The notes under the pieces were generated by a model. It made no database searches. It was not told the DNA's origin and saw nothing but the letters and a program-made list of their open reading frames with translations. DNA of 64,000 bases, from contig NZ_CP031716.1 of assembly GCF_001696605.3 (NCBI RefSeq), forward strand, positions 2,480,001 through 2,544,000, given 5' to 3'. Source of the DNA: Acinetobacter wuhouensis (GTDB lineage Bacteria; Pseudomonadota; Gammaproteobacteria; Pseudomonadales; Moraxellaceae). Positions 1-64,000 of this stretch are shown here, in pieces. Made by a program: the position numbers and the translations under genes. How positions within the stretch are numbered: the stretch's first letter is position 1; the number at the start of each line of letters is the position of its first letter.

Positions 1-998
1 ATTGTGTTTTTGTTCTGTTTAGATTAGATTTAGCTTTCTGTTCCATCTGCTTAATCTGCTTATCACTTTCTTCAATCGCTGAATCCGTGATCCCAAATAA
101 ACCTCTATTATCTTTATTACCGTTTAATCCCATCGGATCTACCCATTGATTTGGGTCACTCACATAAGCAGAATTATTTAATCCACCATGTAGACCTATT
201 GGATCTTTACTTACATACCTTGCACTAAACGGCTCATAATATCTGTAACGGTTATAGTGCAACTCTGTTTCATGGTCGTAATATTGACCTTGGAATCTTA
301 GATTGGTTTGCTCAAGTAAGTTATCACTGACATTTATTTCTAACGCTTTGCCCCATGTATCCTGCTTAATTTCCCAAACACACTCACCCAACTCATTACT
401 TAAAGTCTGCGGTGTGCCTACTTGATCACAATGATAAAATGCAACTCGCTCTAGTTCTGCTTTATTCTTTCTCGTTTCAGTATTCCATACAGGATATTTA
501 TAAATCGAGTAAGGTTCATGTTGAAAACGTGTGTAATCAGGTTTTTCGATCAGTTTAATAAAACCTGCGTAACCAGTCTGAAATAGCGGTATAAAACTAT
601 TTGGTTCATAAACATAATGCTTAGTGTAGTTTTTATTATTTTCTGAATTTTCTCGGTTTGATTGATATGACTCCCACACCATCAAATCACCATCCCAACC
701 AAATAATGTCAGACTACCATTTAGGCTATTTTTAAATAAGCGTCGTCCAAATACATCATAACCATAGTTTGTGATTTGATCATTATTATCACTTTGGGTT
801 AAACGTCCTTCTTCATCGTGCGCAAATTGTTCACTTAATCCATCAGGGTAGATAATCGCTTGTAACTGTCCTTTGTCTTTGCCTTGGGTACTGTAGATAT
901 ATTGAACTTGTTGTGCATCAGCAGAGGCTTGAGCTGTCAGTGTGCCTTCATCATCATATTGCCATGCACTGCTCTTGTTTGAACAGTCAGTATACGAC
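1..998 (-). pseudogene. Displaced rhs 3' end, cassette A (truncated Rhs core plus start of a toxin domain)
   Basis: The minus strand is open from about 998 to the window edge and reads as Rhs: YD-repeat sequence, the conserved core with GQYYDHETELHYNRYRYY, then DPIGL and DPMGL motifs 22 residues apart. About 40 residues of a different C-terminal segment follow (roughly 1-128), starting NGNKDNRGLFGITDS and rich in Lys/Gln. The toxin end and any immunity gene lie outside the window. There is no N-terminal region, start codon or promoter: homology to the complete copy at 5724-10526 begins abruptly at about 998, next to an integrase fragment. Compared with that copy about 370 residues are missing in frame, because HDEEGRL runs directly into TQSDNN. 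I infer a silent cassette that could only be expressed after recombination. The Rhs identity is certain; the toxin activity is unknown. Confidence 0.85.
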
Positions 999-1000
999 CT

Positions 1001-1342
1001 TATACACAACAGGATGATTTAATCTTTATTTCACCACGTAGTGCAAGCATGTTGTCAGATATGTCGCTTACCACTTTGATTCGACGCCTGCATAATGAAA
1101 AGATTGCAGAAAATGGTGTCGGTTATATTGACCCAAAACAGAATAGAATTGCGACTACGCATGGTTTTCGCTCAACCTTCCGTGATTGGTCAGCAGACAA
1201 GACTGAATATCCTCGTGAAGTATGTGAACACGTTCTCGCACATAAACTCCCTGATGAAGTTGAAGCAGCTTATCTACGTGGAGCTTATCTCGAAAAACGT
1301 AAGGGTTTGATGGCTGATTGGGCTAACTTCTGCAATATTTAA
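1001..1342 (+). pseudogene. C-terminal fragment of a P4-type tyrosine recombinase (integrase)
   Basis: The frame ending at 1342 shows the end of the catalytic domain of phage P4-like integrases: the HGFRSTFRDW box with the H-x-x-R pair, a second His in the LAHKLPDEVEAAY box, the putative nucleophilic Tyr in that AYLRG segment, and the usual ending LMADWANF. Family-like sequence continues upstream of the first ATG (1049) to about 1001 (YTQQDDLIFISPRSASML), where it meets Rhs sequence. About 110 of some 400 residues remain, with no N-terminal arm-binding domain and no start, so it cannot be active. It marks a former integrative element or a rearrangement endpoint inside the rhs array. Confidence 0.85.
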
Positions 1343-1527
1343 TAAATAGCATAGATCCAATGCTTCTGCCATTTAAGGCAGAAGCATTAATCTACTTATT
1401 AACAATCAAAAACATATAAAAAATGAACTTACATAAAATAATTAACAGACTCAGAATTTTCAACATCCTATTGGCTAAATCTAAAAACTCCCATGTGAGA
1501 GTCTCTTTTTAATTATCAACAATCTGT

Positions 1528-1800
1528 TCAACTTTCTTCTTGAAAAAAATGATGATGTTCTAAATATGCACTACTAAATCTAGCTCTAAATTTACTATTT
1601 TTTTGTAGATCATTTTTTGGTAGCCACAATTCATTTTTAATCACCCAATCATAGATTGTTATATCTACTGGATACCTAGTTAACATACATTTTAGTTTAT
1701 TTTCTAAAATATATTGTTCCGCATCGTTTTTATTGATAAAACAACCAATAATATTTAGATTTTCACTACTTTGTATAATCCAAATGTATTTATCACTCAT
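1528..1800 (-). CDS. DUF7710-like protein, probable immunity protein for cassette B
   Basis: This is a 90-residue acidic/aromatic protein without a signal peptide. Its layout matches what I recall of the DUF7710 family: an N-terminal YIWIIQSS strand, a GCFINKNDAEQYI helix, then LTRYPVDITIYDWVI and a C-terminal FRARFSSAYLEHHHF stretch. It starts 7 bases after the stop of the displaced rhs cassette B, on the same strand, which is the usual place for the immunity gene of an Rhs toxin. The family is of unknown function to my knowledge; the immunity role comes from position only. If the cassette is silent, this gene may still be transcribed from its own promoter to protect against sister cells, but no promoter is obvious. 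Confidence 0.75.
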   Translation of the reverse strand: MSDKYIWIIQSSENLNIIGCFINKNDAEQYILENKLKCMLTRYPVDITIYDWVIKNELWLPKNDLQKNSKFRARFSSAYLEHHHFFQEES

Positions 1801-1807
1801 TTTTCAC

Positions 1808-3034
1808 CTAATATATTTTCTCAAGTCCATAAGGATCACAATGTTGTTCATAACTCAATCCTAATGTTTCTGCTTCCATAGCACAGAGACATTTGCCTGA
1901 TAGTGAGTTATCCTTACATTGAGGAATAGTAAAAATATGTAAAACATTTTGAACAAGACTCATCACACCAACAGCTTTTAAAGTTGTACCTGTCGATTTA
2001 GTTTGTGCATTTTCAGGCTTACATGTTCTACAGCCATAGTTTTGAAATTTCAAATAATTATTAATCTTATTAATATCTCTTCTAATAACTGATAAATTCT
2101 CATTTACAACTTGTTGTTGTTTAGAGGACAAAGCTGGCTCTCCTTTCAATGGTTTTCCATTTGCTCCTATTTTAACAGTTTTTCCCCCACCATTGACATG
2201 AGCATGTGCAGGTAAATGATCATTACCATAATAATAATGCTCAATAGTAACTCCGCTCTGTTGAACTATTTTACTATTCGGAAGTGTTGGGACTCCATTT
2301 AGTCCAAGAGCATCCACCCATTGATTCGGATCACTGACATAAGCAGAATTATTTAAGCCACCATTAAGTCCAATCGGATCTTTACTCATATACTTTGCAC
2401 TAAACGGCTCATAATATCTGTAACGGTTATAGTGTAATCCTGTTTCATGGTCGTAATATTGACCTTGAAATCTTAGGTTAGTTTGTTCAAGTAAGTTATC
2501 ACTAGCATTTATTTCTAAAGCCGTACCCCATGTATCTTGCTTAATTTCCCAAATACACTCACCCAACTCATTACTCAGGGTTTGTGGTGTACCTACTTGA
2601 TCACAGTGATAAAACGCTACTCGCTCCAATTCCGCTTTATTCTTTCTTGTTTCTGTATTCCATACTGGATCTTTATAAATCGAGTAAGGTTTTGTTTGGA
2701 ATCTTGAATAGTCAGGTGTTTCAATTAATTTGATAAAACCTGCGTAGCCTGTCTGAAACAAAGGCACAAAGCTATTCGGTTCATAGACATAGTGCTTGGT
2801 GTAGTTTTTATTATTATCAGAATTTTCTCGATTTGATTGCTGTGACTCCCACACCATCAAATCACCATCCCAACCAAATAAAGTTAGACTGTTTTCACTT
2901 TGATTCTTCTTAAATAAGCGACGACCAAATACATCATAGCCATAACTGGTGATTTGACCATTGTTATCACTTTGAATCAGACGATTTAAGTTATCCCATG
3001 TCAGTTTGAGCGTTTTACTTGATTGTGTGATTTT
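1808..3034 (-). pseudogene. Displaced rhs 3' end, cassette B (Rhs core with a DUF4160-like toxin segment)
   Basis: The minus-strand frame is open from 3034, just after an in-frame TAA at 3035-3037, to the stop at 1808. It begins in the Rhs core (KTLKLTWDNLNRLIQSDNN) and includes the core end GQYYDHETGLHYNRYRYY and DPIGL. There is no proper start codon; the first usable codon is a TTG inside the core. The 163-residue C-terminal segment (1811-2299) has HYYYGNDHLPAHAHVNGGG followed by KIGANGKPLKGEPALS and a helical part, resembling DUF4160-type proteins, then a Cys-containing tail (8 Cys). The second motif of the self-cleavage site reads DALGL rather than DPxGL. I infer a silent toxin cassette paired with the DUF7710 gene downstream. 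The toxin activity is not known to me. Confidence 0.8.
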
Positions 3035-3043
3035 TTATCACAC
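3025..3043. repeat. Small perfect hairpin at the upstream break of cassette B
   Basis: GTGTGAT and ATCACAC are perfect 7-base arms around a TTTTT loop. The hairpin lies exactly where homology to the complete rhs gene stops (about 3029) and contains the in-frame stop of cassette B. It could be a weak terminator or a recombination scar; nothing decides between these. Confidence 0.5.
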
Positions 3044-3188
3044 TTAGTTGTTTTATAATCAGCAGAGAATTCAAAAAGGATTGAATTTTAAGACACCAAA
3101 TTAAATGGTAGAAGACTTTTATAAGTTAGCTACATAGAATCTTCCAAGTGGAATTCTCCTGTAATTTCAGCACACATCAGTTTTAATA

Positions 3189-3443
3189 TTATTTATTTTC
3201 AGTACCACCATAATTTACTAATTCTATAAATAAACTTAATATCACGCCCATTCCGAAAGATACACCAAACATCCAGTTTAATGAATCTAAATATTCATTT
3301 AATGTATTACCCCAAACTTTACTTATAGTAAGACCAACTATTAAAAATATGGAAAGGACTAAAGTTCTTACTATAAAAGTTAAATAAGGTTTCCCCTTTA
3401 TAGTAAAAAAAGTAGCAAAAAGAGTCATTATAATTTCTATCAT
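3189..3443 (-). CDS. Small membrane protein, probable immunity protein for cassette C
   Basis: This 84-residue protein is mostly hydrophobic. I see a first segment at about residues 4-14, a strong membrane segment around 26-43 (TLVLSIFLIVGLTI) and another around 57-75 (WMFGVSFGMGVILSLFIEL), with a short polar tail. Its ATG overlaps the stop of the upstream rhs cassette C by four bases (ATGA at 3440-3443), so translation of the two was probably coupled. Inner-membrane immunity proteins usually accompany toxins that attack membranes or act in the periplasm, which agrees with the glycine-rich hydrophobic segment upstream. I recognise no named family; the immunity role is inferred from position. 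Confidence 0.7.
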   Translation of the reverse strand: MIEIIMTLFATFFTIKGKPYLTFIVRTLVLSIFLIVGLTISKVWGNTLNEYLDSLNWMFGVSFGMGVILSLFIELVNYGGTENK

Positions 3444-4715
3444 TTATTATTATCCTCATTCTTGTCTTGCATTTTATCAATTATTGCTCCACTAGGTTGA
3501 GAGACAGCTTGACCAACAACTCCAGCATTTGCGCCAACAACTACCTTTTCATACCATACTAAAGACTTATCTAAAGCCTCTTTAGCTACCTTATGACTAC
3601 TTCCCCCAGCCATCACTGTCATTGGAGCAGAATATAAACTAGCAACTCCAGATCCAATTGCAGATCCTGCTAGAATCTTATTAGTATTGAAGTATCGTAA
3701 GTCATTGACATACTTGTATTTATATGAATTCCTCCCCACTTCCATAGCCAAACCAATCCCCCCTCCTGTTAACATTGCTTGCCCTGCCATATACGATCTA
3801 GCAGTCGCTCCTGTTCCAGTGATTAAACTTGTTGCTCCACCTGCTTGAAAAATCGCTGCTCTTCCTAAAACACCCATATTTGCCACACCAACAATTTGAC
3901 CTCCACTATAAGCATTTGACTCTTTATCTACCACATCATTTGTACCCATCCAATCTCTAACTTTACTTGTAGCTCCAAAACTAACTGTATCTCCCCACCC
4001 TGCAGCGCCATCTACAACCCAATCAGGTAAAGAGGTTGGTACCCAAGGTGTATCAACTTTCTCAGGTATCAGTGCCCTCTCAGATCCGTAACCTCGTGAT
4101 TGCTGTTTATTTATTTCATTCATACTCTGAGCTGAAGCATTCCATGCTTCTTGTGTTTTTTTACTTTCATTCTGAATCTGCATCATTTTTTGTCTATTTT
4201 CAGCATCAATCTGGGCTTGCCTATTCATTTGTACATTCTTAGCAGTAGTTATTGAATCTGCTGGATATTTATGCTTTGAATTTTTAGTTCTAGAAAAACT
4301 ACCATTGCCATCTGTCCACGCATAATCTGCCATCAACCCCATCGGATCAATCCACTGATTCGGATCATTCACATAACTAGAATTGTTTAATCCCCCAAAC
4401 AATCCTATCGGATCTTTACTCATATACCTTACACTAAATGGTTCATAGTATCTGTAACGGTTATAATGCAACCCTGTTTCATAGTCGTAATACTGACCTT
4501 GAAAACGGATATTAGTCTGTTCAAGCAGGTTATCACTGGCATTGATCTCTAAAACTGTACCCCACGTATCTTGCTTAATCTCCCAAACACACTCACCCAA
4601 CTCATTAATCAGAATTTACGGTGTACCCACTTGATCACGGTGATAAAATGCTACAAGTTCAAGCTCAGCTTTTCTTTCTTGTTTCTGTACTCCATACAAG
4701 GGCTTTATAAATCGC
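3440..4715 (-). pseudogene. Displaced and decayed rhs 3' end, cassette C (glycine-rich hydrophobic toxin segment)
   Basis: The intact part is open from about 4600 to 3440 and starts within the Rhs core (GECVWEIKQDTWG). Upstream to about 4715 the same core is recognisable but broken: the Gln of GTPQTLSNE has become a stop (TAA) and codons are lost near the KDPVW region. Apart from a TTG inside the core no start exists. After the DPIGL and DPMGL motifs come 297 residues (3443-4333): a polar, Gln/Asn-rich helical stretch, then GWGDTVSFG and RDWMGTNDVVDKES, a linker type seen before toxins in several Rhs proteins, then a Gly/Ala-rich hydrophobic part. The hydrophobicity and the membrane partner suggest a membrane-active toxin; this is inference. 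Confidence 0.8.
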
Positions 4716-4837
4716 CTAGGGTACTTATTGATAATAAAGAATCGCCAGACTACACACCTAAAACTACAGATATTCTTTAAAAATGAAAACTTTAAATGAT
4801 TAAAAAAAGATTAATGAAGCAATTAATTAAATTGAGC

Positions 4838-5722
4838 CTAATCTTCAATTCTACTTAAATAAGCTTTCGCTTTTAAATCACCATTTTTTAAAGCTTTATT
4901 AAAATATTTTTTTGCTAAAGAAACATTTTGTTTAACACCCACCCCCTTTAAATAGGCTTCACCTAAATTTATTAACGCATCAGAGTTACCTAAGTTATAT
5001 GATTCCTCGAAATATTTAAATGCTTTCTCTTCATCTTGCTCTACGCCTTGACCTTTAGCATATAAAACACCTAAATTATTTAATGCTGGTGCATTTTTTT
5101 TAATAGATGATAAGCTATACCAATAAAAGGCTTGTTTATAATTTTTCTTAACAGGTCCCTTACCAAAGTCATAAAGTGTTCCTAAAATATATTGAGCTTC
5201 TGGAATATTTTTTTCTGATGCTAGAAGACTATATTTATATGCTTTATCAAGGTTTTTATGTTTTTCTGGTGCATAAAAATAAAGCATTGAAAGATCCCTA
5301 AAAGCATCCAAATTATTACCTTTAATTGCTATTAGTAGGTTCTTTTCTATCTCATCATAATCAGCAGATATCAAGTTTCCTCTTTCATAAATTAGCTGTG
5401 CTAAAAAATATGCAGCATTGTAATTTTTCTCATTTTGTTTACTCAGCCAAAACTTAGAATTTTGATAATCATAAAAATTAGATGTCCGATCACTATATAT
5501 TAAACCTAATTTATATTGAGCAGCATCTAGACCTAGTTTTGCTGATTTTTCCAAAGATTGTATGATTTCAGCATCATATTTTTTTTTAATTCTATATTCT
5601 TCTTGCGCAATTTGATAATAACATTGAGCATTTTCAGAACAGTTTACTTTTTTTGTTTGAGCACAAGCAATTAAAGGTAAATTTAAAAAAGTAATTAATA
5701 TAATTTTACTTAAAAAGTTCAT
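4838..5722 (-). CDS. Sel1-repeat lipoprotein, probable immunity protein of the complete Rhs effector
   Basis: This 294-residue protein has a lipoprotein signal (Lys at 6, hydrophobic stretch, lipobox LIAC with Cys20). It is followed by tandem Sel1-like (TPR-type) repeats of about 36 residues; clear ones include AQYILGTLYDFGKGPVKKNY, the following copy with ALNNLGVLYAKGQGVEQDEE, and ALINLGEAYLKGVGVKQNVS. It starts one base after the rhs stop, on the same strand, and shares its high A+T content. Sel1-repeat periplasmic lipoproteins serve as immunity proteins for several T6SS effectors, for example lipases. A periplasmic partner suggests that the toxin acts in the envelope. The repeat assignment is firm; the pairing is inferred from adjacency. 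Confidence 0.85.
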   Translation of the reverse strand: MNFLSKIILITFLNLPLIACAQTKKVNCSENAQCYYQIAQEEYRIKKKYDAEIIQSLEKSAKLGLDAAQYKLGLIYSDRTSNFYDYQNSKFWLSKQNEKNYNAAYFLAQLIYERGNLISADYDEIEKNLLIAIKGNNLDAFRDLSMLYFYAPEKHKNLDKAYKYSLLASEKNIPEAQYILGTLYDFGKGPVKKNYKQAFYWYSLSSIKKNAPALNNLGVLYAKGQGVEQDEEKAFKYFEESYNLGNSDALINLGEAYLKGVGVKQNVSLAKKYFNKALKNGDLKAKAYLSRIED

Positions 5723-5723
5723 A

Positions 5724-8700
5724 TTACCACTTCTCCATATCTTTCATATAACGATCAGATTGTCTAAATAATTTTTCAGCACCACTATTTTCCTGATATT
5801 GCTTATTACCTTTAAACTCTTTAGCTCTTTTATCCAATTCACTTAAAATACTTTCAGAATTTGAATATCCATACCATTTAGGTAAAACAATTGAATAATC
5901 TTTATTAATTTTATCCAAAAACCTTTTTGCCTCCTCCCTTGTTAAACGCTCTTTATTCCCAAACATATTTTTATATACGGCTTCAAATTTTTCATCCCAC
6001 ATTCGACAAACTGGAAAATCAAGTTTTCCACCTTTAAATTTAATTGGATCAGGTTGAATATATCCAGCTGTTTTCGTCGCAATTTTTCCCATTTGTTTAA
6101 CAACTCCTTTTCCACCTGAATTAAAAAAATCTATCCAAGATGAATCAAAATGAAACTTATAAGCTATATCATAACCACCACCTAAATTTGTATAAACAGT
6201 ATTAATTTCCATCAAACCTAATGGATCAGAGAATTGATTACTATTTACTGGATACGATAATAAATTCAATCCCCCGAATAACCCAATCGGATCTTTACTC
6301 ACATACCTAGCACTAAACGGTTCATAATAACGATAACGATTGTAGTGTAAACCTGTTTCAGGGTCGTAATATTGACCTTGGAAACGGATATTACTTTGCT
6401 CAAACGGATGATCTTGGTTTTGAGTTTTTATTTCTTGTGTTGTACCCCACGTATCCTGCTTAATTTCCCAAACACACTCACCTAACTCATTACTCAGTGT
6501 TTGCGGTGTACCCACTTGGTCACAGTGATAAAACGCTACTCGCTCCAATTCTGCTTTATTCTTTCTCGTTTCTGTACTCCATACAGGGTCTTTATAAATC
6601 GAGTAAGGTTCTGTTTGGAATCTTGAATAGTTTGGTGTTTCAATCAGTTTGATAAAACCTGTATAACCTGTTTGAAACAATGGTACAAAGCTATTTGGTT
6701 CATAAATATAATGTTTGGTGTAATTTTTATTATTTTCAGAACTTTCTCGATTTGATTGGTACGACTCCCACACCATCAAATCACCATCCCACCCAAATAA
6801 AGTCAGACTGCCATTTGTGCTATTTGTTGCGTTTTGATTCTTCTTAAATAAGCGTCGTCCAAATACATCATAACCATAAGTTGTGATTTGACCATTGTTG
6901 TCACTTTGAATCAGACGATTAAGATTGTCCCAAGTAAGTTTTAAGGTTTTACCTGCTTGGGTGGTTTCGATCACATTCCCCTGCGCATCATATTTATAAT
7001 GCTTACCTTGATATTGGGTAATGAGGTTATTTTTCACTTGGCTCGACTGTGTCGCAATCGGGTCGATCAAGTTACCTGCTGGGTCAAAGGCAAAGCTTTC
7101 ATTACTATGTGGGCTTTGTGTTTTAATCAAACGACCAATCGAATCATATTGGTAATTCAATTTACCTAAGCGACTGTCATCGACTTGAGTGAGTAAATAG
7201 TTATTGTCGTATTGGTAGTGACGCTCAGCTTGGTGTTTTGCTTGTTGTAATTGGTCTGTTGTTTCTTGTTCAGGACGGATGATCTGTGAACTGAGTAAAC
7301 CAACATCATTGTAGTTCTTGGTTTGGATTAAGCCATTTGCCAACATCCGCACAGTTTCACGGTGTAAGTCATCGCGTTGAAATGCCACCATGTCCTGTTG
7401 GTTAAAGCCAATCCCATAAATATGCCCTGAACCATAGCTGAGATTAGTTTGGACTTGTCCATCAGGACGAATAGTCTTAGTTAAGTTACCAAGCTCATCA
7501 TATTCATAACGTAATACCGCAGTCAGTGGGGTGAGATGCGGTACTTTATAGTGTTGGTGTTCACGTACCAATTGACCAAGCTGATTTCTGTAGAAATCAA
7601 TTTGGCTTTCTTGGTTTTTCGCTTGGCTGAGTTGATTATTCAGGTTGTATTCAAACTCCTCAGTTTGGCTATGGCGTGTTTGCAGATGGGTATAAGTTTT
7701 TGAAGCGATTGAACCATCTTGGTGATAGCCAAATTGGGTCAGGATATTCGGTTGACGGATTTGAAATAGTTGACCATTTTCACTATAGCTATAATGTTTT
7801 TCTTCACCATCAAAAGCTTGTTCATGGATCAGTTGACCAAAGCGGTTATAGTCAAATGAGTATTCCGCATGGTTTTGGTTGATCAGTTTTTGGATACGAC
7901 CTTGTTTATCCCATTGGTAGCCAATTTGATGTTTGTTGGCATCCACTCGTTGTTCAAGTAAGCCCACTTGATTGTATTTATACTGTGTGATCAAACCTTT
8001 GGTATCGGTATGTTTGAGCAAGCGCCCTTCTTCATCATGGCTAAATTGTTCTTTCAGTCCATCTGGGTAAATGATTGCTTGTAGTTGCCCTTTGTCTTTA
8101 CCTTTTGTGCTGTAAATGTATTGTACGGCTTTGGCATCAGCAGAAGCTTGGGCAAGCAGTGTACCTTCTTCATCATATTGCCATGCGCTTTCTTTGCCTG
8201 AACAATCACTATAAGACACCATTTGTCCAAGATCATTATATTGGATTTTCTTCGAGCCACCTTTAGCATCGGTAATTTCGACGATTTGATTGTCATTATT
8301 GTATTTATATTGCGTGCTATGTCCCAGTGGATTAATTTCCTTGGTGACATTGCCATCTGCATCATATTGTTTTTTCCAGATATTGCCCTCTGGGTCTTTG
8401 GTTTCAGTTAAATTACCCTCTTCATCATAAGCAAAACGGATAATCCCGCCATTGGGTTGTACGATTTTGATCAGTTGGTCTTGGTCATTATAAACTTGTT
8501 CTGTTTCTAAACCTGCAAAGTCGATTTGACGGGTAATGCGTTTTTGGCTGTCTCGTGATAACCATCTTTCTCGCCCATCCGCTAAACGAGTACGGTAAGT
8601 AAAACCATCGAGATCAAAATAATAATAGGTCGGTACATCATAAGCATCATACACAGCAACTTGACGTAAATGTGGATGCCACTCTAAACGGGTTTTGAAA

Positions 8701-10526
8701 CTACCATCATCTGCCCATTCTGCAATCGCTTTGGCTTTAGCATCAGTGGATTCATAACGGATATTTTGTCCACGTCCTGTACGATCGGTATAACGAGTCA
8801 GTTGATGGGCATTATTATATTCATAACTGCGTGTATGACCATTTTGATCTATGGCTTTGGTCAAATTGCCTTGTTGGTCATATTCATATCGTGCCAAAGC
8901 TTCTGCTTGCTCATCAACAAAAGCAGCGATGACTTTGGCTTGATCATTAAACGCGAATTTAACTTGATGTTTACCACGTTTCAGTTGGAAATCGATCGCT
9001 TGTAAATAGGCAAATTGTTCAAATAACAGATAAGTTAAAACAACTTTTTCATTGGTCTTATCGTTAAACTGTTGCACCACATGGTAGTGTTTTCCACCAT
9101 TAAAACTATGGAAATGGAAATTCCACTCTGAACCAAAATTCAGCAATAAATCACCATCAGTATGTGGCGTAACAACAAAACCTTCAAATGGAACAATATA
9201 TTCTTCATAGACAATCGACTCAGGCAGTTGGTGCTTACGTCCATTGCTGTCGATAAATAAGTAACCGTTTTGATTTTGAATAATCACATTGGAAAATGGC
9301 ATCATCCAACGAGCGCCGATCATGCTGTGATCAAATTCATTCATTTGTGAGTTATATTGACGACTAAAAGCAAAACCCACTTTCGGTAAATAGAAGTCTG
9401 AATGATTAACACGTTCTGCGCCGATTGCATAGCTGATACTATGCGCTGTAGCCGAATCACTTGGTGTTGCATCTGGTTGTGCCGTTGCACAAATCGGATC
9501 GTTTAAAGCATCAGGCTGCAACGTCACAAATTCTAAGATATCACCATTGATATGTTGTTCATGCTCACCTGTCTGATTTGCGGGCACACTGGCACTGGCC
9601 TTATTACCCTGTGCTTTGATTGCTTTTAGTGTTTCTTGAATCAACCATGCAAGGCTATATTTTGTTCCTGCATTCGCTTGTTGTTGAATCACTGTTGTAA
9701 GCGTTGTTAAAGCTTCTGCGCTTTCCCGTTGTAGTTGGCTAAATGAAGCTTTTGGTATCTCCATTTTAGATGACATATCTGACTGAGCTGGTGTTCCTGT
9801 CAAGTCAATCAGTGGTTTCGCCCAATTGCTAAACTGCTGACTTGGGTCGCGTTTTTCAGCAGTTGCACCCAAGTTAATGGTTGGCGATACGAGTCCTTTA
9901 CCTGTTTCCAAAGTAAAAGCATTCAGAATGGATGAACCTAAAGTGGTTGCACCACTCAATAGACTGGGCAACTTACCTTGAGTTTCTTTTAAGAATTTTT
10001 CTAAATCCCCTGCCATTTGTGCATTTAAATGCAAGGTCATACGACGTAAATCTGCTTCTTTTATTTTTCCATTGTCAGGATATAAACATTCTGCCATTAA
10101 ACCGAGTAATGGACGAAGTGCCATACGTACATGCGCTTCTGCTTGTGGCTCTAAATATAAACCGATCAAGTTCATACTCATCAGTGCAGCTTGTTGTACA
10201 CCTGCTTCACCTTGTTTTTGTTCCGTGGCAAAAAGTAAAAGATCAAGTACAGAACCTGATAAAGCAAAAATATTGGCAACTGTTGGTACATTCGCCAAAT
10301 TTTTTAACTGCCCTAGGTTTGTATTACCACATTGTTTTAAATAACTTTCGATTTGATGCGCAATAAATTTATGATCTTCAGTGTGTGTAACACTTGCTAA
10401 ATTGAACACTGCCAACTCGACTGCTGGTTTGGCTTGATTTTGATTCGTTTGACCTGTCGCTGAATTATTTGTTCCAACAGTTGTATTTTCAGTCTCGGAA
10501 TTTCTTGAATTATCGATTAACGCCAT
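5724..10526 (-). CDS. Complete Rhs-family T6SS effector with an unclassified C-terminal toxin
   Basis: This is a 1600-residue protein. Residues 1 to about 345 are an N-terminal region with no PAAR domain or membrane helices visible. A DUF6531-like segment follows (about 362-440), then many YD repeats (about 560-1220), then the Rhs core ending at DPIGL (1412-1416) and DPLGL (1434-1438). These two motifs form the self-cleavage site known in Rhs proteins, which would release residues 1439-1600. That 162-residue segment (MEINTVYTNLGGGYDIAYKF at its start) is A+T-richer than the core and matches no toxin family I know. It begins 69 bases after vgrG, so it is probably co-transcribed and delivered on that spike. 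The start ATG at 10526 is supported by position. This is the only intact rhs gene in the window. Confidence 0.92.
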   Translation of the reverse strand: MALIDNSRNSETENTTVGTNNSATGQTNQNQAKPAVELAVFNLASVTHTEDHKFIAHQIESYLKQCGNTNLGQLKNLANVPTVANIFALSGSVLDLLLFATEQKQGEAGVQQAALMSMNLIGLYLEPQAEAHVRMALRPLLGLMAECLYPDNGKIKEADLRRMTLHLNAQMAGDLEKFLKETQGKLPSLLSGATTLGSSILNAFTLETGKGLVSPTINLGATAEKRDPSQQFSNWAKPLIDLTGTPAQSDMSSKMEIPKASFSQLQRESAEALTTLTTVIQQQANAGTKYSLAWLIQETLKAIKAQGNKASASVPANQTGEHEQHINGDILEFVTLQPDALNDPICATAQPDATPSDSATAHSISYAIGAERVNHSDFYLPKVGFAFSRQYNSQMNEFDHSMIGARWMMPFSNVIIQNQNGYLFIDSNGRKHQLPESIVYEEYIVPFEGFVVTPHTDGDLLLNFGSEWNFHFHSFNGGKHYHVVQQFNDKTNEKVVLTYLLFEQFAYLQAIDFQLKRGKHQVKFAFNDQAKVIAAFVDEQAEALARYEYDQQGNLTKAIDQNGHTRSYEYNNAHQLTRYTDRTGRGQNIRYESTDAKAKAIAEWADDGSFKTRLEWHPHLRQVAVYDAYDVPTYYYFDLDGFTYRTRLADGRERWLSRDSQKRITRQIDFAGLETEQVYNDQDQLIKIVQPNGGIIRFAYDEEGNLTETKDPEGNIWKKQYDADGNVTKEINPLGHSTQYKYNNDNQIVEITDAKGGSKKIQYNDLGQMVSYSDCSGKESAWQYDEEGTLLAQASADAKAVQYIYSTKGKDKGQLQAIIYPDGLKEQFSHDEEGRLLKHTDTKGLITQYKYNQVGLLEQRVDANKHQIGYQWDKQGRIQKLINQNHAEYSFDYNRFGQLIHEQAFDGEEKHYSYSENGQLFQIRQPNILTQFGYHQDGSIASKTYTHLQTRHSQTEEFEYNLNNQLSQAKNQESQIDFYRNQLGQLVREHQHYKVPHLTPLTAVLRYEYDELGNLTKTIRPDGQVQTNLSYGSGHIYGIGFNQQDMVAFQRDDLHRETVRMLANGLIQTKNYNDVGLLSSQIIRPEQETTDQLQQAKHQAERHYQYDNNYLLTQVDDSRLGKLNYQYDSIGRLIKTQSPHSNESFAFDPAGNLIDPIATQSSQVKNNLITQYQGKHYKYDAQGNVIETTQAGKTLKLTWDNLNRLIQSDNNGQITTYGYDVFGRRLFKKNQNATNSTNGSLTLFGWDGDLMVWESYQSNRESSENNKNYTKHYIYEPNSFVPLFQTGYTGFIKLIETPNYSRFQTEPYSIYKDPVWSTETRKNKAELERVAFYHCDQVGTPQTLSNELGECVWEIKQDTWGTTQEIKTQNQDHPFEQSNIRFQGQYYDPETGLHYNRYRYYEPFSARYVSKDPIGLFGGLNLLSYPVNSNQFSDPLGLMEINTVYTNLGGGYDIAYKFHFDSSWIDFFNSGGKGVVKQMGKIATKTAGYIQPDPIKFKGGKLDFPVCRMWDEKFEAVYKNMFGNKERLTREEAKRFLDKINKDYSIVLPKWYGYSNSESILSELDKRAKEFKGNKQYQENSGAEKLFRQSDRYMKDMEKW

Positions 10527-10595
10527 TTTTCTACCCTAATATCTTCTATTTTTTAAATAAATTTCACATTTAGCTAAAGACAAAATAATCCGTAT

Positions 10596-13500
10596 TTATT
10601 TAGAATTATTCTGCGCATTAAAAACATTTTGCTCATCTGCTTTGACTTTGCGTGTGGTAATTTTAGTCGTTAAAGTCCGTGACTCTTCTAACTCCATTTT
10701 CACAAAATCGCCATTACTGCTTGTGATGGACGGTGATGTTGACCTCGGCGTAGAAGATGGCATTGGCAATGATTGTACTGCTATTGGTTCAGGATCACTC
10801 CCAATTGGAGTGGTTTGAGCATTTCCAAAAAGTGGCGAACTTGCCGATGGCACACTTGCAGCCCCATTACGGGTGGTGATGGTATAAGTTAAGAATCTTG
10901 AAGAATATTCATCTTTTTTAATCACATCATCATCCATTGAAAAAGATGAATTCGTTTGCCCTTTACTGCCAGTACTATAATTACTGACAGCATCTGCTGC
11001 TGAATGACCATTAAACCCTAACGCGCCAACAAAACCTGTATTATTACTAATCCCAGATAACAAACCATTGGTTTTCTGTGCAATAAGTGCAGAGGCTTGA
11101 TCTTTGAAAAAGTCGACGCCTTGCTCTTTAATTGCTTGTAAAGACTGACTTGGATTCGCCAATATTTGTCCTACATTCATCATTTGCGAAGGTGATAAAT
11201 TTAAATTTAAGGCAGAAGACACAGAGCTTAATGCACTCGAAGTAAATTGTTCTTTAAATTGACCTAGTGTCTGATTTCCAAGATTTTTAAGCGCATTTTT
11301 TCCTATATTTTTTAAGGTATCGCCATTTAGAGAGAATAAATTATCTTTGAGTTGCGACATCATATTTTGTCCCAAAGAACCCAAAGCATTTTGGGCAAAA
11401 CCTGCAATTCCTCCTACAACATCTTCTGACCAAGTATAGTTACGATTGAAATGGCTTGCTTGATCCCATGCACTGCGTGGATCAGTTTCAAACTCTACTT
11501 TAGCAGGACCAGGTGCAATCCCCGTCACTTGTGCAAAGCCATTTCCGTCCAACTTTCCTGAAACCTGTTTACCTAGTGAATCAATCACTTTAAAACCCGT
11601 CTGTTTAAAAAAGTCCTGACCACCGTAACTTTTTAACAGATCTAATGCGCCTTTTAATGGATTTGAGGATGGTAGCTGTGCCGAAGCACTTGCACTCGCA
11701 CCAGGTTGAAATAAATGTTGCCCTGCATTGACTTGGAACTTACCACCTGTTTTCGGGAAAATACCTGAACCATTTAAAGTAATTTGTGAACTTGCACCTG
11801 TAATCACAATCTCTTTCGGACTACTGATGACAATTTTGTCATCAGTTGATGAAATGGTAATACCCTTTTTAGCCAAAATATCCAAAGCATCTGACTGTGC
11901 TTGAACTTCAATTTTACTTTGTGCGGCTACGGCTTTAATTCCACCTTGCGCAGCAAACAAACTGACTTTACCTAAAGCTTGACCCACTAAATTTTTTTGG
12001 GTACTGAGGTTGATACTGTCCCCTGCAACTTGGTTAATTATCCCTGTTGCAGAAAGATGAATATCCTCTGGAGTGCTCAAAGCAATTCCATCTACAGAAC
12101 TCAGTAGCATGATTGCTTTTTTATATTTGGCGATATCTTTTTCGATTTCATCTGCAAATGCTTTTAATTGCTCTAAGGACTCGATTTCATCCGTTTTTTG
12201 ACCTTTTGCAATATCACTTAATGCTTTACTATTTGTTTGGCTACCTTCCAATTGTTTTTTTGCAATGTCTGAATCTAGGTGTTCACCTTTGGCTTGATCT
12301 TGCTTATAAGTTGAGACCAATAAACCTTGCCCTGCACGAACTGCACCCCATTGATCGGTTCTCAGTTCAAAACCTTCGCCACGATCAGCACTTTCAGCTT
12401 TATCTTTAGGGTGACTCAGCTTTCCTAAATTAAGCTGAGTCGCACCATGACTACTTTGTAATTGTGTGCTAATTTGCCCAGTCGTGTCATCAAATCTGAG
12501 TTGCCCAAAACCTTCACCTTGGTATTCTTTGCTTCGTATACCTGCTAACTTTTTAGTATCAGGTAACTTGCCCTTCTTATCAAATTGCGTTGGATGACGT
12601 TGTGCTTCGTGGATACGCCCTACAACAAATGGTCGATCAATATTGCCATCAAAGAAATCAATAACCACAATTTCGCCAATACGCGGCAGGAATCGAGCGC
12701 CATAACCTTCACCAGCCCATGGTGTGAGTACATCAACCCACGCAGAATCGGTATCATTGTCATTCGAACCTGCACCACCATCATGGGTATTGTCTTCATT
12801 TCGAGTGAATAGAAAACGAACTTTAATCCGCCCCCACTCATCTACATGAATTTCCTCTCCACTAGGACCAACTACTTTGGCACGTTGTGGTGATGCACTT
12901 GGGCGATGTTGCAGTGGATTATATTCTGGAACTGTGCTGATATTTCTACGTTGTAAAATAAGGTGATTGGCTTGGCGTTCATCTTTATTATTGGTTGTAA
13001 TTTCAGCCTGTTGCCACTGACTTTGTTTAAGCAATGCCGTGACTTGATCTGTTAAGTCTTTAGGTAAATTATTCTGATTATAAAAAGTCTTCGATGTAAT
13101 TAAAAATTCTTTATCTGAACCCTCATGCTGATCAATCTCAGGATGCTCATTGAACTCAAACCAATAACCCACATTTGCATCACGTACTGTAGAAATTGCA
13201 GTGAACTGTTTGGCTTGTGAATCATAATAGTTACTTAAGTTTTCGTTAAATTTTTCAATCTGATTGTTGCCTGATTTGGTTGCACCATCTTCGCCATTTA
13301 GATCTTGAATCCATGCAGGGCTAAAATGCCATGCTTGTTCTAATCCTAAGCTCGCATTGTCTTGATTCTCACTATGGCTATGTTTACTTTGGACTGAACC
13401 AGCACCTTCTTCTGTCTCAAGTGCGTCTGCTTGCCAACGTTGAATATGAACAGAAGTCGGTTGAATTGAGCGTTGTCCAATAAAATTGGTAATGCTGTCT

Positions 13501-14219
13501 TGCTTTTCTGTAGCACTACTGCGATGGAAACGAATATTCTTACGATCTAATGATTTATATTGTGAGTTATCATCGATTAGACGGAGTTTTTGAGCTTGGA
13601 TTTGCTCACTTGAACTAGATACTTTATGTTGCGCTTCATCAATGAGCCAACTCATCCCCTCACTTCGCATCAAGCGAGTGAGAAAATCAAAATCACTTTC
13701 AGATGATTGCATGATGAATGGACGAATATCATATTCTTTAGTGAGTCCACTTTTATCCAATATCAAGCTTGAGGCAAACAAACTACTACGCTGCTGCCAT
13801 TCAGAAAAAATAGTTTGAATTACATCCACAGCCGATTTATTCATAAATACTCGGCTATTACGACGATGTTTCCAAAGTGCCGTTGGATCTTCAATTGTTA
13901 GGCGATAAATTGTTAAAGAACCATCACTCGCACCGATATCTGCTTTAGTAATAATCCCCGAAGTACGGCTTAATTCTAATTTATCCGTAACAACATCAAT
14001 TGCGACTTGACTACCAATGAATTGTTTTAATGGGATAGCAGCATTTGTTGACAGGCAGATCAATTGTAGACTTACACCAGAATTAAGCTCATGCGTACCA
14101 TCTATACGCTGTAAAAAAACTTGATCATTTAAAGATATATTTGAAAATTGAACGTGAATGGCACGCTTTTGTGCTGTGAGTCCAAGTTGCTCTAAAGCAG
14201 AATAAATATTTATCGCCAT
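10596..14219 (-). CDS. vgrG: VgrG, type VI secretion tip (spike) protein with extended C-terminus
   Basis: This 1207-residue protein has the usual order: a gp27-like phage-hub region (1 to about 420), a gp5-like OB fold (about 455-545, with HVDEWGRIKVRFLF and GYGARFLPRIGEIVVIDFFDG), then a DUF2345 beta-helix region (about 683-830, repeating ISLST/IVITGASSQI-type strands). After it, about 855-930 forms a small beta-sandwich-like segment (GFKVIDSLGKQVSGKLDGNG and a following PGPAKVEF), typical of cargo-binding tails. The last 270 residues are Ser/Asn/Gln-rich with a Pro/Ser-rich linker and a charged end. VgrG trimers tip the Hcp tube. No Hcp, sheath or baseplate genes are nearby, so this is an auxiliary vgrG-effector locus. 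It is the first gene of the rhs transcription unit. Confidence 0.95.
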   Translation of the reverse strand: MAINIYSALEQLGLTAQKRAIHVQFSNISLNDQVFLQRIDGTHELNSGVSLQLICLSTNAAIPLKQFIGSQVAIDVVTDKLELSRTSGIITKADIGASDGSLTIYRLTIEDPTALWKHRRNSRVFMNKSAVDVIQTIFSEWQQRSSLFASSLILDKSGLTKEYDIRPFIMQSSESDFDFLTRLMRSEGMSWLIDEAQHKVSSSSEQIQAQKLRLIDDNSQYKSLDRKNIRFHRSSATEKQDSITNFIGQRSIQPTSVHIQRWQADALETEEGAGSVQSKHSHSENQDNASLGLEQAWHFSPAWIQDLNGEDGATKSGNNQIEKFNENLSNYYDSQAKQFTAISTVRDANVGYWFEFNEHPEIDQHEGSDKEFLITSKTFYNQNNLPKDLTDQVTALLKQSQWQQAEITTNNKDERQANHLILQRRNISTVPEYNPLQHRPSASPQRAKVVGPSGEEIHVDEWGRIKVRFLFTRNEDNTHDGGAGSNDNDTDSAWVDVLTPWAGEGYGARFLPRIGEIVVIDFFDGNIDRPFVVGRIHEAQRHPTQFDKKGKLPDTKKLAGIRSKEYQGEGFGQLRFDDTTGQISTQLQSSHGATQLNLGKLSHPKDKAESADRGEGFELRTDQWGAVRAGQGLLVSTYKQDQAKGEHLDSDIAKKQLEGSQTNSKALSDIAKGQKTDEIESLEQLKAFADEIEKDIAKYKKAIMLLSSVDGIALSTPEDIHLSATGIINQVAGDSINLSTQKNLVGQALGKVSLFAAQGGIKAVAAQSKIEVQAQSDALDILAKKGITISSTDDKIVISSPKEIVITGASSQITLNGSGIFPKTGGKFQVNAGQHLFQPGASASASAQLPSSNPLKGALDLLKSYGGQDFFKQTGFKVIDSLGKQVSGKLDGNGFAQVTGIAPGPAKVEFETDPRSAWDQASHFNRNYTWSEDVVGGIAGFAQNALGSLGQNMMSQLKDNLFSLNGDTLKNIGKNALKNLGNQTLGQFKEQFTSSALSSVSSALNLNLSPSQMMNVGQILANPSQSLQAIKEQGVDFFKDQASALIAQKTNGLLSGISNNTGFVGALGFNGHSAADAVSNYSTGSKGQTNSSFSMDDDVIKKDEYSSRFLTYTITTRNGAASVPSASSPLFGNAQTTPIGSDPEPIAVQSLPMPSSTPRSTSPSITSSNGDFVKMELEESRTLTTKITTRKVKADEQNVFNAQNNSK

Positions 14220-14594
14220 TTTACTAGGTCTTTGTATTAATTTTTAAAATTGTGATGAATTATACAAAATTATGATTTTCATTGTCTATATATGAATTGT
14301 TTCTGTTCAAATTTATATTCTGGCGATTAGAAAACACTCATCTAAATTTAAAAACTCACCAACTAGCCAAAATCTCCAATTATTTTTCACTTAATAATAA
14401 CTGATGTGTATTAGCAAATACTCCTATTGTTATACTTGCATATATCAAAAATGCTACTAACTCTATCAAGGCTAAAAAAACTACAAATTAATTATAACTA
14501 AAATCCTAAAACTCGATTTCCTGCACCATGTTTCTCATATATTCTCAATAAAATATTAAACTCAAAAACCAAATCATTCATTGATTAAATTCAT
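14220..14594. other. Non-coding stretch between mopR and vgrG
   Basis: This 375-base, strongly A+T-rich interval contains the promoter region of the vgrG-rhs unit and the end of the mopR transcript. I see no convincing ORF, and no hairpin with a T tract that I would call a terminator. Confidence 0.5.
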
Positions 14595-16271
14595 TTATGA
14601 AAGTTTCTTCAAACGATAATCCAAAGTCGCTCGACTAAGCCCAAGCAATCTTGCTGCTTCTGAAATATTTTGCCGACTTTTATCCATTGCAGTACGAATA
14701 ATTTTTTGTTCAAGTTGTTCTAAAGAAAAATCTTCGGTAAATAAATCTTCGACATTGGTAAAACGATTCGCTGGCTGAACGACAACATCCTGTTCTTTAA
14801 GCTGAGGAAATAAACTGTCTAATTTGATTTCCTGTTGATGATCTGTCAGTAAAGTCGCCCTTTCCAGCAAGTTTTCCAGCTCTCGAATATTCCCTGGCCA
14901 ATCATATTTCATCACAAAATTTTTAGCTTTATCACTCAAACCTTTTAAGGTTTTATCATACATATTTTCAAAACGTGCTAAAAAATGGCTGATTAATAAA
15001 GGAATATCCTCACGGCGCTCACGCAATGGTGGAATCATCACAGGGAAAATATTTAAACGATAATATAAGTCAGCACGGAATTTACCACGCTTCACCGCTT
15101 GCTCTAAATCTTCATTGGTTGCAGCAACGATCCGGACATCAACTTTCCGTGTCTGTTGATCACCGACACGTTCAAACTCCCCTTCCTGCAACATTCGCAA
15201 TAATGCTGCCTGCGCCCGTGGAGACAGCTCTATCACTTCATCAAGAAAAATCGTACCGCGATGCGCACGCTCAAACTTACCAATACGAGTCTGGGATGCA
15301 CCTGTGAAAGCCCCTTTTTCCACCCCAAATAATTCGGCTTCAATCAGATCTGGTGGAATACAGGCGCAGTTTACAGCAACAAAAGGTTCTGCCTTTCGTT
15401 GACTTCCTTCATGTACACCACGTGCGAAAGCTTCTTTACCAACGCCAGTTTCACCCTGTAAAAGTACAGCAACTTTACTGCCTGCAGCTTTTTTAAGCAG
15501 GTCACACACTTTTCGATACGCCACTGATTCCCCAATAGCAGCAAACATGGTGTAGTCACTTTCAGCTTCGGTATAAATATTTTTCTTTAATTCATTTAAC
15601 TCAGCCTGTAAGGCAATAATTTCATCTGACACAGGATCTGGAGACATAAAGCGGATTAATTCATCTGAATTTTCCCATTCACTTAACGGCTTACCAATAA
15701 TTCGGCAATGCTCATCTCCTTTTGCAACACAGTGGGTCTCCTGATAAATAATGGTCTGTCCCATCACAAAGCTGCTATACCCACAGGCATAGCCTAAAAG
15801 CATCCAACAGGCGGGTTCCTCCGATGCACCAAATTCACTTAAATGCACTTCGGCTTCAAAAGAATTCAGCCAGTTGAAATCTGCATAGAACTCTTTTTGA
15901 TCATGACTTAAATGCAGTTCATTCACATCCACTTGCACCATACCTCGAATACCATGCATCTGAGGACCTGCCATAAAGGCTTCTGCTTCATTGAGATTTG
16001 GACGCAGTTTTGAAGTGACCTCGGCATCTCGCATCCCCGCCTGGTAACCACAACGGATAAAAAAGTGTTTGGTACGTTCTAAGCCAAGCATATTAAAAAG
16101 ATCTTTGCGCAAATAACCCAGAATACTGGTATGCATCAGCAACATACGGTTTTCATCAAACCATATCTGTCCATGCTCAGTATCAAAAATAATTTTATCG
16201 AGTAAATCCTGAATATCTTTATTCTGTTCCAGGATCCGCTTATAGACCTTCACATCTTTGGCTTTGGGCAT
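14595..16271 (-). CDS. mopR: MopR, phenol-sensing sigma-54-dependent activator
   Basis: This 558-residue NtrC-type activator of the XylR/DmpR class switches on the phenol hydroxylase operon when phenol binds. The sensor domain (1 to about 200) keeps the residues known from Acinetobacter MopR structures: zinc ligands Cys155, Glu178, Cys181 and Cys189, and phenol contacts His106 and Trp134. The central AAA+ domain has Walker A GETGVGKE (273-280), the sigma-54-contacting GAFTGA (320-325) and Walker B IFLDEV (341-346). A Fis-type helix-turn-helix closes the protein (NISEAARLLGLSRATLDYRL). It is transcribed divergently from mphK. All key residues are intact, so it should be functional. Confidence 0.97.
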   Translation of the reverse strand: MPKAKDVKVYKRILEQNKDIQDLLDKIIFDTEHGQIWFDENRMLLMHTSILGYLRKDLFNMLGLERTKHFFIRCGYQAGMRDAEVTSKLRPNLNEAEAFMAGPQMHGIRGMVQVDVNELHLSHDQKEFYADFNWLNSFEAEVHLSEFGASEEPACWMLLGYACGYSSFVMGQTIIYQETHCVAKGDEHCRIIGKPLSEWENSDELIRFMSPDPVSDEIIALQAELNELKKNIYTEAESDYTMFAAIGESVAYRKVCDLLKKAAGSKVAVLLQGETGVGKEAFARGVHEGSQRKAEPFVAVNCACIPPDLIEAELFGVEKGAFTGASQTRIGKFERAHRGTIFLDEVIELSPRAQAALLRMLQEGEFERVGDQQTRKVDVRIVAATNEDLEQAVKRGKFRADLYYRLNIFPVMIPPLRERREDIPLLISHFLARFENMYDKTLKGLSDKAKNFVMKYDWPGNIRELENLLERATLLTDHQQEIKLDSLFPQLKEQDVVVQPANRFTNVEDLFTEDFSLEQLEQKIIRTAMDKSRQNISEAARLLGLSRATLDYRLKKLS

Positions 16272-16487
16272 ACTGTCCGTCCTTGGCTATATGTCTTTGT
16301 GAATGCAATATTGATCTTACCTAATTCACAAACCCTGGGTAGACTACCTTATTCTTATATTTACATACCTTTTAAGTATATTAAAATTATACCTTTATAA
16401 ATCAATTCATTATAAATATACATTTTTAAGTAAAAATTAAAAAAATTCCATGCTTTTAAACAGCACTACTCAAAGTTTATTCATTCA

Positions 16488-16507
16488 TTTTCATCAAAAC
16501 ATGAAAA
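16488..16507. promoter_or_regulatory. Inverted repeat, possible MopR upstream activator site
   Basis: TTTTCAT and ATGAAAA are perfect arms around six bases. The site lies about 105-125 bases upstream of the -24 element, where activators of this family bind. The assignment as a MopR site is inference. Confidence 0.4.
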
Positions 16508-16522
16508 TCTCAAATATATCTA

Positions 16523-16538
16523 TTCATCAAATGATGAA
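16523..16538. promoter_or_regulatory. Inverted repeat TTCATC-N4-GATGAA, candidate MopR site
   Basis: This is a perfect palindrome of two 6-base arms around AAAT, about 75-90 bases upstream of the -24 element. Its core resembles the TTGATCAA-type dyads bound by XylR/DmpR. It is a good candidate upstream activator site. Confidence 0.5.
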
Positions 16539-16543
16539 ATTAG

Positions 16544-16562
16544 CCTGATCAAATTAATCAGG
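16544..16562. promoter_or_regulatory. Inverted repeat CCTGAT-N7-ATCAGG, candidate MopR site
   Basis: These are perfect 6-base arms about 50-65 bases upstream of the -24 element. Its centre includes TGATCAAATTAATCA, which is close to the XylR/DmpR-type dyad. It lies about two helical turns from the previous palindrome (centres 22 bases apart), as expected for paired activator sites. Confidence 0.5.
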
Positions 16563-16611
16563 ATTTTATTTAAAGACAATAAGTATTTGAAAAATATAAA
16601 AATTAAAAAGA

Positions 16612-16627
16612 TGGCACGCTTTTTGGA
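16612..16627 (+). promoter_or_regulatory. Sigma-54 promoter (-24/-12) of the mph operon
   Basis: TGGCAC-N5-TTGGA matches the sigma-54 consensus TGGCAC-N5-TTGCA. The conserved GG of the -24 box and the G of the -12 box are exactly 12 bases apart. The -12 box has GG in place of the usual GC. Transcription would start near 16638, leaving a leader of about 60 bases before mphK. Confidence 0.85.
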
Positions 16628-16696
16628 ATATACATAACAAACGCAAGGTTGCGTCACCGACATGATGTCAGTGCCAAAAACAGAAGGACGTTCGTT

Positions 16697-16978
16697 ATGA
16701 ACCAACAACAGCAACTCACCAAATACATTCGTATTACAGGTGATCGTGATGCCCGATTTGTTGAATTTGATTTTGCGATTCACGATCCAACTTTATTTGT
16801 CGAACTAGTTCTACCTCAGGAAGCTTTTCAGCATTTTTGTGAAATAAATCAGGTCGTAGAAATGACAGAAGAACAGCAAGCATGGAATGACGCACAGGAA
16901 GACAAATGGCGTTATGGCGTTGAACCTACTGTCCTCAACCCAGCCCAACCTCATGTAGATCAAGACGATCACGCTTAA
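16697..16978 (+). CDS. mphK: MphK, phenol hydroxylase assembly subunit
   Basis: This 93-residue protein belongs to the DmpK type. The family is not part of the active oxygenase but is needed to assemble the iron-containing oxygenase. FVEFDFAIHDPTLFVELVLP and the acidic, Trp-containing tail fit the family. I chose the ATG at 16697 because AAGGAC stands just before it and the preceding in-frame ATG at 16649 lies very close to the promoter with no ribosome-binding site. It is the first gene of the operon, 18 bases from mphL. Confidence 0.93.
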   Translation: MNQQQQLTKYIRITGDRDARFVEFDFAIHDPTLFVELVLPQEAFQHFCEINQVVEMTEEQQAWNDAQEDKWRYGVEPTVLNPAQPHVDQDDHA

Positions 16979-16996
16979 GTCCATACGGAGATCAAG

Positions 16997-17986
16997 ATGA
17001 CTTTAGAAATTAAAACATCGAGCCTAGCCCCAATTCGCCAAACTTACGCGTACATTGAACGCCGTTTTGGCAATAAGCCAGCAACACGTTACCAGGAAGT
17101 CAGTTTTGATGTACAGGCAACCACCAACTTTCATTATCGCCCTTTATGGAAGCCTGATAAGACTTTGAATGATAAAACCCATACTGCCTTACAGATGCAG
17201 GACTGGTATGTGTTTAAAGACCCGCGTCAATTCTACTACGGCGCTTATGTACAGCATCGCGCACGTTTACAGGATACCGCTGAAAGCAATTATGCCTTCT
17301 TTGAAAAGCGTTTCCTGGTTGAAAATATCAGCGAAGAAGTGAAGCAAAAAATCATCACCTGCCTACTCCCATTTCGCTATGTAGAGCAAACCGCAAATCT
17401 TCACATGATGTCAGGCAGTGCCTATGGTTATGGCACAGTCATTACCCAAGCCTGTATTTTTGCGGCAATGGATCGCCTCGGTATGGCGCAATACATTTCT
17501 CGTATTGGCTTGGCACTGGATGGCAATACGGGTGAGTGTTTATTGCAAGCCAAAGATGCCTGGATGAATGATGCAGCCTGGCAACCGCTTCGTAAATTGT
17601 GCGAACAAAGTCTGACTGAACAGGACTGGTTCAAACTCTATGTGCTGCAAAACCTGTTAATTGATAGCTGTATCCAAAGCCTTGTCTATGGACAGTTTGA
17701 TCAATACTTAGTGGAAAATGGCGCACGTGACGTGGCGATGCTGACTGAGTTTATGCAGGACTGTTTGACCGATTTACGTAAATGGTCTGACCCTGTATTC
17801 AAACTTGCCATTGCAGAATCTGAGGAAAATAAAGCCCTGATTCAAGGCTGGATTACTGAACTATTACCACAGGTCCAGGAAGCGTTTAGCGCATGGGCAG
17901 GTCTTGCATTGGGTGATAGCAATATCGAACAAGCTGTTGCACTGATCGCAGAGCGTAGCAAAAAAGCGGGTTTAGCTGACATTTAA
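16997..17986 (+). CDS. mphL: MphL, phenol hydroxylase beta subunit
   Basis: This 329-residue protein is homologous to DmpL and other beta subunits of soluble diiron monooxygenases. It packs against the catalytic MphN chain in the (alpha-beta-gamma)2 hydroxylase and lacks the diiron ligand pairs. The N-terminal segment (TYAYIERRFGNKPATRYQEV) and the YWRP-like FHYRPLW motif are typical. GGAG lies shortly before the ATG. Length and operon position match the family, and no damage is visible. Confidence 0.96.
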   Translation: MTLEIKTSSLAPIRQTYAYIERRFGNKPATRYQEVSFDVQATTNFHYRPLWKPDKTLNDKTHTALQMQDWYVFKDPRQFYYGAYVQHRARLQDTAESNYAFFEKRFLVENISEEVKQKIITCLLPFRYVEQTANLHMMSGSAYGYGTVITQACIFAAMDRLGMAQYISRIGLALDGNTGECLLQAKDAWMNDAAWQPLRKLCEQSLTEQDWFKLYVLQNLLIDSCIQSLVYGQFDQYLVENGARDVAMLTEFMQDCLTDLRKWSDPVFKLAIAESEENKALIQGWITELLPQVQEAFSAWAGLALGDSNIEQAVALIAERSKKAGLADI

Positions 17987-18007
17987 TATTGCATAAGGAA
18001 TTGCACC

Positions 18008-18277
18008 ATGACTTCAAAAGTTTATTTAGCGCTACAGGACAATGATACCTCTCGCTACATCATCGAAGCGATTGAACAGGATAATCCCGATGCCACGATT
18101 CAGTATTTACCAGCCATGATCCGTGTGGAAAGTGAAACAGGTTTGATCATTCGTGCAGAAACGGTGTCTGAAAAACTCGGACAGGACTGGGACATTCAAG
18201 AGTTACAACTGAATATGATCACGCTGGGTGGCAACGTCGATGAAGACGATGACACCTTTACCCTGAAATGGAATTAA
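18008..18277 (+). CDS. mphM: MphM, phenol hydroxylase effector (coupling) protein
   Basis: This 89-residue, cofactor-free protein is of the DmpM/MmoB type. Such proteins dock on the hydroxylase and tune access of electrons and substrate to the diiron site. Family features are the acidic surface, IQYLPAMIRVESETGLIIRA and the C-terminal DDTFTLKW. AAGGA precedes the ATG by seven bases. It sits between mphL and mphN in the conserved order. Confidence 0.96.
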   Translation: MTSKVYLALQDNDTSRYIIEAIEQDNPDATIQYLPAMIRVESETGLIIRAETVSEKLGQDWDIQELQLNMITLGGNVDEDDDTFTLKWN

Positions 18278-18321
18278 GTCATTGCACAACTGCATTTAAA
18301 GATTGAACAGGATGATCAAAA

Positions 18322-19863
18322 ATGAATACTGATGTTAAAAATACAAAAACAGCGACTAAAACCGCAACTAAAAAGCTGAATGCCAAAGACCGCTATCGCA
18401 TGCTGACCCGTGATCTGGATTGGGACTTTTCCTATGCAGATCGTAAAGATGCCTTTCCTTATGAAGAGTTTGAAGGCATTAAAATCACCGATTGGTCTAA
18501 ATGGGAAGATCCATTCCGTTTGACCATGGATTCATACTGGAAATATCAGGCGGAGAAAGAGAAAAAACTCTATGCCATTTTCGATGCTTTTGCACAAAAC
18601 AATGGGCAAATGAATGTTTCCAATGAACGTTATTTAAATGCCATTAAACTGTTTTTAACTGCAGTTACACCTTTAGAATATCAAGCGTATCAAGGCTATG
18701 CCCATGTAGGTCGTCAGTTTAGCGGGATCGGTGCACGTATTGCATCACAAATGCAATCTATTGATGAATTGCGTCATGTGCAAACTCAAATTCATGCCAT
18801 GAGCCACTACAATAAATTCTTTGATGGCTTCCAAGATTGGTCGCACATGCATGACCGTGTGTGGTATTTGTCAGTACCAAAATCATTCTTTGAAGATGCA
18901 CGTTCAGCAGGTCCATTCGAGTTTTTATTGGCGATTAGCTTTGCTTTTGAATATGTATTGACCAACTTATTGTTCGTTCCATTCATGTCTGGTGCGGCTT
19001 ATAACGGCGATATGGCGACGGTAACTTTTGGTTTCTCTGCGCAGTCTGATGAAGCACGTCACATGACACTCGGTCTGGAAATTGTCAAATTCTTACTTGA
19101 GCAACATGAAGACAACGTGCCAATCGTTCAGGAATGGATTGATAAATGGTTCTGGCGTGGTACTCGCCTACTCTCGATCGTCGGCATGATGATGGATTAC
19201 ATGCTTCCGAATAAAGTCATGTCCTGGAAAGAAGCATGGGAAACTTATTTTGAAGAAGCAGGCGGTGCATTGTTCAAAGACTTGAGCCGTTACGGTATTC
19301 GCATGCCGAAATACTCAGAAGTAATTGAAAAAGAGAAAGAACACGTTTCGCATCAAGCATGGTGGATTTTCTATAACTTCGGTCATGCTGCAGGCTTCCA
19401 TACGTGGATTCCAACGGATGAAGAAATGGATTGGTTATCTGCAAAATATCCAGACACCTTCGATAAATACTATCGTCCAAAATGGGAAATGGCACGTAAA
19501 TTAGAGGCTGAAGGCAAACGTTTCTATAGCAACGGCTTACCACAATTGTGCCAGATCTGTCAGATTCCGATGACCTTTACGGAAATGGATGGCGACCAAA
19601 CCATGTTTAGTTACCGTGACAGCATTTATAAAGGCGAGCGTTATCACACCTGTTCAGATGGTTGTCATGACATTTTCGAACGTGAACCTGAGAAATACAT
19701 CCAGGCATGGTTACCAGTGAACCAGATCCTGCAAGGCAACTGTGGTGGTCCAGATTTAGAAACGATTTTACGTGACTATTACAACTTTAATGTTGGTGCA
19801 GACAATTTAGATATTGAAGGTTCACCAGACCAGGAACGCTGGAAAAAATGGAAAGGTGCATAA
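18322..19863 (+). CDS. mphN: MphN, phenol hydroxylase large (catalytic, diiron) subunit
   Basis: This 513-residue alpha subunit carries the diiron centre that hydroxylates phenol to catechol. Both E-x-x-H iron-ligand motifs are present: DELRH near residue 147 and DEARH near residue 243, in their four-helix-bundle context. The C-terminal part has paired Cys motifs (CQICQIP and HTCSDGCHDIFERE) as in DmpN, where a structural zinc is bound. A Lys/Thr-rich N-terminus precedes the first conserved segment (LTRDLDWDFSY). Length and motifs match the family. Confidence 0.97.
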   Translation: MNTDVKNTKTATKTATKKLNAKDRYRMLTRDLDWDFSYADRKDAFPYEEFEGIKITDWSKWEDPFRLTMDSYWKYQAEKEKKLYAIFDAFAQNNGQMNVSNERYLNAIKLFLTAVTPLEYQAYQGYAHVGRQFSGIGARIASQMQSIDELRHVQTQIHAMSHYNKFFDGFQDWSHMHDRVWYLSVPKSFFEDARSAGPFEFLLAISFAFEYVLTNLLFVPFMSGAAYNGDMATVTFGFSAQSDEARHMTLGLEIVKFLLEQHEDNVPIVQEWIDKWFWRGTRLLSIVGMMMDYMLPNKVMSWKEAWETYFEEAGGALFKDLSRYGIRMPKYSEVIEKEKEHVSHQAWWIFYNFGHAAGFHTWIPTDEEMDWLSAKYPDTFDKYYRPKWEMARKLEAEGKRFYSNGLPQLCQICQIPMTFTEMDGDQTMFSYRDSIYKGERYHTCSDGCHDIFEREPEKYIQAWLPVNQILQGNCGGPDLETILRDYYNFNVGADNLDIEGSPDQERWKKWKGA

Positions 19864-19882
19864 GCATCATAAGGAATTAAAG

Positions 19883-19927
19883 ATGAAGTTCATTGCTGTG
19901 TCAGCCATTCAAAAGTGAATACACAGC
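19883..19927 (+). other. 11-codon ORF and hairpin between mphN and mphO
   Basis: In the 97-base gap, AAGGAATTAAAG precedes ATGAAG and a short frame MKFIAVSAIQK ending in TGA (19883-19918). The frame overlaps perfect 7-base arms GCTGTGT (19895-19901) and ACACAGC (19921-19927). MphO then starts behind its own GGAG. The element could be an mRNA-processing or translation-tuning site, or the relic of a former gene start. No function is established. Confidence 0.4.
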
Positions 19928-19960
19928 ATAGCTTCGCTCAAGGAATTTAGGAGTATTCTC

Positions 19961-20323
19961 ATGCCAGTACAAGCAATCCAAGACAATTATCAATTTGAAG
20001 CTCTTGATCTACAAAAAAATTATGGCGACAACATGCTGTTATTTATTGGTTGGGATCATCACACCCTTTTTTGTTCAGCGCATGCTTTTGTGGTGTCACC
20101 ACAACAAACTTTGCAGGAATTGATTGATCAGCAAATCGCAGGTGGATTCAGCCAGCATCCTGAATTTGCAGAAATTGATTGGTCAACTGTGCAATTTACC
20201 TTAAACCGCGAAACACTGAATGCTGATTTCTCCAAAACATTAGCAGAACAAGGCTTCGATCATAAATCTCTTTTACGCTTTGTCACGCCAAATTTAACGG
20301 GCTACAAAGGCAGTCATGTTTAA
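19961..20323 (+). CDS. mphO: MphO, phenol hydroxylase gamma subunit
   Basis: This 120-residue DmpO-like protein is the small third chain of the oxygenase. The N-terminal YQFEALDLQKNYGDNMLLFI and the following WDHHTLFCSAHAFVV are family features; the middle and end form helices. GGAG stands eight bases before the ATG. It is followed 12 bases later by mphP. Confidence 0.94.
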   Translation: MPVQAIQDNYQFEALDLQKNYGDNMLLFIGWDHHTLFCSAHAFVVSPQQTLQELIDQQIAGGFSQHPEFAEIDWSTVQFTLNRETLNADFSKTLAEQGFDHKSLLRFVTPNLTGYKGSHV

Positions 20324-20335
20324 GGGAGTACGCGA

Positions 20336-21397
20336 ATGAGTTATCAAGTTACCATTGAACCAATCGGTACCACGATTGAAGTCGAAGAAGATCAAACCAT
20401 CCTTGATGCTGCTTTGCGTCAAGGGGTCTGGCTCCCTTTCGCTTGCGGGCATGGCACATGCGGCACCTGTAAAGTACAAGTGACTGATGGTTTTTATGAT
20501 GTCGGTGAAGCCTCTCCTTTTGCGCTGATGGATATTGAGCGTGAGGAAAATAAGGTTTTGGCATGTTGCTGTAAACCTGAATCTGACATGGTCATTGAAG
20601 CGGATGTCGATGAAGATGAGGATTTCTTAGGCTATTTGGTTGAAGATTACCAAGCCAAAGTGATTGAAATTAAAGACTTATCTCCAACCATTAAAGGCAT
20701 TCGTTTGCAAATTGATCGTGCGATGCAATTCCAGGCAGGTCAGTATGTAAATATCCAATTGCCAAATATTGAAGGTACACGTGCATTTTCAATCGCCAAT
20801 TCACCAAATGAAGAAGGCATTGTCGAACTGCATATCCGTAAAGTTGAAGGCGGAGCAGCCACGACTTATGTACATGAGAATTTACAACAAGGCGATGAAC
20901 TGGATATTTCAGGACCTTATGGGCAATTCTTTGTGCGTAAGTCTGATGATCGTGGTGTGATTTTCATTGCAGGTGGTTCAGGTCTATCAAGCCCGCAATC
21001 GATGATTCTGGATTTACTCGAAGCGGGTGAAACAAGGAATATCTATTTATTCCAAGGTGCACGTGATGTTTCAGAACTGTATAACCGTGAAATTTTTGAA
21101 AATCTTGTCAAAGAACATGCAAACTTTCACTACATCCCTGCATTGAATGCCCCTAAGGCTGAAGATGCCTGGACGGGTTTCACAGGATTTGTGCATGAAG
21201 CGGTTGCCAGTCATTTTGAGAATAAATGCAGTGGGCATAAAGCCTATTTGTGTGGTCCTCCACCAATGATTGATGCAGCCATTTCAACCCTGATGCAGAG
21301 CCGTTTATTTGAAAAAGATATTCATACCGAACGCTTCTTAAGTGCAGCTGATGGCGCAAACGGACAGTCACGTTCGGCATTGTTTAAGCATATTTAA
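20336..21397 (+). CDS. mphP: MphP, phenol hydroxylase reductase (FAD, 2Fe-2S)
   Basis: This 353-residue NADH-dependent reductase supplies electrons to the diiron site. The N-terminal plant-type ferredoxin domain has Cys37-x4-Cys42-x2-Cys45 and a distal Cys in the CCC at 77-79. It is followed by an FAD domain with RAFSIAN and a nucleotide domain with GGSGLSSPQS and CGPPPMIDAA. It is the last gene of the hydroxylase operon proper; GGAG precedes the ATG. The family length is matched. Confidence 0.97.
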   Translation: MSYQVTIEPIGTTIEVEEDQTILDAALRQGVWLPFACGHGTCGTCKVQVTDGFYDVGEASPFALMDIEREENKVLACCCKPESDMVIEADVDEDEDFLGYLVEDYQAKVIEIKDLSPTIKGIRLQIDRAMQFQAGQYVNIQLPNIEGTRAFSIANSPNEEGIVELHIRKVEGGAATTYVHENLQQGDELDISGPYGQFFVRKSDDRGVIFIAGGSGLSSPQSMILDLLEAGETRNIYLFQGARDVSELYNREIFENLVKEHANFHYIPALNAPKAEDAWTGFTGFVHEAVASHFENKCSGHKAYLCGPPPMIDAAISTLMQSRLFEKDIHTERFLSAADGANGQSRSALFKHI

Positions 21398-21588
21398 TCG
21401 TATCTTAGATATTAAAAACTTAACTCAAAACTTGTGTGATTTGCATGCATTGCAGATCACATGAAACTCATACTTGCCTTTTCAATCTCAGGATGCAGAT
21501 TGCAACATCAGGCAAAGCGAATTCATGGCTATAAAGACATGATTCATTAACCAGAAACTGGACGACAACAGTAATAAAAGGATTTCAC

Positions 21589-22467
21589 ATGAAAAAAATC
21601 GTAAGTTTAACGCTTCCTTTCATCATCGGTTTCCTGACCACATCCGCACACGCCACAGAAAATGGCGGGGACTCTTTTGCACTTGGTGCGGAAGGCATGA
21701 TGGCAGGTGCATTACCACCACCTGGTGTCTATTTACTCAACTACTATCAGAATTACCATGCAGGCAGTTTTGATAATGGACCACCGAACTTTCATGCCGA
21801 TGTCAATGCAATCATCCCCCGTTTAGTTTGGATGACCAAGCAAAATTATCTGGGTGGGCAACTCGGTTTCTATGCTGCTCAACCATTTGTAGATTTACGA
21901 CTTTCGGCAGCAGGTATGTCAGACAGTAATAGTGGTTTAGGTGATTTAATTATCGGTTCAATGCTAGGCTGGCATCATGGAAGTCATCACTGGATCGGTG
22001 CTGTCGAAGGTGTTTTAGACACTGGGAAATATGACTCAGCAACACCGACTCAACCTTTGGTTGCCAATATCGGTAAAAATTACAATACCGTGCGCCCGAT
22101 CATTGCCTATACCTATGCCCCCCAGAATGGTTTAGATATTTCGACCAAACTGTCCTATAGCTTCAACACTGAAAATGATGACACCAAGTATAAGTCTGGA
22201 GAATATTTTGCAGGTGATTATAGCGTAGGCTATAAACTCAATGACCATGTCAAAGTTGCTGTCGAAGGCTACGCCTTTAAGCAAACTGAATCAGATGAGG
22301 TAAATGGGGATAAAATTGGTATGCGTGGACAGGTTTTAGCGGTTGGCCCTGCAATTCAATATCAAGATAAAAATTGGTCACTTGAAGCAAAATATCTGAA
22401 AGAAACCAATGTTGAAAATCGCCCTGAAGGTCATACCAGTTACTTAAAATTTGTTTGGGCATTCTGA
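21589..22467 (+). CDS. MetA-pathway outer-membrane protein (phenol degradation-associated)
   Basis: This 292-residue protein has a Sec signal peptide ending at about residue 23 (TSAHA) and then an all-beta, barrel-like pattern ending in the aromatic C-terminal residue typical of outer-membrane proteins (LKFVWAF). It resembles the Phenol_MetA_deg family, found beside aromatic degradation operons and thought to help hydrophobic substrates cross the outer membrane. It lies 191 bases after mphP on the same strand with its own AAGGA, so it may be part of the same transcript. Its transport role is not proven. Confidence 0.88.
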   Translation: MKKIVSLTLPFIIGFLTTSAHATENGGDSFALGAEGMMAGALPPPGVYLLNYYQNYHAGSFDNGPPNFHADVNAIIPRLVWMTKQNYLGGQLGFYAAQPFVDLRLSAAGMSDSNSGLGDLIIGSMLGWHHGSHHWIGAVEGVLDTGKYDSATPTQPLVANIGKNYNTVRPIIAYTYAPQNGLDISTKLSYSFNTENDDTKYKSGEYFAGDYSVGYKLNDHVKVAVEGYAFKQTESDEVNGDKIGMRGQVLAVGPAIQYQDKNWSLEAKYLKETNVENRPEGHTSYLKFVWAF

Positions 22468-22730
22468 GTCTAAAATAATTGAATGAATACAAATTTAAAT
22501 AGCCCGATGGTACTTTCAAATTCTTAATCCCAACTCTTTTGATGCTATTCAATCGAATACTGTTAAAGTTAAAGCTTCTATGAGGCTTTAACTTTTTTTA
22601 AAATTAGAATCGCGCAATTCTTCAACATGAAAATACTGCATCCACATGCTATATCCGTTAAAATCATTTTTTCTGCAATAAACTGCTCTTCTTATATGCA
22701 GAGTTTTGAATAGTTAAATTAAGGTTTTTT

Positions 22731-25379
22731 ATGTCGATCAATGAATTAACGACGGATCTCTCCAACCATACTCCAATGATGCAGCAATATCTAAAAGTAA
22801 AAATGCAGCATCCACACTCGTTAATGTTTTATCGTATGGGTGATTTCTACGAACTTTTCTTTGACGATGCAAAAAAAGCAGCAAAACTTTTAGGCATCAC
22901 CCTAACCCATCGCGGAAAAGCCAATAGCAATCCGATTCCAATGGCTGGTGTGCCTTTTCATGCTGCCGAAGGCTATTTAGCGCGCTTAGTCAAAAAAGGC
23001 GAAACTGTTGTTATTTGTGAGCAGATTGGTGAGGTTACAGGAAAAGGTCCTGTAGAGCGCGGAGTGGTACGAATCATCACACCTGGAACATTAACCGATG
23101 ATGCCTTACTCACAGCGACACAAACGTCTAATCTCGTCGCGCTATGTTTCCAACAAAATCAAATCGGGATTGCGCTACTTGATTTAAGTGCGGGTATTTT
23201 TAAAGTACAACAACAAGAATTTAAGTCTGAACAGCTTGCGATTGAATTGGCACGTCTAATGCCAAGTGAAATTTTGGTCGATGAAGATATTGTTGATCCA
23301 AACATCATTGAACAGATCAAAAAGCAAATTGAATGCCCGATTACCAAACGCCCAAATGTTGATTTTAATTTAAATAATGCTCAAAAAACCTTGTGCGATC
23401 AGTTTGCTGTTTCCACCTTATCTGGCTTTGGCATTGATCATTTACCTTTAGCCAAAGCTGCCGCTGCCGCACTGATTCATTATGCCAAAGAAACTCAAAA
23501 AACAGCGCTACCCCATATTCGTTCGATCAAATTAGAACAAAGCTCTGACTTTATCGCACTTGATCCTGTGACACGTCGTAACTTGGAAATTATTGATCCA
23601 CTGTTTGAACACGGCACTTCACTGTTTGGTTTAATTAATGATTGCCAAACTGCAATGGGCGGACGACTGCTTGCTCGTACGTTAATGCAACCGCTTCGTG
23701 ATACGCAGATTTTAGATGCTCGTCTTGATGCCATCGATACGCTTCTCAAAGGCTATCACGAATCACCTGTACGTTTGGTTCTCAAAGAAATTGGTGATAT
23801 TGAACGTGTACTCAGCCGTGTTGCCTTAGGTAGTGCTCGCCCTCGCGATTTAGTTCAACTTCGTCAAGCTTGTGCGCAGATTCCCTTTTTAAGACATGCA
23901 TTACAGCCTATTTTAAGCAGCACTCAATCACAATTGATCACGCAATTGAATGAAGAGTTAGGCGACTTTAATGGTCTACATCAGCGCTTAATGTCTGCGA
24001 TTGTTGAACATCCACCTGTTTTATTACGTGATGGCAATGTCATTGCTGAAGGCTTTGATGACGAGTTGGATGAACTGCGTAAAATCCGTGATCATGCAGG
24101 ACAATTCCTGATTGATTTAGAAATTAAAGAGCGTGAATCTACAGGAATTAATACTTTAAAAATCGGCTATAACCGTGTCAGTGGTTACTATATTGAATTG
24201 ACACGTGCGCAAGCTGAACAAGCACCTGATCATTATATCCGTCGTCAAACTTTAAAAAATGCCGAGCGTTATATCACGCCTGAGCTGAAATCATTTGAAG
24301 ATAAAGTACTTTCAAGTGAGTCACGCGCGCTTGCACGTGAAAAGTTGCTCTTCGAAATGCTGTTAGATGAATTACGTGCTGATATTGCCAATTTACAAAT
24401 GATGAGTGCATCGATTGCACATATTGATTTATTGGCAAATTTTGCCCATCAAGCACGTTTAAATAATTGGAACCGCCCAGAATATAGCCCTGAAATTGGC
24501 ATTAAAATCAGTGCAGGACGTCACCCAGTTGTTGAATCATTGAGTAAAACACCTTATACCCCCAATGACACCTTACTTGATTTTAATCATCGTATGGCAA
24601 TCATTACGGGACCAAACATGGGGGGTAAATCGACCTTCATGCGTCAAACTGCGTTAATCAGTTTACTCGCCTACTGTGGTAGCTTCGTCCCTGCCAAAGC
24701 AGCCAAATTAGGACCTATTGATCGTATCTTTACTCGTATTGGTTCTGCCGATGATTTATCTACAGGTAAATCAACCTTTATGGTGGAAATGACTGAAACC
24801 TCGCAGATTTTACATCATGCGACTAATCAATCCTTGGTACTCATGGACGAAGTTGGTCGTGGTACCAGTACCTATGACGGCTTATCTCTCGCATGGGCAT
24901 GCGTGCTTGATTTGACCAAACGTATTAAATGCTTATGTCTTTTTGCCACACACTATTTTGAATTGACTGAGCTTTCAAAAGAAGTTGCGATTGATAATTA
25001 TCATGTCACAGCAAAAGAGTTGAATGGCAATTTGATTTTACTGCATAAAGTTCAACAAGGTCCTGCAAGCCAAAGTCATGGTTTACAAGTGGCAAAACTT
25101 GCTGGCATTCCGGCAGGTGTGATTAAAGAAGCACAAAAGCGTTTGAAAATTTTAGAAAAACAACAGCAACAACAGTTACAAACTGTGGTTCAAAATGATT
25201 TATTTTCAGATGCTAATTTGACAGAGCAATTGCCTGAAGTTGAAATTATTCAGGAAGTGATCGAGGTTGAAAAATCTTCGCCAGCCTTAAATGCTTTGGC
25301 TAATCTGGATGTTGATGATTTAACACCACGTCAGGCTTTAGAACAGCTTTATCAATTAAAGCAGTTATTGAAGTCATAA
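22731..25379 (+). CDS. mutS: MutS, DNA mismatch recognition ATPase
   Basis: This 882-residue protein matches full-length MutS. The N-terminal mismatch-binding domain has the Phe-x-Glu motif (DFYELF). The connector, lever and clamp domains follow. The C-terminal ATPase has Walker [10 protein letters not shown], the signature [10 protein letters not shown] and Walker [17 protein letters not shown]. The end carries the short tetramerisation segment ([20 protein letters not shown]). It binds mismatches and recruits MutL. It is monocistronic, with a strong terminator downstream. Confidence 0.98.
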
Positions 25380-25416
25380 AGTAGTAGTTGCTAGTTGAAT
25401 GCCATTCAATAAAAAA

Positions 25417-25446
25417 GGCTGAGTGTTCATTCCTCAGCCTTTTTTT
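25417..25446 (+). terminator. Rho-independent terminator of mutS
   Basis: GGCTGAG and CTCAGCC are perfect arms around nine bases, followed by seven T residues. Confidence 0.9.
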
Positions 25447-25491
25447 ATATTTTTAATTTCTACATTTTCAATGCAAAAATGAGTTTCTCGA

Positions 25492-26265
25492 TTAATAAAT
25501 ATATTTCAAACCAACCGATAACAATGAATCTCGGCTATTACCCACATCTGCTTGTGTATCTTTGATTTGATAGCTCACAAGCCCTGAAACAGTATCAGTT
25601 AAGTTTGCGCCTACACTACTTCTAGAACGTAAGATTTGTGATTTTTCACCAAACTCATAACTTAAATCTTGATTAAATTTCACTTTATCATTGAATTTAT
25701 ATTCATAATAAGCAGCAACCGTTCCAATCACCTCATTAAAATCATCATAAGGTTCATAGCGCTCTTTACTATAACGATAACCTGCGCCCGCCTCTGCGGT
25801 TAGTGTTTGTTTTTCATCTTTTAAAAGATCAAAACCAACACCACCCGTTAAACTGACTTGGTAATCAAAATTACTGGATAAATCTTTATCGCCTTGTAAC
25901 TTGGCAAATTGATAGATCGTGTCAGTACTACGATGTAAAACTTTACCAGCTAACATGTATCGCTCTACATTACTACCAGAACTACCATCATCATTGGCAC
26001 TCACCGCTTCTGCACGAAGTTCTTGCCCCCATACACCTACTTGACGCTGAAATAATACATTTGCAGCTAAGTTCTCCTTGGTATTACTATTGCCATTTGA
26101 CTTTGTACTGTTCAGTAAATAACTCAAATCACCTTCTAAGCGATAAGGCTTATTTTCTTTGATGTCTACTTTTCCAGCATCAGTGCGCGTAGGTCCTAAA
26201 TCAGCATAACTACACGTGGTATATGTTGCTAATATTGCAATAATAAGTCTTTTCATTCTAAGCAT
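25492..26265 (-). CDS. DUF481-family outer-membrane protein
   Basis: This 257-residue protein has a signal peptide cut near residue 21 (TTCSYA/D) and a DUF481-like barrel: repeated amphipathic strands with alternating aromatic residues, for example YRLEGDLSYLLNSTKSNGN and AGAGYRYSKERY, ending in LKYIY. The physiological role of the family is poorly known. Two starts are possible, 26265 and the ATG three codons later at 26256; the second is better spaced from GGA. It converges on mutS and uses its own upstream region next to fdxA. Confidence 0.85.
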   Translation of the reverse strand: MLRMKRLIIAILATYTTCSYADLGPTRTDAGKVDIKENKPYRLEGDLSYLLNSTKSNGNSNTKENLAANVLFQRQVGVWGQELRAEAVSANDDGSSGSNVERYMLAGKVLHRSTDTIYQFAKLQGDKDLSSNFDYQVSLTGGVGFDLLKDEKQTLTAEAGAGYRYSKERYEPYDDFNEVIGTVAAYYEYKFNDKVKFNQDLSYEFGEKSQILRSRSSVGANLTDTVSGLVSYQIKDTQADVGNSRDSLLSVGLKYIY

Positions 26266-26510
26266 TTATCCATTTCAATGTTCTAATTCCTAATATGCAT
26301 ATCTTTTATTTGCATATCATTACTCCAAAATACTATCTTATTTTCATTAAAATGCAAAATTCATCACATTTTTGTATTTTTTAGTCCCTGTTATCGTGAT
26401 TCAGCAGGTTCATATATATTAAATATCAATAAAAGCAATTGTTACTTTGCGACGTTTTGCCTAAAATACACCATTATTAATTAGAACCATATTTTTAGGT
26501 AGCTGACGCC

Positions 26511-26834
26511 ATGACCTTTGTTGTCACTGAAAATTGTATCAAGTGTAAATATCAAGACTGCGTAGAAGTATGTCCAGTAGACTGTTTTTATGAAGGTCCT
26601 AACTTTCTTGTAATTAGCCCAGATGAATGTATCGACTGTGCTTTGTGCGAACCAGAATGTCCAGCAAATGCTATTTTCTCTGAAGACGAATTGCCTGAGG
26701 GACAAGAAGTATTTATTGAACTAAATGCTGAACTTGCGCAAAAATGGCCAAACATCACGCAAATCGGTGATCAGCCTGAAGACCGCGAAGAATGGAACGG
26801 TAAAGCAGACAAATTACAATACTTAGAAAAATAA
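26511..26834 (+). CDS. fdxA: FdxA, seven-iron ferredoxin
   Basis: This 107-residue ferredoxin carries one 3Fe-4S and one 4Fe-4S cluster, as in Azotobacter FdI. The nine cysteines 9, 12, 17, 21, 25, 40, 43, 46 and 50 have the family spacing, and the C-terminal arm ends near the usual length. It acts as a low-potential electron carrier in the cytoplasm; the exact partner is not shown here. It is a single gene with its own terminator. Confidence 0.96.
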
Positions 26835-26847
26835 GTTTTTGTACAGG

Positions 26848-26873
26848 AAAGATCAGCTTAGGCTGATCTTTTT
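26848..26873 (+). terminator. Terminator of fdxA
   Basis: AAAGATCAGC and GCTGATCTTT are perfect 10-base arms around TTAG, continuing into a T run. Confidence 0.9.
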
Positions 26874-26975
26874 GCATTAATATCTAAAAAATGTACATTT
26901 ATTTGCAAAATATCCATATTACCTCGCACGAACTAGACTAAAATAGAGTGTTACCCCCTTTAGCTAATATTGAGA

Positions 26976-27695
26976 ATGAAATATATTTTGAAAGGTTTAC
27001 TTGCTGTCGGCATGACCTGCATGGTTTTGGCTGGATGTACATCTACCCCTCAAAAGAGTCCAACAATTAGCACCCCGCATGGTCAACGTATTTATATTCC
27101 AGAAGAAAAAATTACGATTGAGCGTCCAATTCAACAAAAAACGATGCCTAACTCATATCGCCAATGGTTAATGGATGGTGAAAATCAATCGCGTGCGCGT
27201 GCATATGAACGCTTTCTTGAACAGAATAATGCAGGTAACATTATTCCAAGTTTTGAGTTGTTTAGAACCGCTCGTGATTGGGATCGATGTGGTAAATCTG
27301 AATATATGATTCCGAGCCAAGAAGTTTGGCGTAATCAACTTCCAACATTAAAAGTATTTAAATATTTAATTGCATCTAAAGTTCTTACAGATTTTACAGT
27401 GACTTCGGTTTATCGTGATCTACCATTAAATCAATGCGCGGGTGGTGCTGGTTCATCACGTCATTTGTTTAATTCAGCGATTGATTTCCGTATTGGACCT
27501 GCCAATCCTCAACCTGAAGATTATGCTTACATTGAATATACCAAGTTCAAACTTTGTCAGTTCTGGTCACAATATGGACAAAGCCTCAATATGGGACTAG
27601 GACTTTACTCATCTGGTCAGATTCATATCGATACACAAGGTTACCGTACGTGGGGACCTGACTTAACCCGTAATAGTTCGATGTGTCATTTCTAA
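26976..27695 (+). CDS. M15-like peptidase lipoprotein (probable peptidoglycan D,D-carboxypeptidase type)
   Basis: The protein has 239 residues if it starts at the ATG at 26976; an upstream TTG at 26970 is less likely. A lipoprotein signal ends with LAGC (Cys21). The C-terminal half has the zinc-peptidase layout of family M15: TSVYRDLPLNQCAGG, then SRHLFNSAIDFR with the His and Asp ligands, and QIHID near the end. Such enzymes trim peptidoglycan stems or cross-bridges. The catalytic motifs are intact, and the substrate is inferred from the family. It is a single gene with a bidirectional terminator shared with ddc. Confidence 0.85.
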   Translation: MKYILKGLLAVGMTCMVLAGCTSTPQKSPTISTPHGQRIYIPEEKITIERPIQQKTMPNSYRQWLMDGENQSRARAYERFLEQNNAGNIIPSFELFRTARDWDRCGKSEYMIPSQEVWRNQLPTLKVFKYLIASKVLTDFTVTSVYRDLPLNQCAGGAGSSRHLFNSAIDFRIGPANPQPEDYAYIEYTKFKLCQFWSQYGQSLNMGLGLYSSGQIHIDTQGYRTWGPDLTRNSSMCHF

Positions 27696-27763
27696 TCGGT
27701 ATTTACAATTTTAAGTTTGGGATGAACCACTAAATTCCAAACTTAGTTTTATATTTTAATCAT

Positions 27764-27795
27764 AAAAATGCCCGATCACTTGATCGGGCATTTTT
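27764..27795. terminator. Bidirectional terminator between the M15-like gene and ddc
   Basis: AAAAATGCCCGATCA and its exact complement enclose a CT loop, giving a 15-base stem with A/T tracts on both sides. It serves both convergent genes. Confidence 0.93.
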
Positions 27796-27842
27796 ATCTA
27801 AACCTAATGGTCTAAATCTTGCTTAATGAAATTAAACTCTCA

Positions 27843-29375
27843 TTAATCAATTGCAGGCGTATAAGTACCGTCTGCAATTGCATCTTTAATACGATCAGCT
27901 TCAGCAAGCACGAGTGCAAGCAAATTCTGTACGTTTTCCAAAGTTGCAACAGGGCTTAAAGTGGTCATTTTCAATGATTGAACATTGCCGACTTTAGTTA
28001 CACCGATATTCGCTTCACCACGGGCAAACAATTCATCTGCCACGTTTTGGTTCAACGTATCCAATAATTCAACAGGATAACCTTGTGGAATTACTCGGAA
28101 CAATACTGATGCGAATTGTGGATCAACCAACATTTCAAGACCATCAGTTGCATTGATATAATCTGCAACTTCACGGGTCAATTTCACACCATGATCAATC
28201 ATAGAACCGTAAAGCTCTTCACCTAAGTTTTCAATCGTCATCCACAATTTCAATGCATCAAAACGACGAGTTGTTTGTAGTGATTTAGATACTAGGTTCG
28301 GTACACCATGCTCTTCATCATAAGCTGAGTTCAAATACTCTGCTTCGTAGTGCATAAAACGATAGTTCGCTTCATCTTTCAGCAAGAACGCACCACAAGA
28401 AATGCTTTGGAAATAATGTTTATGGAAATCCAACGTGATCGAATCTGACAATTCAATACCATCCAACATAGAACGGTAATCATTCGACAGAATCAGTGCC
28501 CCACCCCATGCCGCGTCGATATGCATCCAAGCGCCATATTTGGTGGTAATTTCACGGATTTTTTTCAATGGATCAATTGCACCTGCATCGGTCGTACCCG
28601 CAGTTGCAACCACACATGCCACGATTTTTCCTTCAGCTTGAAGGTGTGCCATGGTTTTTTCCAGTGCATCGACGTCCATTTGTGCATTTTCATTCACAGG
28701 AACAGTTACGACAGATTGGAAACCCATGCCCATCATTGCCATGTTCTTTTGCACTGAGAAATGTGCATTTTCAGAACAAATCACTTTGACATTACGCATT
28801 GCTTCATTTGGCACGCCATCACGCTGTACAGACCACGGATTACCGTTTTCATCTTTCCAGTTTTTGGCAATACACCAGTCACGTGCAAGTAGTACACCCA
28901 TCAAGTTTGACTGTGTACCACCTGAAGTGAACACGCCTGCTTGACCTGCACCATAACCAACTTTTTGACGAAGCCAATCAATCAATTGCACTTCCATCAA
29001 AGAACCCGCAGGGCTTTGATCCCATGAATCCATTGATTGGTTGGTGGCGTTGATCAACACTTCAGCGATTTGACTTGTCACCATCGTTGGGCAATGCAAA
29101 TGTGCTAAAGAATGCGGATGATGTACTTTTAAGCTTTTATTGAGAAAAAGTTCCACCATGCGCTCAAGCGACTGATGTAAACCTAAACCTTCTTTTGATG
29201 GGTTAAAAGAAATCGCTTGGCGAAGTTCTTTAATGCTACCACCAGTATACATTTTATCGTTTTGCAACCATGCTGCGACTGCTTTAGTCGCCTCACCCAT
29301 TGCTGACTCATAGTCAGCAATAGACCCAGCATCATTGCAGAGTAACGCTTTACGATGTTCTGCAAAATCTACCAT
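27843..29375 (-). CDS. ddc: L-2,4-diaminobutyrate decarboxylase
   Basis: This 510-residue PLP enzyme belongs to the group II decarboxylases. It converts L-2,4-diaminobutyrate to 1,3-diaminopropane. The PLP lysine lies in [11 protein letters not shown], and the His stacking on PLP and the Asp in [11 protein letters not shown] are present. It starts three bases after the dat stop, so the two form one operon, as described for Acinetobacter baumannii. 1,3-Diaminopropane is the major polyamine of this genus. Length and motifs are complete. Confidence 0.97.
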
Positions 29376-29378
29376 AAA

Positions 29379-30755
29379 TTACGCGCCTCGAACTGCAACA
29401 AGTGCTTCTGCAACTGCTTTCTTAAAGCGTGCAAGAGCTTCAACACATTCTTCTTGAGTGATGATCAATGGGCAAAGTAAACGAATGACTGTACCGCTAC
29501 GACCGCCTTTTTCAAGCAATAATTTATTGTTGAAACAAGCCGTTTGAATTGCAGCAGCCAATTGTGAATCCGCAGGCAATGACCCCATGTGATCCGCTTG
29601 TTTGCGTTCATCCACAATCTCAATACCGATCATCAAACCACGACCACGAACATTACCGATACATGGGAATTCAACCGCTAATTTTTTCAATTCAGCTTGT
29701 AAGAAATCACCACGCTCTTGTGCATTTTGCGCAAGGTTTTGTTCTTTAATGGTTTTGATCGTTGCAAGACCTGTACCCATCGCAAGTTGGTTACCACGGA
29801 AAGTCCCCGTGTGACCCGCAGGTTGCCATGCATCAAACTTACGTTTAATACCCAACACTGCAAGCGGTAAGCTACCACCCACTGCTTTAGACATCACCAC
29901 AACATCAGGCTCGATTCCTGCGTGTTCAAAGGCAAACATTTTACCTGAACGGGCAAAACCTGCTTGAACTTCATCAAGAATAAGCACGATGTTATGACGT
30001 TCAGTCACTTCACGGATTTTTTGCAACCATTTTACAGGTGCTGTTACCACACCGCCTTCACCTTGAATCGCTTCAAGAATCACAGCAGCAGGTTTTGTTA
30101 CACCGCTTTCAACATCTTCAATGAAATTTTCAAAGAAATAAGTCAAAGCATCAACACCTGCTTCACCGCCAACACCCAATGGGCAACGGTATTCATGCGG
30201 ATATGGCATAAACTGTACGCCCGGCATTAAGCCATTTACCGCATTTTTAGCAGATAAGTTACCTGTCATCGCCAATGCACCATGGGTCATACCATGATAG
30301 CCACCAGAGAAACTGATCACTGTGCTACGACCTGTATAGGTCTTTGCCAATTTAATTGCTGCTTCTGTACCATCTGCACCAGATGGACCACAGAACTGTA
30401 AGCAATACTCTTCTTGACCACCCGGAAGTTGTTCAAGGAGTGCTTCAGTAAAAGCATCTTTTAAAGGCGTTGTTAAATCTAAAGTATGTAAAGGAAGTCC
30501 ACTCGCCAGAGTGTCTTGAATACTTTTAATCACCGCAGGATGGTTATGGCCTAATGCCAATGTTCCTGCCCCAGCTAAACAATCGAGGTACTTTGTACCT
30601 TCAACATCGGTAACCCAACAACCATGTGCTTCCGCTATCGCTAACGGTAATTTACGTGGATAACTACGAACATTCGATTCCATCTGACTTTGGCGAGTCA
30701 AGTAGTATTCATTTGTGGAAGTAGTGGCAGCAGGATTTACAGAAGTAACGCTCAT
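29379..30755 (-). CDS. dat: Diaminobutyrate-2-oxoglutarate aminotransferase
   Basis: This 458-residue class III aminotransferase makes L-2,4-diaminobutyrate from aspartate semialdehyde using glutamate, feeding the decarboxylase encoded next. Visible motifs are [12 protein letters not shown], the [13 protein letters not shown] box with the cofactor Asp, and [17 protein letters not shown] with the PLP lysine. It is the first gene of the dat-ddc operon and has a long leader containing a perfect palindrome. The start ATG at 30755 follows a weak purine-rich stretch. Confidence 0.97.
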
Positions 30756-31264
30756 ATCGAATTACCATCTCTGATATGGGTTGAAAGAAATAAGTCGGGT
30801 GACTTGCGGTCCTTTGACTCGGTGCTTTATAGAGTTTCTAGTTAGGGTGTTTTTTAATATGCCTAACTAGGAGCGCGATAATACAGTTTTTTACAAGAAA
30901 ATAAATATCTTTTATGTACTTATCGTCTGTTAATTTATCGAAAAAAACGCTCATTGTCATCTATAGTAGAATTATCATCATACTATGTGACAATGCAAAG
31001 AAAACCCGACAATTAAATCTATTATTTTCAAATTTATACTTTTCATTTACAAAGACATGTCTTATTTTATATAAACAGCTGATTATCATTGTTTTAATAT
31101 AATCCTCACTGTTGCAAAGCTTGTCTAAAACTTTACAATTGCACCACAAATTCTGCCTTAGTTTTTCTCAAACTTTGCTTAGTATTTTAAATTTATCCTC
31201 TTTAAACAATATATTCTTCCCTCATATCTTGAATAACTTTCCACCATAATTTAAAGGAAGTGCT
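30756..31264. other. Divergent region between dat and the SIMPL gene
   Basis: These 509 bases carry the dat leader (about 30756-30880), a likely dat -10 element TATTAT on the minus strand near 30886, and the promoter of the gene at 31265. Two opposing 62-codon frames at 30914-31149 are low-complexity A+T-rich overlaps with no family resemblance, and I do not call them genes. Confidence 0.5.
30838..30870. promoter_or_regulatory. Perfect inverted repeat in the dat leader/promoter
   Basis: CTAGTTAGG (30838-30846) and CCTAACTAG (30862-30870) are exact 9-base arms around 15 bases. It lies just downstream of the probable dat -10 element, so it would be either an operator over the start site or a hairpin at the 5' end of the mRNA. 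Confidence 0.55.
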
Positions 31265-31969
31265 ATGCGCTATTTAGCTTTATCTACTCTACTTTTAGGA
31301 ACGACTTTAAGCACTATGACCATTGCCGCAGGAAATGAAGCTTTAAATTATAATTTAGTCACCGTACAAGCCGATGCAACTCGTCAAGTGTCTAATGATG
31401 AAATGCATGCCCTGCTTTATATTGAACGTTCAAATAAGCAACCTGCAGAACTGTCTGCTCAAATTACTCAATTGATGAATCAGGCCGTTGCAACTGCGAA
31501 AAAATATCCGCAAGTTAAAGTTGAAACGGGTTCACAAACCACCTATCCAGTTTATGACAATGACAATCAGAAATTAAAAGAATGGCGCGGTCGTGCTGAA
31601 GTGCAAATTGAAAGCAAAGACTTTAAAGCTGCGAGCCAATTGATCAATGAATTACAAAGTAACTTTCAGACACAATCGATTAATTTCACCGTATCTGATG
31701 AACAGCGTAAAAAAGTTGAAAATGATCTGATCGTTGAAGCATCAAAGAACTTTCAGCAACGTGCACAAATTTTGACACAAGCATGGAATAAATCTGCATA
31801 TACATTGGTCAATTTAAATATCAATACCAGCAATGCTTTCCCGCAACCGATATATGCTGCACGTGCGAGTATGGCAAAATTTGAAGCAGCTGATGCTGGT
31901 GGACAAAATATGGCGGCTGGTGAATCTAAAATCACTGTAAATGCCAATGGTTCTATTCAATTCAAATAG
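31265..31969 (+). CDS. SIMPL-domain (DUF541) periplasmic protein
   Basis: This 234-residue protein has a Sec signal peptide ending in TIAAG at about residue 22. It then has the SIMPL pattern: LVTVQADATRQVSNDEMHALLYIE, alternating strands and helices, and the closing KITVNANGSIQFK. Proteins of this family (for example BP26/OMP28 and YggE) form periplasmic ring-like oligomers of uncertain role, sometimes linked to oxidative stress. AAAGGAAG precedes the ATG. It is a single gene with a terminator. Confidence 0.88.
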   Translation: MRYLALSTLLLGTTLSTMTIAAGNEALNYNLVTVQADATRQVSNDEMHALLYIERSNKQPAELSAQITQLMNQAVATAKKYPQVKVETGSQTTYPVYDNDNQKLKEWRGRAEVQIESKDFKAASQLINELQSNFQTQSINFTVSDEQRKKVENDLIVEASKNFQQRAQILTQAWNKSAYTLVNLNINTSNAFPQPIYAARASMAKFEAADAGGQNMAAGESKITVNANGSIQFK

Positions 31970-31990
31970 AAATTAAATAGTTACACATTA

Positions 31991-32017
31991 CAAGACCACC
32001 ACAACTCTGTGGTCTTG
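31991..32017 (+). terminator. Terminator of the SIMPL-domain gene
   Basis: CAAGACCAC and GTGGTCTTG are perfect arms with a short loop, followed by a T-rich segment. Confidence 0.75.
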
Positions 32018-32097
32018 TATGCTTTTCTTTTATGACAAAATGATTACATTAGAGCATTGTTGTATTTCATCTGAACATCTAAGTTGCCTAATATCCT

Positions 32098-32694
32098 ATG
32101 TCTATCGAAAGTTTAAATCTGTCTTTATTCCAACTATTAAATGCACCTGATCAAGCCTCACCGTTAATGGTGCATTATGCTATTTTCATCGCCAATGATC
32201 TGATTTATCTGCTGATCCTTATTTTTGCAATCATGTGGTTACGTGGTAATAATCAAATCAAAAAGCAAATTTTGAAAGCGTTTATTTTTACCTGTCTTAC
32301 ACTCACGATTAGCCAACTCATTTCACATTTTTTTTATTCCCCTCGCCCTTTTGTGATGGAAGTCGGTCAAACTTTAATTCAACATAAGCCGACTGGGTCT
32401 TTCCCAAGTAATCACATGACTATTTTTAGTAGTATTGCGTTTGCATATTACTTTTCTGCATACAGACAAGTCGGTAAATTACTCATTGCTGTTGCTTGGT
32501 TAGTTGCATGGTCGAGAGTTTATGTTGGCGTACATTTTCCAATCGATATGTTTGGAGCCTTTTTCCTTGCATTATTCGTCAATATTTCAGGTTTAACACT
32601 GTGGAATAAATATAAAGAAGTGATTCTGAATTTCGTACTATGGATACACCAGAAAATTTTTAAATCACTAATTCAAAAAGGTTATGTAAAATAA
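32098..32694 (+). CDS. PAP2-family phosphatase, probable undecaprenyl-diphosphatase
   Basis: This 198-residue integral membrane protein has about five or six membrane segments. The three PAP2 catalytic motifs are present: FYSPRP, PSNH and SRVYVGVHFPID. Proteins of this length and type (BcrC-like) dephosphorylate undecaprenyl diphosphate at the outer face of the inner membrane, recycling the peptidoglycan carrier lipid. A different lipid-phosphate substrate cannot be excluded. It is a single gene with its own terminator. Confidence 0.88.
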   Translation: MSIESLNLSLFQLLNAPDQASPLMVHYAIFIANDLIYLLILIFAIMWLRGNNQIKKQILKAFIFTCLTLTISQLISHFFYSPRPFVMEVGQTLIQHKPTGSFPSNHMTIFSSIAFAYYFSAYRQVGKLLIAVAWLVAWSRVYVGVHFPIDMFGAFFLALFVNISGLTLWNKYKEVILNFVLWIHQKIFKSLIQKGYVK

Positions 32695-32731
32695 CACACT
32701 GTAATATTGATGATATTGAAAGTCACCTAAC

Positions 32732-32762
32732 CCTAATCTCGCATGATGAGATTAGGACTTTC
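32732..32762 (+). terminator. Terminator of the PAP2 gene
   Basis: CCTAATCTC and GAGATTAGG are perfect arms around GCATGAT, followed by a T-rich stretch. Confidence 0.75.
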
Positions 32763-32831
32763 TTATTACTTTCCATTTATATTTTTCTAGCATAAACTCT
32801 CTATATTCCCCTTTCAAAATCAGATCTGATA

Positions 32832-33599
32832 ATGGATTATCAAACCATTTTAATTGGTCTTGGCTTTTTCGCTTTCTGTGGAGGCTTAATTGATGCTGCT
32901 GTAGGCGGTGGTGGTTTAATTCAACTGCCAGCCCTGATGCATGCTTTTCCAAAACATAGCTTAGCAACTGTTTTCGGCACCAATAAAATGATCGCAATGG
33001 CTGGTACACTTTCTTCCGCATTTTCTTACTTTAAGAAAGTAACAATCAATTGGAAATTAGTGCTGCCAACAATGCTCGCTGCATTCGTCTTTTCTTTCTT
33101 CGGTGCAATGTCTGTTTCATTGATTCCCAAAGAATTAATGCGTTATATCGTGTTCTTTTTATTGATCACGATTGCCATTTATACCTTTGCCAAAAAAGAC
33201 TTAGGACAAATTCACACAGTTTTACAAGCAGGGAAAAAAGAAATTGCGCTTGGGATTTTGTTTGGGGCAATGATTGGTTTCTATGATGGGATCTTCGGAC
33301 CTGGTACAGGCAGTTTTCTGCTGTTCTTATTTGTCAAAGTCTTTGCTTTTGACTTTTTAAATGCCTCTGCTTCCGCAAAATTGGTCAATGTTGCGACCAA
33401 TGCAGCCGCCATGTTTTTCTTTATTCCGACGGGTCATGTCATTTGGTTAGCTGCTGTAGTTTTAGCAGTGTGTAATATTCTTGGAGCAATCACTGGCACC
33501 GCTTTAGCTATGAAATATGGCAGTGGTTTTATTCGTATTTTCTTTTTAATTTTACTGGTGTTTTTGATTGGGCGAATGGGCTATGACTTGTTCTTTTAA
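32832..33599 (+). CDS. TauE/SafE-family membrane permease
   Basis: This 255-residue protein has about eight membrane segments and the twin TauE/SafE repeats: GGLIDAAVGGGGLIQLPAL in the first half and GFYDGIFGPGTGSFLLF in the second. Family members export or import sulfite, sulfoacetate or other sulfur-containing anions. No sulfur-metabolism gene is adjacent, so the substrate is open. It converges on an unknown gene 29 bases away. Confidence 0.9.
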   Translation: MDYQTILIGLGFFAFCGGLIDAAVGGGGLIQLPALMHAFPKHSLATVFGTNKMIAMAGTLSSAFSYFKKVTINWKLVLPTMLAAFVFSFFGAMSVSLIPKELMRYIVFFLLITIAIYTFAKKDLGQIHTVLQAGKKEIALGILFGAMIGFYDGIFGPGTGSFLLFLFVKVFAFDFLNASASAKLVNVATNAAAMFFFIPTGHVIWLAAVVLAVCNILGAITGTALAMKYGSGFIRIFFLILLVFLIGRMGYDLFF

Positions 33600-33628
33600 G
33601 GATATTTTGATCATTCCCAAAAGCTCAG

Positions 33629-34054
33629 TTAAAGTGGTTCACGATGTAAAATAATTGCACTAAACCCATAGTCCAATTCCTCAGTCGTGACATCAATCAA
33701 ATAACCTTGCAATGGAATCTTCTCAAAACCCGCACTCCATACATGATAAGGATCTTGATCAAAAACATATTGCAATTCGATATAAGAAATATTATTGAAG
33801 GTGTTGTAGCGAATCGCATTTAAGCTACCCTCACCCAAATTCAGCACTGAAAGTTTTTGGACGTAGACTGCACCAAAAATGATTAATTCAGGTAATACTG
33901 GTTCAGCATGTTTTAGAAACTGTAAATGCTGTTCTGGAAAATGTTCAGCATCTACACTTGAAATCAAAACATCTGTCCACTCATTTTCAATACTGGCAAA
34001 CCAATGCTGAAATTCAGAGACATATTTGAAATCATACACTTCAGGAAATTTCAT
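33629..34054 (-). CDS. Uncharacterised protein of 141 residues
   Basis: I do not recognise this protein. It is soluble, acidic, without signal peptide or membrane segments, and rich in aromatic residues (EFQHWFASIENEWTD, YIELQYVFDQDPYHVW). I place the start at 34054 because GGAGG lies eight bases before that ATG; the in-frame ATG at 34069 would put the ribosome site inside the gene. It follows a SMI1/KNR4 gene on the same strand with a 42-base gap, so the two may be co-transcribed. Confidence 0.65.
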   Translation of the reverse strand: MKFPEVYDFKYVSEFQHWFASIENEWTDVLISSVDAEHFPEQHLQFLKHAEPVLPELIIFGAVYVQKLSVLNLGEGSLNAIRYNTFNNISYIELQYVFDQDPYHVWSAGFEKIPLQGYLIDVTTEELDYGFSAIILHREPL

Positions 34055-34096
34055 CTTATATGCCTCCATGAATCTAAAATATTCTACAGTTTATGT

Positions 34097-34732
34097 TCAC
34101 TTAAACGATGGTCTTGCCCAACGCTGACTATTATGCCAATTCACCAAATCAATTGACCCATCGCACTCCAAAAACTCATTTCCGTCTTCCAGCGCATCTT
34201 CATTTAACTCATACAAGCCTGCTAGTAAGTCACTTGCAAAATCGTTGACCAATGCTTCAATTGAATCTGCAACCAAAATAGCAACATCAAAGTCAACATC
34301 GACAAAAATAATTTGCCCTGTTTTCCCTTGGCTTGTTGGTGCAAAATCCAAATATAAACCTGTTCTACCACCATCATGTGCAAAAATAATCCAGTCAGGG
34401 TTATGGGCATTATCTGGATTAATCTGCGGATCAGTATGTCCTAGGCTTAATCCTGCATTGGCTAGATCTGCAAGGTTTGCTCTATATTGCAAAATACGGT
34501 CTAGAGAAAATAACTCCATACCGTAGAACAAATTACCTAAATTTTCCTCCTCATTCATCCCATTATGCCAAGAGTACAAATCTTTAAATGCTTCAGGTAA
34601 ACGCTTAGAAAGCTTTTGTTCAAATTGTTCTATTTCTGAAATACTTGCTGAAGGATTGAGTGATTGATCTGCAATCTTTGCAGCGTGTTGTGCTAACCAT
34701 TTTTGAATATTTTCTAATTGTTGTTGAATCAT
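34097..34732 (-). CDS. SMI1/KNR4 (SUKH) family protein
   Basis: The protein has 211 residues from the ATG at 34732. An upstream start at 34810 is unlikely, because the terminator hairpin of the desaturase operon lies at its border. Family features are the early SISEIEQFEQKLSKRLPEAF, the LYSWHNGMNEE box, WIIFAHDGGRTGLYLDF and IIFVDVDFDVAILV. SUKH proteins include many immunity proteins of contact-dependent and other toxins, but free-standing ones also occur. No toxin gene is next to it here, so its role is open. Confidence 0.85.
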   Translation of the reverse strand: MIQQQLENIQKWLAQHAAKIADQSLNPSASISEIEQFEQKLSKRLPEAFKDLYSWHNGMNEEENLGNLFYGMELFSLDRILQYRANLADLANAGLSLGHTDPQINPDNAHNPDWIIFAHDGGRTGLYLDFAPTSQGKTGQIIFVDVDFDVAILVADSIEALVNDFASDLLAGLYELNEDALEDGNEFLECDGSIDLVNWHNSQRWARPSFK

Positions 34733-34802
34733 TTTATTCTCATTATGATCAATATCGGGGAGCTCATAGATTAGCGATAAAATGCATGTACTTGCAATAC
34801 AA

Positions 34803-34824
34803 AAAGCCACTCGAAAGTGGCTTT
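34803..34824 (-). terminator. Terminator of the desaturase operon
   Basis: AAAGCCACT and AGTGGCTTT are perfect 9-base arms around a CGAA loop (TTCG on the transcribed minus strand), followed by a T run on that strand. Confidence 0.88.
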
Positions 34825-34842
34825 GAATATTTTAATAATTAA

Positions 34843-35937
34843 TTACTTTTTAAATGGAAAAGCATATTTCACAATACGTCCAAGCACCTGACCATACTGT
34901 TTAAACAGGCTTGCATTGTTATAATTCAAACCATATTTTTCACAGACTGCCTGAACTTTTGGCGCCATTTTACGGTAACGACGCGCAGGGATTTCAGGAT
35001 ACAAATGATGCTCGATTTGATGGCTTAAATGCCCTGTCAATATATGGAAAGCTTCTGAACCTGTTAAGTTCGAAGAACCCCGAATTTGACGCATATACCA
35101 ATGACCACGGCTTTCATTTTGCAATACAGTTTTTGGGAAAACCTCAACATCTTTGGTGAAATGTCCACAAAAAATAATACTGAATGTCCAAATATTACGG
35201 ATACCATTGGCAACTAAATTCCCTGTGAAAACAGGCAATGCTGCAGGGCCTGCGATCAATGGGAAAAACAAATAATCTTTAAAGAATTGCTTACCAATTT
35301 TCTTCTGTGTTGGTTTCCATTCTTCTTTAAACTGCGCCCAAGTTTTACGTTTATAGATTAATTTACCAATTTCAAGGTTTTGAATCGCTACACCCCATTG
35401 GAACAATAAGCAGAATGGCACGGCGTATAAAGGTTGCAATAAATAGCCAGCTTTCCAACGCTGTTCTGGGAACAAACGTAATAAACCATAGCCAATATCG
35501 TCATCCATCCCTTTAATATTGGTATAAGTATGGTGTTTATAATTATGAGTTTGACGCCAGTTGTCTGAAGTCCCGACAATATCCCACTCATAAGTTGTAC
35601 CTTTAAAGCGCGGATCATTCATCCAGTCATATTGACCATGCATGACATTATGACCAAGTTCCATATTTTCCATGATTTTGGCAAAACCGAGTAAGCCTGT
35701 ACCCAATAACCATGCTGGCGGGAACCATCCTGCAAATAAACACGCACGCCCTAGAATGCTGCTGTAGCGAATTGCGGCATAGACTTTTTTAATATATTCA
35801 GCATCTTTTTCCCCAATATCATCCAAGACTTCTTGCTTAATCGCATCAAGCTCACGTGCTAAAGCATCAAGTTCAGACTGGGTTAATTCACGGTTTTTAG
35901 CATTTTTAAAATATTCAATTTTTACTGGCATATTCAT
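34843..35937 (-). CDS. Membrane fatty-acid (acyl) desaturase
   Basis: This 364-residue di-iron membrane desaturase has its three His boxes complete: GHNVMHGQYD, HNYKHHTYTN and HQIEHHLYPEIP. Hydrophobic segments lie between the boxes. It introduces double bonds into acyl chains of membrane lipids or acyl-CoA. It starts 12 bases after the ferredoxin-reductase gene, which is probably its electron supply. A divergent TetR regulator suggests control by fatty-acid composition, as for DesT/FabR systems. Regiochemistry cannot be read from sequence. Confidence 0.93.
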   Translation of the reverse strand: MNMPVKIEYFKNAKNRELTQSELDALARELDAIKQEVLDDIGEKDAEYIKKVYAAIRYSSILGRACLFAGWFPPAWLLGTGLLGFAKIMENMELGHNVMHGQYDWMNDPRFKGTTYEWDIVGTSDNWRQTHNYKHHTYTNIKGMDDDIGYGLLRLFPEQRWKAGYLLQPLYAVPFCLLFQWGVAIQNLEIGKLIYKRKTWAQFKEEWKPTQKKIGKQFFKDYLFFPLIAGPAALPVFTGNLVANGIRNIWTFSIIFCGHFTKDVEVFPKTVLQNESRGHWYMRQIRGSSNLTGSEAFHILTGHLSHQIEHHLYPEIPARRYRKMAPKVQAVCEKYGLNYNNASLFKQYGQVLGRIVKYAFPFKK

Positions 35938-35949
35938 GGTAAAACTCGC

Positions 35950-37017
35950 TTAAATATCAATAACTAGATCAGTTTTTGCTGTATTCACGCAGATACGAAG
36001 TAGGTTGTTTGGTTCAGCATTTTCCTGACCATTGACCAAATTCTTCGTAGCACCTTGGGCTTTATTGCAGGCACATTTATTGCAAATACCCATTCGACAG
36101 CCATGTTGTGGTTTGATGTTTTGCTGTTCTAAGCTCGCAAGAATGGATTGCCCTTTCGGTATAGCAAGCACTTTATTTGACTTGGTTAATGTCACATTTA
36201 CAAAGCCAGTTTCATCTGAAATGATCGGCGTTAAGCTAAATGCTTCGCTTTTTAACACTTGTGCATTTTCAAATAGTTTTTCTGCTGTTACGACAAAGCC
36301 TGATGGCCCACAGACATAGACTGTGCTTTGGGTTAAGTTTTGTACTAAATGTAAATATTCATCATTCAAACGTGCATCAGCTTGAGTTTCTTGGGTATAG
36401 AACACATCGAATTTAAAATTTGAATATTGCGTTGCGAGTTGATCAAACTGCTGTTTAAAAGCAACATCTGCATGTTTTTTCACCCAATACATGAGATGCA
36501 CAGGTTGTTGATCAAGTTGTTTCGTTTGTACTAAAGCTTTGATCAAACTATACATTGGCGTGATTCCACTCCCCGCCGCTAGAAGGATCAAAGGCGTTTT
36601 ATTTTCAGGGATAAGCATATCGCCATAAGGTTGATCAAATTCGATGATGTCACCCACTTGGGCATCATTAACCAACCAATTGCTTACTACACCATGCTCA
36701 ACTTTTTTAACCGTTAATAGTACATGTTGTGTATCTAACTGAGTCAAACTATAGGTACGTTCATAACGACGACCATGAATTTCGACTGTAACAGGATGAT
36801 GCTGACCTGCCTGCCCCATTTTAAAATGGCGATTGGTTTCAATGGTTAAACTTGTTGTATCTGTAGCAGACTGTTCTTTTTGAACAATTTTGCCTAAAGC
36901 TTGTTGTACAGACCATAAAGGGTTAATTTTTTGTAGCCAAAAGTTTGCAGTATTGTGACCCAATACCATGTCAAACATTGAATTTATAGGAGATTTTTGC
37001 TTTTCAACAGCGTGCAT
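35950..37017 (-). CDS. Ferredoxin-NAD(P)H reductase-type oxidoreductase, desaturase partner
   Basis: This 355-residue protein has an FAD-binding domain (YERTYSLTQ, the R-x-Y-S type), a nucleotide-binding domain (LLAAGSGITPMYSLI, VYVCGPSGFV) and a C-terminal plant-type 2Fe-2S domain with CRMGICNKC (C-x4-C-x2-C) and a last Cys near RICVN. It passes electrons from NAD(P)H to the di-iron desaturase encoded next in the operon. Pairing follows from adjacency and from known desaturase/reductase operons in gamma-proteobacteria. Confidence 0.92.
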   Translation of the reverse strand: MHAVEKQKSPINSMFDMVLGHNTANFWLQKINPLWSVQQALGKIVQKEQSATDTTSLTIETNRHFKMGQAGQHHPVTVEIHGRRYERTYSLTQLDTQHVLLTVKKVEHGVVSNWLVNDAQVGDIIEFDQPYGDMLIPENKTPLILLAAGSGITPMYSLIKALVQTKQLDQQPVHLMYWVKKHADVAFKQQFDQLATQYSNFKFDVFYTQETQADARLNDEYLHLVQNLTQSTVYVCGPSGFVVTAEKLFENAQVLKSEAFSLTPIISDETGFVNVTLTKSNKVLAIPKGQSILASLEQQNIKPQHGCRMGICNKCACNKAQGATKNLVNGQENAEPNNLLRICVNTAKTDLVIDI

Positions 37018-37056
37018 AAGTGCTCACCATTCAACTGAATTTTAATTATTATACAC

Positions 37057-37080
37057 ATGTATATATATTTGTATATACAT
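37057..37080. promoter_or_regulatory. Palindromic operator candidate between the desaturase operon and its TetR regulator
   Basis: ATGTATATA and TATATACAT are perfect 9-base arms around TATTTG. The site is 40 bases upstream of the reductase ATG and about 80 upstream of the regulator ATG, which is where a TetR-type repressor would control both directions. Confidence 0.7.
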
Positions 37081-37158
37081 TCGTATTGTATCTAGACGTT
37101 TCATTTAAGTAATGACAACGGCTATAATGAAAAAAACACTTTAAATATTTGATGCTTT

Positions 37159-37854
37159 ATGAATCCAACGTCTACGCCAACTCAGAATTCTTCTTCCTTG
37201 CAAGATCAAATTCAAGAACTTGAGAAAGTTTCTGTGCGTACTGTCGGTCGTAAAGCAACGATTACCAAAGAAGAATTATTTCAAGCCGCATTGAATTTAA
37301 TCGGCCCTCAAAAAAGTATTGCTTCATTAAGTTTGCGTGAAGTTGCACGCGAAGCAGGCATTGCACCGAATAGTTTTTATCGACATTTTAAAGATATTGA
37401 TGAACTTGCGATTGAATTGATTGATCGTTCAGGTGTAGTTCTACGTCATATTTTGCACGAAGCACGCATTAAAGCAGCCAGACAAAGTAGTATTATCCGC
37501 AGTTCAGTTGAAGTTTTTATTGAACAATTGGATGCTGATGAAGGTAATCTCAGTCTGTTACTCCGTGAAGGTTATACAGGCTCAACCCAATATAAGTTGG
37601 CGGTTGATAAGCAATTAAACTATTTCCAACAAGAATTACAAGATGATCTGATTCGCATTGAACGCATCAATCATAGTAAATTGGCTCATCCAGACTTGGT
37701 TGCCAAAGCCATTACTCAGCTTGTATTTAACATGGGGGCTAAAGTCATTGATTTACCGACCAATGAACGAAAGGAAGTCGCTGAACAAACCATGATCATG
37801 ATTCGTATGATTTTGGAAGGTTCTCGTCACTTGGATGAAGCACAAGTTAAATAA
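37159..37854 (+). CDS. TetR-family regulator of the desaturase operon (FabR/DesT-like)
   Basis: This 231-residue protein has a TetR N-terminal domain at about residues 33-85: ITKEELFQAALNLIG, then SLREVAREAGIAPNSFYRHF, the recognition helix-turn-helix. A helical ligand-binding domain follows. The divergent position beside the desaturase operon, the strong palindrome between them and its general likeness to FabR/DesT suggest that it senses acyl-CoA saturation. An unstructured N-terminal stretch of about 30 residues is Thr/Ser/Gln-rich. Confidence 0.88.
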   Translation: MNPTSTPTQNSSSLQDQIQELEKVSVRTVGRKATITKEELFQAALNLIGPQKSIASLSLREVAREAGIAPNSFYRHFKDIDELAIELIDRSGVVLRHILHEARIKAARQSSIIRSSVEVFIEQLDADEGNLSLLLREGYTGSTQYKLAVDKQLNYFQQELQDDLIRIERINHSKLAHPDLVAKAITQLVFNMGAKVIDLPTNERKEVAEQTMIMIRMILEGSRHLDEAQVK

Positions 37855-37899
37855 CTAGGTTTAATAACTGAGCCCTACTACATTCTAAACATTTGGATC

Positions 37900-38748
37900 A
37901 TGATGAATAAAAATAAACAAAACATCCGAATCGGTATTTTAGGTGTCAATGGGCGCATGGGCAGAATGCTTGTTCAATCTTGTATCAATACTGGGCTTAA
38001 CATTACTGTAGCAACAGGACGTATCGGCAGTGCCTGTATTGGAAAAAGTCTTGCAGATTTTTTAAACCTAGAAAGCATCGATCACCACCTATTAAATGTC
38101 ATGATCAGCGATGATCTAAGTACAGTGATTCAAAATTGTGATGTTGTGATTGATTTTACGACTGCCGAAGCGCTCGCCACGCACCTTGATATTTGTCATC
38201 AAGCTAAGAAGCCAATCATGATTGGAATTACGGGTTTATCTGAACAACTTACTGAAAAAATTAAAATAGCCGCCCAAGAAATAGCCATTGTACATTCTGG
38301 AAATTATTCCGTTGGGGTGAATCTGAGTGTCGATTTAGTTCGTGTAGCAGCTCAACTACTGAGCCAAAATGAATATGCTCAAGCTTTTGAAGCAGAAATT
38401 ATTGAAGCCCATCATCGTCATAAAATTGATGCACCCTCAGGTACAGCTTTGATGTACGCAGATGCGATTGCACAAGCAAGACAGCAACAACTCGCTGATA
38501 TTGCTATTTATCAACGTCACGGTGCTGTAGGCGAAAGACATCATCAAAGTATAGGCTTACAAGCCATTCGAGGTGGGGATATCGTTGGTGAACACAGTGT
38601 ATTCTTCTTCGGTAATGATGAACAAATTGAAATTAAACATGTCGCAAATAATCGCATAAACTTTGCTGTTGGCGCCGTCCGTGCAGCCACTTGGGTGAGT
38701 AATCAACCCTGCGGTCTATATGATATGAATGATGTTATAAAAAATTAG
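37900..38748 (+). CDS. dapB: Dihydrodipicolinate reductase (DapB) homologue
   Basis: This 282-residue protein has the Rossmann start GILGVNGRMGRML, the IDFTTAEA segment, and the catalytic box IIEAHHRHKIDAPSGTA with the HH and K of DapB. It would reduce the dihydrodipicolinate precursor in lysine/diaminopimelate synthesis. The gene follows the TetR regulator by 45 bases with no other lysine gene near. In Acinetobacter the usual dapB, as I recall, lies beside dnaJ, so this may be a second copy or paralogue. ATG at 37900 or 37903 is possible. Confidence 0.85.
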   Translation: MMNKNKQNIRIGILGVNGRMGRMLVQSCINTGLNITVATGRIGSACIGKSLADFLNLESIDHHLLNVMISDDLSTVIQNCDVVIDFTTAEALATHLDICHQAKKPIMIGITGLSEQLTEKIKIAAQEIAIVHSGNYSVGVNLSVDLVRVAAQLLSQNEYAQAFEAEIIEAHHRHKIDAPSGTALMYADAIAQARQQQLADIAIYQRHGAVGERHHQSIGLQAIRGGDIVGEHSVFFFGNDEQIEIKHVANNRINFAVGAVRAATWVSNQPCGLYDMNDVIKN

Positions 38749-38887
38749 TGCAAACAAATTAACTTAAACTTAAGATAAATATTACAAACTTCATCGCTTA
38801 GACCCTAGATAGACTTTTCATCTACCTTCGCGCCTAAACACAAATGCATTGCCCAACAATGCTGCACGACTTTTAGGCTTAATTTAT

Positions 38888-39904
38888 ATGAAAATACTCA
38901 CTGACCATCAAAGCATAATGACAAGTTATCTATTGATGGCGATTTTCTTAGCTTTATTGATTCCCTTACATCTTCTTGCCAGTTTTTTTGCAGGCTTTGT
39001 AATATTTGAAATTATTAATAGCTTAGGAAATATCACAGAGAAATATATTGATGGTCAGCGCGCAAGAATTACCATTAGCGTCATTCTCGGCATCATCATT
39101 GTGACGTTAATTACACTTGGAATTACCAGTTTAGTCAGTTTCATGCAACATGATGTACAAGGGTCTGGTGTGACTGCCTTAAGCGATCAGATTGATCAGA
39201 CTTTACAAAAATTACAACTCGAAATCGCTCAGTATATTCCAGGTTTTATTCCCTATACGCTTCCAGAGCTGAAAGATCAATCCATGGATTTACTCAAAGA
39301 TAATCTGAGTACGCTAAAACATACAGGGACTGATTTCATTCATAATCTTGCGACGATGCTGATCGCTTCTATTGTTGGAATTTTGGTATCACTCAATCGT
39401 TTACATCCTCAACCTGAACAGCCTGTTTTTAAACGCGCCATGATCAAACGGATTGAAAATTTATCTACAGCGTTTAAAAATGTGGTCTTTGCACAATTTA
39501 AAATTTCATTAATTAATACTGCGCTATTCTTTGTTTTTTCACATATTTTATTACCAATCTTTGGTGTGCAATTACCCTTTGCCAACACGCTTGTCATACT
39601 GACTTTTATTTTTGGCTTAATTCCCATCGTTGGGAATTTAATTTCCAATACCATCATCGTGATCACAGGGCTTACAATTTCTGTAACAACTGCTGGTGTA
39701 GCTTTGATTTATTTAATTTTGATTCACAAACTTGAATATTTTATCAATGCCAAAATTATTGGTACAAAAATTCATGCAGCATCGTGGGAAGTCTTATTGG
39801 CGATGCTCGTATTTGAAGCAATTTTTGGCTTAGCTGGATTAATCGTCGCACCAATTTTTTACGCCTATATCAAATTGGAATTGAAAAAAGCTGAGATGAT
39901 TTAA
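38888..39904 (+). CDS. AI-2E family (PerM-type) membrane transporter
   Basis: The protein has 338 residues from the ATG at 38888; a TTG at 38849 would add 13 unlikely residues. It has about seven or eight membrane segments with the family pattern: two at the N-terminus, a soluble stretch (about 85-155), then LPFANTLVILTFIFGLIPIVGNLISN-like and IGTKIHAASWEVL near the end, split by the KLEYFINAKIIG loop. Family members are predicted permeases, some linked to ion or signal export. The substrate here is unknown. Confidence 0.88.
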   Translation: MKILTDHQSIMTSYLLMAIFLALLIPLHLLASFFAGFVIFEIINSLGNITEKYIDGQRARITISVILGIIIVTLITLGITSLVSFMQHDVQGSGVTALSDQIDQTLQKLQLEIAQYIPGFIPYTLPELKDQSMDLLKDNLSTLKHTGTDFIHNLATMLIASIVGILVSLNRLHPQPEQPVFKRAMIKRIENLSTAFKNVVFAQFKISLINTALFFVFSHILLPIFGVQLPFANTLVILTFIFGLIPIVGNLISNTIIVITGLTISVTTAGVALIYLILIHKLEYFINAKIIGTKIHAASWEVLLAMLVFEAIFGLAGLIVAPIFYAYIKLELKKAEMI

Positions 39905-39923
39905 CAATCTATAAGATCTGTTA

Positions 39924-39950
39924 AAAAAACTCTCAAAACGAGAGTTTTTT
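39924..39950. terminator. Bidirectional terminator between the AI-2E permease and acyl-CoA ligase genes
   Basis: AAAAAACTCTC and GAGAGTTTTTT are perfect arms around five bases, with A/T tracts on both sides. Confidence 0.9.
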
Positions 39951-39969
39951 ATTTTTGAATTATGTCATT

Positions 39970-41664
39970 TTATTCCCACACGACCTCTTGTTTTAACGAA
40001 GCCCATTTTTCTAAAGAAGGTTCATAACGACTTTCTATTTTATTACGCTTAATCTTCATGGTTGGTGTCAATAAATCATTTTCCATTGTCCAAGGTTCAT
40101 TGATGACAACCATAAAACTCAATTTCTCATGTGATTCTAATGCTTCATTTATCTTCAATCTCAATGATTTTAATGACGCTTCCACTTCATCACGTTTACC
40201 ATTTTGCTTTAAATGATTGCGTACATCTTCAGCCAACATAATAAAAGCAACAGGTTGCGGTAAACTTGAACCACCTACACAGACTGATTCAACCAATTCA
40301 TTATTACCAATTTTTTGCTCTGTCGGCACAGGCATGACGTATTTTCCTTTAGAGGTTTTAAAGATGTCTTTAATCCGCCCTGTAATTTTAAGTCTCCCAA
40401 CTGTATCAATTTCCCCCATATCGCCCGTACGTAAAAAACCATCAGCTGTTATATCTTCTGCTGTTTTTTCAGGATTTTTATAATACCCCAACATCGTACC
40501 TGGACTTTTGACAAGGATTTCACCATTTTCATCAATTTTGCACTCTACTTTAGGTTGTGCATGCCCGACATAACCTTCAGCAAACTGCCCAACTTTAGTG
40601 GCATGTGAATAACCACAATTTTCCGTCATTCCGTAAATTTCGAGCAATTCCAAACCTAAATTTCGGTACCATAAAATAATATCAATCGGTAATGGTGCGG
40701 ATGCAGTAAATGCATAACGGACGTGATTTAAACCTAACTTAGCTAATAATTTTTTCTTAATCACATTACCAAGCACAGGTATTTTAAAGAGAATTTTTTG
40801 TACATGCGGTGGAATTTTTTCATTAATTCCTAAGTAGAATTTTGTCCATAATCTTGGTACAGAGAAAAACACTGTAGGCTTGGCTCGGTTTAAATCTTCA
40901 ATAAATGTCTCTAAAGAATTGGCAAAATACACTGTATAACCACAAACCATCGAGGATGACTGAATAAAGATCCGCTCCGCCACATGCGCAAGCGGTAAAT
41001 ATGACAGTGCCCGATCTGAAGAAGTTACACCGAATGTATTCCTCATCTCATTTGCACCGGCTAAGAGTGTGGAAAATGTTTGCATCACACCTTTGGGTAA
41101 ACCAGTACTGCCAGAGGTATAGACAATCGTTGCTAAATCATCTTTGTTTGGTAATGTTGGATTCACCAAAGGTTGAACATTCTGAATGATCTCATTCCAC
41201 TTTGGTGCATCATAGTCAGGAGCTAAAGGCAAACAGACACATGGAAAATTTTCTGGAATTATTTTTTTCACATCATTCCAACTATCAGCCTTCCCATCTA
41301 ACTTTCCAATGAAAAGTAACTTTGCTTCACTATGCTCCAGTACATAGCTTGCACCCTCAGCATTTAAAGTTGGATATAACGGTACGGAAATATGCCCTGC
41401 CATCCAGATCGCCAAATCCGCCATGAGCCAATGGGCACTATTTTTCCCATAGATTGCGATTGAACTTTTACTTGGCAAATTTAAAGACAGTAAATAACTT
41501 GCCATGCTACGTACTTGCTGTGCCACTTGCCCCCACGTGTAGTGAATGACTTCGCCATTTGCCGTAGGTTGTACACAATAATCTTTATCTGGAATTTGTT
41601 TTTCCCAATGCAATAAATAATGTAAATGCGTATCGTAAAACTCAACTACTTCCATATTTCCCAT
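39970..41664 (-). CDS. AMP-forming acyl-CoA synthetase (long-chain type)
   Basis: This 564-residue ligase has the AMP-binding signature IVYTSGSTGLPKGV, the EIYGMTENCG box, the FLRTGDMGEID box and the FKTSKGKYVMPVP segment containing the catalytic-loop lysines. It activates a carboxylic acid with ATP and transfers it to CoA. Its general shape, with the long-chain/LC-FACS style C-terminus, suggests fatty acids. No beta-oxidation genes are adjacent. The first ATG is at 41664; another at 41655 is equally possible. Confidence 0.9.
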   Translation of the reverse strand: MGNMEVVEFYDTHLHYLLHWEKQIPDKDYCVQPTANGEVIHYTWGQVAQQVRSMASYLLSLNLPSKSSIAIYGKNSAHWLMADLAIWMAGHISVPLYPTLNAEGASYVLEHSEAKLLFIGKLDGKADSWNDVKKIIPENFPCVCLPLAPDYDAPKWNEIIQNVQPLVNPTLPNKDDLATIVYTSGSTGLPKGVMQTFSTLLAGANEMRNTFGVTSSDRALSYLPLAHVAERIFIQSSSMVCGYTVYFANSLETFIEDLNRAKPTVFFSVPRLWTKFYLGINEKIPPHVQKILFKIPVLGNVIKKKLLAKLGLNHVRYAFTASAPLPIDIILWYRNLGLELLEIYGMTENCGYSHATKVGQFAEGYVGHAQPKVECKIDENGEILVKSPGTMLGYYKNPEKTAEDITADGFLRTGDMGEIDTVGRLKITGRIKDIFKTSKGKYVMPVPTEQKIGNNELVESVCVGGSSLPQPVAFIMLAEDVRNHLKQNGKRDEVEASLKSLRLKINEALESHEKLSFMVVINEPWTMENDLLTPTMKIKRNKIESRYEPSLEKWASLKQEVVWE

Positions 41665-42059
41665 ATTATTTCATCCCTTTTAAATTTTTATTGTTCAGTT
41701 TTCTTCATTATCATTTCACAATGCATATCCAAGTTTCAGATCAAATGCAGCAGAAACAACACGATAACGAAGCAAAATAATTGCTTTACCAAGCCGAAAG
41801 CATTGCATCATCAATAGCATAAAATTGTCTGTTTTGTATACAGTGTTTAACACTCTATTATTTTTTAATTTAAACTATTCCAAATAAGTAATTCGGCTTA
41901 TTCCCCAACAATAAAAAATTATCTTGCAATATTTTATATCATGTATAAATTGCAGCACTACGATCCAAAATAAATCACAGATATTCAAAATTAAAATACA
42001 AAGTCATAAAAAAAAAAGCTCCCGTAGGAGCTTTCTTGGATTTAAATGATTTGAAACAT
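41665..42059. other. Non-coding stretch between the acyl-CoA ligase gene and rapA
   Basis: This 395-base, A+T-rich interval holds the promoter region of the acyl-CoA ligase gene and the rapA terminator. A perfect dyad AGTGTT-T-AACACT lies at 41842-41854 and could be an operator. No gene is seen. Confidence 0.5.
42015..42034 (-). terminator. Terminator of rapA
   Basis: AAAGCTCC and GGAGCTTT are perfect arms around four bases, followed on the minus strand by a long T run. Confidence 0.92.
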
Positions 42060-44897
42060 TTAAGGTTTAACTACCACCAACACTTGAATCGCTTCAGGTG
42101 TAACAGATAAACCATCCAATAAACCCAAACCTTCTTTTTGGAATTTCTGCAAACGAGAAATTTCATCTTCACGAATACTTGGATTGAACTGTTTTAGATA
42201 CGTTAAACGATCTATTTCATATTGCCATTTACTACCATAAATATTTTTAGCTTGCTCGATCAGTTGAGGTAAAGCACCTTTGGCAATATCTAAAGCTTGT
42301 GCATAACGTTGTTCAACAACTTCACGGCGCGCTTTTACGACTTGACGACAACTATTGCTGTCTAAATGATGTAAGTACGGCTTAATGATTTCTGGATCAA
42401 GTTTGGCAGTAATATCTTGACCAGTTTCAGTCAATAATACTCGAATCAACTGAGTCGGTAAGCTTGAAGGCAAATTCAATGCTTTTGGTGCAACCACATC
42501 AACTTTAAACCAAACTTCTAACAAGATTGAACCTTGTTTCAAAGCATTGGTTTTTAAAATTGCAACATTGGTACTACCAAAAGATTGTGTACGGATAATT
42601 TCCATCACGCTTTCAGTAAATGGATGCTCAAGCGTTAAATACTGCGCATCTTCACGAATCTGAGCTTGATCACGATAGAACGTCGCAGTCATACCTTCTT
42701 CATCAATATCCAAACCTTGTACTTGCATTTGATCAGTCGGTTTAATGATCACAGTACCATTACTTTGCTCATCAAAGTCAATATTAGTAGAAGCCATAAA
42801 ACGCTTCATGAACATTGGCAATAATGTATTGTCATCATAGTCTTCAAGCGCAGTCACAATTTCTTGCGCCACCATTGGACGACATGAATTGTACTCGAGC
42901 AGACGATCACGACCATCTTGCAATTCAGCTTCAAGGGACTGGCGTTGCACATTCACAGCTTCAAGTAAATCTTCAAACACTTGACCTTTGTCAGCCAATA
43001 AACAATCTTTCAGATCAACAATAAAGTTTTCTTGTAGGGTTTGCGCAGTCGGTGAAATATTACTAAAAATATTCAATGCTTCGTTATACCAACGGAACAT
43101 ACGCTCTTGCGCCGTACCTAATAAATAAGGCACATGAATTTGGATACGATTTTCTTGACCAATACGATCTAAACGACCAATACGTTGTTCAAGTACGTCA
43201 GGGTTCGCGGGTAAGTCGAATAACACAAGATCCGATGCAAACTGGAAATTACGACCTTCTGAACCAATTTCAGAACACAATAAAATCTGCGCGCCATAAG
43301 AATCTTCAGCAAAGTAAGCAGCAGCTTGGTCACGTTCCAACAAGCTCATTCCTTCATGGAACATGGCTGTACGCACGCCTGCATGAATACGCAATGCATT
43401 TTCCATAGCTTCAACCACTGGGCCACTACGTGCGATTAATAACACTTTCTTATGTTTTAAATCTGAACGTAAACGCTCCATCAACCACATCACACGTGGG
43501 TCTGTTTCCATCCACGCGCCATCAAGTTGTGCTTCTTCTGGCCACATTTGCTCACGTAATTTACCATCTTTCGACCAATTTTCTGGTGCTGGTAGAGGTG
43601 CTGGCTGGCAATCACGTCCTGGGAAACCTTGAATCGCTTCACGGGTATTACGGAACAAGATACGACCTGTGCCATGACGATCTAACAATTCATGAATTGC
43701 ACGGAAGCGGTGTTCTGGTTGATCTTCAATTGCATGACCCAGCAATTTTTCAACTGCGTCTAAATGTTCTGCTTCAAGTGGAAGATCTGACATCAACACT
43801 TCTGCAATTTTTGCAGTATGATGATATTGCTCTTCTTCATCTAAGAAGCGATCTAGAGAACTAAAACGTTGCGGATCAAGTAAACGTAAGCGAGCAAAAT
43901 GGCTTTCTACACCCAATTGTTCAGGTGTCGCAGTCAGCAATAAGACACCTTCAGTTTTTTCAGCGAGTTCTTCAACAAGGTCATAACGATCGTTACCACC
44001 TTCTTCTTCACTCCACATCAAATGATGTGCTTCATCGACCACGAGTAGATCAAAACCAGCTTCAAGTGCTTGCTCACGTAAATCATCATGGTCAATCATC
44101 AAATCGACAGAAGCAATAATACATTGCTCAGTTAAGAATGGATTGAGTTCAGGATCATGCTCTTTGATTGAAGCGGTACGTGTTAAATCGAATAAAGAGA
44201 AGTTCAAATTGAAACGACGGCGCATTTCAATCATCCACTGATATTGCAGTGAATCTGGAACAAGAATCAAAATACGTTCAGAACGCCCAGTTTTCAATTG
44301 TTGATGAATAATCAAGCCTGCTTCAATGGTTTTGCCTAAACCTACTTCATCGGCAAGTAAAACACGTGGTGCAAAGCGCTTACCGACTTCATGTGCAATA
44401 TAAAGTTGGTGTGGAATCAAACCTACGCGCGCGCCAACAAGACCACGTAATGGTGAAGTTTGCATATTGGCTTGCATTTGCAAAGCTTCAATACGTAAGT
44501 CATACCATTCTTTATAATCAATTTGACTTGCCAATAAACGCTCTAAAGGCTTAGACAATTGAATGGTTGCGCCAATACGGGTTTCGTTGAGTGCTTTACG
44601 TTCTTGCTCGCCATTTTCAAGTGTGCGTATCACGTTATAACGAATCACACCATTGCGATCATCAAATGATTCTACAATCCACTTTTGACCTTCTTGATCT
44701 TGGACTTCATCATTTACATTGAAAACAATACGAGATAAAGGTGCATTGTTACGTGCATAGACACGAGTTTCATCACTTTTTGGGAAAAGAATACTGATTG
44801 AACGTTCATCGACATCAATCAATACACCTAAACCTAATTCAGTTTCTGTGTCTGATAACCAACGTTGACCTATAGCAAATTGTTGCAATTTTTCCAC
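42060..44897 (-). CDS. rapA: RapA (HepA), RNA polymerase recycling SWI/SNF ATPase
   Basis: This 945-residue protein matches RapA in length. It has N-terminal Tudor-like domains (FAIGQRWLSDTETELGLG at its start), the helicase lobe with LADEVGLGKTIEAG (Walker A) and VVDEAHHL (DEAH), the second lobe ending LIGRLDRIGQ-like (EQRIGRLDRIGQENRIQI), and the RapA C-terminal domain. It binds RNA polymerase and frees stalled post-termination complexes. It is a single gene with its own terminator. No anomalies were seen. Confidence 0.96.
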   Translation of the reverse strand: MEKLQQFAIGQRWLSDTETELGLGVLIDVDERSISILFPKSDETRVYARNNAPLSRIVFNVNDEVQDQEGQKWIVESFDDRNGVIRYNVIRTLENGEQERKALNETRIGATIQLSKPLERLLASQIDYKEWYDLRIEALQMQANMQTSPLRGLVGARVGLIPHQLYIAHEVGKRFAPRVLLADEVGLGKTIEAGLIIHQQLKTGRSERILILVPDSLQYQWMIEMRRRFNLNFSLFDLTRTASIKEHDPELNPFLTEQCIIASVDLMIDHDDLREQALEAGFDLLVVDEAHHLMWSEEEGGNDRYDLVEELAEKTEGVLLLTATPEQLGVESHFARLRLLDPQRFSSLDRFLDEEEQYHHTAKIAEVLMSDLPLEAEHLDAVEKLLGHAIEDQPEHRFRAIHELLDRHGTGRILFRNTREAIQGFPGRDCQPAPLPAPENWSKDGKLREQMWPEEAQLDGAWMETDPRVMWLMERLRSDLKHKKVLLIARSGPVVEAMENALRIHAGVRTAMFHEGMSLLERDQAAAYFAEDSYGAQILLCSEIGSEGRNFQFASDLVLFDLPANPDVLEQRIGRLDRIGQENRIQIHVPYLLGTAQERMFRWYNEALNIFSNISPTAQTLQENFIVDLKDCLLADKGQVFEDLLEAVNVQRQSLEAELQDGRDRLLEYNSCRPMVAQEIVTALEDYDDNTLLPMFMKRFMASTNIDFDEQSNGTVIIKPTDQMQVQGLDIDEEGMTATFYRDQAQIREDAQYLTLEHPFTESVMEIIRTQSFGSTNVAILKTNALKQGSILLEVWFKVDVVAPKALNLPSSLPTQLIRVLLTETGQDITAKLDPEIIKPYLHHLDSNSCRQVVKARREVVEQRYAQALDIAKGALPQLIEQAKNIYGSKWQYEIDRLTYLKQFNPSIREDEISRLQKFQKEGLGLLDGLSVTPEAIQVLVVVKP

Positions 44898-45040
44898 CTT
44901 TATCTCATGTTCGAGGCTAAAACACGTTTGCTCAAATTAGGAGAATATTTGAACAAAGTTTACGCCCTTTACGCAATACTTTTTGACATAAAGCTCATTA
45001 AATAATTTGAGCTTATGGGATTACTATTTAAAAAATTTGA

Positions 45041-45685
45041 CTAAAACGGAACTGGACAATCAAATTGTACAAGCTCCTCTGTTTTAGGATGATAAAAGCT
45101 CAGTTGCTGTGCATGTAAACATAAACGTGGCATTAACTGCTGTTGTTCAGTTGTTGCATATAAAGTATCTCCGACGATCGGATGACCTAAATATTGCATA
45201 TGTACACGTAACTGATGTGAACGTCCTGTAATCGGCGTAAGTTCTACGCGTGTGACAGCTTGTCCTTGAATTTGAAAATGTTCGACTGCTTTCCAATGTG
45301 TTAATGCTGGTTTGTTATGTTCTGGTGCAGCGATATGTAATGGAGGATGTTCAGGATCATAAATGACAGGTACATCAACAGTTCCTTCACCGTGTAAAGT
45401 TCCTGCGACGACTGCTTGATATGTTTTAGAGGTTTGACGTTCTTGGAACTGTCGAGAAATGGATTTTTGTCCCCACTTACTTAATCCAAATACAAGGATG
45501 CCTGAAGTATCACGGTCTAAACGGTGAATCAGTAATGTTTTAGGTTCAATTTTTAGTAATCTGCTAATGACACAATCTTGTAGGTCTTCTGTTTTTCCGG
45601 GAACTGTGAGTATACCTGCTGGCTTATGAATCACCATAAAATCATCTTCACGATGTATCAGGTGCTCGGTTAGAAAATTACTCAA
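45041..45685 (-). CDS. RluA-family RNA pseudouridine synthase
   Basis: This 214-residue protein has the RluA catalytic motif HRLDRDTSGILVFG, with the Asp that attacks uracil, and the VELTPITGRSHQLRVHM box. It is short and has no S4 domain, like RluA itself. The only possible start in this frame is TTG at 45685, because an in-frame TGA lies just upstream and the first ATG would remove conserved N-terminal residues. The target position on rRNA or tRNA cannot be named from sequence alone. Confidence 0.9.
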   Translation of the reverse strand: MSNFLTEHLIHREDDFMVIHKPAGILTVPGKTEDLQDCVISRLLKIEPKTLLIHRLDRDTSGILVFGLSKWGQKSISRQFQERQTSKTYQAVVAGTLHGEGTVDVPVIYDPEHPPLHIAAPEHNKPALTHWKAVEHFQIQGQAVTRVELTPITGRSHQLRVHMQYLGHPIVGDTLYATTEQQQLMPRLCLHAQQLSFYHPKTEELVQFDCPVPF

Positions 45686-46118
45686 GGTTCAGTTCCGCTG
45701 ATCGTGCAAACAAGCGAGCAATGATATGAATCTTGGCTTCAAAATACAATGAATATTTTTGTTTTGTTGAACTGATTTTGCTGGTTGTTTGTTGGTTGGT
45801 CTCATTATTACTGTGGCATGTCATCATTACACAATATTTATGAATCAAATTACATTTTATATCATCAAAAATAATCATTCTTTCCGAACATTTTTCAAAC
45901 TTAATTTGAGAATTTAATTTTCGTTTATTTTCATTTATTCACCTTTAAATTCATTATCGAACAAAAACAAACCAATCCAATGGTCATATTTTGCCAATGA
46001 ATTGATCAAAAATGCGCTAAAACACAATTTTTATAGAGAATTTTGGCATCTTTCAAACTTACCGCATGCACAATGAACTGCTATAAATAATTTGAAAATA
46101 AACCGATGAGCACAATAA
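45686..46118. other. Non-coding stretch between the pseudouridine synthase and lipoprotein genes
   Basis: This 433-base, very A+T-rich region lies between divergent genes and must contain both promoters; I cannot place them reliably. A 66-codon minus-strand frame at 45678-45878 overlaps the TTG start of the synthase gene but shows no family resemblance. Confidence 0.5.
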
Positions 46119-46820
46119 ATGACGAAGATACTAAAAAGTTCTCTGCTTGCGACGATATTGGGTAGTGCAACGATTTTAACAGGCTGTGCAACTGCAACCC
46201 TACTGGATAAAGATGATGGTGTTCGCACTAAAACCGTTAAAAACGTCCTAATTAATGACAACGTGATTGCTTTTGGCAAACCTGCGCAAGTCATGCCAAA
46301 CTTACCACAAGACAGTATTGTGATCGTTGGGCAACAATATAGTTATGTACTGACACAAGGCGGGGCAAAATTTGCCAAAGTCATCTCAACACTTGATCCG
46401 AAAAATATTCAAGTGACACGTTCACTCGACTTTTACTCTGCTAAAAATGATGGTAATTTTTCAGGAGCTTTGGAGCTATCCTACGTCAAACTTGCAGAAG
46501 ATGTAACCAAGGCTGATCGTACATTTTTTATTGAAAATGGTGCTGAAGAATGCACCAACTCAAGTGATAAACGTTTGAATGCACAACGCTTCTGTTTCAA
46601 TATTAAACTTGGGGGTGTCGTTTACCCAGCAGCAACCAACCGCGATTCATTTAAAGCACTGAGTAAGCCTTATCAAATCAGTATTTATACGTCTGAGGAA
46701 GTGAAAGACTACTCTAAAGTAAGCAGTAAAACTGCTGATAAATTAGTCTTATTCCCTTTTGCTGTGGCTTTTGATGTGGTGACCTTACCTTTCCAAGCCA
46801 TTCATAAAATTTTTGATTGA
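46119..46820 (+). CDS. Uncharacterised lipoprotein of 233 residues
   Basis: It has a lipoprotein signal: Lys at 3 and 6, a hydrophobic core, and lipobox LTGC with Cys23. The mature part has two cysteines (ECTN and RFCF), a strand-rich middle and a hydrophobic C-terminus (LVLFPFAVAFDVVTLPFQAI) vaguely like the end of YceK/YidQ-type lipoproteins. I recognise no certain family. It is a single gene with its own terminator. Confidence 0.8.
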   Translation: MTKILKSSLLATILGSATILTGCATATLLDKDDGVRTKTVKNVLINDNVIAFGKPAQVMPNLPQDSIVIVGQQYSYVLTQGGAKFAKVISTLDPKNIQVTRSLDFYSAKNDGNFSGALELSYVKLAEDVTKADRTFFIENGAEECTNSSDKRLNAQRFCFNIKLGGVVYPAATNRDSFKALSKPYQISIYTSEEVKDYSKVSSKTADKLVLFPFAVAFDVVTLPFQAIHKIFD

Positions 46821-47349
46821 TTTTTATTTTCTATTTAATTTTTCCTTTTCTACCTAATCCTTTTCCACCTAGCTCAACATAGACTAAGTTCTCTGTTGAG
46901 CTTTTTCATGGCGAAGCACAACAAATAAAATACGACTCAAATTAAGCTAATTACTCTAAAACCCAATAAAAATCAACATTAAATATTAATAAAACCCACA
47001 TTAACCCTTAAACTTTATCTCATTAAGATAAAATGCTACAATAATTAACACAAAATCTCTCCCCTTCATTGAATCAATTGCTTATCCAGCGATTGATTCC
47101 TGATGACTTTGTTACATAGCTATTAAATTCGATAAGATTTGAGTCTGTTGAGCATTCGTCTATGTTTGCGACAATATGTATTTTTCAATGATACGTAACG
47201 TGAAATATGAGTTTCATTATTCAAAATGGTGAACTCATTCATTTCTCGACATAACGTAAATCATTGATGAAATCTCAACAGCCCCTATAACATGCCCGTT
47301 ATTCTTTTCTGAACTATGCAACCAAGCCGAATTTACCAAGAGGCAAGGT
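46821..47349. other. Long upstream region of gcd
   Basis: In these 529 bases I see the terminator of the preceding gene, then a likely gcd promoter: an extended -10 TGCTACAAT (47034-47042). That would leave a leader of about 300 bases before the gcd ATG. No ORF of interest lies in the leader. Confidence 0.45.
46871..46906 (+). terminator. Terminator of the 46119 lipoprotein gene
   Basis: AGCTCAACA and TGTTGAGCT are perfect 9-base arms around 14 bases, followed by five T residues when counted past the stem. Confidence 0.85.
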
Positions 47350-49767
47350 ATGAGCACAGAGCAAAACTCTCCCGTAGAGGCAACCAGGTCCAAAGTCTAT
47401 CGATACTTCTTTATCGTCTTGACTGCACTCATTGCCCTATATCTCATCATCCAGGGTTCAAAATTATTGAGCTTAGGTGGTTCAAGTTATTACGTTATTG
47501 CTGGTGTTGCGTACATCATCATTGCGATTCTATATGCGTTAAAAAAAACCGCAGGTTTGTGGTTGTCTATCATCACATTTGTTGCCACTGTGATCTGGGC
47601 GATCGTGGAAGTTCAAGGTCTGGGCTTCTGGCAATATATTCCACGTTTAGTGATTCCAACTGTTTTATTTGTTTTAAGTTTATGGGCAAGTCACTGTCTG
47701 CCTGCATTAACCAGTGAAAAAGTGAAAGCTGCAAATCAAGTCGGATTTGTTGGTTTTGCTGCCTGTGTTGTTGCACTGATTGCAGCATTTTACCCACATG
47801 GCAAAGTTTTAAATCCAGTCGATTTGGTTCAGGATCCAAACCTTGCAAAACCGAATGCTGAAAACTCAGATAACTGGGAATATTTCGGTCGTAATGGCAA
47901 TGGTACACGTTTTGCGCCTTATACCGATATTACGCCTGACAATGTCAAAGATTTAAAAGTTGCCTGGACGTATCACACAGGTCGTGATCTCAAAGCGGGC
48001 GTGGATGAAAATACACCGATTCAAATTGGTAGCACACTTTATTCATGTACACCAACCAATATCATTACAGCAATTGATGGTGATAGTGGTAAAGCCATCT
48101 GGAAATATGATCCTAAGGCAAAAACTGCAGAACATATCACTTGTCGTGGTGTGGGTTACTATGATGCAAGCAAAGATGCTTCTCTCACTCCTGCTGATTT
48201 AGCATCGAATGGTATCAAAGCTTGTCCACAACGTATTTTAACTTCGACTGTAGATGGTCGTTTAATTGCCTTAAATGCCAAAACGGGTGCTTTGTGTCCT
48301 GAGTTTGGTGTTAATGGTCAAGTCGATGTTTTACATGACATGGGACCAACTGAACAAAGTAAACGTTATCACCCTACTTCTACGCCTTTAATTGCAGGTC
48401 ATGTGGCAATTCTTGGCGGTTGGGTACGTGATATTGTTCACGGCGAACCTTCTGGTGTAGTCCGTGCTTATGATGTGCGTACAGGTAAACTCGCGTGGGC
48501 TTGGGATGTCGGTAATCCTGAACTTTCTGGTGAGCCTACAGATGGCAAAAGTTTCACACTTGAAACACCCAATATGTGGACCATTCCAACCTATGACAAA
48601 GATTTAAATCTGGTTTATTTACCTACAGGTAATGGTCCTCCAGATTACTGGGGTGGCGACCGTAACGGTGCAAAAGAAAAATTCGGTTCTGCTGTTGTCG
48701 CTGTCAATGCAACTACGGGTAAAACTGTATGGTCTTATCAAATCGTGCATCATGACGTTTGGGACTATGATTTACCGTCACAACCTGTTTTATACGACAT
48801 GACCAATGAACAAGGTCAAAAAGTTCCAGCATTGATTCAAACCACAAAAATGGGACAAATCTTTGTACTAGACCGTCGTACAGGTCAACCTGTGTCTAAA
48901 GTGGTTGAAAAAGCAGTTCCAACATCTGGTGCGGCTGAAGGTGAAAAACTTTCTCCAACACAACCTTATTCTGTAGACATGCCACAAATTGGTAATGACA
49001 CTTTACGTGAAAAAGACATGTGGGGGATTTCTACATTTGACCAGTTAAACTGCCGTATTGACTATAAAGATTCAGTCTATCAAGGTCTTTATACTCCACC
49101 AGGTGAAAAACCTTATATCGAATGGCCAAGTCTATTGGGTGGTATGAACTGGGGTGGTATTTCAATTGATGAATCGACTGGTTTAATGTTCGTCAACGAT
49201 ATGCGTATGCCGCTTCGTATGTCTTTAGTCCGTAAAGAAGACATGGGCAAATACAAAATTTCAACTGATGAAGTGCCTGGATTTATGGGTACTGTACGTC
49301 CACAATTTGCAGGCCCTTATGCAGGTGTGAAAATTGACATCATGCAATCTGCATTGGGTGTACCATGTAACCGGCCACCTTTCGGCACCATGACAGCGAT
49401 TGATTTAAAATCTAAAAAAGTGGTTTGGGAAGTGCCTATGGGGACTGCTGAACAACTTGGACCTTTAGGTGTTAAATCACACATGCCGATGCCTTTAGGT
49501 ATGCCAACTTTAGGTGGCCCTACCTCGACTGCCTCTGGTTTAGTATTCTTTGCAGGTACGCAAGATTATTACTTACGTGCTTTAGACTCTAAAACAGGTA
49601 AAGAAGTCTGGAAAGCTGAACTTCCTGTTGCTGCTGTTGCTGCACCATTGATTTATAAATCACCAAAAACAGGTAAACAATATGTCGTGATCTCTGCGGG
49701 TGGTGCAAGCCATTCTAAAGATGTAAGTGATTATATTATTGCTTATGCTTTACCTGATCAGAAATAA
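47350..49767 (+). CDS. gcd: Membrane-bound PQQ-dependent glucose dehydrogenase
   Basis: This 805-residue quinoprotein oxidises glucose and other aldoses in the periplasm to lactones and passes electrons to ubiquinone. The N-terminal about 150 residues contain five membrane segments. The rest is a PQQ beta-propeller opening NWEYFGRNGNGTRFAPYTDI, with the catalytic region HHDVWDYDLPSQPVLYD and a C-terminal ASGLVFFAGTQDYYLRALD blade. Length and motifs equal those of Acinetobacter GDH-A. No PQQ synthesis genes are in the window. Confidence 0.97.
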   Translation: MSTEQNSPVEATRSKVYRYFFIVLTALIALYLIIQGSKLLSLGGSSYYVIAGVAYIIIAILYALKKTAGLWLSIITFVATVIWAIVEVQGLGFWQYIPRLVIPTVLFVLSLWASHCLPALTSEKVKAANQVGFVGFAACVVALIAAFYPHGKVLNPVDLVQDPNLAKPNAENSDNWEYFGRNGNGTRFAPYTDITPDNVKDLKVAWTYHTGRDLKAGVDENTPIQIGSTLYSCTPTNIITAIDGDSGKAIWKYDPKAKTAEHITCRGVGYYDASKDASLTPADLASNGIKACPQRILTSTVDGRLIALNAKTGALCPEFGVNGQVDVLHDMGPTEQSKRYHPTSTPLIAGHVAILGGWVRDIVHGEPSGVVRAYDVRTGKLAWAWDVGNPELSGEPTDGKSFTLETPNMWTIPTYDKDLNLVYLPTGNGPPDYWGGDRNGAKEKFGSAVVAVNATTGKTVWSYQIVHHDVWDYDLPSQPVLYDMTNEQGQKVPALIQTTKMGQIFVLDRRTGQPVSKVVEKAVPTSGAAEGEKLSPTQPYSVDMPQIGNDTLREKDMWGISTFDQLNCRIDYKDSVYQGLYTPPGEKPYIEWPSLLGGMNWGGISIDESTGLMFVNDMRMPLRMSLVRKEDMGKYKISTDEVPGFMGTVRPQFAGPYAGVKIDIMQSALGVPCNRPPFGTMTAIDLKSKKVVWEVPMGTAEQLGPLGVKSHMPMPLGMPTLGGPTSTASGLVFFAGTQDYYLRALDSKTGKEVWKAELPVAAVAAPLIYKSPKTGKQYVVISAGGASHSKDVSDYIIAYALPDQK

Positions 49768-49793
49768 GTACATTTGACTTCTCCATAGAAAAA

Positions 49794-49816
49794 CCAGAGC
49801 CTCGGCTCTGGTTTTT
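49794..49816. terminator. Terminator between gcd and the aldo/keto reductase gene
   Basis: CCAGAGCC and GGCTCTGG are perfect arms with a 2-base gap, flanked by A and T tracts. It probably works in both directions. Confidence 0.9.
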
Positions 49817-49825
49817 CTATTCCAG

Positions 49826-50827
49826 TTAATGATTTACTGTCGCAAGTTGCTCTGGATTATACCGTGCCCCAATATTTGGATATTGATGAATAATTTGTTC
49901 AATCTCAGTTAAATCCTGCTGAGTCAATTTCACATCAACCGCTTTTGCATTTTCAATCAGACGCTCAACTTTTCGAGTTCCTGGGATTGGAATAATGTTT
50001 TCACCACGATTCAATACCCACGCCAAAGCAAGTTGTGCAGCAGTTAATTGTTTAGATGCTGCAAAGTCTGAAAATGCTTGCGCCAGTGCTTGATTATTAG
50101 CAAGATTTTCTCCCTGATAACGAGGTAAATATTTTCTAAAATCCTGAACATCCAATTGATCTGGATCAAGATGATTGGTCATCAGCCCACGTGATAACGG
50201 GGAATAAGGCACAAAAGAAATATCTAACTCACGACTCAAAGGTAGAATACGTTCCTCTACATCTCGCGTTAATACGGAATATTCATATTGCAATGCTGAA
50301 ACTGGATGAATCGCATGTGCTTTACGAATTGATTCAGCAGAAGCCTCACTCAAGCCAAGATATTTCACTTTCCCTGCTTGAACTAAATCAGCCATTGCCC
50401 CAATCGTATCTTCAAGCGGAACTTGTGGATCAATGCGATGTGCATAATACAAATCAATCACATCTGTGTTTAAACGCTTCAAACTGTTTTCTACAGCAAT
50501 CCGAATCCACTCCGGAGAGCCATCAATATAACTGTTTAGTGAATTTTCAACTTTTCCTGAATTTTCAGGATAACGAAAGCCAAATTTTGTAGCGATAAAG
50601 ACCTGATCACGCCGTGATTTCAAAACTTTTGCTAAAAGTTCTTCATTTGCACCATTGCCATACATATCCGCTGTATCCCAGAAATTAATTCCGAGTTCCA
50701 GTGCTTCATATAAAGTCTTTATACTTTGCTGATCATCGCTAGCGCCATAGGCAAAACTCATTCCCATGCAACCCAAGCCAATTGCTGAAAGTTGCTCACC
50801 TGTTTTTGCGAGTTCTCTATATTTCAT
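49826..50827 (-). CDS. Aldo/keto reductase
   Basis: This 333-residue TIM-barrel NADPH oxidoreductase has the family start [13 protein letters not shown], the catalytic Asp and Tyr in [17 protein letters not shown], the catalytic Lys in FIATKFGF, the DLYYAHRID box and the C-terminal [16 protein letters not shown] cofactor motif. It belongs to the YajO/Tas-like group acting on a wide range of carbonyl compounds; the physiological substrate is unknown. The AraC-type regulator upstream, on the same strand with a 34-base start offset, may control it. Confidence 0.92.
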
Positions 50828-50934
50828 TGTTATCGCCTCTTTGTGAATAAATCATGCTGATCTATTCAATATAAAGCGTTGATGAAAATATCACGTATAA
50901 CAATCAAACCATTACTTATAAAATTCAAACATCG

Positions 50935-51861
50935 TTAAACAGATGAACTTTCAGTTTTTATAACAGACTCTCGAAATATTTTAGGTGATTGACCTGTAAG
51001 CTTTTTAAAAAAATTGGTGAAATATGCAGGATATTCAAAACCTAAACTATAAGCAATTTCTGAAATATTCCAATTTGTGAATTGAAGTAATGCCTTCGCT
51101 TCCTGACACACTCTTGAACTGATATGTTCAGAAGTGGTCTTGCCTGTTGCTTCTTTAACTGCACGATTTAAATGATTCACATGAACAGATAAGTGATAAG
51201 CAAAATCATTCGGCGTTTTAAGCGTTAAATGAAAATGTGGGGAATCGATTGGAAATTGTCGCTCCAGCAACTCAAAAAACAAATGGCTGATTTTCACTGC
51301 TGCATTGCTATGTTGTTCAAACTGTTGAGTTGGTTTCATTTTTACAGCTTCATGAACAATTAAATGCAAATAATTCCTTAACACATTGTATTTATGAATA
51401 TAGTCACTGGAAACTTCATGCATCATTTTCTTAAAAATAAATGATATTTCATCAACTTGACGATCATCCAGAAAATATAAAGGGTCTCCATCCACTTTAA
51501 AAAGTGGAGAATCTTTTAAAAAATTTTGCCGTACTTCATGCTGAATAAAATCTTCAGTAAATAAACAAAACCAGCCTGCTTGCTCAGGTGAATGAATTTC
51601 CCATGAATAAGGAATGATTGGATTTGAAAATAACAATGCTGGTCGGTCAACTTTGATCCAGCGATTGGCATAATGTAATTCACCCGTCCCTAAAACTAAC
51701 GAAATTTTATAATAATCGCGACGACTGTATGGGGTAAGAAAGCTACATGCACTACGCTGAAATACATTGAAATGACCAATGGATGAAAATTGTGGTGTAA
51801 AACTTGTTCCCTTCGTCTCTGAAAAGCGTTGATAAAACTCTTGAATACTTTCATGTTTCAT
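50935..51861 (-). CDS. AraC-family transcriptional regulator
   Basis: The protein has 308 residues from the ATG at 51861, which has GGGAG well placed before it. An upstream start at 51942 is excluded in practice, because the hairpin terminator of the preceding gene lies within that extension (51929-51958). The N-terminal cupin-like effector domain (LVLGTGELHYANRWI) is followed by the C-terminal double helix-turn-helix (NISEIAYSLGFEYPAYFTNF). The likely target is the adjacent aldo/keto reductase gene; the effector is unknown. Confidence 0.9.
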   Translation of the reverse strand: MKHESIQEFYQRFSETKGTSFTPQFSSIGHFNVFQRSACSFLTPYSRRDYYKISLVLGTGELHYANRWIKVDRPALLFSNPIIPYSWEIHSPEQAGWFCLFTEDFIQHEVRQNFLKDSPLFKVDGDPLYFLDDRQVDEISFIFKKMMHEVSSDYIHKYNVLRNYLHLIVHEAVKMKPTQQFEQHSNAAVKISHLFFELLERQFPIDSPHFHLTLKTPNDFAYHLSVHVNHLNRAVKEATGKTTSEHISSRVCQEAKALLQFTNWNISEIAYSLGFEYPAYFTNFFKKLTGQSPKIFRESVIKTESSSV

Positions 51862-51928
51862 TTTCCACGCTCCCAGCAAAAGCGATTTCTTATAATATTC
51901 AAACATGATCATACCAGGAATCAAATAA

Positions 51929-51958
51929 AAAGCCAGATTCATTGTGTAATCTGGCTTT
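51929..51958 (-). terminator. Terminator of the cation diffusion facilitator gene
   Basis: AAAGCCAGATT and AATCTGGCTTT are perfect 11-base arms around eight bases, followed by a T-rich tract on the minus strand. Confidence 0.9.
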
Positions 51959-51993
51959 ACTTAAATTTGAAAATGCATGACTTAAATCAGCAT

Positions 51994-52623
51994 TTAAACT
52001 TTAACTACATTTTTAAATTCTCTTCGTTCATGCAGAGCTTTCTTAATCACCTGATAACCACCTGTTAAGCCTAAAGTCGCCATAATCACCGCAACAATAA
52101 TATCCGGTAATAAACTGCCTGTACCAAATACCCCTACCGCTGCCAGGATCACTGCAACATTACCAATCGCATCATTACGACTGCACAGCCACACAGACTG
52201 CATGTTGGAATCACCATCGCGGAAAGCGTACAGAACTACTGCGGCAACCACATTAGCAATCAACGCTAAAATACCGATTGCCCCCATGGTAATTGCTTCA
52301 GGTGGAATTCCCTGGATATAAGCATAGGCAGATTTACCGATTACCACAAAACCAAACAGCGCCATAGTCAAACCTTTCAGCAATGCCACTGTCGCACGCC
52401 AGTACAGACTTGCACCCAACACGGCAAGTGAAATCCCGTAGTTGACTGCATCACCAAAGAAGTCCAAAGAATCTGCCCACAGTGCTGATGAATGTGCATA
52501 AGCACCACCAATCAACTCGACAAAGAACATAGCAAGGTTAATAAACAATGCAATCCACAATGCTGTTCTGAACTTACTGTTTGGTTTTTTCGGTGCAGGT
52601 TCATGACTACAAGTACACGCCAT
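51994..52623 (-). CDS. Short cation diffusion facilitator (heavy-metal efflux) protein
   Basis: This 209-residue protein has six membrane segments and CDF-type metal ligands (WADSLDFFGDAVNYG, and SRNDAIGNVAVI in place of the usual HxxxD). It lacks the cytoplasmic C-terminal domain of most CDF proteins. The N-terminus CTCSHEP could bind metal. It is transcribed divergently from a CadR/ZntR-like MerR regulator, which suggests Zn, Cd or Pb export. The promoter has the long spacer of MerR-activated genes. The second ligand motif has Asn where His is common, so metal choice may differ. Confidence 0.85.
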   Translation of the reverse strand: MACTCSHEPAPKKPNSKFRTALWIALFINLAMFFVELIGGAYAHSSALWADSLDFFGDAVNYGISLAVLGASLYWRATVALLKGLTMALFGFVVIGKSAYAYIQGIPPEAITMGAIGILALIANVVAAVVLYAFRDGDSNMQSVWLCSRNDAIGNVAVILAAVGVFGTGSLLPDIIVAVIMATLGLTGGYQVIKKALHERREFKNVVKV

Positions 52624-52662
52624 TTCACATCCCCTTGATTAATGATTCATCTGTATTATGCT

Positions 52663-52693
52663 ATTTAAAACTATGGACTAACTCCAAGGTCAA
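52663..52693 (-). promoter_or_regulatory. MerR-type promoter/operator of the CDF gene
   Basis: On the minus strand TTGACC (52693-52688) and TTAAAT (52668-52663) are separated by 19 bases, the elongated spacer that MerR-family activators twist into an active shape. The spacer carries an imperfect dyad CTTGGA-N5-TCCATAG. It lies between the CDF gene and its probable regulator. Confidence 0.7.
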
Positions 52694-52726
52694 GCCTTGT
52701 TTGAGTATTTTTGGAGAAATTTAATC

Positions 52727-53134
52727 ATGCAACAATATCTCATCAGTGATCTGGCTAAAAAAACTCAACTGAGTACTGATACCATTCGTTTTTATGAAAA
52801 GAAAAATTTGATTCAAGCAAGTTTTAGAGCTGAAAATAATTATAAATATTATGATGATGAATGCCTGAAACGCCTGATCTTTATCAAACGCTGTCGTGCC
52901 CTTGATATGACATTGCATGAGATCGTGGCATTACTGGAACAAGTTCAACATCCTGAACGTGGCTGTAAAATTGTCGATCAGTTAATTGAGGAACACATTC
53001 AACATGTGGAAACACGGATTCTAGAATTGCAGAGTTTTAAAACACAATTGATTGCTCTGCGTCAAAGCTGTGCCTCAGACAGCACCATTGATCATTGTCA
53101 GATTGTTAAAAATTTAGAGGCTTCGATTGAGTAA
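52727..53134 (+). CDS. MerR-family metal-responsive regulator (CadR/ZntR-like)
   Basis: The protein has 135 residues from the ATG at 52727; an earlier in-frame start at 52697 lacks a good ribosome site. The MerR helix-turn-helix is LISDLAKKTQLSTDTIRFYE. The metal site has Cys80, Cys115 and Cys124, matching the spacing of ZntR/CadR (one Cys before the dimer helix and a C-x8-C at the end). It should activate the divergent CDF efflux gene when metal binds. The metal may be Zn, Cd or Pb. Confidence 0.9.
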   Translation: MQQYLISDLAKKTQLSTDTIRFYEKKNLIQASFRAENNYKYYDDECLKRLIFIKRCRALDMTLHEIVALLEQVQHPERGCKIVDQLIEEHIQHVETRILELQSFKTQLIALRQSCASDSTIDHCQIVKNLEASIE

Positions 53135-53238
53135 TACACAGTTTAAATTTGCATAAAACGGTTAGCACTCTTACTGCATAAATTACGCATCATCGACACA
53201 ATTTTGAAAGTTTAATTTATTGTCTTTGTTAAAAGAAC

Positions 53239-53262
53239 AAAGCCACACCAAAGTGTGGCTTT
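53239..53262. terminator. Terminator between merR and the M16 peptidase gene
   Basis: AAAGCCACAC and GTGTGGCTTT are perfect 10-base arms around four bases. Both convergent genes end close by. Confidence 0.8.
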
Positions 53263-53300
53263 CCCTCGTTTTTTAGATCAAATGAAATCAGAATAACGTA

Positions 53301-56063
53301 TTACTTTGCTTGACCATATTGATCAGCCATCACTTCAACCAATTGATCTGGCTTGATATATTTCTTAATCACAGCATCCACATCTGCTTTAGTCAGTTTG
53401 GCAAACTCCTGATCTCGAACAGCACGACTATCCATTTTTTTATTACGTTCAAGTTGAGCATTTAGCATACGATGGATCACACGTTCATCTTCAAGTGTCG
53501 TCACACGTTGCTTCATAATATTGGCTTTGGCTGCTTCTAGCTCTTGGTTTGTCACACCTTTAGTCAATAAATCATTCAACACTTTATGCACGACTTGCGA
53601 AACTTCTGGGGATTTCCCTGCCGTGTAATTTGCTTCGATGGATAAAGCACCAGCTTCATTAAATGAATCTAGATCTAAACTACTTCCAAAACCATAAACT
53701 AGAGCATTTTTCTCACGAAGCTCTTGACCCAAACGTGATGACAATTGTGAATCACCCAAGATATAGCTAAATACAATCAATGCTGCCGCATCTTTATTGT
53801 CTACACCAACAGGTATGGTTTGTAATGCTTGATAGCTACCAAACTCGCGCTGCTCGGACAGCGCATGGACTTTCTGCGCTTTATAAGTGGTAAATTCAGT
53901 CGATAAACGTTGATAGGGTTGATTATTTTTCCAATTTCCAAATTGTTGATCTAACACTGTTTTGATTGATTTAGGATCGTATTGTCCTGTAATCGAAATT
54001 TGCGCATGTTGCATTGCAAAATATTTTTTATATAGCTCAATAACTTGCTGATTGGTTACAGCTTGAATCTGCTTTTTCGCCAATTCAGGTTCAAAATGAT
54101 AACGTAAATCACCTGGCTGATAGGTTTCGAGCAATCGGGCAATGGTCAATGAAGCCACAGTTTCAGGTTCTGTATAAGGACGATCCAAACTTGAAAGGCT
54201 TTGCAGTTTAATCAAATCAAATTGAGTTTGTTCAAATTTCGGATTCTTCATCACTGAAACGATGTATTTAAAGAAGCCCTCAAACTTATCTTTCTTTGCA
54301 GAAATTTGAATACTGATGCCATTATCTGTTGCAGTTGCGGTTGCACCACCACCTGACTCAATGGTTTTATCGGCAATATTTTGCAGACTATATTGGTCAG
54401 AAGCGCGTAATAATAAATAAGCCGTAAAATCTAAAATTTGTGCTTTATTCATCAACGATTCAGCAGTACCAAAATTGATATCTATGGTTGCATAGGTTTT
54501 ATCGTCACGTGTTGTTGTAGGGAACAAGGCATATTGCATCCCATTTTTTAAAGTTCCACGTTGAATCTTCTTCTCAGTCGCATCTAAATACTGTTTTGAT
54601 TTTTCAACATACTGCGCCACTTCAGCTTGATACACGCTAACATCTTTTAATGGCTCTGGTTGTTCAGCTTGTTGATCTAAAGTTTTTGGTTTTTCAGTTG
54701 CTTGCTTTTTCTCTAGTGCCTTTTTCTGATCTTCTGGCGTTGGTTGAATATCCCCATGAAAACGATGTGATGCTGTTAAAAAGCCTTTCAGTGTAGTATT
54801 CAGTTCATTCGCAGTCATATTTTGAATATCTTGCTGATCTTTAAAATATTGTGCCCAATTGCCATGCGATGAAACCACATAATCACTGAGCATGCCACCA
54901 ACTGCTGCTGCACTACTCATCAGATTATCATTGGCATTCGACATTAAATTTTTCACACGTTTTAATTCGGTATCATCAAACTTTTTATTTTGTTCAACGC
55001 CTGAAATCAGTGAGCTATCAATTTTTTGAGCATCATGATTCGGTGCGTAAATTGCACCCATAAACACTAAATTAAAATCATCATCTAACCATGTGGTAGA
55101 TTGCACATTGGTTGCAATCCCTGTTTCAACCATACTTGAATACAAATGACCACTTGGCTGCAACGTATATAAATAGGGTGCTAATGCCAACGCTGGCTGA
55201 ATTTTTTCATTTTTTCCATTCATATAAATATTGAATTTCGCCAAATCACTGCCTTTTTTGACAATGAAGTTACGGTTTTTAATATTTGCAGAATCGAGCA
55301 AAGGTACAACTGCTTGTTGTGGAATTTGACGTGCCGCGATTGGACTAAAATTTTTATCAATCGCTTTCAAGACTCCAGCTTTATCAAATTTTCCAGAAAT
55401 AACCATCACCGCATTATTCGGTGCATACCAAGCTTTATAGAACGTATTGAGTTCATCCATCTTGATCGATTGTAATTCTGGTAAATCTCCAATCGGTAAA
55501 CGACCAAGAGATTTATTGCCATAGGCTGCTTTCCACATTTGATCCATCAGCACTGCAAAGGGCTGATCCATACGGACTTCACGTTCACGCATCACAATAT
55601 TAATTTCTGACGGCACAAACTTCTCTTGCAGAACTAATTTATCCATACGTTGTGCTTCTAGATAGATCACTTCATTTAAAGTCTTCTGATCTGGACGAAC
55701 AATATTGGTATATTTCGTTGAATAATAATCTGTGCTGGCATTGGTCATCAGCGTGTATTGATCTAAACGGCGTTGGAATTCTTCACCTTTTACATCCTGA
55801 GTCCCTTTAAATGCTAAATGCTCCAGTAAATGTGCTAGACCGCCTTTACCTTGTGGGTCATTCAATGATCCAGTCAGATATACGGTATTCATAAAGACTT
55901 TGCTTTCTTTATCATTGGGTGCAAGTAGAATACGTAAACCATTGTCGAGCTTATATTCTTCAATATTATGTTCTGATTTGACTAAGACAGTTTGCGCTAA
56001 AGTTGAAGCACTAAATCCAAGAATACATAGAGACAGCGTGAGCTTTTTTAACCGCATAAGCAT
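53301..56063 (-). CDS. M16-family (pitrilysin-type) zinc peptidase, exported
   Basis: This 920-residue protein has a signal peptide cut near residue 23 (STLAQ). The first M16 domain carries the inverted zinc motif H78-LL-E81-H82 (HLLEHLAFKG) and the downstream Glu region; a second, inactive M16 half follows, as in two-domain members. A charged linker (about residues 445-485, KKQATEKPKTLDQQAEQPEP) joins them. It probably degrades peptides in the periplasm. Two starts, 56063 and 56057, are possible. It is a single gene. Confidence 0.93.
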   Translation of the reverse strand: MLMRLKKLTLSLCILGFSASTLAQTVLVKSEHNIEEYKLDNGLRILLAPNDKESKVFMNTVYLTGSLNDPQGKGGLAHLLEHLAFKGTQDVKGEEFQRRLDQYTLMTNASTDYYSTKYTNIVRPDQKTLNEVIYLEAQRMDKLVLQEKFVPSEINIVMREREVRMDQPFAVLMDQMWKAAYGNKSLGRLPIGDLPELQSIKMDELNTFYKAWYAPNNAVMVISGKFDKAGVLKAIDKNFSPIAARQIPQQAVVPLLDSANIKNRNFIVKKGSDLAKFNIYMNGKNEKIQPALALAPYLYTLQPSGHLYSSMVETGIATNVQSTTWLDDDFNLVFMGAIYAPNHDAQKIDSSLISGVEQNKKFDDTELKRVKNLMSNANDNLMSSAAAVGGMLSDYVVSSHGNWAQYFKDQQDIQNMTANELNTTLKGFLTASHRFHGDIQPTPEDQKKALEKKQATEKPKTLDQQAEQPEPLKDVSVYQAEVAQYVEKSKQYLDATEKKIQRGTLKNGMQYALFPTTTRDDKTYATIDINFGTAESLMNKAQILDFTAYLLLRASDQYSLQNIADKTIESGGGATATATDNGISIQISAKKDKFEGFFKYIVSVMKNPKFEQTQFDLIKLQSLSSLDRPYTEPETVASLTIARLLETYQPGDLRYHFEPELAKKQIQAVTNQQVIELYKKYFAMQHAQISITGQYDPKSIKTVLDQQFGNWKNNQPYQRLSTEFTTYKAQKVHALSEQREFGSYQALQTIPVGVDNKDAAALIVFSYILGDSQLSSRLGQELREKNALVYGFGSSLDLDSFNEAGALSIEANYTAGKSPEVSQVVHKVLNDLLTKGVTNQELEAAKANIMKQRVTTLEDERVIHRMLNAQLERNKKMDSRAVRDQEFAKLTKADVDAVIKKYIKPDQLVEVMADQYGQAK

Positions 56064-56203
56064 AAAATGAATCCAACTTTTTGAAATATTAAAATTTATA
56101 TGCCAATCATCTTAAAAAAAGCTGAACACAATTTATAGTAATGTTTTGAAAAAATAGCCGTTTATTTCAACGGCTTTTGTAATAATTTGCATAATCCTAT
56201 TGA

Positions 56204-57046
56204 TTAAATAAATATCTCAGCCTGCATATACAACTTGGCATAGCCTGAAATTTCAATACGCTGTTCTTGTTGAGAATCACCTAACAACTTACAAAATAAT
56301 TTCCCACCACGCTCAGAAGCCTGATAACCCACCAATTGCTGTTTTCCCAATTTCTCCGCCCATAATGGTGCTAAACCTGTATGCATAGAACCTGTTACAG
56401 GATCTTCATCAATACCTTTATGCGGTGCGAAATAACGTGCAACATAGTCATATTGTGCTGATGATGCTGTAATCGCAATATCAAGCGCGTCGGATTTGGC
56501 AGTTAAAGCCGTACTAATTTTATACTGTTCAGCCAATTCATAAATAACTGATAAATTCGGTTTTGCCTGAATTACCTGCTGTTCAGACTCACACACCAAA
56601 ATAAAAGCCTGCGCATTACGATAGACTGCTTGAATTGGTTGATCAATCACTTGATTTAACAACTCAGGATAATCATTTAATTTCTGCGCTGTTCGAATTG
56701 GAAAATTCATTTGAATCTTGCCATCATCTGCCTTATTGATAATGAAAATGCCTAAATTTTTCACATGAAATTGAATCGTTTTTGACAGCGTATAATCTTT
56801 AAATAATACAAAGGCAGATGCCAACGTCGCATGTCCACAAAAATCCACTTCAACTTTGGGTGTAAACCAGCGAATGTGGTAATTCTCCTCATCAATTGGT
56901 TTTACAAAAGCGGTTTCTGCTAAATTATTTTCTAGGGCAATATTTTGCATCAATGCATCATCAAGCCATTCATCGAGTACCAAAACCGCAGCAGGATTCC
57001 CCTTAAATAATTCTTGTGTAAAAGCATCGACTTGATACATTTTCAT
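56204..57046 (-). CDS. PhzF-family isomerase-like protein
   Basis: This 280-residue protein has the PhzF/diaminopimelate-epimerase-like fold: it starts MYQVDAFT, has the catalytic Glu in NNLAETAFVKP, the DFCGHATLAS box and the DEDPVTGSMHTGL box. Family members isomerise varied small molecules; no phenazine genes are present, so the substrate is unknown. It is a single gene. Confidence 0.92.
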   Translation of the reverse strand: MKMYQVDAFTQELFKGNPAAVLVLDEWLDDALMQNIALENNLAETAFVKPIDEENYHIRWFTPKVEVDFCGHATLASAFVLFKDYTLSKTIQFHVKNLGIFIINKADDGKIQMNFPIRTAQKLNDYPELLNQVIDQPIQAVYRNAQAFILVCESEQQVIQAKPNLSVIYELAEQYKISTALTAKSDALDIAITASSAQYDYVARYFAPHKGIDEDPVTGSMHTGLAPLWAEKLGKQQLVGYQASERGGKLFCKLLGDSQQEQRIEISGYAKLYMQAEIFI

Positions 57047-57533
57047 GGTTCAAACTCCTTATCTAATTAATGTTACGCAGTAACATCAAAAACATTTTTG
57101 TTTCTCAATAAAATTGGATACACGATAACGTCATCCGCAACGTGTTTGAGGCAGGACTACATCTATAAGTTAATGTTTCTGCGATATATCAATCAAAAGA
57201 TGGTAGTTGACGAGTTTTGCGGATGACAATGGTTTTGCCTACTTTTTCCGAAAAAAAAGTAGGGCGAGCCGCAGGCTAATCCTGAAATTAAAACTTTCGA
57301 TGTACGACTCCGCCGAGTGTGCTCTAAAACAGTTTGAAAAGTGCATCGTTTTTTAAAGTGCTTAACATCAGTTATTTAAGATAATTTTAAACAATTATCA
57401 AAATGAATACAGATACAATTTAGATCATAAAATAGGTACAGATTAAAAACCAATGCATTCTCAACTTTGCCTAAACTACCCATTCACATGAACAAGATGG
57501 TATAAGACATAAGTTATTTCAAATAGTTGGGAT
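57047..57533. other. Non-coding stretch with inverted repeats between phzF-like and small secreted protein genes
   Basis: These 487 bases contain no credible gene but several repeats: an 11-base inverted pair at 57130-57140 and 57217-57227, and a hairpin at about 57239-57264 (CCTACTTTTT / AAAAAAAAGTAGG). Parts have higher G+C than the flanks (57265-57330). The stretch looks like a remnant of a repeated element. Confidence 0.5.
57130..57227. repeat. 11-base inverted repeat GTCATCCGCAA ... TTGCGGATGAC
   Basis: The arms at 57130-57140 and 57217-57227 are exact complements, 76 bases apart. Together with the following CCTACTTTTT hairpin they could fold into a long structured element. Confidence 0.6.
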
Positions 57534-57866
57534 ATGATGAAAATAATGAATTTAACTGCATTCAAGCTAATGATGCTCGGCTTGATTATTTTCAGTCCGA
57601 TGGCACATGCTAAAAATGAAACGTGGCTTGCGGGTACACGCTACAAAGGTCAACTGACCATTCCAATGGGAAATCAAACCCTTTTATGGAAATGTAATGG
57701 CTCAGTATGTCGTGTGTCAGGTTCATTTACCCATACATTATCACTTGAAGCATGTCAGGCATTGGTCAAACGTACAGGACCACTACGTTTCTTCAAGAAT
57801 ACTCAGGGAAAAATTTGGACATATAACTCAAAAGAATTGGCTGAATGTAATAAAGCTGCGCGTTAA
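57534..57866 (+). CDS. Small secreted cysteine-containing protein, unknown function
   Basis: This 110-residue protein has a signal peptide cut after MAHA (about residue 26). The mature part is basic with four cysteines (WKCNG, VCRV, EACQAL, AECNKA), likely forming two disulfides in the periplasm. I recognise no certain named family, although similar short proteins are common in Acinetobacter. It is a single gene with a terminator shared with the symporter gene. Confidence 0.78.
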   Translation: MMKIMNLTAFKLMMLGLIIFSPMAHAKNETWLAGTRYKGQLTIPMGNQTLLWKCNGSVCRVSGSFTHTLSLEACQALVKRTGPLRFFKNTQGKIWTYNSKELAECNKAAR

Positions 57867-57895
57867 GTTTTATTATTTTTTTCAATCGTTGAAAT

Positions 57896-57926
57896 AAAAA
57901 GAGAGATCTTCTAGACCTCTCTTTTT
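57896..57926. terminator. Bidirectional terminator
   Basis: AAAAAGAGAG and CTCTCTTTTT are perfect arms around 11 bases, between the convergent genes ending at 57866 and 57956. Confidence 0.88.
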
Positions 57927-57955
57927 ACTTGAAGAATAAATTCATCCAACATCAA

Positions 57956-59347
57956 TTAACGATTCGCCAATTCACCATGTTCTTCTGACATTAAAATCTC
58001 TTGATTGGTTTGCCCCATGAGCTGACTGGTCACCATGCCTGCTGTCATCGAACCATCGACATTTAAAGCTGTACGCCCCATATCAATCAAAGGCTCAATT
58101 GAAATCAGCAATGCAACCAAAGTTACAGGCAACCCCATAATTGGCAACACGATTAAAGCGGCAAAAGTTGCTCCACCACCCACGCCTGCGACACCAATCG
58201 AACTTAAAGTCACCACACAGACTAAGGTTAAGATCCAAACAGGATCAAGTGGATTGATTCCTACAGTTGGCGCAACCATGACTGCTAACATTGCAGGATA
58301 TAAGCCTGCACAGCCATTTTGTCCAATGGTTGTACCAAATGATGCAGAGAAACTGGCAATAGACTCAGGTACACCAAGACGTTGAGTTTGCGCCTCAATA
58401 TTCAAAGGAATACTGGCAGCACTTGAACGACTGGTGAAAGCAAAAGTCAGTACAGGCAATACTTTTTTGAAGAAGCGTAATGGGTTCACACCTGTGAGCA
58501 ATAAAACAATTGCATGCACCCCGAACATAATCGCTAAGCCGAGATAAGAAGCCACGAGGAAACCACCTAAGTTGATAATATCCGCAGCTTTTGAACTGGC
58601 AACAACTTTAGTGATCAAAGCAAATACGCCATAAGGAGTAAATGTCATCACCAAACGTACCAATTTCATCACCCAAGCTTGTAAAGTATCAATTGCGGTG
58701 ACGATACGTTGCCCTTTTTCCGCATCATCTTTAATTAGATTTAATCCTGCTAAACCCAATAAAGTTGCAAAAATGACCACACTGATAATTGAGGTTGGAT
58801 GCGCGCCCGTTAATTCAGCAAAAGGATTGGTCGGTAAAAATGATAGGATAAAATCTGGGACACTTAAATCTGTTACTTTTCCAATATATTCCGTTTGAAT
58901 TGCTTCTAGACGTGCTGTTTCTTGCATACCTTGTACCAAACCAGCAGCGCTTAACCCAAATAAATTAACCACAAATACACCCACTAAAGCTGCAATAAAG
59001 GTGGTGAATAATAAGGTTCCAATACTAATGAAACTGATTTTCCCTAAGGAAGATGCATTGTGTAATTTAATCACTGCGCTCAGAATTGAAACTAAAACCA
59101 ATGGCATGACCACCATTTGTAATAGTTTCACATAACCATTTCCAACGATATTAAACCATTGAATTGATTCATCTAAAACAGCAGTATTTGTTCCGTAAAC
59201 CCAATGTAATCCCAACCCGAATACAACACCTAAACATAAGCCTGCAAATACTTTCTTCGCCAGACTCCAGTCTGTTTTTCGCGTTTGCATCAGCAAGATG
59301 ATTAGGGCAATGAATATGACAATATTCACAATGAGTGGATAATTCAT
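57956..59347 (-). CDS. tcyP: TcyP-like L-cystine (dicarboxylate/amino acid:cation) symporter
   Basis: The protein has 463 residues from the ATG at 59347, preceded by TTGGAA; a TTG at 59401 would give 18 extra polar residues. It has about eight or nine membrane segments with the DAACS family core: [15 protein letters not shown], the [16 protein letters not shown] loop and the [16 protein letters not shown] segment. It resembles TcyP/YdjN cystine transporters more than GltP. It is a single gene. Confidence 0.9.
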
Positions 59348-59547
59348 ATGAGTTCCAATAGTTTCGATCGCTTTATTATATGCTGAATGTGAAATATCCA
59401 ACAGTCTTTAGCATTTTTGCAGATTTAACAGCTATTTTTTAAACAATCTGAATCAATAATAAAAACAATTAATTATTGAGAATATGTAAATTTTGCATAA
59501 GCTTGTGTAAAGAAAGACTAACTAGATCAAAGCATTCAAGGTAGCTT

Positions 59548-60129
59548 ATGAATCCGTACATTCAACCTGTAGAACTGGAAAAAGCTTATCGCTTGCTCAA
59601 TCATGGACCTACGGTACTTGTTTCTGCACAGCATGAGGATGAAAGAAATGTAATGACCGCAGCTTGGGCATGTGCTTTAGAACTTGTTCCTGCAAAAGTC
59701 AGCGTTGTTTTAGATAAAAGTACCAAGACTCGAAAACTAATCGAAGCTTCAGGTTATTTCATCTTGCAAGTTCCCACATTGAAACAAATTAAATTGGTAC
59801 AGCAATTGGGGGCAATTAGCCAATTTAATGATCCTCAGAAATTAGAACATTGTCATACCCCTTTATTCCAATTTGAAGATTATCCTCTACCTGCCGTTGA
59901 AGATTGTGCCGCTTGGCTAATCTGTGAGTTGATTTCAGAACCCCATAATCAACAAACTCACGATTTATTTATTGGAAGAGTTGTTGCAGCTTATGCTGAT
60001 TCACGCGTATTTCGTAATGGTCATTGGTATTATCATGAAGTGAGCTCTGAATGGAAAAGCTTACATCATGTTGCAGGTGGACATTATTACACCATTGGCG
60101 ATCCTGTCGATGCCAATAAATGTTTGTGA
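59548..60129 (+). CDS. Flavin reductase-like (FMN-binding split barrel) protein
   Basis: This 193-residue protein has the flavoredoxin/flavin-reductase-like pattern: PTVLVSAQHEDERNVMTAAW near the N-terminus, VSVVLDKSTKTRKLIEASGY, and DLFIGRVVAAYADSRVF near the end. It binds FMN and may reduce flavin or another small acceptor. The same-strand MFS gene follows about 100 bases later; a functional link is not shown. Confidence 0.88.
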   Translation: MNPYIQPVELEKAYRLLNHGPTVLVSAQHEDERNVMTAAWACALELVPAKVSVVLDKSTKTRKLIEASGYFILQVPTLKQIKLVQQLGAISQFNDPQKLEHCHTPLFQFEDYPLPAVEDCAAWLICELISEPHNQQTHDLFIGRVVAAYADSRVFRNGHWYYHEVSSEWKSLHHVAGGHYYTIGDPVDANKCL

Positions 60130-60232
60130 CACCAAGATCAATTAGACCAAACGATCAAATATCACTCGATAAAATAATGGTTATTTATTGTCTATTGGAT
60201 CAATTCACTTTATCGTGAATTGGTCAAAACAG

Positions 60233-61441
60233 ATGATGAATCACATGAATAGGATGTTCAGTAATAAAATTCAGCTCAGTCTTTTCCTCTGTTTAAGCAT
60301 GTGCTTAGGCATTGGCATACTTCGTTTTTCCTATACAGCTTTACTTCCTTCAACTCGTCTTGCATATGGATGGGATACGAATTTTGCCAGCATTCTGAGT
60401 AGTGCAAACTTATTGGGTTATTTAATCGGTGCTTTCTGGGCAATGAAATTACCCCAAAACGCCACTATGCCACGCTATATCTTAATTGCAGCTTTTTCAG
60501 GCGCAATCAGTTTACTCAGTTGCGCATTTTCAGGATTACACGAAACATGGTATGTGTTTTGGCGTGTCATTTCGGGAATCAGTGGAGGGTTATTGATGAT
60601 CCTTTCACCGAGTGTCGTAGCACAATGTTGTAAAGCGGAAGATCGTTTAACTATTAATTTTATCGGTTTTAGCGGTATAGGCATCGGGGTTTTATTGGCA
60701 ACCTTATTCCTCCCCTATTTAGACCGTATTAGCACCCAATCTGCATGGTTGATTTTATTTGCCTTTTCAACGTTGATTTGTTTAGTCATCACCTATTTAT
60801 TGTCTATTTTTAAAAGTCATCTCAGTCAAATTTCTGCTGCTCCACAGCATATCAATAGCGTCAATGGCATGTATCTGAGTTTGCTTATTGTCTATGCAAG
60901 TAGTGCTTTTGCCTATGTGCCACATTCATTATTTTGGATTGATTATCTAAAAAATACGCTACATTTAAATTTATCATTCATTAATTTGAATTGGATTTTA
61001 TATGGTTCAGGCAGTGCTTTAGGTGCAATCAGTGCTTTCTTATTGGCTCGAAAATTTGGCAATTTCACTGCATTGAAAATTCTCTATAGCCTCTACGTCC
61101 TAGCCATTCTTATCGCAATCTTTTCGACCATTTCTATTTTTACTTATATTTCATCGTTCTTTACAGGTTTACTCAACCCTGCTGTTGTATTTTTGACTTC
61201 TTATACGATTTTACAGCTCTATGGTATGGCATATAAAAAATTATGGAGTATGGCAACATTGGCTTTTGCCATCACGCAGTTAATCGGTGGAATTTGCTTT
61301 AGTGTGTTACAGCATTGGGGTGTATCGTATCATCAGCAATTCATACTGGCTTCCGCTGTATTGTGTATTGGCACAGTTCAATTTCTTGTCTATTCACAAA
61401 TCAACCGAGCACAGATGCATAATAACTCGAACGAATCGTGA
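60233..61441 (+). CDS. MFS transporter, YbfB/YjiJ-type
   Basis: This protein of about 402 residues has twelve membrane segments and the YbfB-type signature near the N-terminus (GIGILRFSYTALLPSTRLAY) and GISGGLLMILSPSVVAQC. The group comprises permeases of unknown substrate. The start is uncertain: ATGs at 60233, 60236, 60245 and 60254 are all possible, and none has a strong ribosome site. A TTG at 60188 is unlikely. Confidence 0.85.
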   Translation: MMNHMNRMFSNKIQLSLFLCLSMCLGIGILRFSYTALLPSTRLAYGWDTNFASILSSANLLGYLIGAFWAMKLPQNATMPRYILIAAFSGAISLLSCAFSGLHETWYVFWRVISGISGGLLMILSPSVVAQCCKAEDRLTINFIGFSGIGIGVLLATLFLPYLDRISTQSAWLILFAFSTLICLVITYLLSIFKSHLSQISAAPQHINSVNGMYLSLLIVYASSAFAYVPHSLFWIDYLKNTLHLNLSFINLNWILYGSGSALGAISAFLLARKFGNFTALKILYSLYVLAILIAIFSTISIFTYISSFFTGLLNPAVVFLTSYTILQLYGMAYKKLWSMATLAFAITQLIGGICFSVLQHWGVSYHQQFILASAVLCIGTVQFLVYSQINRAQMHNNSNES

Positions 61442-61514
61442 TTTTTGACTCGATGTACATACATAACTCTATGCGAACTATGCACGATGAGTAGAGAAAT
61501 TATTATGTAAATAA

Positions 61515-61544
61515 AAAGCAGAGCTTCATCAGAAACTCTGCTTT
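61515..61544. terminator. Bidirectional terminator
   Basis: AAAGCAGAG and CTCTGCTTT are perfect 9-base arms around 12 bases, between the convergent MFS and hydrolase genes. Confidence 0.88.
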
Positions 61545-61581
61545 ATTCAACCGAAACATATTGTTAAAAATGCGAATTAAA

Positions 61582-62826
61582 TTACTTCGTTGTTGGCATT
61601 TTCTCTTTAATAAAATCCACCAATTCAGGATTCTTCGCCACAATTGCACCAGTATGATCAGCTTGTTCTACAAGTAAGAATTTAACATCTGTGCCCATAT
61701 CTTTGAGACCTTGCTGTAATTGCGCAGTCACTTGATAAGGTACAGCCATATCTAATTTGCCCTGAATAATCATCACAGGTGCATTAATTTTCTTCGTCGC
61801 CGGTTGGTTATCTGCTAAGAACTTTTTAACTGTCGCATTCTCTTGGAAATCTCCAGCCAAACCAGGGTAGTTAAGGACGGTCTTACCTGCATTTTTAACT
61901 AAGTAATCTTGAATGTCAGCAGCAAATTTATCGTGTAAGTCATTCAAACATAAGCCATTTTCACCTGTAGTGCCTTCTGCAAATTCTGCTACACTTCTTG
62001 AACGCTCTTGGAATATCTCGCGATAGTTAAATTTTGGATCATAGGCGGTAATTCCTACAGTGGTATATGCTGCATAAGCCAATAATTCAGCATAAACTTC
62101 TACAGCCGTTCCAGTCGGTAGTTTACCTTCTTGTTCTTGCTGAAGAATCCCTTGAATCGCCTGTGGTGCAACCACGGAAATAATATACCCCAAACTGGAT
62201 GCAGGTGCGCCCGCAACAGCACCTTTGTAGTTAGCATCATTATTTGATAGTTCAGCAGTACCTAACGAGGCATGACCACCCTGAGATTGTCCAACAGACA
62301 TCCATTGCCCATTGATCTGGGTAGAATAATGTTCTTTATAGGCTTTGACTGCATAAATTGCAGAATTGGCAGCGCTCTTCAAATTAAGGTATGGATGAAT
62401 ACCTGCTGTACCAAGCCCCTCATAATCAGGAGCAATGATAACATAACCTTCTTTTAACAGACTTTCTGCCATATTTTTAAAGCGTGGGTTAAATGCATTA
62501 TTACTTGGCGCACAGCTATCACCAATCCCAACTGTACCATGTTCCCAAACCACAACTTTCCAACCATCTGTAGGTCGTGTCGTTTTAGGGACAAAGACCA
62601 TCGCTGTCGCTTTCTTTGTTTCTCCCAAAACATTCGGCATGTTATAGGTCATCACTTTGACCGATGCTGCTGAACTCATTTGATCTAAGTTATATGATTT
62701 TTCAGATACATAAGTTTTATTTGATGTCCAATTGTCCCACTTATCATTGTCATCATTACACGCAGTGATCAGCAAAGTTACACTGCACGTCATTGCGATC
62801 AGTGTCTTTTTAAAGAATGTCGTCAT
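61582..62826 (-). CDS. Alpha/beta-hydrolase (secreted lipase-type) lipoprotein
   Basis: The protein has 414 residues from the ATG at 62826, behind GAGG. The lipobox LLITAC puts the lipidated Cys at about residue 22. The catalytic triad region is visible: nucleophile GQSQG (SVGQSQGGHASLG), Asp in IQGKLDMAVPY and His in QADHTGAI. The fold resembles fungal-type secretory lipases and bacterial relatives. It probably hydrolyses esters at the cell surface or in the periplasm; the substrate is unknown. It is a single gene. Confidence 0.9.
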   Translation of the reverse strand: MTTFFKKTLIAMTCSVTLLITACNDDNDKWDNWTSNKTYVSEKSYNLDQMSSAASVKVMTYNMPNVLGETKKATAMVFVPKTTRPTDGWKVVVWEHGTVGIGDSCAPSNNAFNPRFKNMAESLLKEGYVIIAPDYEGLGTAGIHPYLNLKSAANSAIYAVKAYKEHYSTQINGQWMSVGQSQGGHASLGTAELSNNDANYKGAVAGAPASSLGYIISVVAPQAIQGILQQEQEGKLPTGTAVEVYAELLAYAAYTTVGITAYDPKFNYREIFQERSRSVAEFAEGTTGENGLCLNDLHDKFAADIQDYLVKNAGKTVLNYPGLAGDFQENATVKKFLADNQPATKKINAPVMIIQGKLDMAVPYQVTAQLQQGLKDMGTDVKFLLVEQADHTGAIVAKNPELVDFIKEKMPTTK

Positions 62827-62940
62827 TACAAAGTCCTCGATTTTTGTTGTATTAACAGCTCCGTGTTGCAACATTGCATCGCATAAATTGTCTTTATCAC
62901 GTCAAAATATGCAGGCAACTCGCAATAATTAAACATAAAA

Positions 62941-62965
62941 AAAAGCATCTTACTAGGATGCTTTT
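62941..62965 (-). terminator. Terminator of ubiA
   Basis: AAAAGCATC and GATGCTTTT are perfect 9-base arms around seven bases, with an A run upstream that reads as T on the minus strand. Confidence 0.88.
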
Positions 62966-63035
62966 TACCAAAAAGTCGAATAACTACTTAAACAAATTCG
63001 ACCAGTTTTTAGAATATTTAATTTTCAAGACGCAG

Positions 63036-63914
63036 TTAAAACAATGCGATAAAAATCCCAACAAAAATAATCAAACCTACCCAACGATTATGTCTAAATG
63101 CCCAAAAACACCACTGTGGATCGCGATCTTTGGTTTTCGTCCACTGATAAATAAAGTCGGCTATCACCAATAACAATGCAATTAAGCCAATTGGAATTAA
63201 AATATTTTCCAAATACAGCGCTGCACCAATCAGAATGACACTGGTTGCCTGCAATAAAGAAATAATTTCAATATCGTATTTTCCAAATAAAATTGCAGTG
63301 GATTTCACCCCAATTTTTAAATCATATTCACGGTCAGTAATGGCATACTGCGTATCATAAGCCACCGTCCAAGCTAAATTGCCGAAATAAAGCAACCAGC
63401 ACGTCCAATCCAAAGGTTTACCCATCGCAGTGAATGACATTGGAATTCCCCATGAAAATGCCATACCTAAAACCACTTGTGGTAAATGGGTATAACGCTT
63501 CATAAACGGATAGACAAAAGCCAAAACCAAACCCGCTAATGCACAATAGAATGTGGCGATCGGCAAGAAGAATAAAGTACAAGCACTTAATGCAACCAAA
63601 CCAATGAATACACCTATTGCTTCTTTGGCGGAAATAACACCAGTTGCCAAAGGACGATTCTTGGTTCGTTCAACATGCGCATCCACTTTACGATCTGCAA
63701 AATCATTGATGGCACAACCTGCCGCACGCATGAAAATCGTGCCCAAAACCATTGCCACTAAAGTCACTAAATCAGGAATACCTTCTGCGGCAATCCAGAG
63801 TGCCCACATGGTTGGCCAAAAGACCAATTCTGTGCCAATTGGCTTATCAAAACGACATAAATAATAATAAGCTTCTAACCGTTGTCGCCAAGTGGTTTGC
63901 TGCGCTATTGCCAT
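63036..63914 (-). CDS. ubiA: 4-Hydroxybenzoate polyprenyltransferase
   Basis: This 292-residue membrane enzyme prenylates 4-hydroxybenzoate in ubiquinone synthesis. Both Asp-rich motifs are present: NDFADRKVDAHVERTKNRPL and DTQYAITDREYDLKIG. About eight or nine membrane segments fit the family. It reads toward the left; the gene expected before it (often ubiC) would be outside the window. The start ATG at 63914 is consistent with family length. Confidence 0.97.
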   Translation of the reverse strand: MAIAQQTTWRQRLEAYYYLCRFDKPIGTELVFWPTMWALWIAAEGIPDLVTLVAMVLGTIFMRAAGCAINDFADRKVDAHVERTKNRPLATGVISAKEAIGVFIGLVALSACTLFFLPIATFYCALAGLVLAFVYPFMKRYTHLPQVVLGMAFSWGIPMSFTAMGKPLDWTCWLLYFGNLAWTVAYDTQYAITDREYDLKIGVKSTAILFGKYDIEIISLLQATSVILIGAALYLENILIPIGLIALLLVIADFIYQWTKTKDRDPQWCFWAFRHNRWVGLIIFVGIFIALF

Positions 63915-64000
63915 GACAGTCCTTCAGTAAGCTTAAATATCAATACTATTTAAAGCTTGGTTAACACATGCTTAGATTTATTCAAATCAAAGCATTATTT

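Follow-up and report, generated by a model that had tools for sequence, protein, structure and literature searches.

Organization of the rhs locus

The window analysed here is a stretch of 64,000 nucleotides of the Acinetobacter wuhouensis genome (contig C8:2480001-2544000), and positions given without reference to the contig are counted within it. On the minus strand, a vgrG (tssI) gene for the delivery spike (10596..14219) lies directly upstream of a complete rhs gene (5724..10526) that encodes 1600 amino acids. The vgrG product was matched by TIGR03361 (E 1.4e-69, above the cut-off of that model) and also by Phage_GPD and T6SS_Vgr. The intact Rhs protein was matched by RHS_repeat (E 1.7e-66) and Rhs_assc_core (E 1e-19) and contains a DPIGL...DPLGL hinge, after which the sequence changes to an unlike tip (tip I, 5724-6212, following DPLGL). 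Among the matches listed, its closest named relatives are from Acinetobacter. The sheath gene was the sole T6SS gene sought in the rest of the genome and was detected as a VipB/TssC match (contig C8:3788697-3789605, E 2.2e-137). With vgrG adjoining the complete rhs gene and a sheath gene in the genome, this is a T6SS VgrG-linked Rhs effector locus. A Sel1-repeat gene (4838..5722, minus strand; Sel1 E 1.9e-32), whose product has an N-terminal hydrophobic segment (residues 3-21) and, judged by eye, a lipobox, starts one base past the stop of the intact rhs gene. By position it is therefore the partner and immunity candidate of the intact gene, and not of one of the truncated units, to which a preliminary description had assigned it. 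The toxin and immunity roles of all tips and neighbour genes at the locus are candidate roles, assigned from position and family.

The preliminary description had reported three truncated rhs core ends (A, B and C) next to the complete gene, with a common end and a DPIGL motif. All three were recovered on the minus strand with core matches of 79-83% to the intact gene, and each carries an SKDPIGL hinge; the count itself had to be raised. A search of the whole genome (3,960,451 bases, 8 contigs), in which the 3' half of the intact rhs gene served as query, returned seven matches, all of them at this locus and two of them left of the window. Five orphan core ends thus follow the intact gene in the order C, B, A, D and E, the last two outside the window. 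They span about 11 kb, and every core points in the same direction and stops at the same hinge.

Orphan C (3440..4725, minus strand) comprises a core end at about 4386-4725, which contains an in-frame stop, and a tip at 3440-4333. The tip C stop is overlapped by the immunity candidate of C, a gene (3189..3443, minus strand) for 84 amino acids whose product has two or more hydrophobic segments and gave no match in searches of Pfam and NCBIfam. Behind it lies the remnant of an IS3-type transposase end (3048..3134, plus strand; 83% over 29 residues), and the same element is found in a longer form behind the immunity candidate of E. Orphan B (1808..3033, minus strand) is a 408-residue open frame with a core end at 2370-3033 and a tip at 1808-2290, followed by its immunity candidate, a DUF7710 gene (1528..1800, minus strand; PF24819 E 1.3e-20). 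The 3' remnant of an integrase gene (1049..1342, plus strand) separates A and B; it matched positions 333-393 of 413 of the PRK09692 model at E 1.8e-7, which is under the cut-off of the model, and was not found in 40 stretches taken from related genomes. Orphan A occupies 1..998 of the window (minus strand) with two core pieces (801-998 and 176-796). These hit non-adjacent parts of the intact rhs gene, so that the core of A is short of about 1.1 kb internally. Its tip starts at about 128, continues off the window on the same strand and ends at contig position 2479369, and its immunity candidate is located at contig 2479087-2479350. The sequence left of the window holds this remainder of A and its neighbour gene, an IS3-type element, D (core end at contig positions 2476525-2476940), E (core end at contig positions 2475090-2475433), IS3 debris and then an open reading frame that by eye resembles an aminotransferase gene.

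Three of the five orphans are interrupted: C by the stop in its core, D by a frame change in the core and E by a frame change in the tip. A and B are open from core through tip, and the tips of A, B, C and D are all open. All five orphan neighbour genes are open frames: four follow an open tip, and the fifth follows the broken tip of E. Decay shows no simple rise with distance from the intact gene, as C, the nearest orphan, has the core stop and B and A are open. When the tips were compared, all were unlike except those of C and E, so that six positions (the intact gene and five orphans) carry five tip types. The C-terminal segments of A, B and C are thus unlike each other as first described, but the type of C recurs in E, and the idea of three unlike stores was dropped.

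Relationship of the core ends

DNA identity to the intact rhs core is 83.4% for B (685 nt), 81.8% for D (424 nt), 80.5% for A (645 nt), 79.5% for E (352 nt) and 79.4% for C (349 nt). The second piece of the A core is 76.8% identical over 198 nt (E 6e-38), and B reaches 84.8% across the last 422 nt. For A, B and C the main match to the intact core has an E value of 5e-83 or lower, which excludes chance, and the orphan cores are 80-85% identical to each other. The longest exact stretches shared with the intact gene measure 53 bases in D, 35 in A, 32 in B, 23 in E and 18 in C. A long, nearly identical stretch of core between the main gene and any orphan is absent, the longest exact one being these 53 bases and the identity being at most 85%.

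A DNA tree was calculated from 37 core ends (422 columns; matches shorter than 300 nt or falling short of the core end were left out). A to E form one clade (96/95) in which C and E are sisters (99/90). An orphan from genome G044 joins this clade with weak support (83/38), and the intact rhs gene follows (92/88). The orphan cores would accordingly derive from the resident core lineage or a close one through events that are not recent. When the six cores were compared at their 148 variable sites, a run test gave p values of 0.0006 for C-E, 0.004 for D-E and 0.010 for intact-D; of the 15 pairs, C-E alone passes the Bonferroni limit. Between the intact gene and the orphans no shared run is significant once the 15 pairs are corrected for, and intact-D comes closest.

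Probable exchange of a cassette between C and E

Orphans C and E differ at 16.3% of sites in the core, at 1.8% in the tip, at 0.4% in the immunity candidate and at 9.2% in the stretch behind it. A three-segment fit delimits a tract of low divergence at 3113..4422, in which 18 of 1207 sites (1.5%) differ; 49 of 312 sites differ on the core side (15.7%) and 12 of 66 on the other side (18.2%). On a coarse grid, the gain in log-likelihood of this fit was 51.6, compared with at most 11.3 in 300 shuffles. Constraint fails to explain the low divergence of the two tips because tip E is broken. This distribution of differences indicates that one cassette was exchanged between two orphan positions, and apparently not with the intact rhs gene. 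The pattern is most simply accounted for by the early duplication of a unit and a later swap of tip and immunity gene between both copies; arrival of the cassette on two cores separately is the alternative account. The tract also places the boundary of the cassette, which would lie close to the hinge at one end and immediately past the immunity gene at the other. Better preservation of the immunity gene than of the tip was considered as a signal of selection and rejected (1 of 255 against 16 of 869 sites, p 0.14).

Related tips in other genomes

Searches of the 148 other genomes of the genus gave partial matches (28-55%) to tip A in four genomes, to C in two and to D in two, and no match to B or I. 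Plasmid records contained one distant match each for tips B, C and D and none for tip I, and two scans of a collection of 84,980 species yielded no relative of tips B and C. A protein search with tip I, confined to proteins between 0.55 and 1.75 times as long as the intact Rhs protein, returned only the protein itself; in the protein comparison for tip B, the same kind of length rule left out complete Rhs proteins of about 1600 amino acids. A Pfam search had no hit for tips A, D and I. For tip C the result was DUF2368 at E 0.94, and for tip B it was DUF4160 at E 0.0056 and 17.3 bits, which is under the cut-off of 23.

The preliminary description had proposed looking for the orphan tips on full-length rhs genes elsewhere, and this succeeded for A by type, for B in part and not for C. 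Among the best 120 of 3369 relatives, seven Rhs proteins of 1128-1684 amino acids end in A-type tips (28-39%), the closest of which (P0022) aligns over residues 1-238 of 246. Tip B was recovered at 88% on an Acinetobacter bereziniae protein (P0121), in one frame with about 436 core residues. This protein of 599 amino acids is named partial, its contig comprises 3518 bases and its 5' end is off the contig. As it starts in the middle of the core without a methionine, it would belong to a complete gene by extrapolation; its core is 95.6-95.7% identical to those of P0006 and P0010 (1669 and 1678 amino acids), both of which lack tip B. A vgrG-linked Rhs protein of Rahnella sikkimica (1387 amino acids, with a PAAR motif) matches residues 1-85 of tip B at its C terminus, in two pieces (50% and 52%) that lie in different frames. 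A DUF7710 gene follows there as well (E 5.1e-38); compared with the gene next to tip B it reaches 35%, and its place is in keeping with a putative immunity role. A literature search on DUF7710 found no paper. A DUF7710 relative (64%) that contains a stop is present in genome G079, and tip B was found in no other genome in the search of 149. Relatives of tip C are weak (P0021 with 23%, and an orphan in G022 with 40% over 195 residues), and tip D resembles an orphan in G044 (51% over 120 residues) and a short plasmid rhs gene (34%). The claim that orphan tips are exchangeable modules is supported by tip B on a longer A. bereziniae core, by the B-like tip of the Rahnella protein, by A-type tips on seven Rhs proteins and by the swap between C and E.

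Arrays across the genus

The core end was searched in 149 genomes of the genus, one per species, and matched in 56 of them, the source genome included. Forty stretches were taken from the matching genomes, about half of which were chosen because they held multiple core ends. Downstream core ends were present at 13 of the 31 loci with a frame of at least 900 amino acids at the core end (source locus included); arrays thus occur at 12 of 30 other loci with full-length rhs genes in a sample that is enriched for arrays. Intact and orphan cores are more alike at three of these loci, with identities over 450 nt of 91.6% (L061), 93.3% (L060) and 94.4% (L069). The comparison of 73 tips of at least 40 amino acids (shorter ones were left out) from 41 stretches, 30 from full genes and 43 from orphans, revealed three pairs of orphan tips from different species that are 95-99% identical, and in two of the three the shared DNA continues into the core end that follows. 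Among the literature matches listed, none had a title on arrays of rhs tips in Acinetobacter.

RHS effectors of Acinetobacter baumannii were surveyed in 2019, reportedly in work of the Fitzsimons/Lewis type. The accessible sections of this survey (PMC6833914) describe effectors like the one encoded here, in which similar VgrG-linked cores with a DPxG-(18)-D(P/S)xGx hinge carry unlike tips; they report orphan immunity genes in few instances and mention no long tip array.

Comparison with known arrays

The preliminary description had presented the locus as a little-described system. Long arrays of dissociated rhs tips, formed by C-terminal displacement, are already described by Jackson 2009 (PMC2935791), and the present locus adds another case to them. 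As in those arrays, one complete rhs gene is followed by partial cores of varying length with unlike tips, and the orphans mostly have no start and in some cases contain frameshifts or stops. There are also two differences: Jackson 2009 reports near-identity of orphan and main cores (91.6% at the amino acid level in Serratia, identical in E. coli), whereas here the cores are 79-85% identical at the DNA level, and in the present array one tip occurs twice between diverged flanks. We do not take near-identity of orphan and main cores to be required of a displacement array.

A similar layout is reported for Snodgrassella alvi (Steele 2017, PMC5727410), where a complete rhs gene stands 5', followed by its immunity gene and by truncated rhs units with theirs, and where integrase-like genes are near some of the loci. 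Many orphan tips of S. alvi are transcribed and several were shown to be toxic; the Acinetobacter row is known from sequence. In Salmonella Typhimurium LT2, the locus likewise consists of a main gene and, downstream of it, an orphan core end with its tip and immunity gene, and in evolved lines the orphan rhs becomes fused to the main gene (Koskiniemi 2014, PMC3967940).

Origin of the array

It is very probable that this locus consists of a T6SS VgrG-Rhs effector with an old array of displaced tips on its 3' side. A new segment of core end, tip and immunity gene would enter by homologous recombination in the core, and at each entry the earlier tip and its immunity gene would be pushed downstream, losing the start and the delivery part. 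The downstream partial cores fall into one clade beside the intact rhs gene and carry unlike tips, with one tip present twice (C and E), which is the pattern of a displacement array. Displacement requires just rare incoming DNA and thus fits the single core clade, the unlike tips and the missing starts. Given the 79-85% DNA identity between orphan and intact cores, either displacement took place long ago or the tips brought their cores with them. Most cassettes have core ends on both sides, so that exchange among array positions, strains or species is possible. Only the intact rhs gene would be expected to deliver a toxin today, and the displaced tips probably have little or no expression. The displaced immunity genes, all of which are open, may protect against neighbours carrying matching tips. 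Several observations speak against displacement: the orphan cores are less like the main core than in the examples of Jackson 2009, decay does not simply grow with distance, the comparison of C and E gives no significant sign that the immunity gene is better kept than the tip, and no displacement step was seen directly in the one strain of the species.

Arrays of orphan immunity genes, kept without their toxins, are said to have been described by Kirchberger in 2017. A related and tentative possibility, compatible with displacement, is that protection against the tips of rivals, provided by the displaced immunity genes, has preserved the row, with its own tips as passengers. All five downstream immunity candidates are open, even behind the broken tip E, the G079 genome has a DUF7710 relative while a separate search detected tip B in no other of 149 genomes, and orphan immunity genes are known elsewhere (PMC6833914). 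However, tips A, B, C and D are likewise still open, and the divergence of immunity gene and tip between C and E is not significantly different.

It is unlikely that the array is a live cassette store in which gene conversion copies whole cassettes and sometimes reaches the intact gene. The arms for such conversion would be the core ends that flank the cassettes, diverged as they are, together with the sequence shared downstream of the immunity gene, as in the case of C and E, and a strain with such a store could restore an old warhead.

Still less probable is the four-state switch of the preliminary description, in which A, B and C serve as silent stores for an expression site, the intact rhs gene, whose tip is replaced through recombination in the core. 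The orphan core ends are homologous and point in one direction, tips occur as the ends of longer rhs genes elsewhere, one exchange took place between two orphan cassettes, intact and D share 53 exact bases (p 0.010 uncorrected), and the evolved Salmonella lines provide a precedent (PMC3967940). The alignment of the cores, which had been suggested as a way to locate the recombination window, nevertheless showed that the longest exact stretches measure only 18-53 bases, at 79-85% identity. In Salmonella LT2, main gene and orphan share 522 bp at 95% (PMC3967940), compared with at most 85% over 422 nt and with interruptions here. The run test left no intact-orphan signal after correction in this one strain, and three of five units are interrupted. 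Because the core ends are direct repeats, a simple crossover deletes the cassettes between them. It would join the orphan tip to the intact gene and remove the present immunity gene and everything in between, as is pointed out for such loci, with a prior duplication proposed, by Poole 2011 (PMC3150448) and Koskiniemi 2014 (PMC3967940). A reversible switch is therefore not supported.

That the fragments are debris brought by mobile elements, and not the result of displacement at the rhs core, is very improbable: E, C and D do have IS3-type genes or remnants next to them and A has an integrase remnant, and integrase-like genes near rhs genes are mentioned by Steele 2017 (PMC5727410), but the core ends share direction, hinge and one clade next to the intact rhs gene, and the integrase remnant is missing from the 40 stretches of relatives.

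The row is most likely made up of older warheads that were set aside as new ones came, and not a quick switch. The movement of rhs tips can now be tested in Acinetobacter, above all in the species of the three loci where intact and orphan cores are more alike (91.6-94.4% over 450 nt). The displaced tips would form a record of the toxins a lineage has used, and the row may still guard its carrier against rivals that use them.

Traces of mobile elements between the cassettes

Between orphans A and B, the plus strand carries the 3' remnant of an integrase gene (1049-1342), and the same genome contains two weaker, interrupted relatives of it at C8:1108302-1108586 (75%) and C8:1102798-1103052 (67%) as well as a distant relative (33%) that lies within a 427-aa open frame at C8:2850758. 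An IS3-type element is located between orphans D and A on the minus strand of L008, the stretch left of the window (15005-16149). The transposase of this element, a frame of 246 aa, matches one near the rhs gene of another Acinetobacter genome, G112 (L091 14463-15200), at 100% identity.

Related rows, tips and small genes

Longer rows of core ends, belonging to another core clade, were detected in L062 (G022; eight core ends) and L067 (G073; six), and no full-length rhs frame was found beside either row within the fetched stretches. A DUF7710 relative (64%) was mapped to G079:C4:1965184-1965441 (L101) and contains an internal stop; no tip or core match was detected around it within the 3.3 kb fetched. 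A B-like tip forms the end of a vgrG-linked Rhs on a Rahnella sikkimica plasmid (L098 6001-6254), where it is split over two frames and the annotated Rhs gene terminates within it.

Relatives of the Sel1-repeat gene at 4838-5722, the immunity candidate of the intact rhs, are located near rhs genes of other species (L069, L080, L081, L087, L088, L091 and L096), several of these stretches containing more than one. Behind the immunity candidate of orphan A, a second small gene on the minus strand (L008 16643-17053) encodes a 136-aa protein with a hydrophobic segment at its N-terminal side, and this gene is a candidate for either a spare immunity gene or a leftover.
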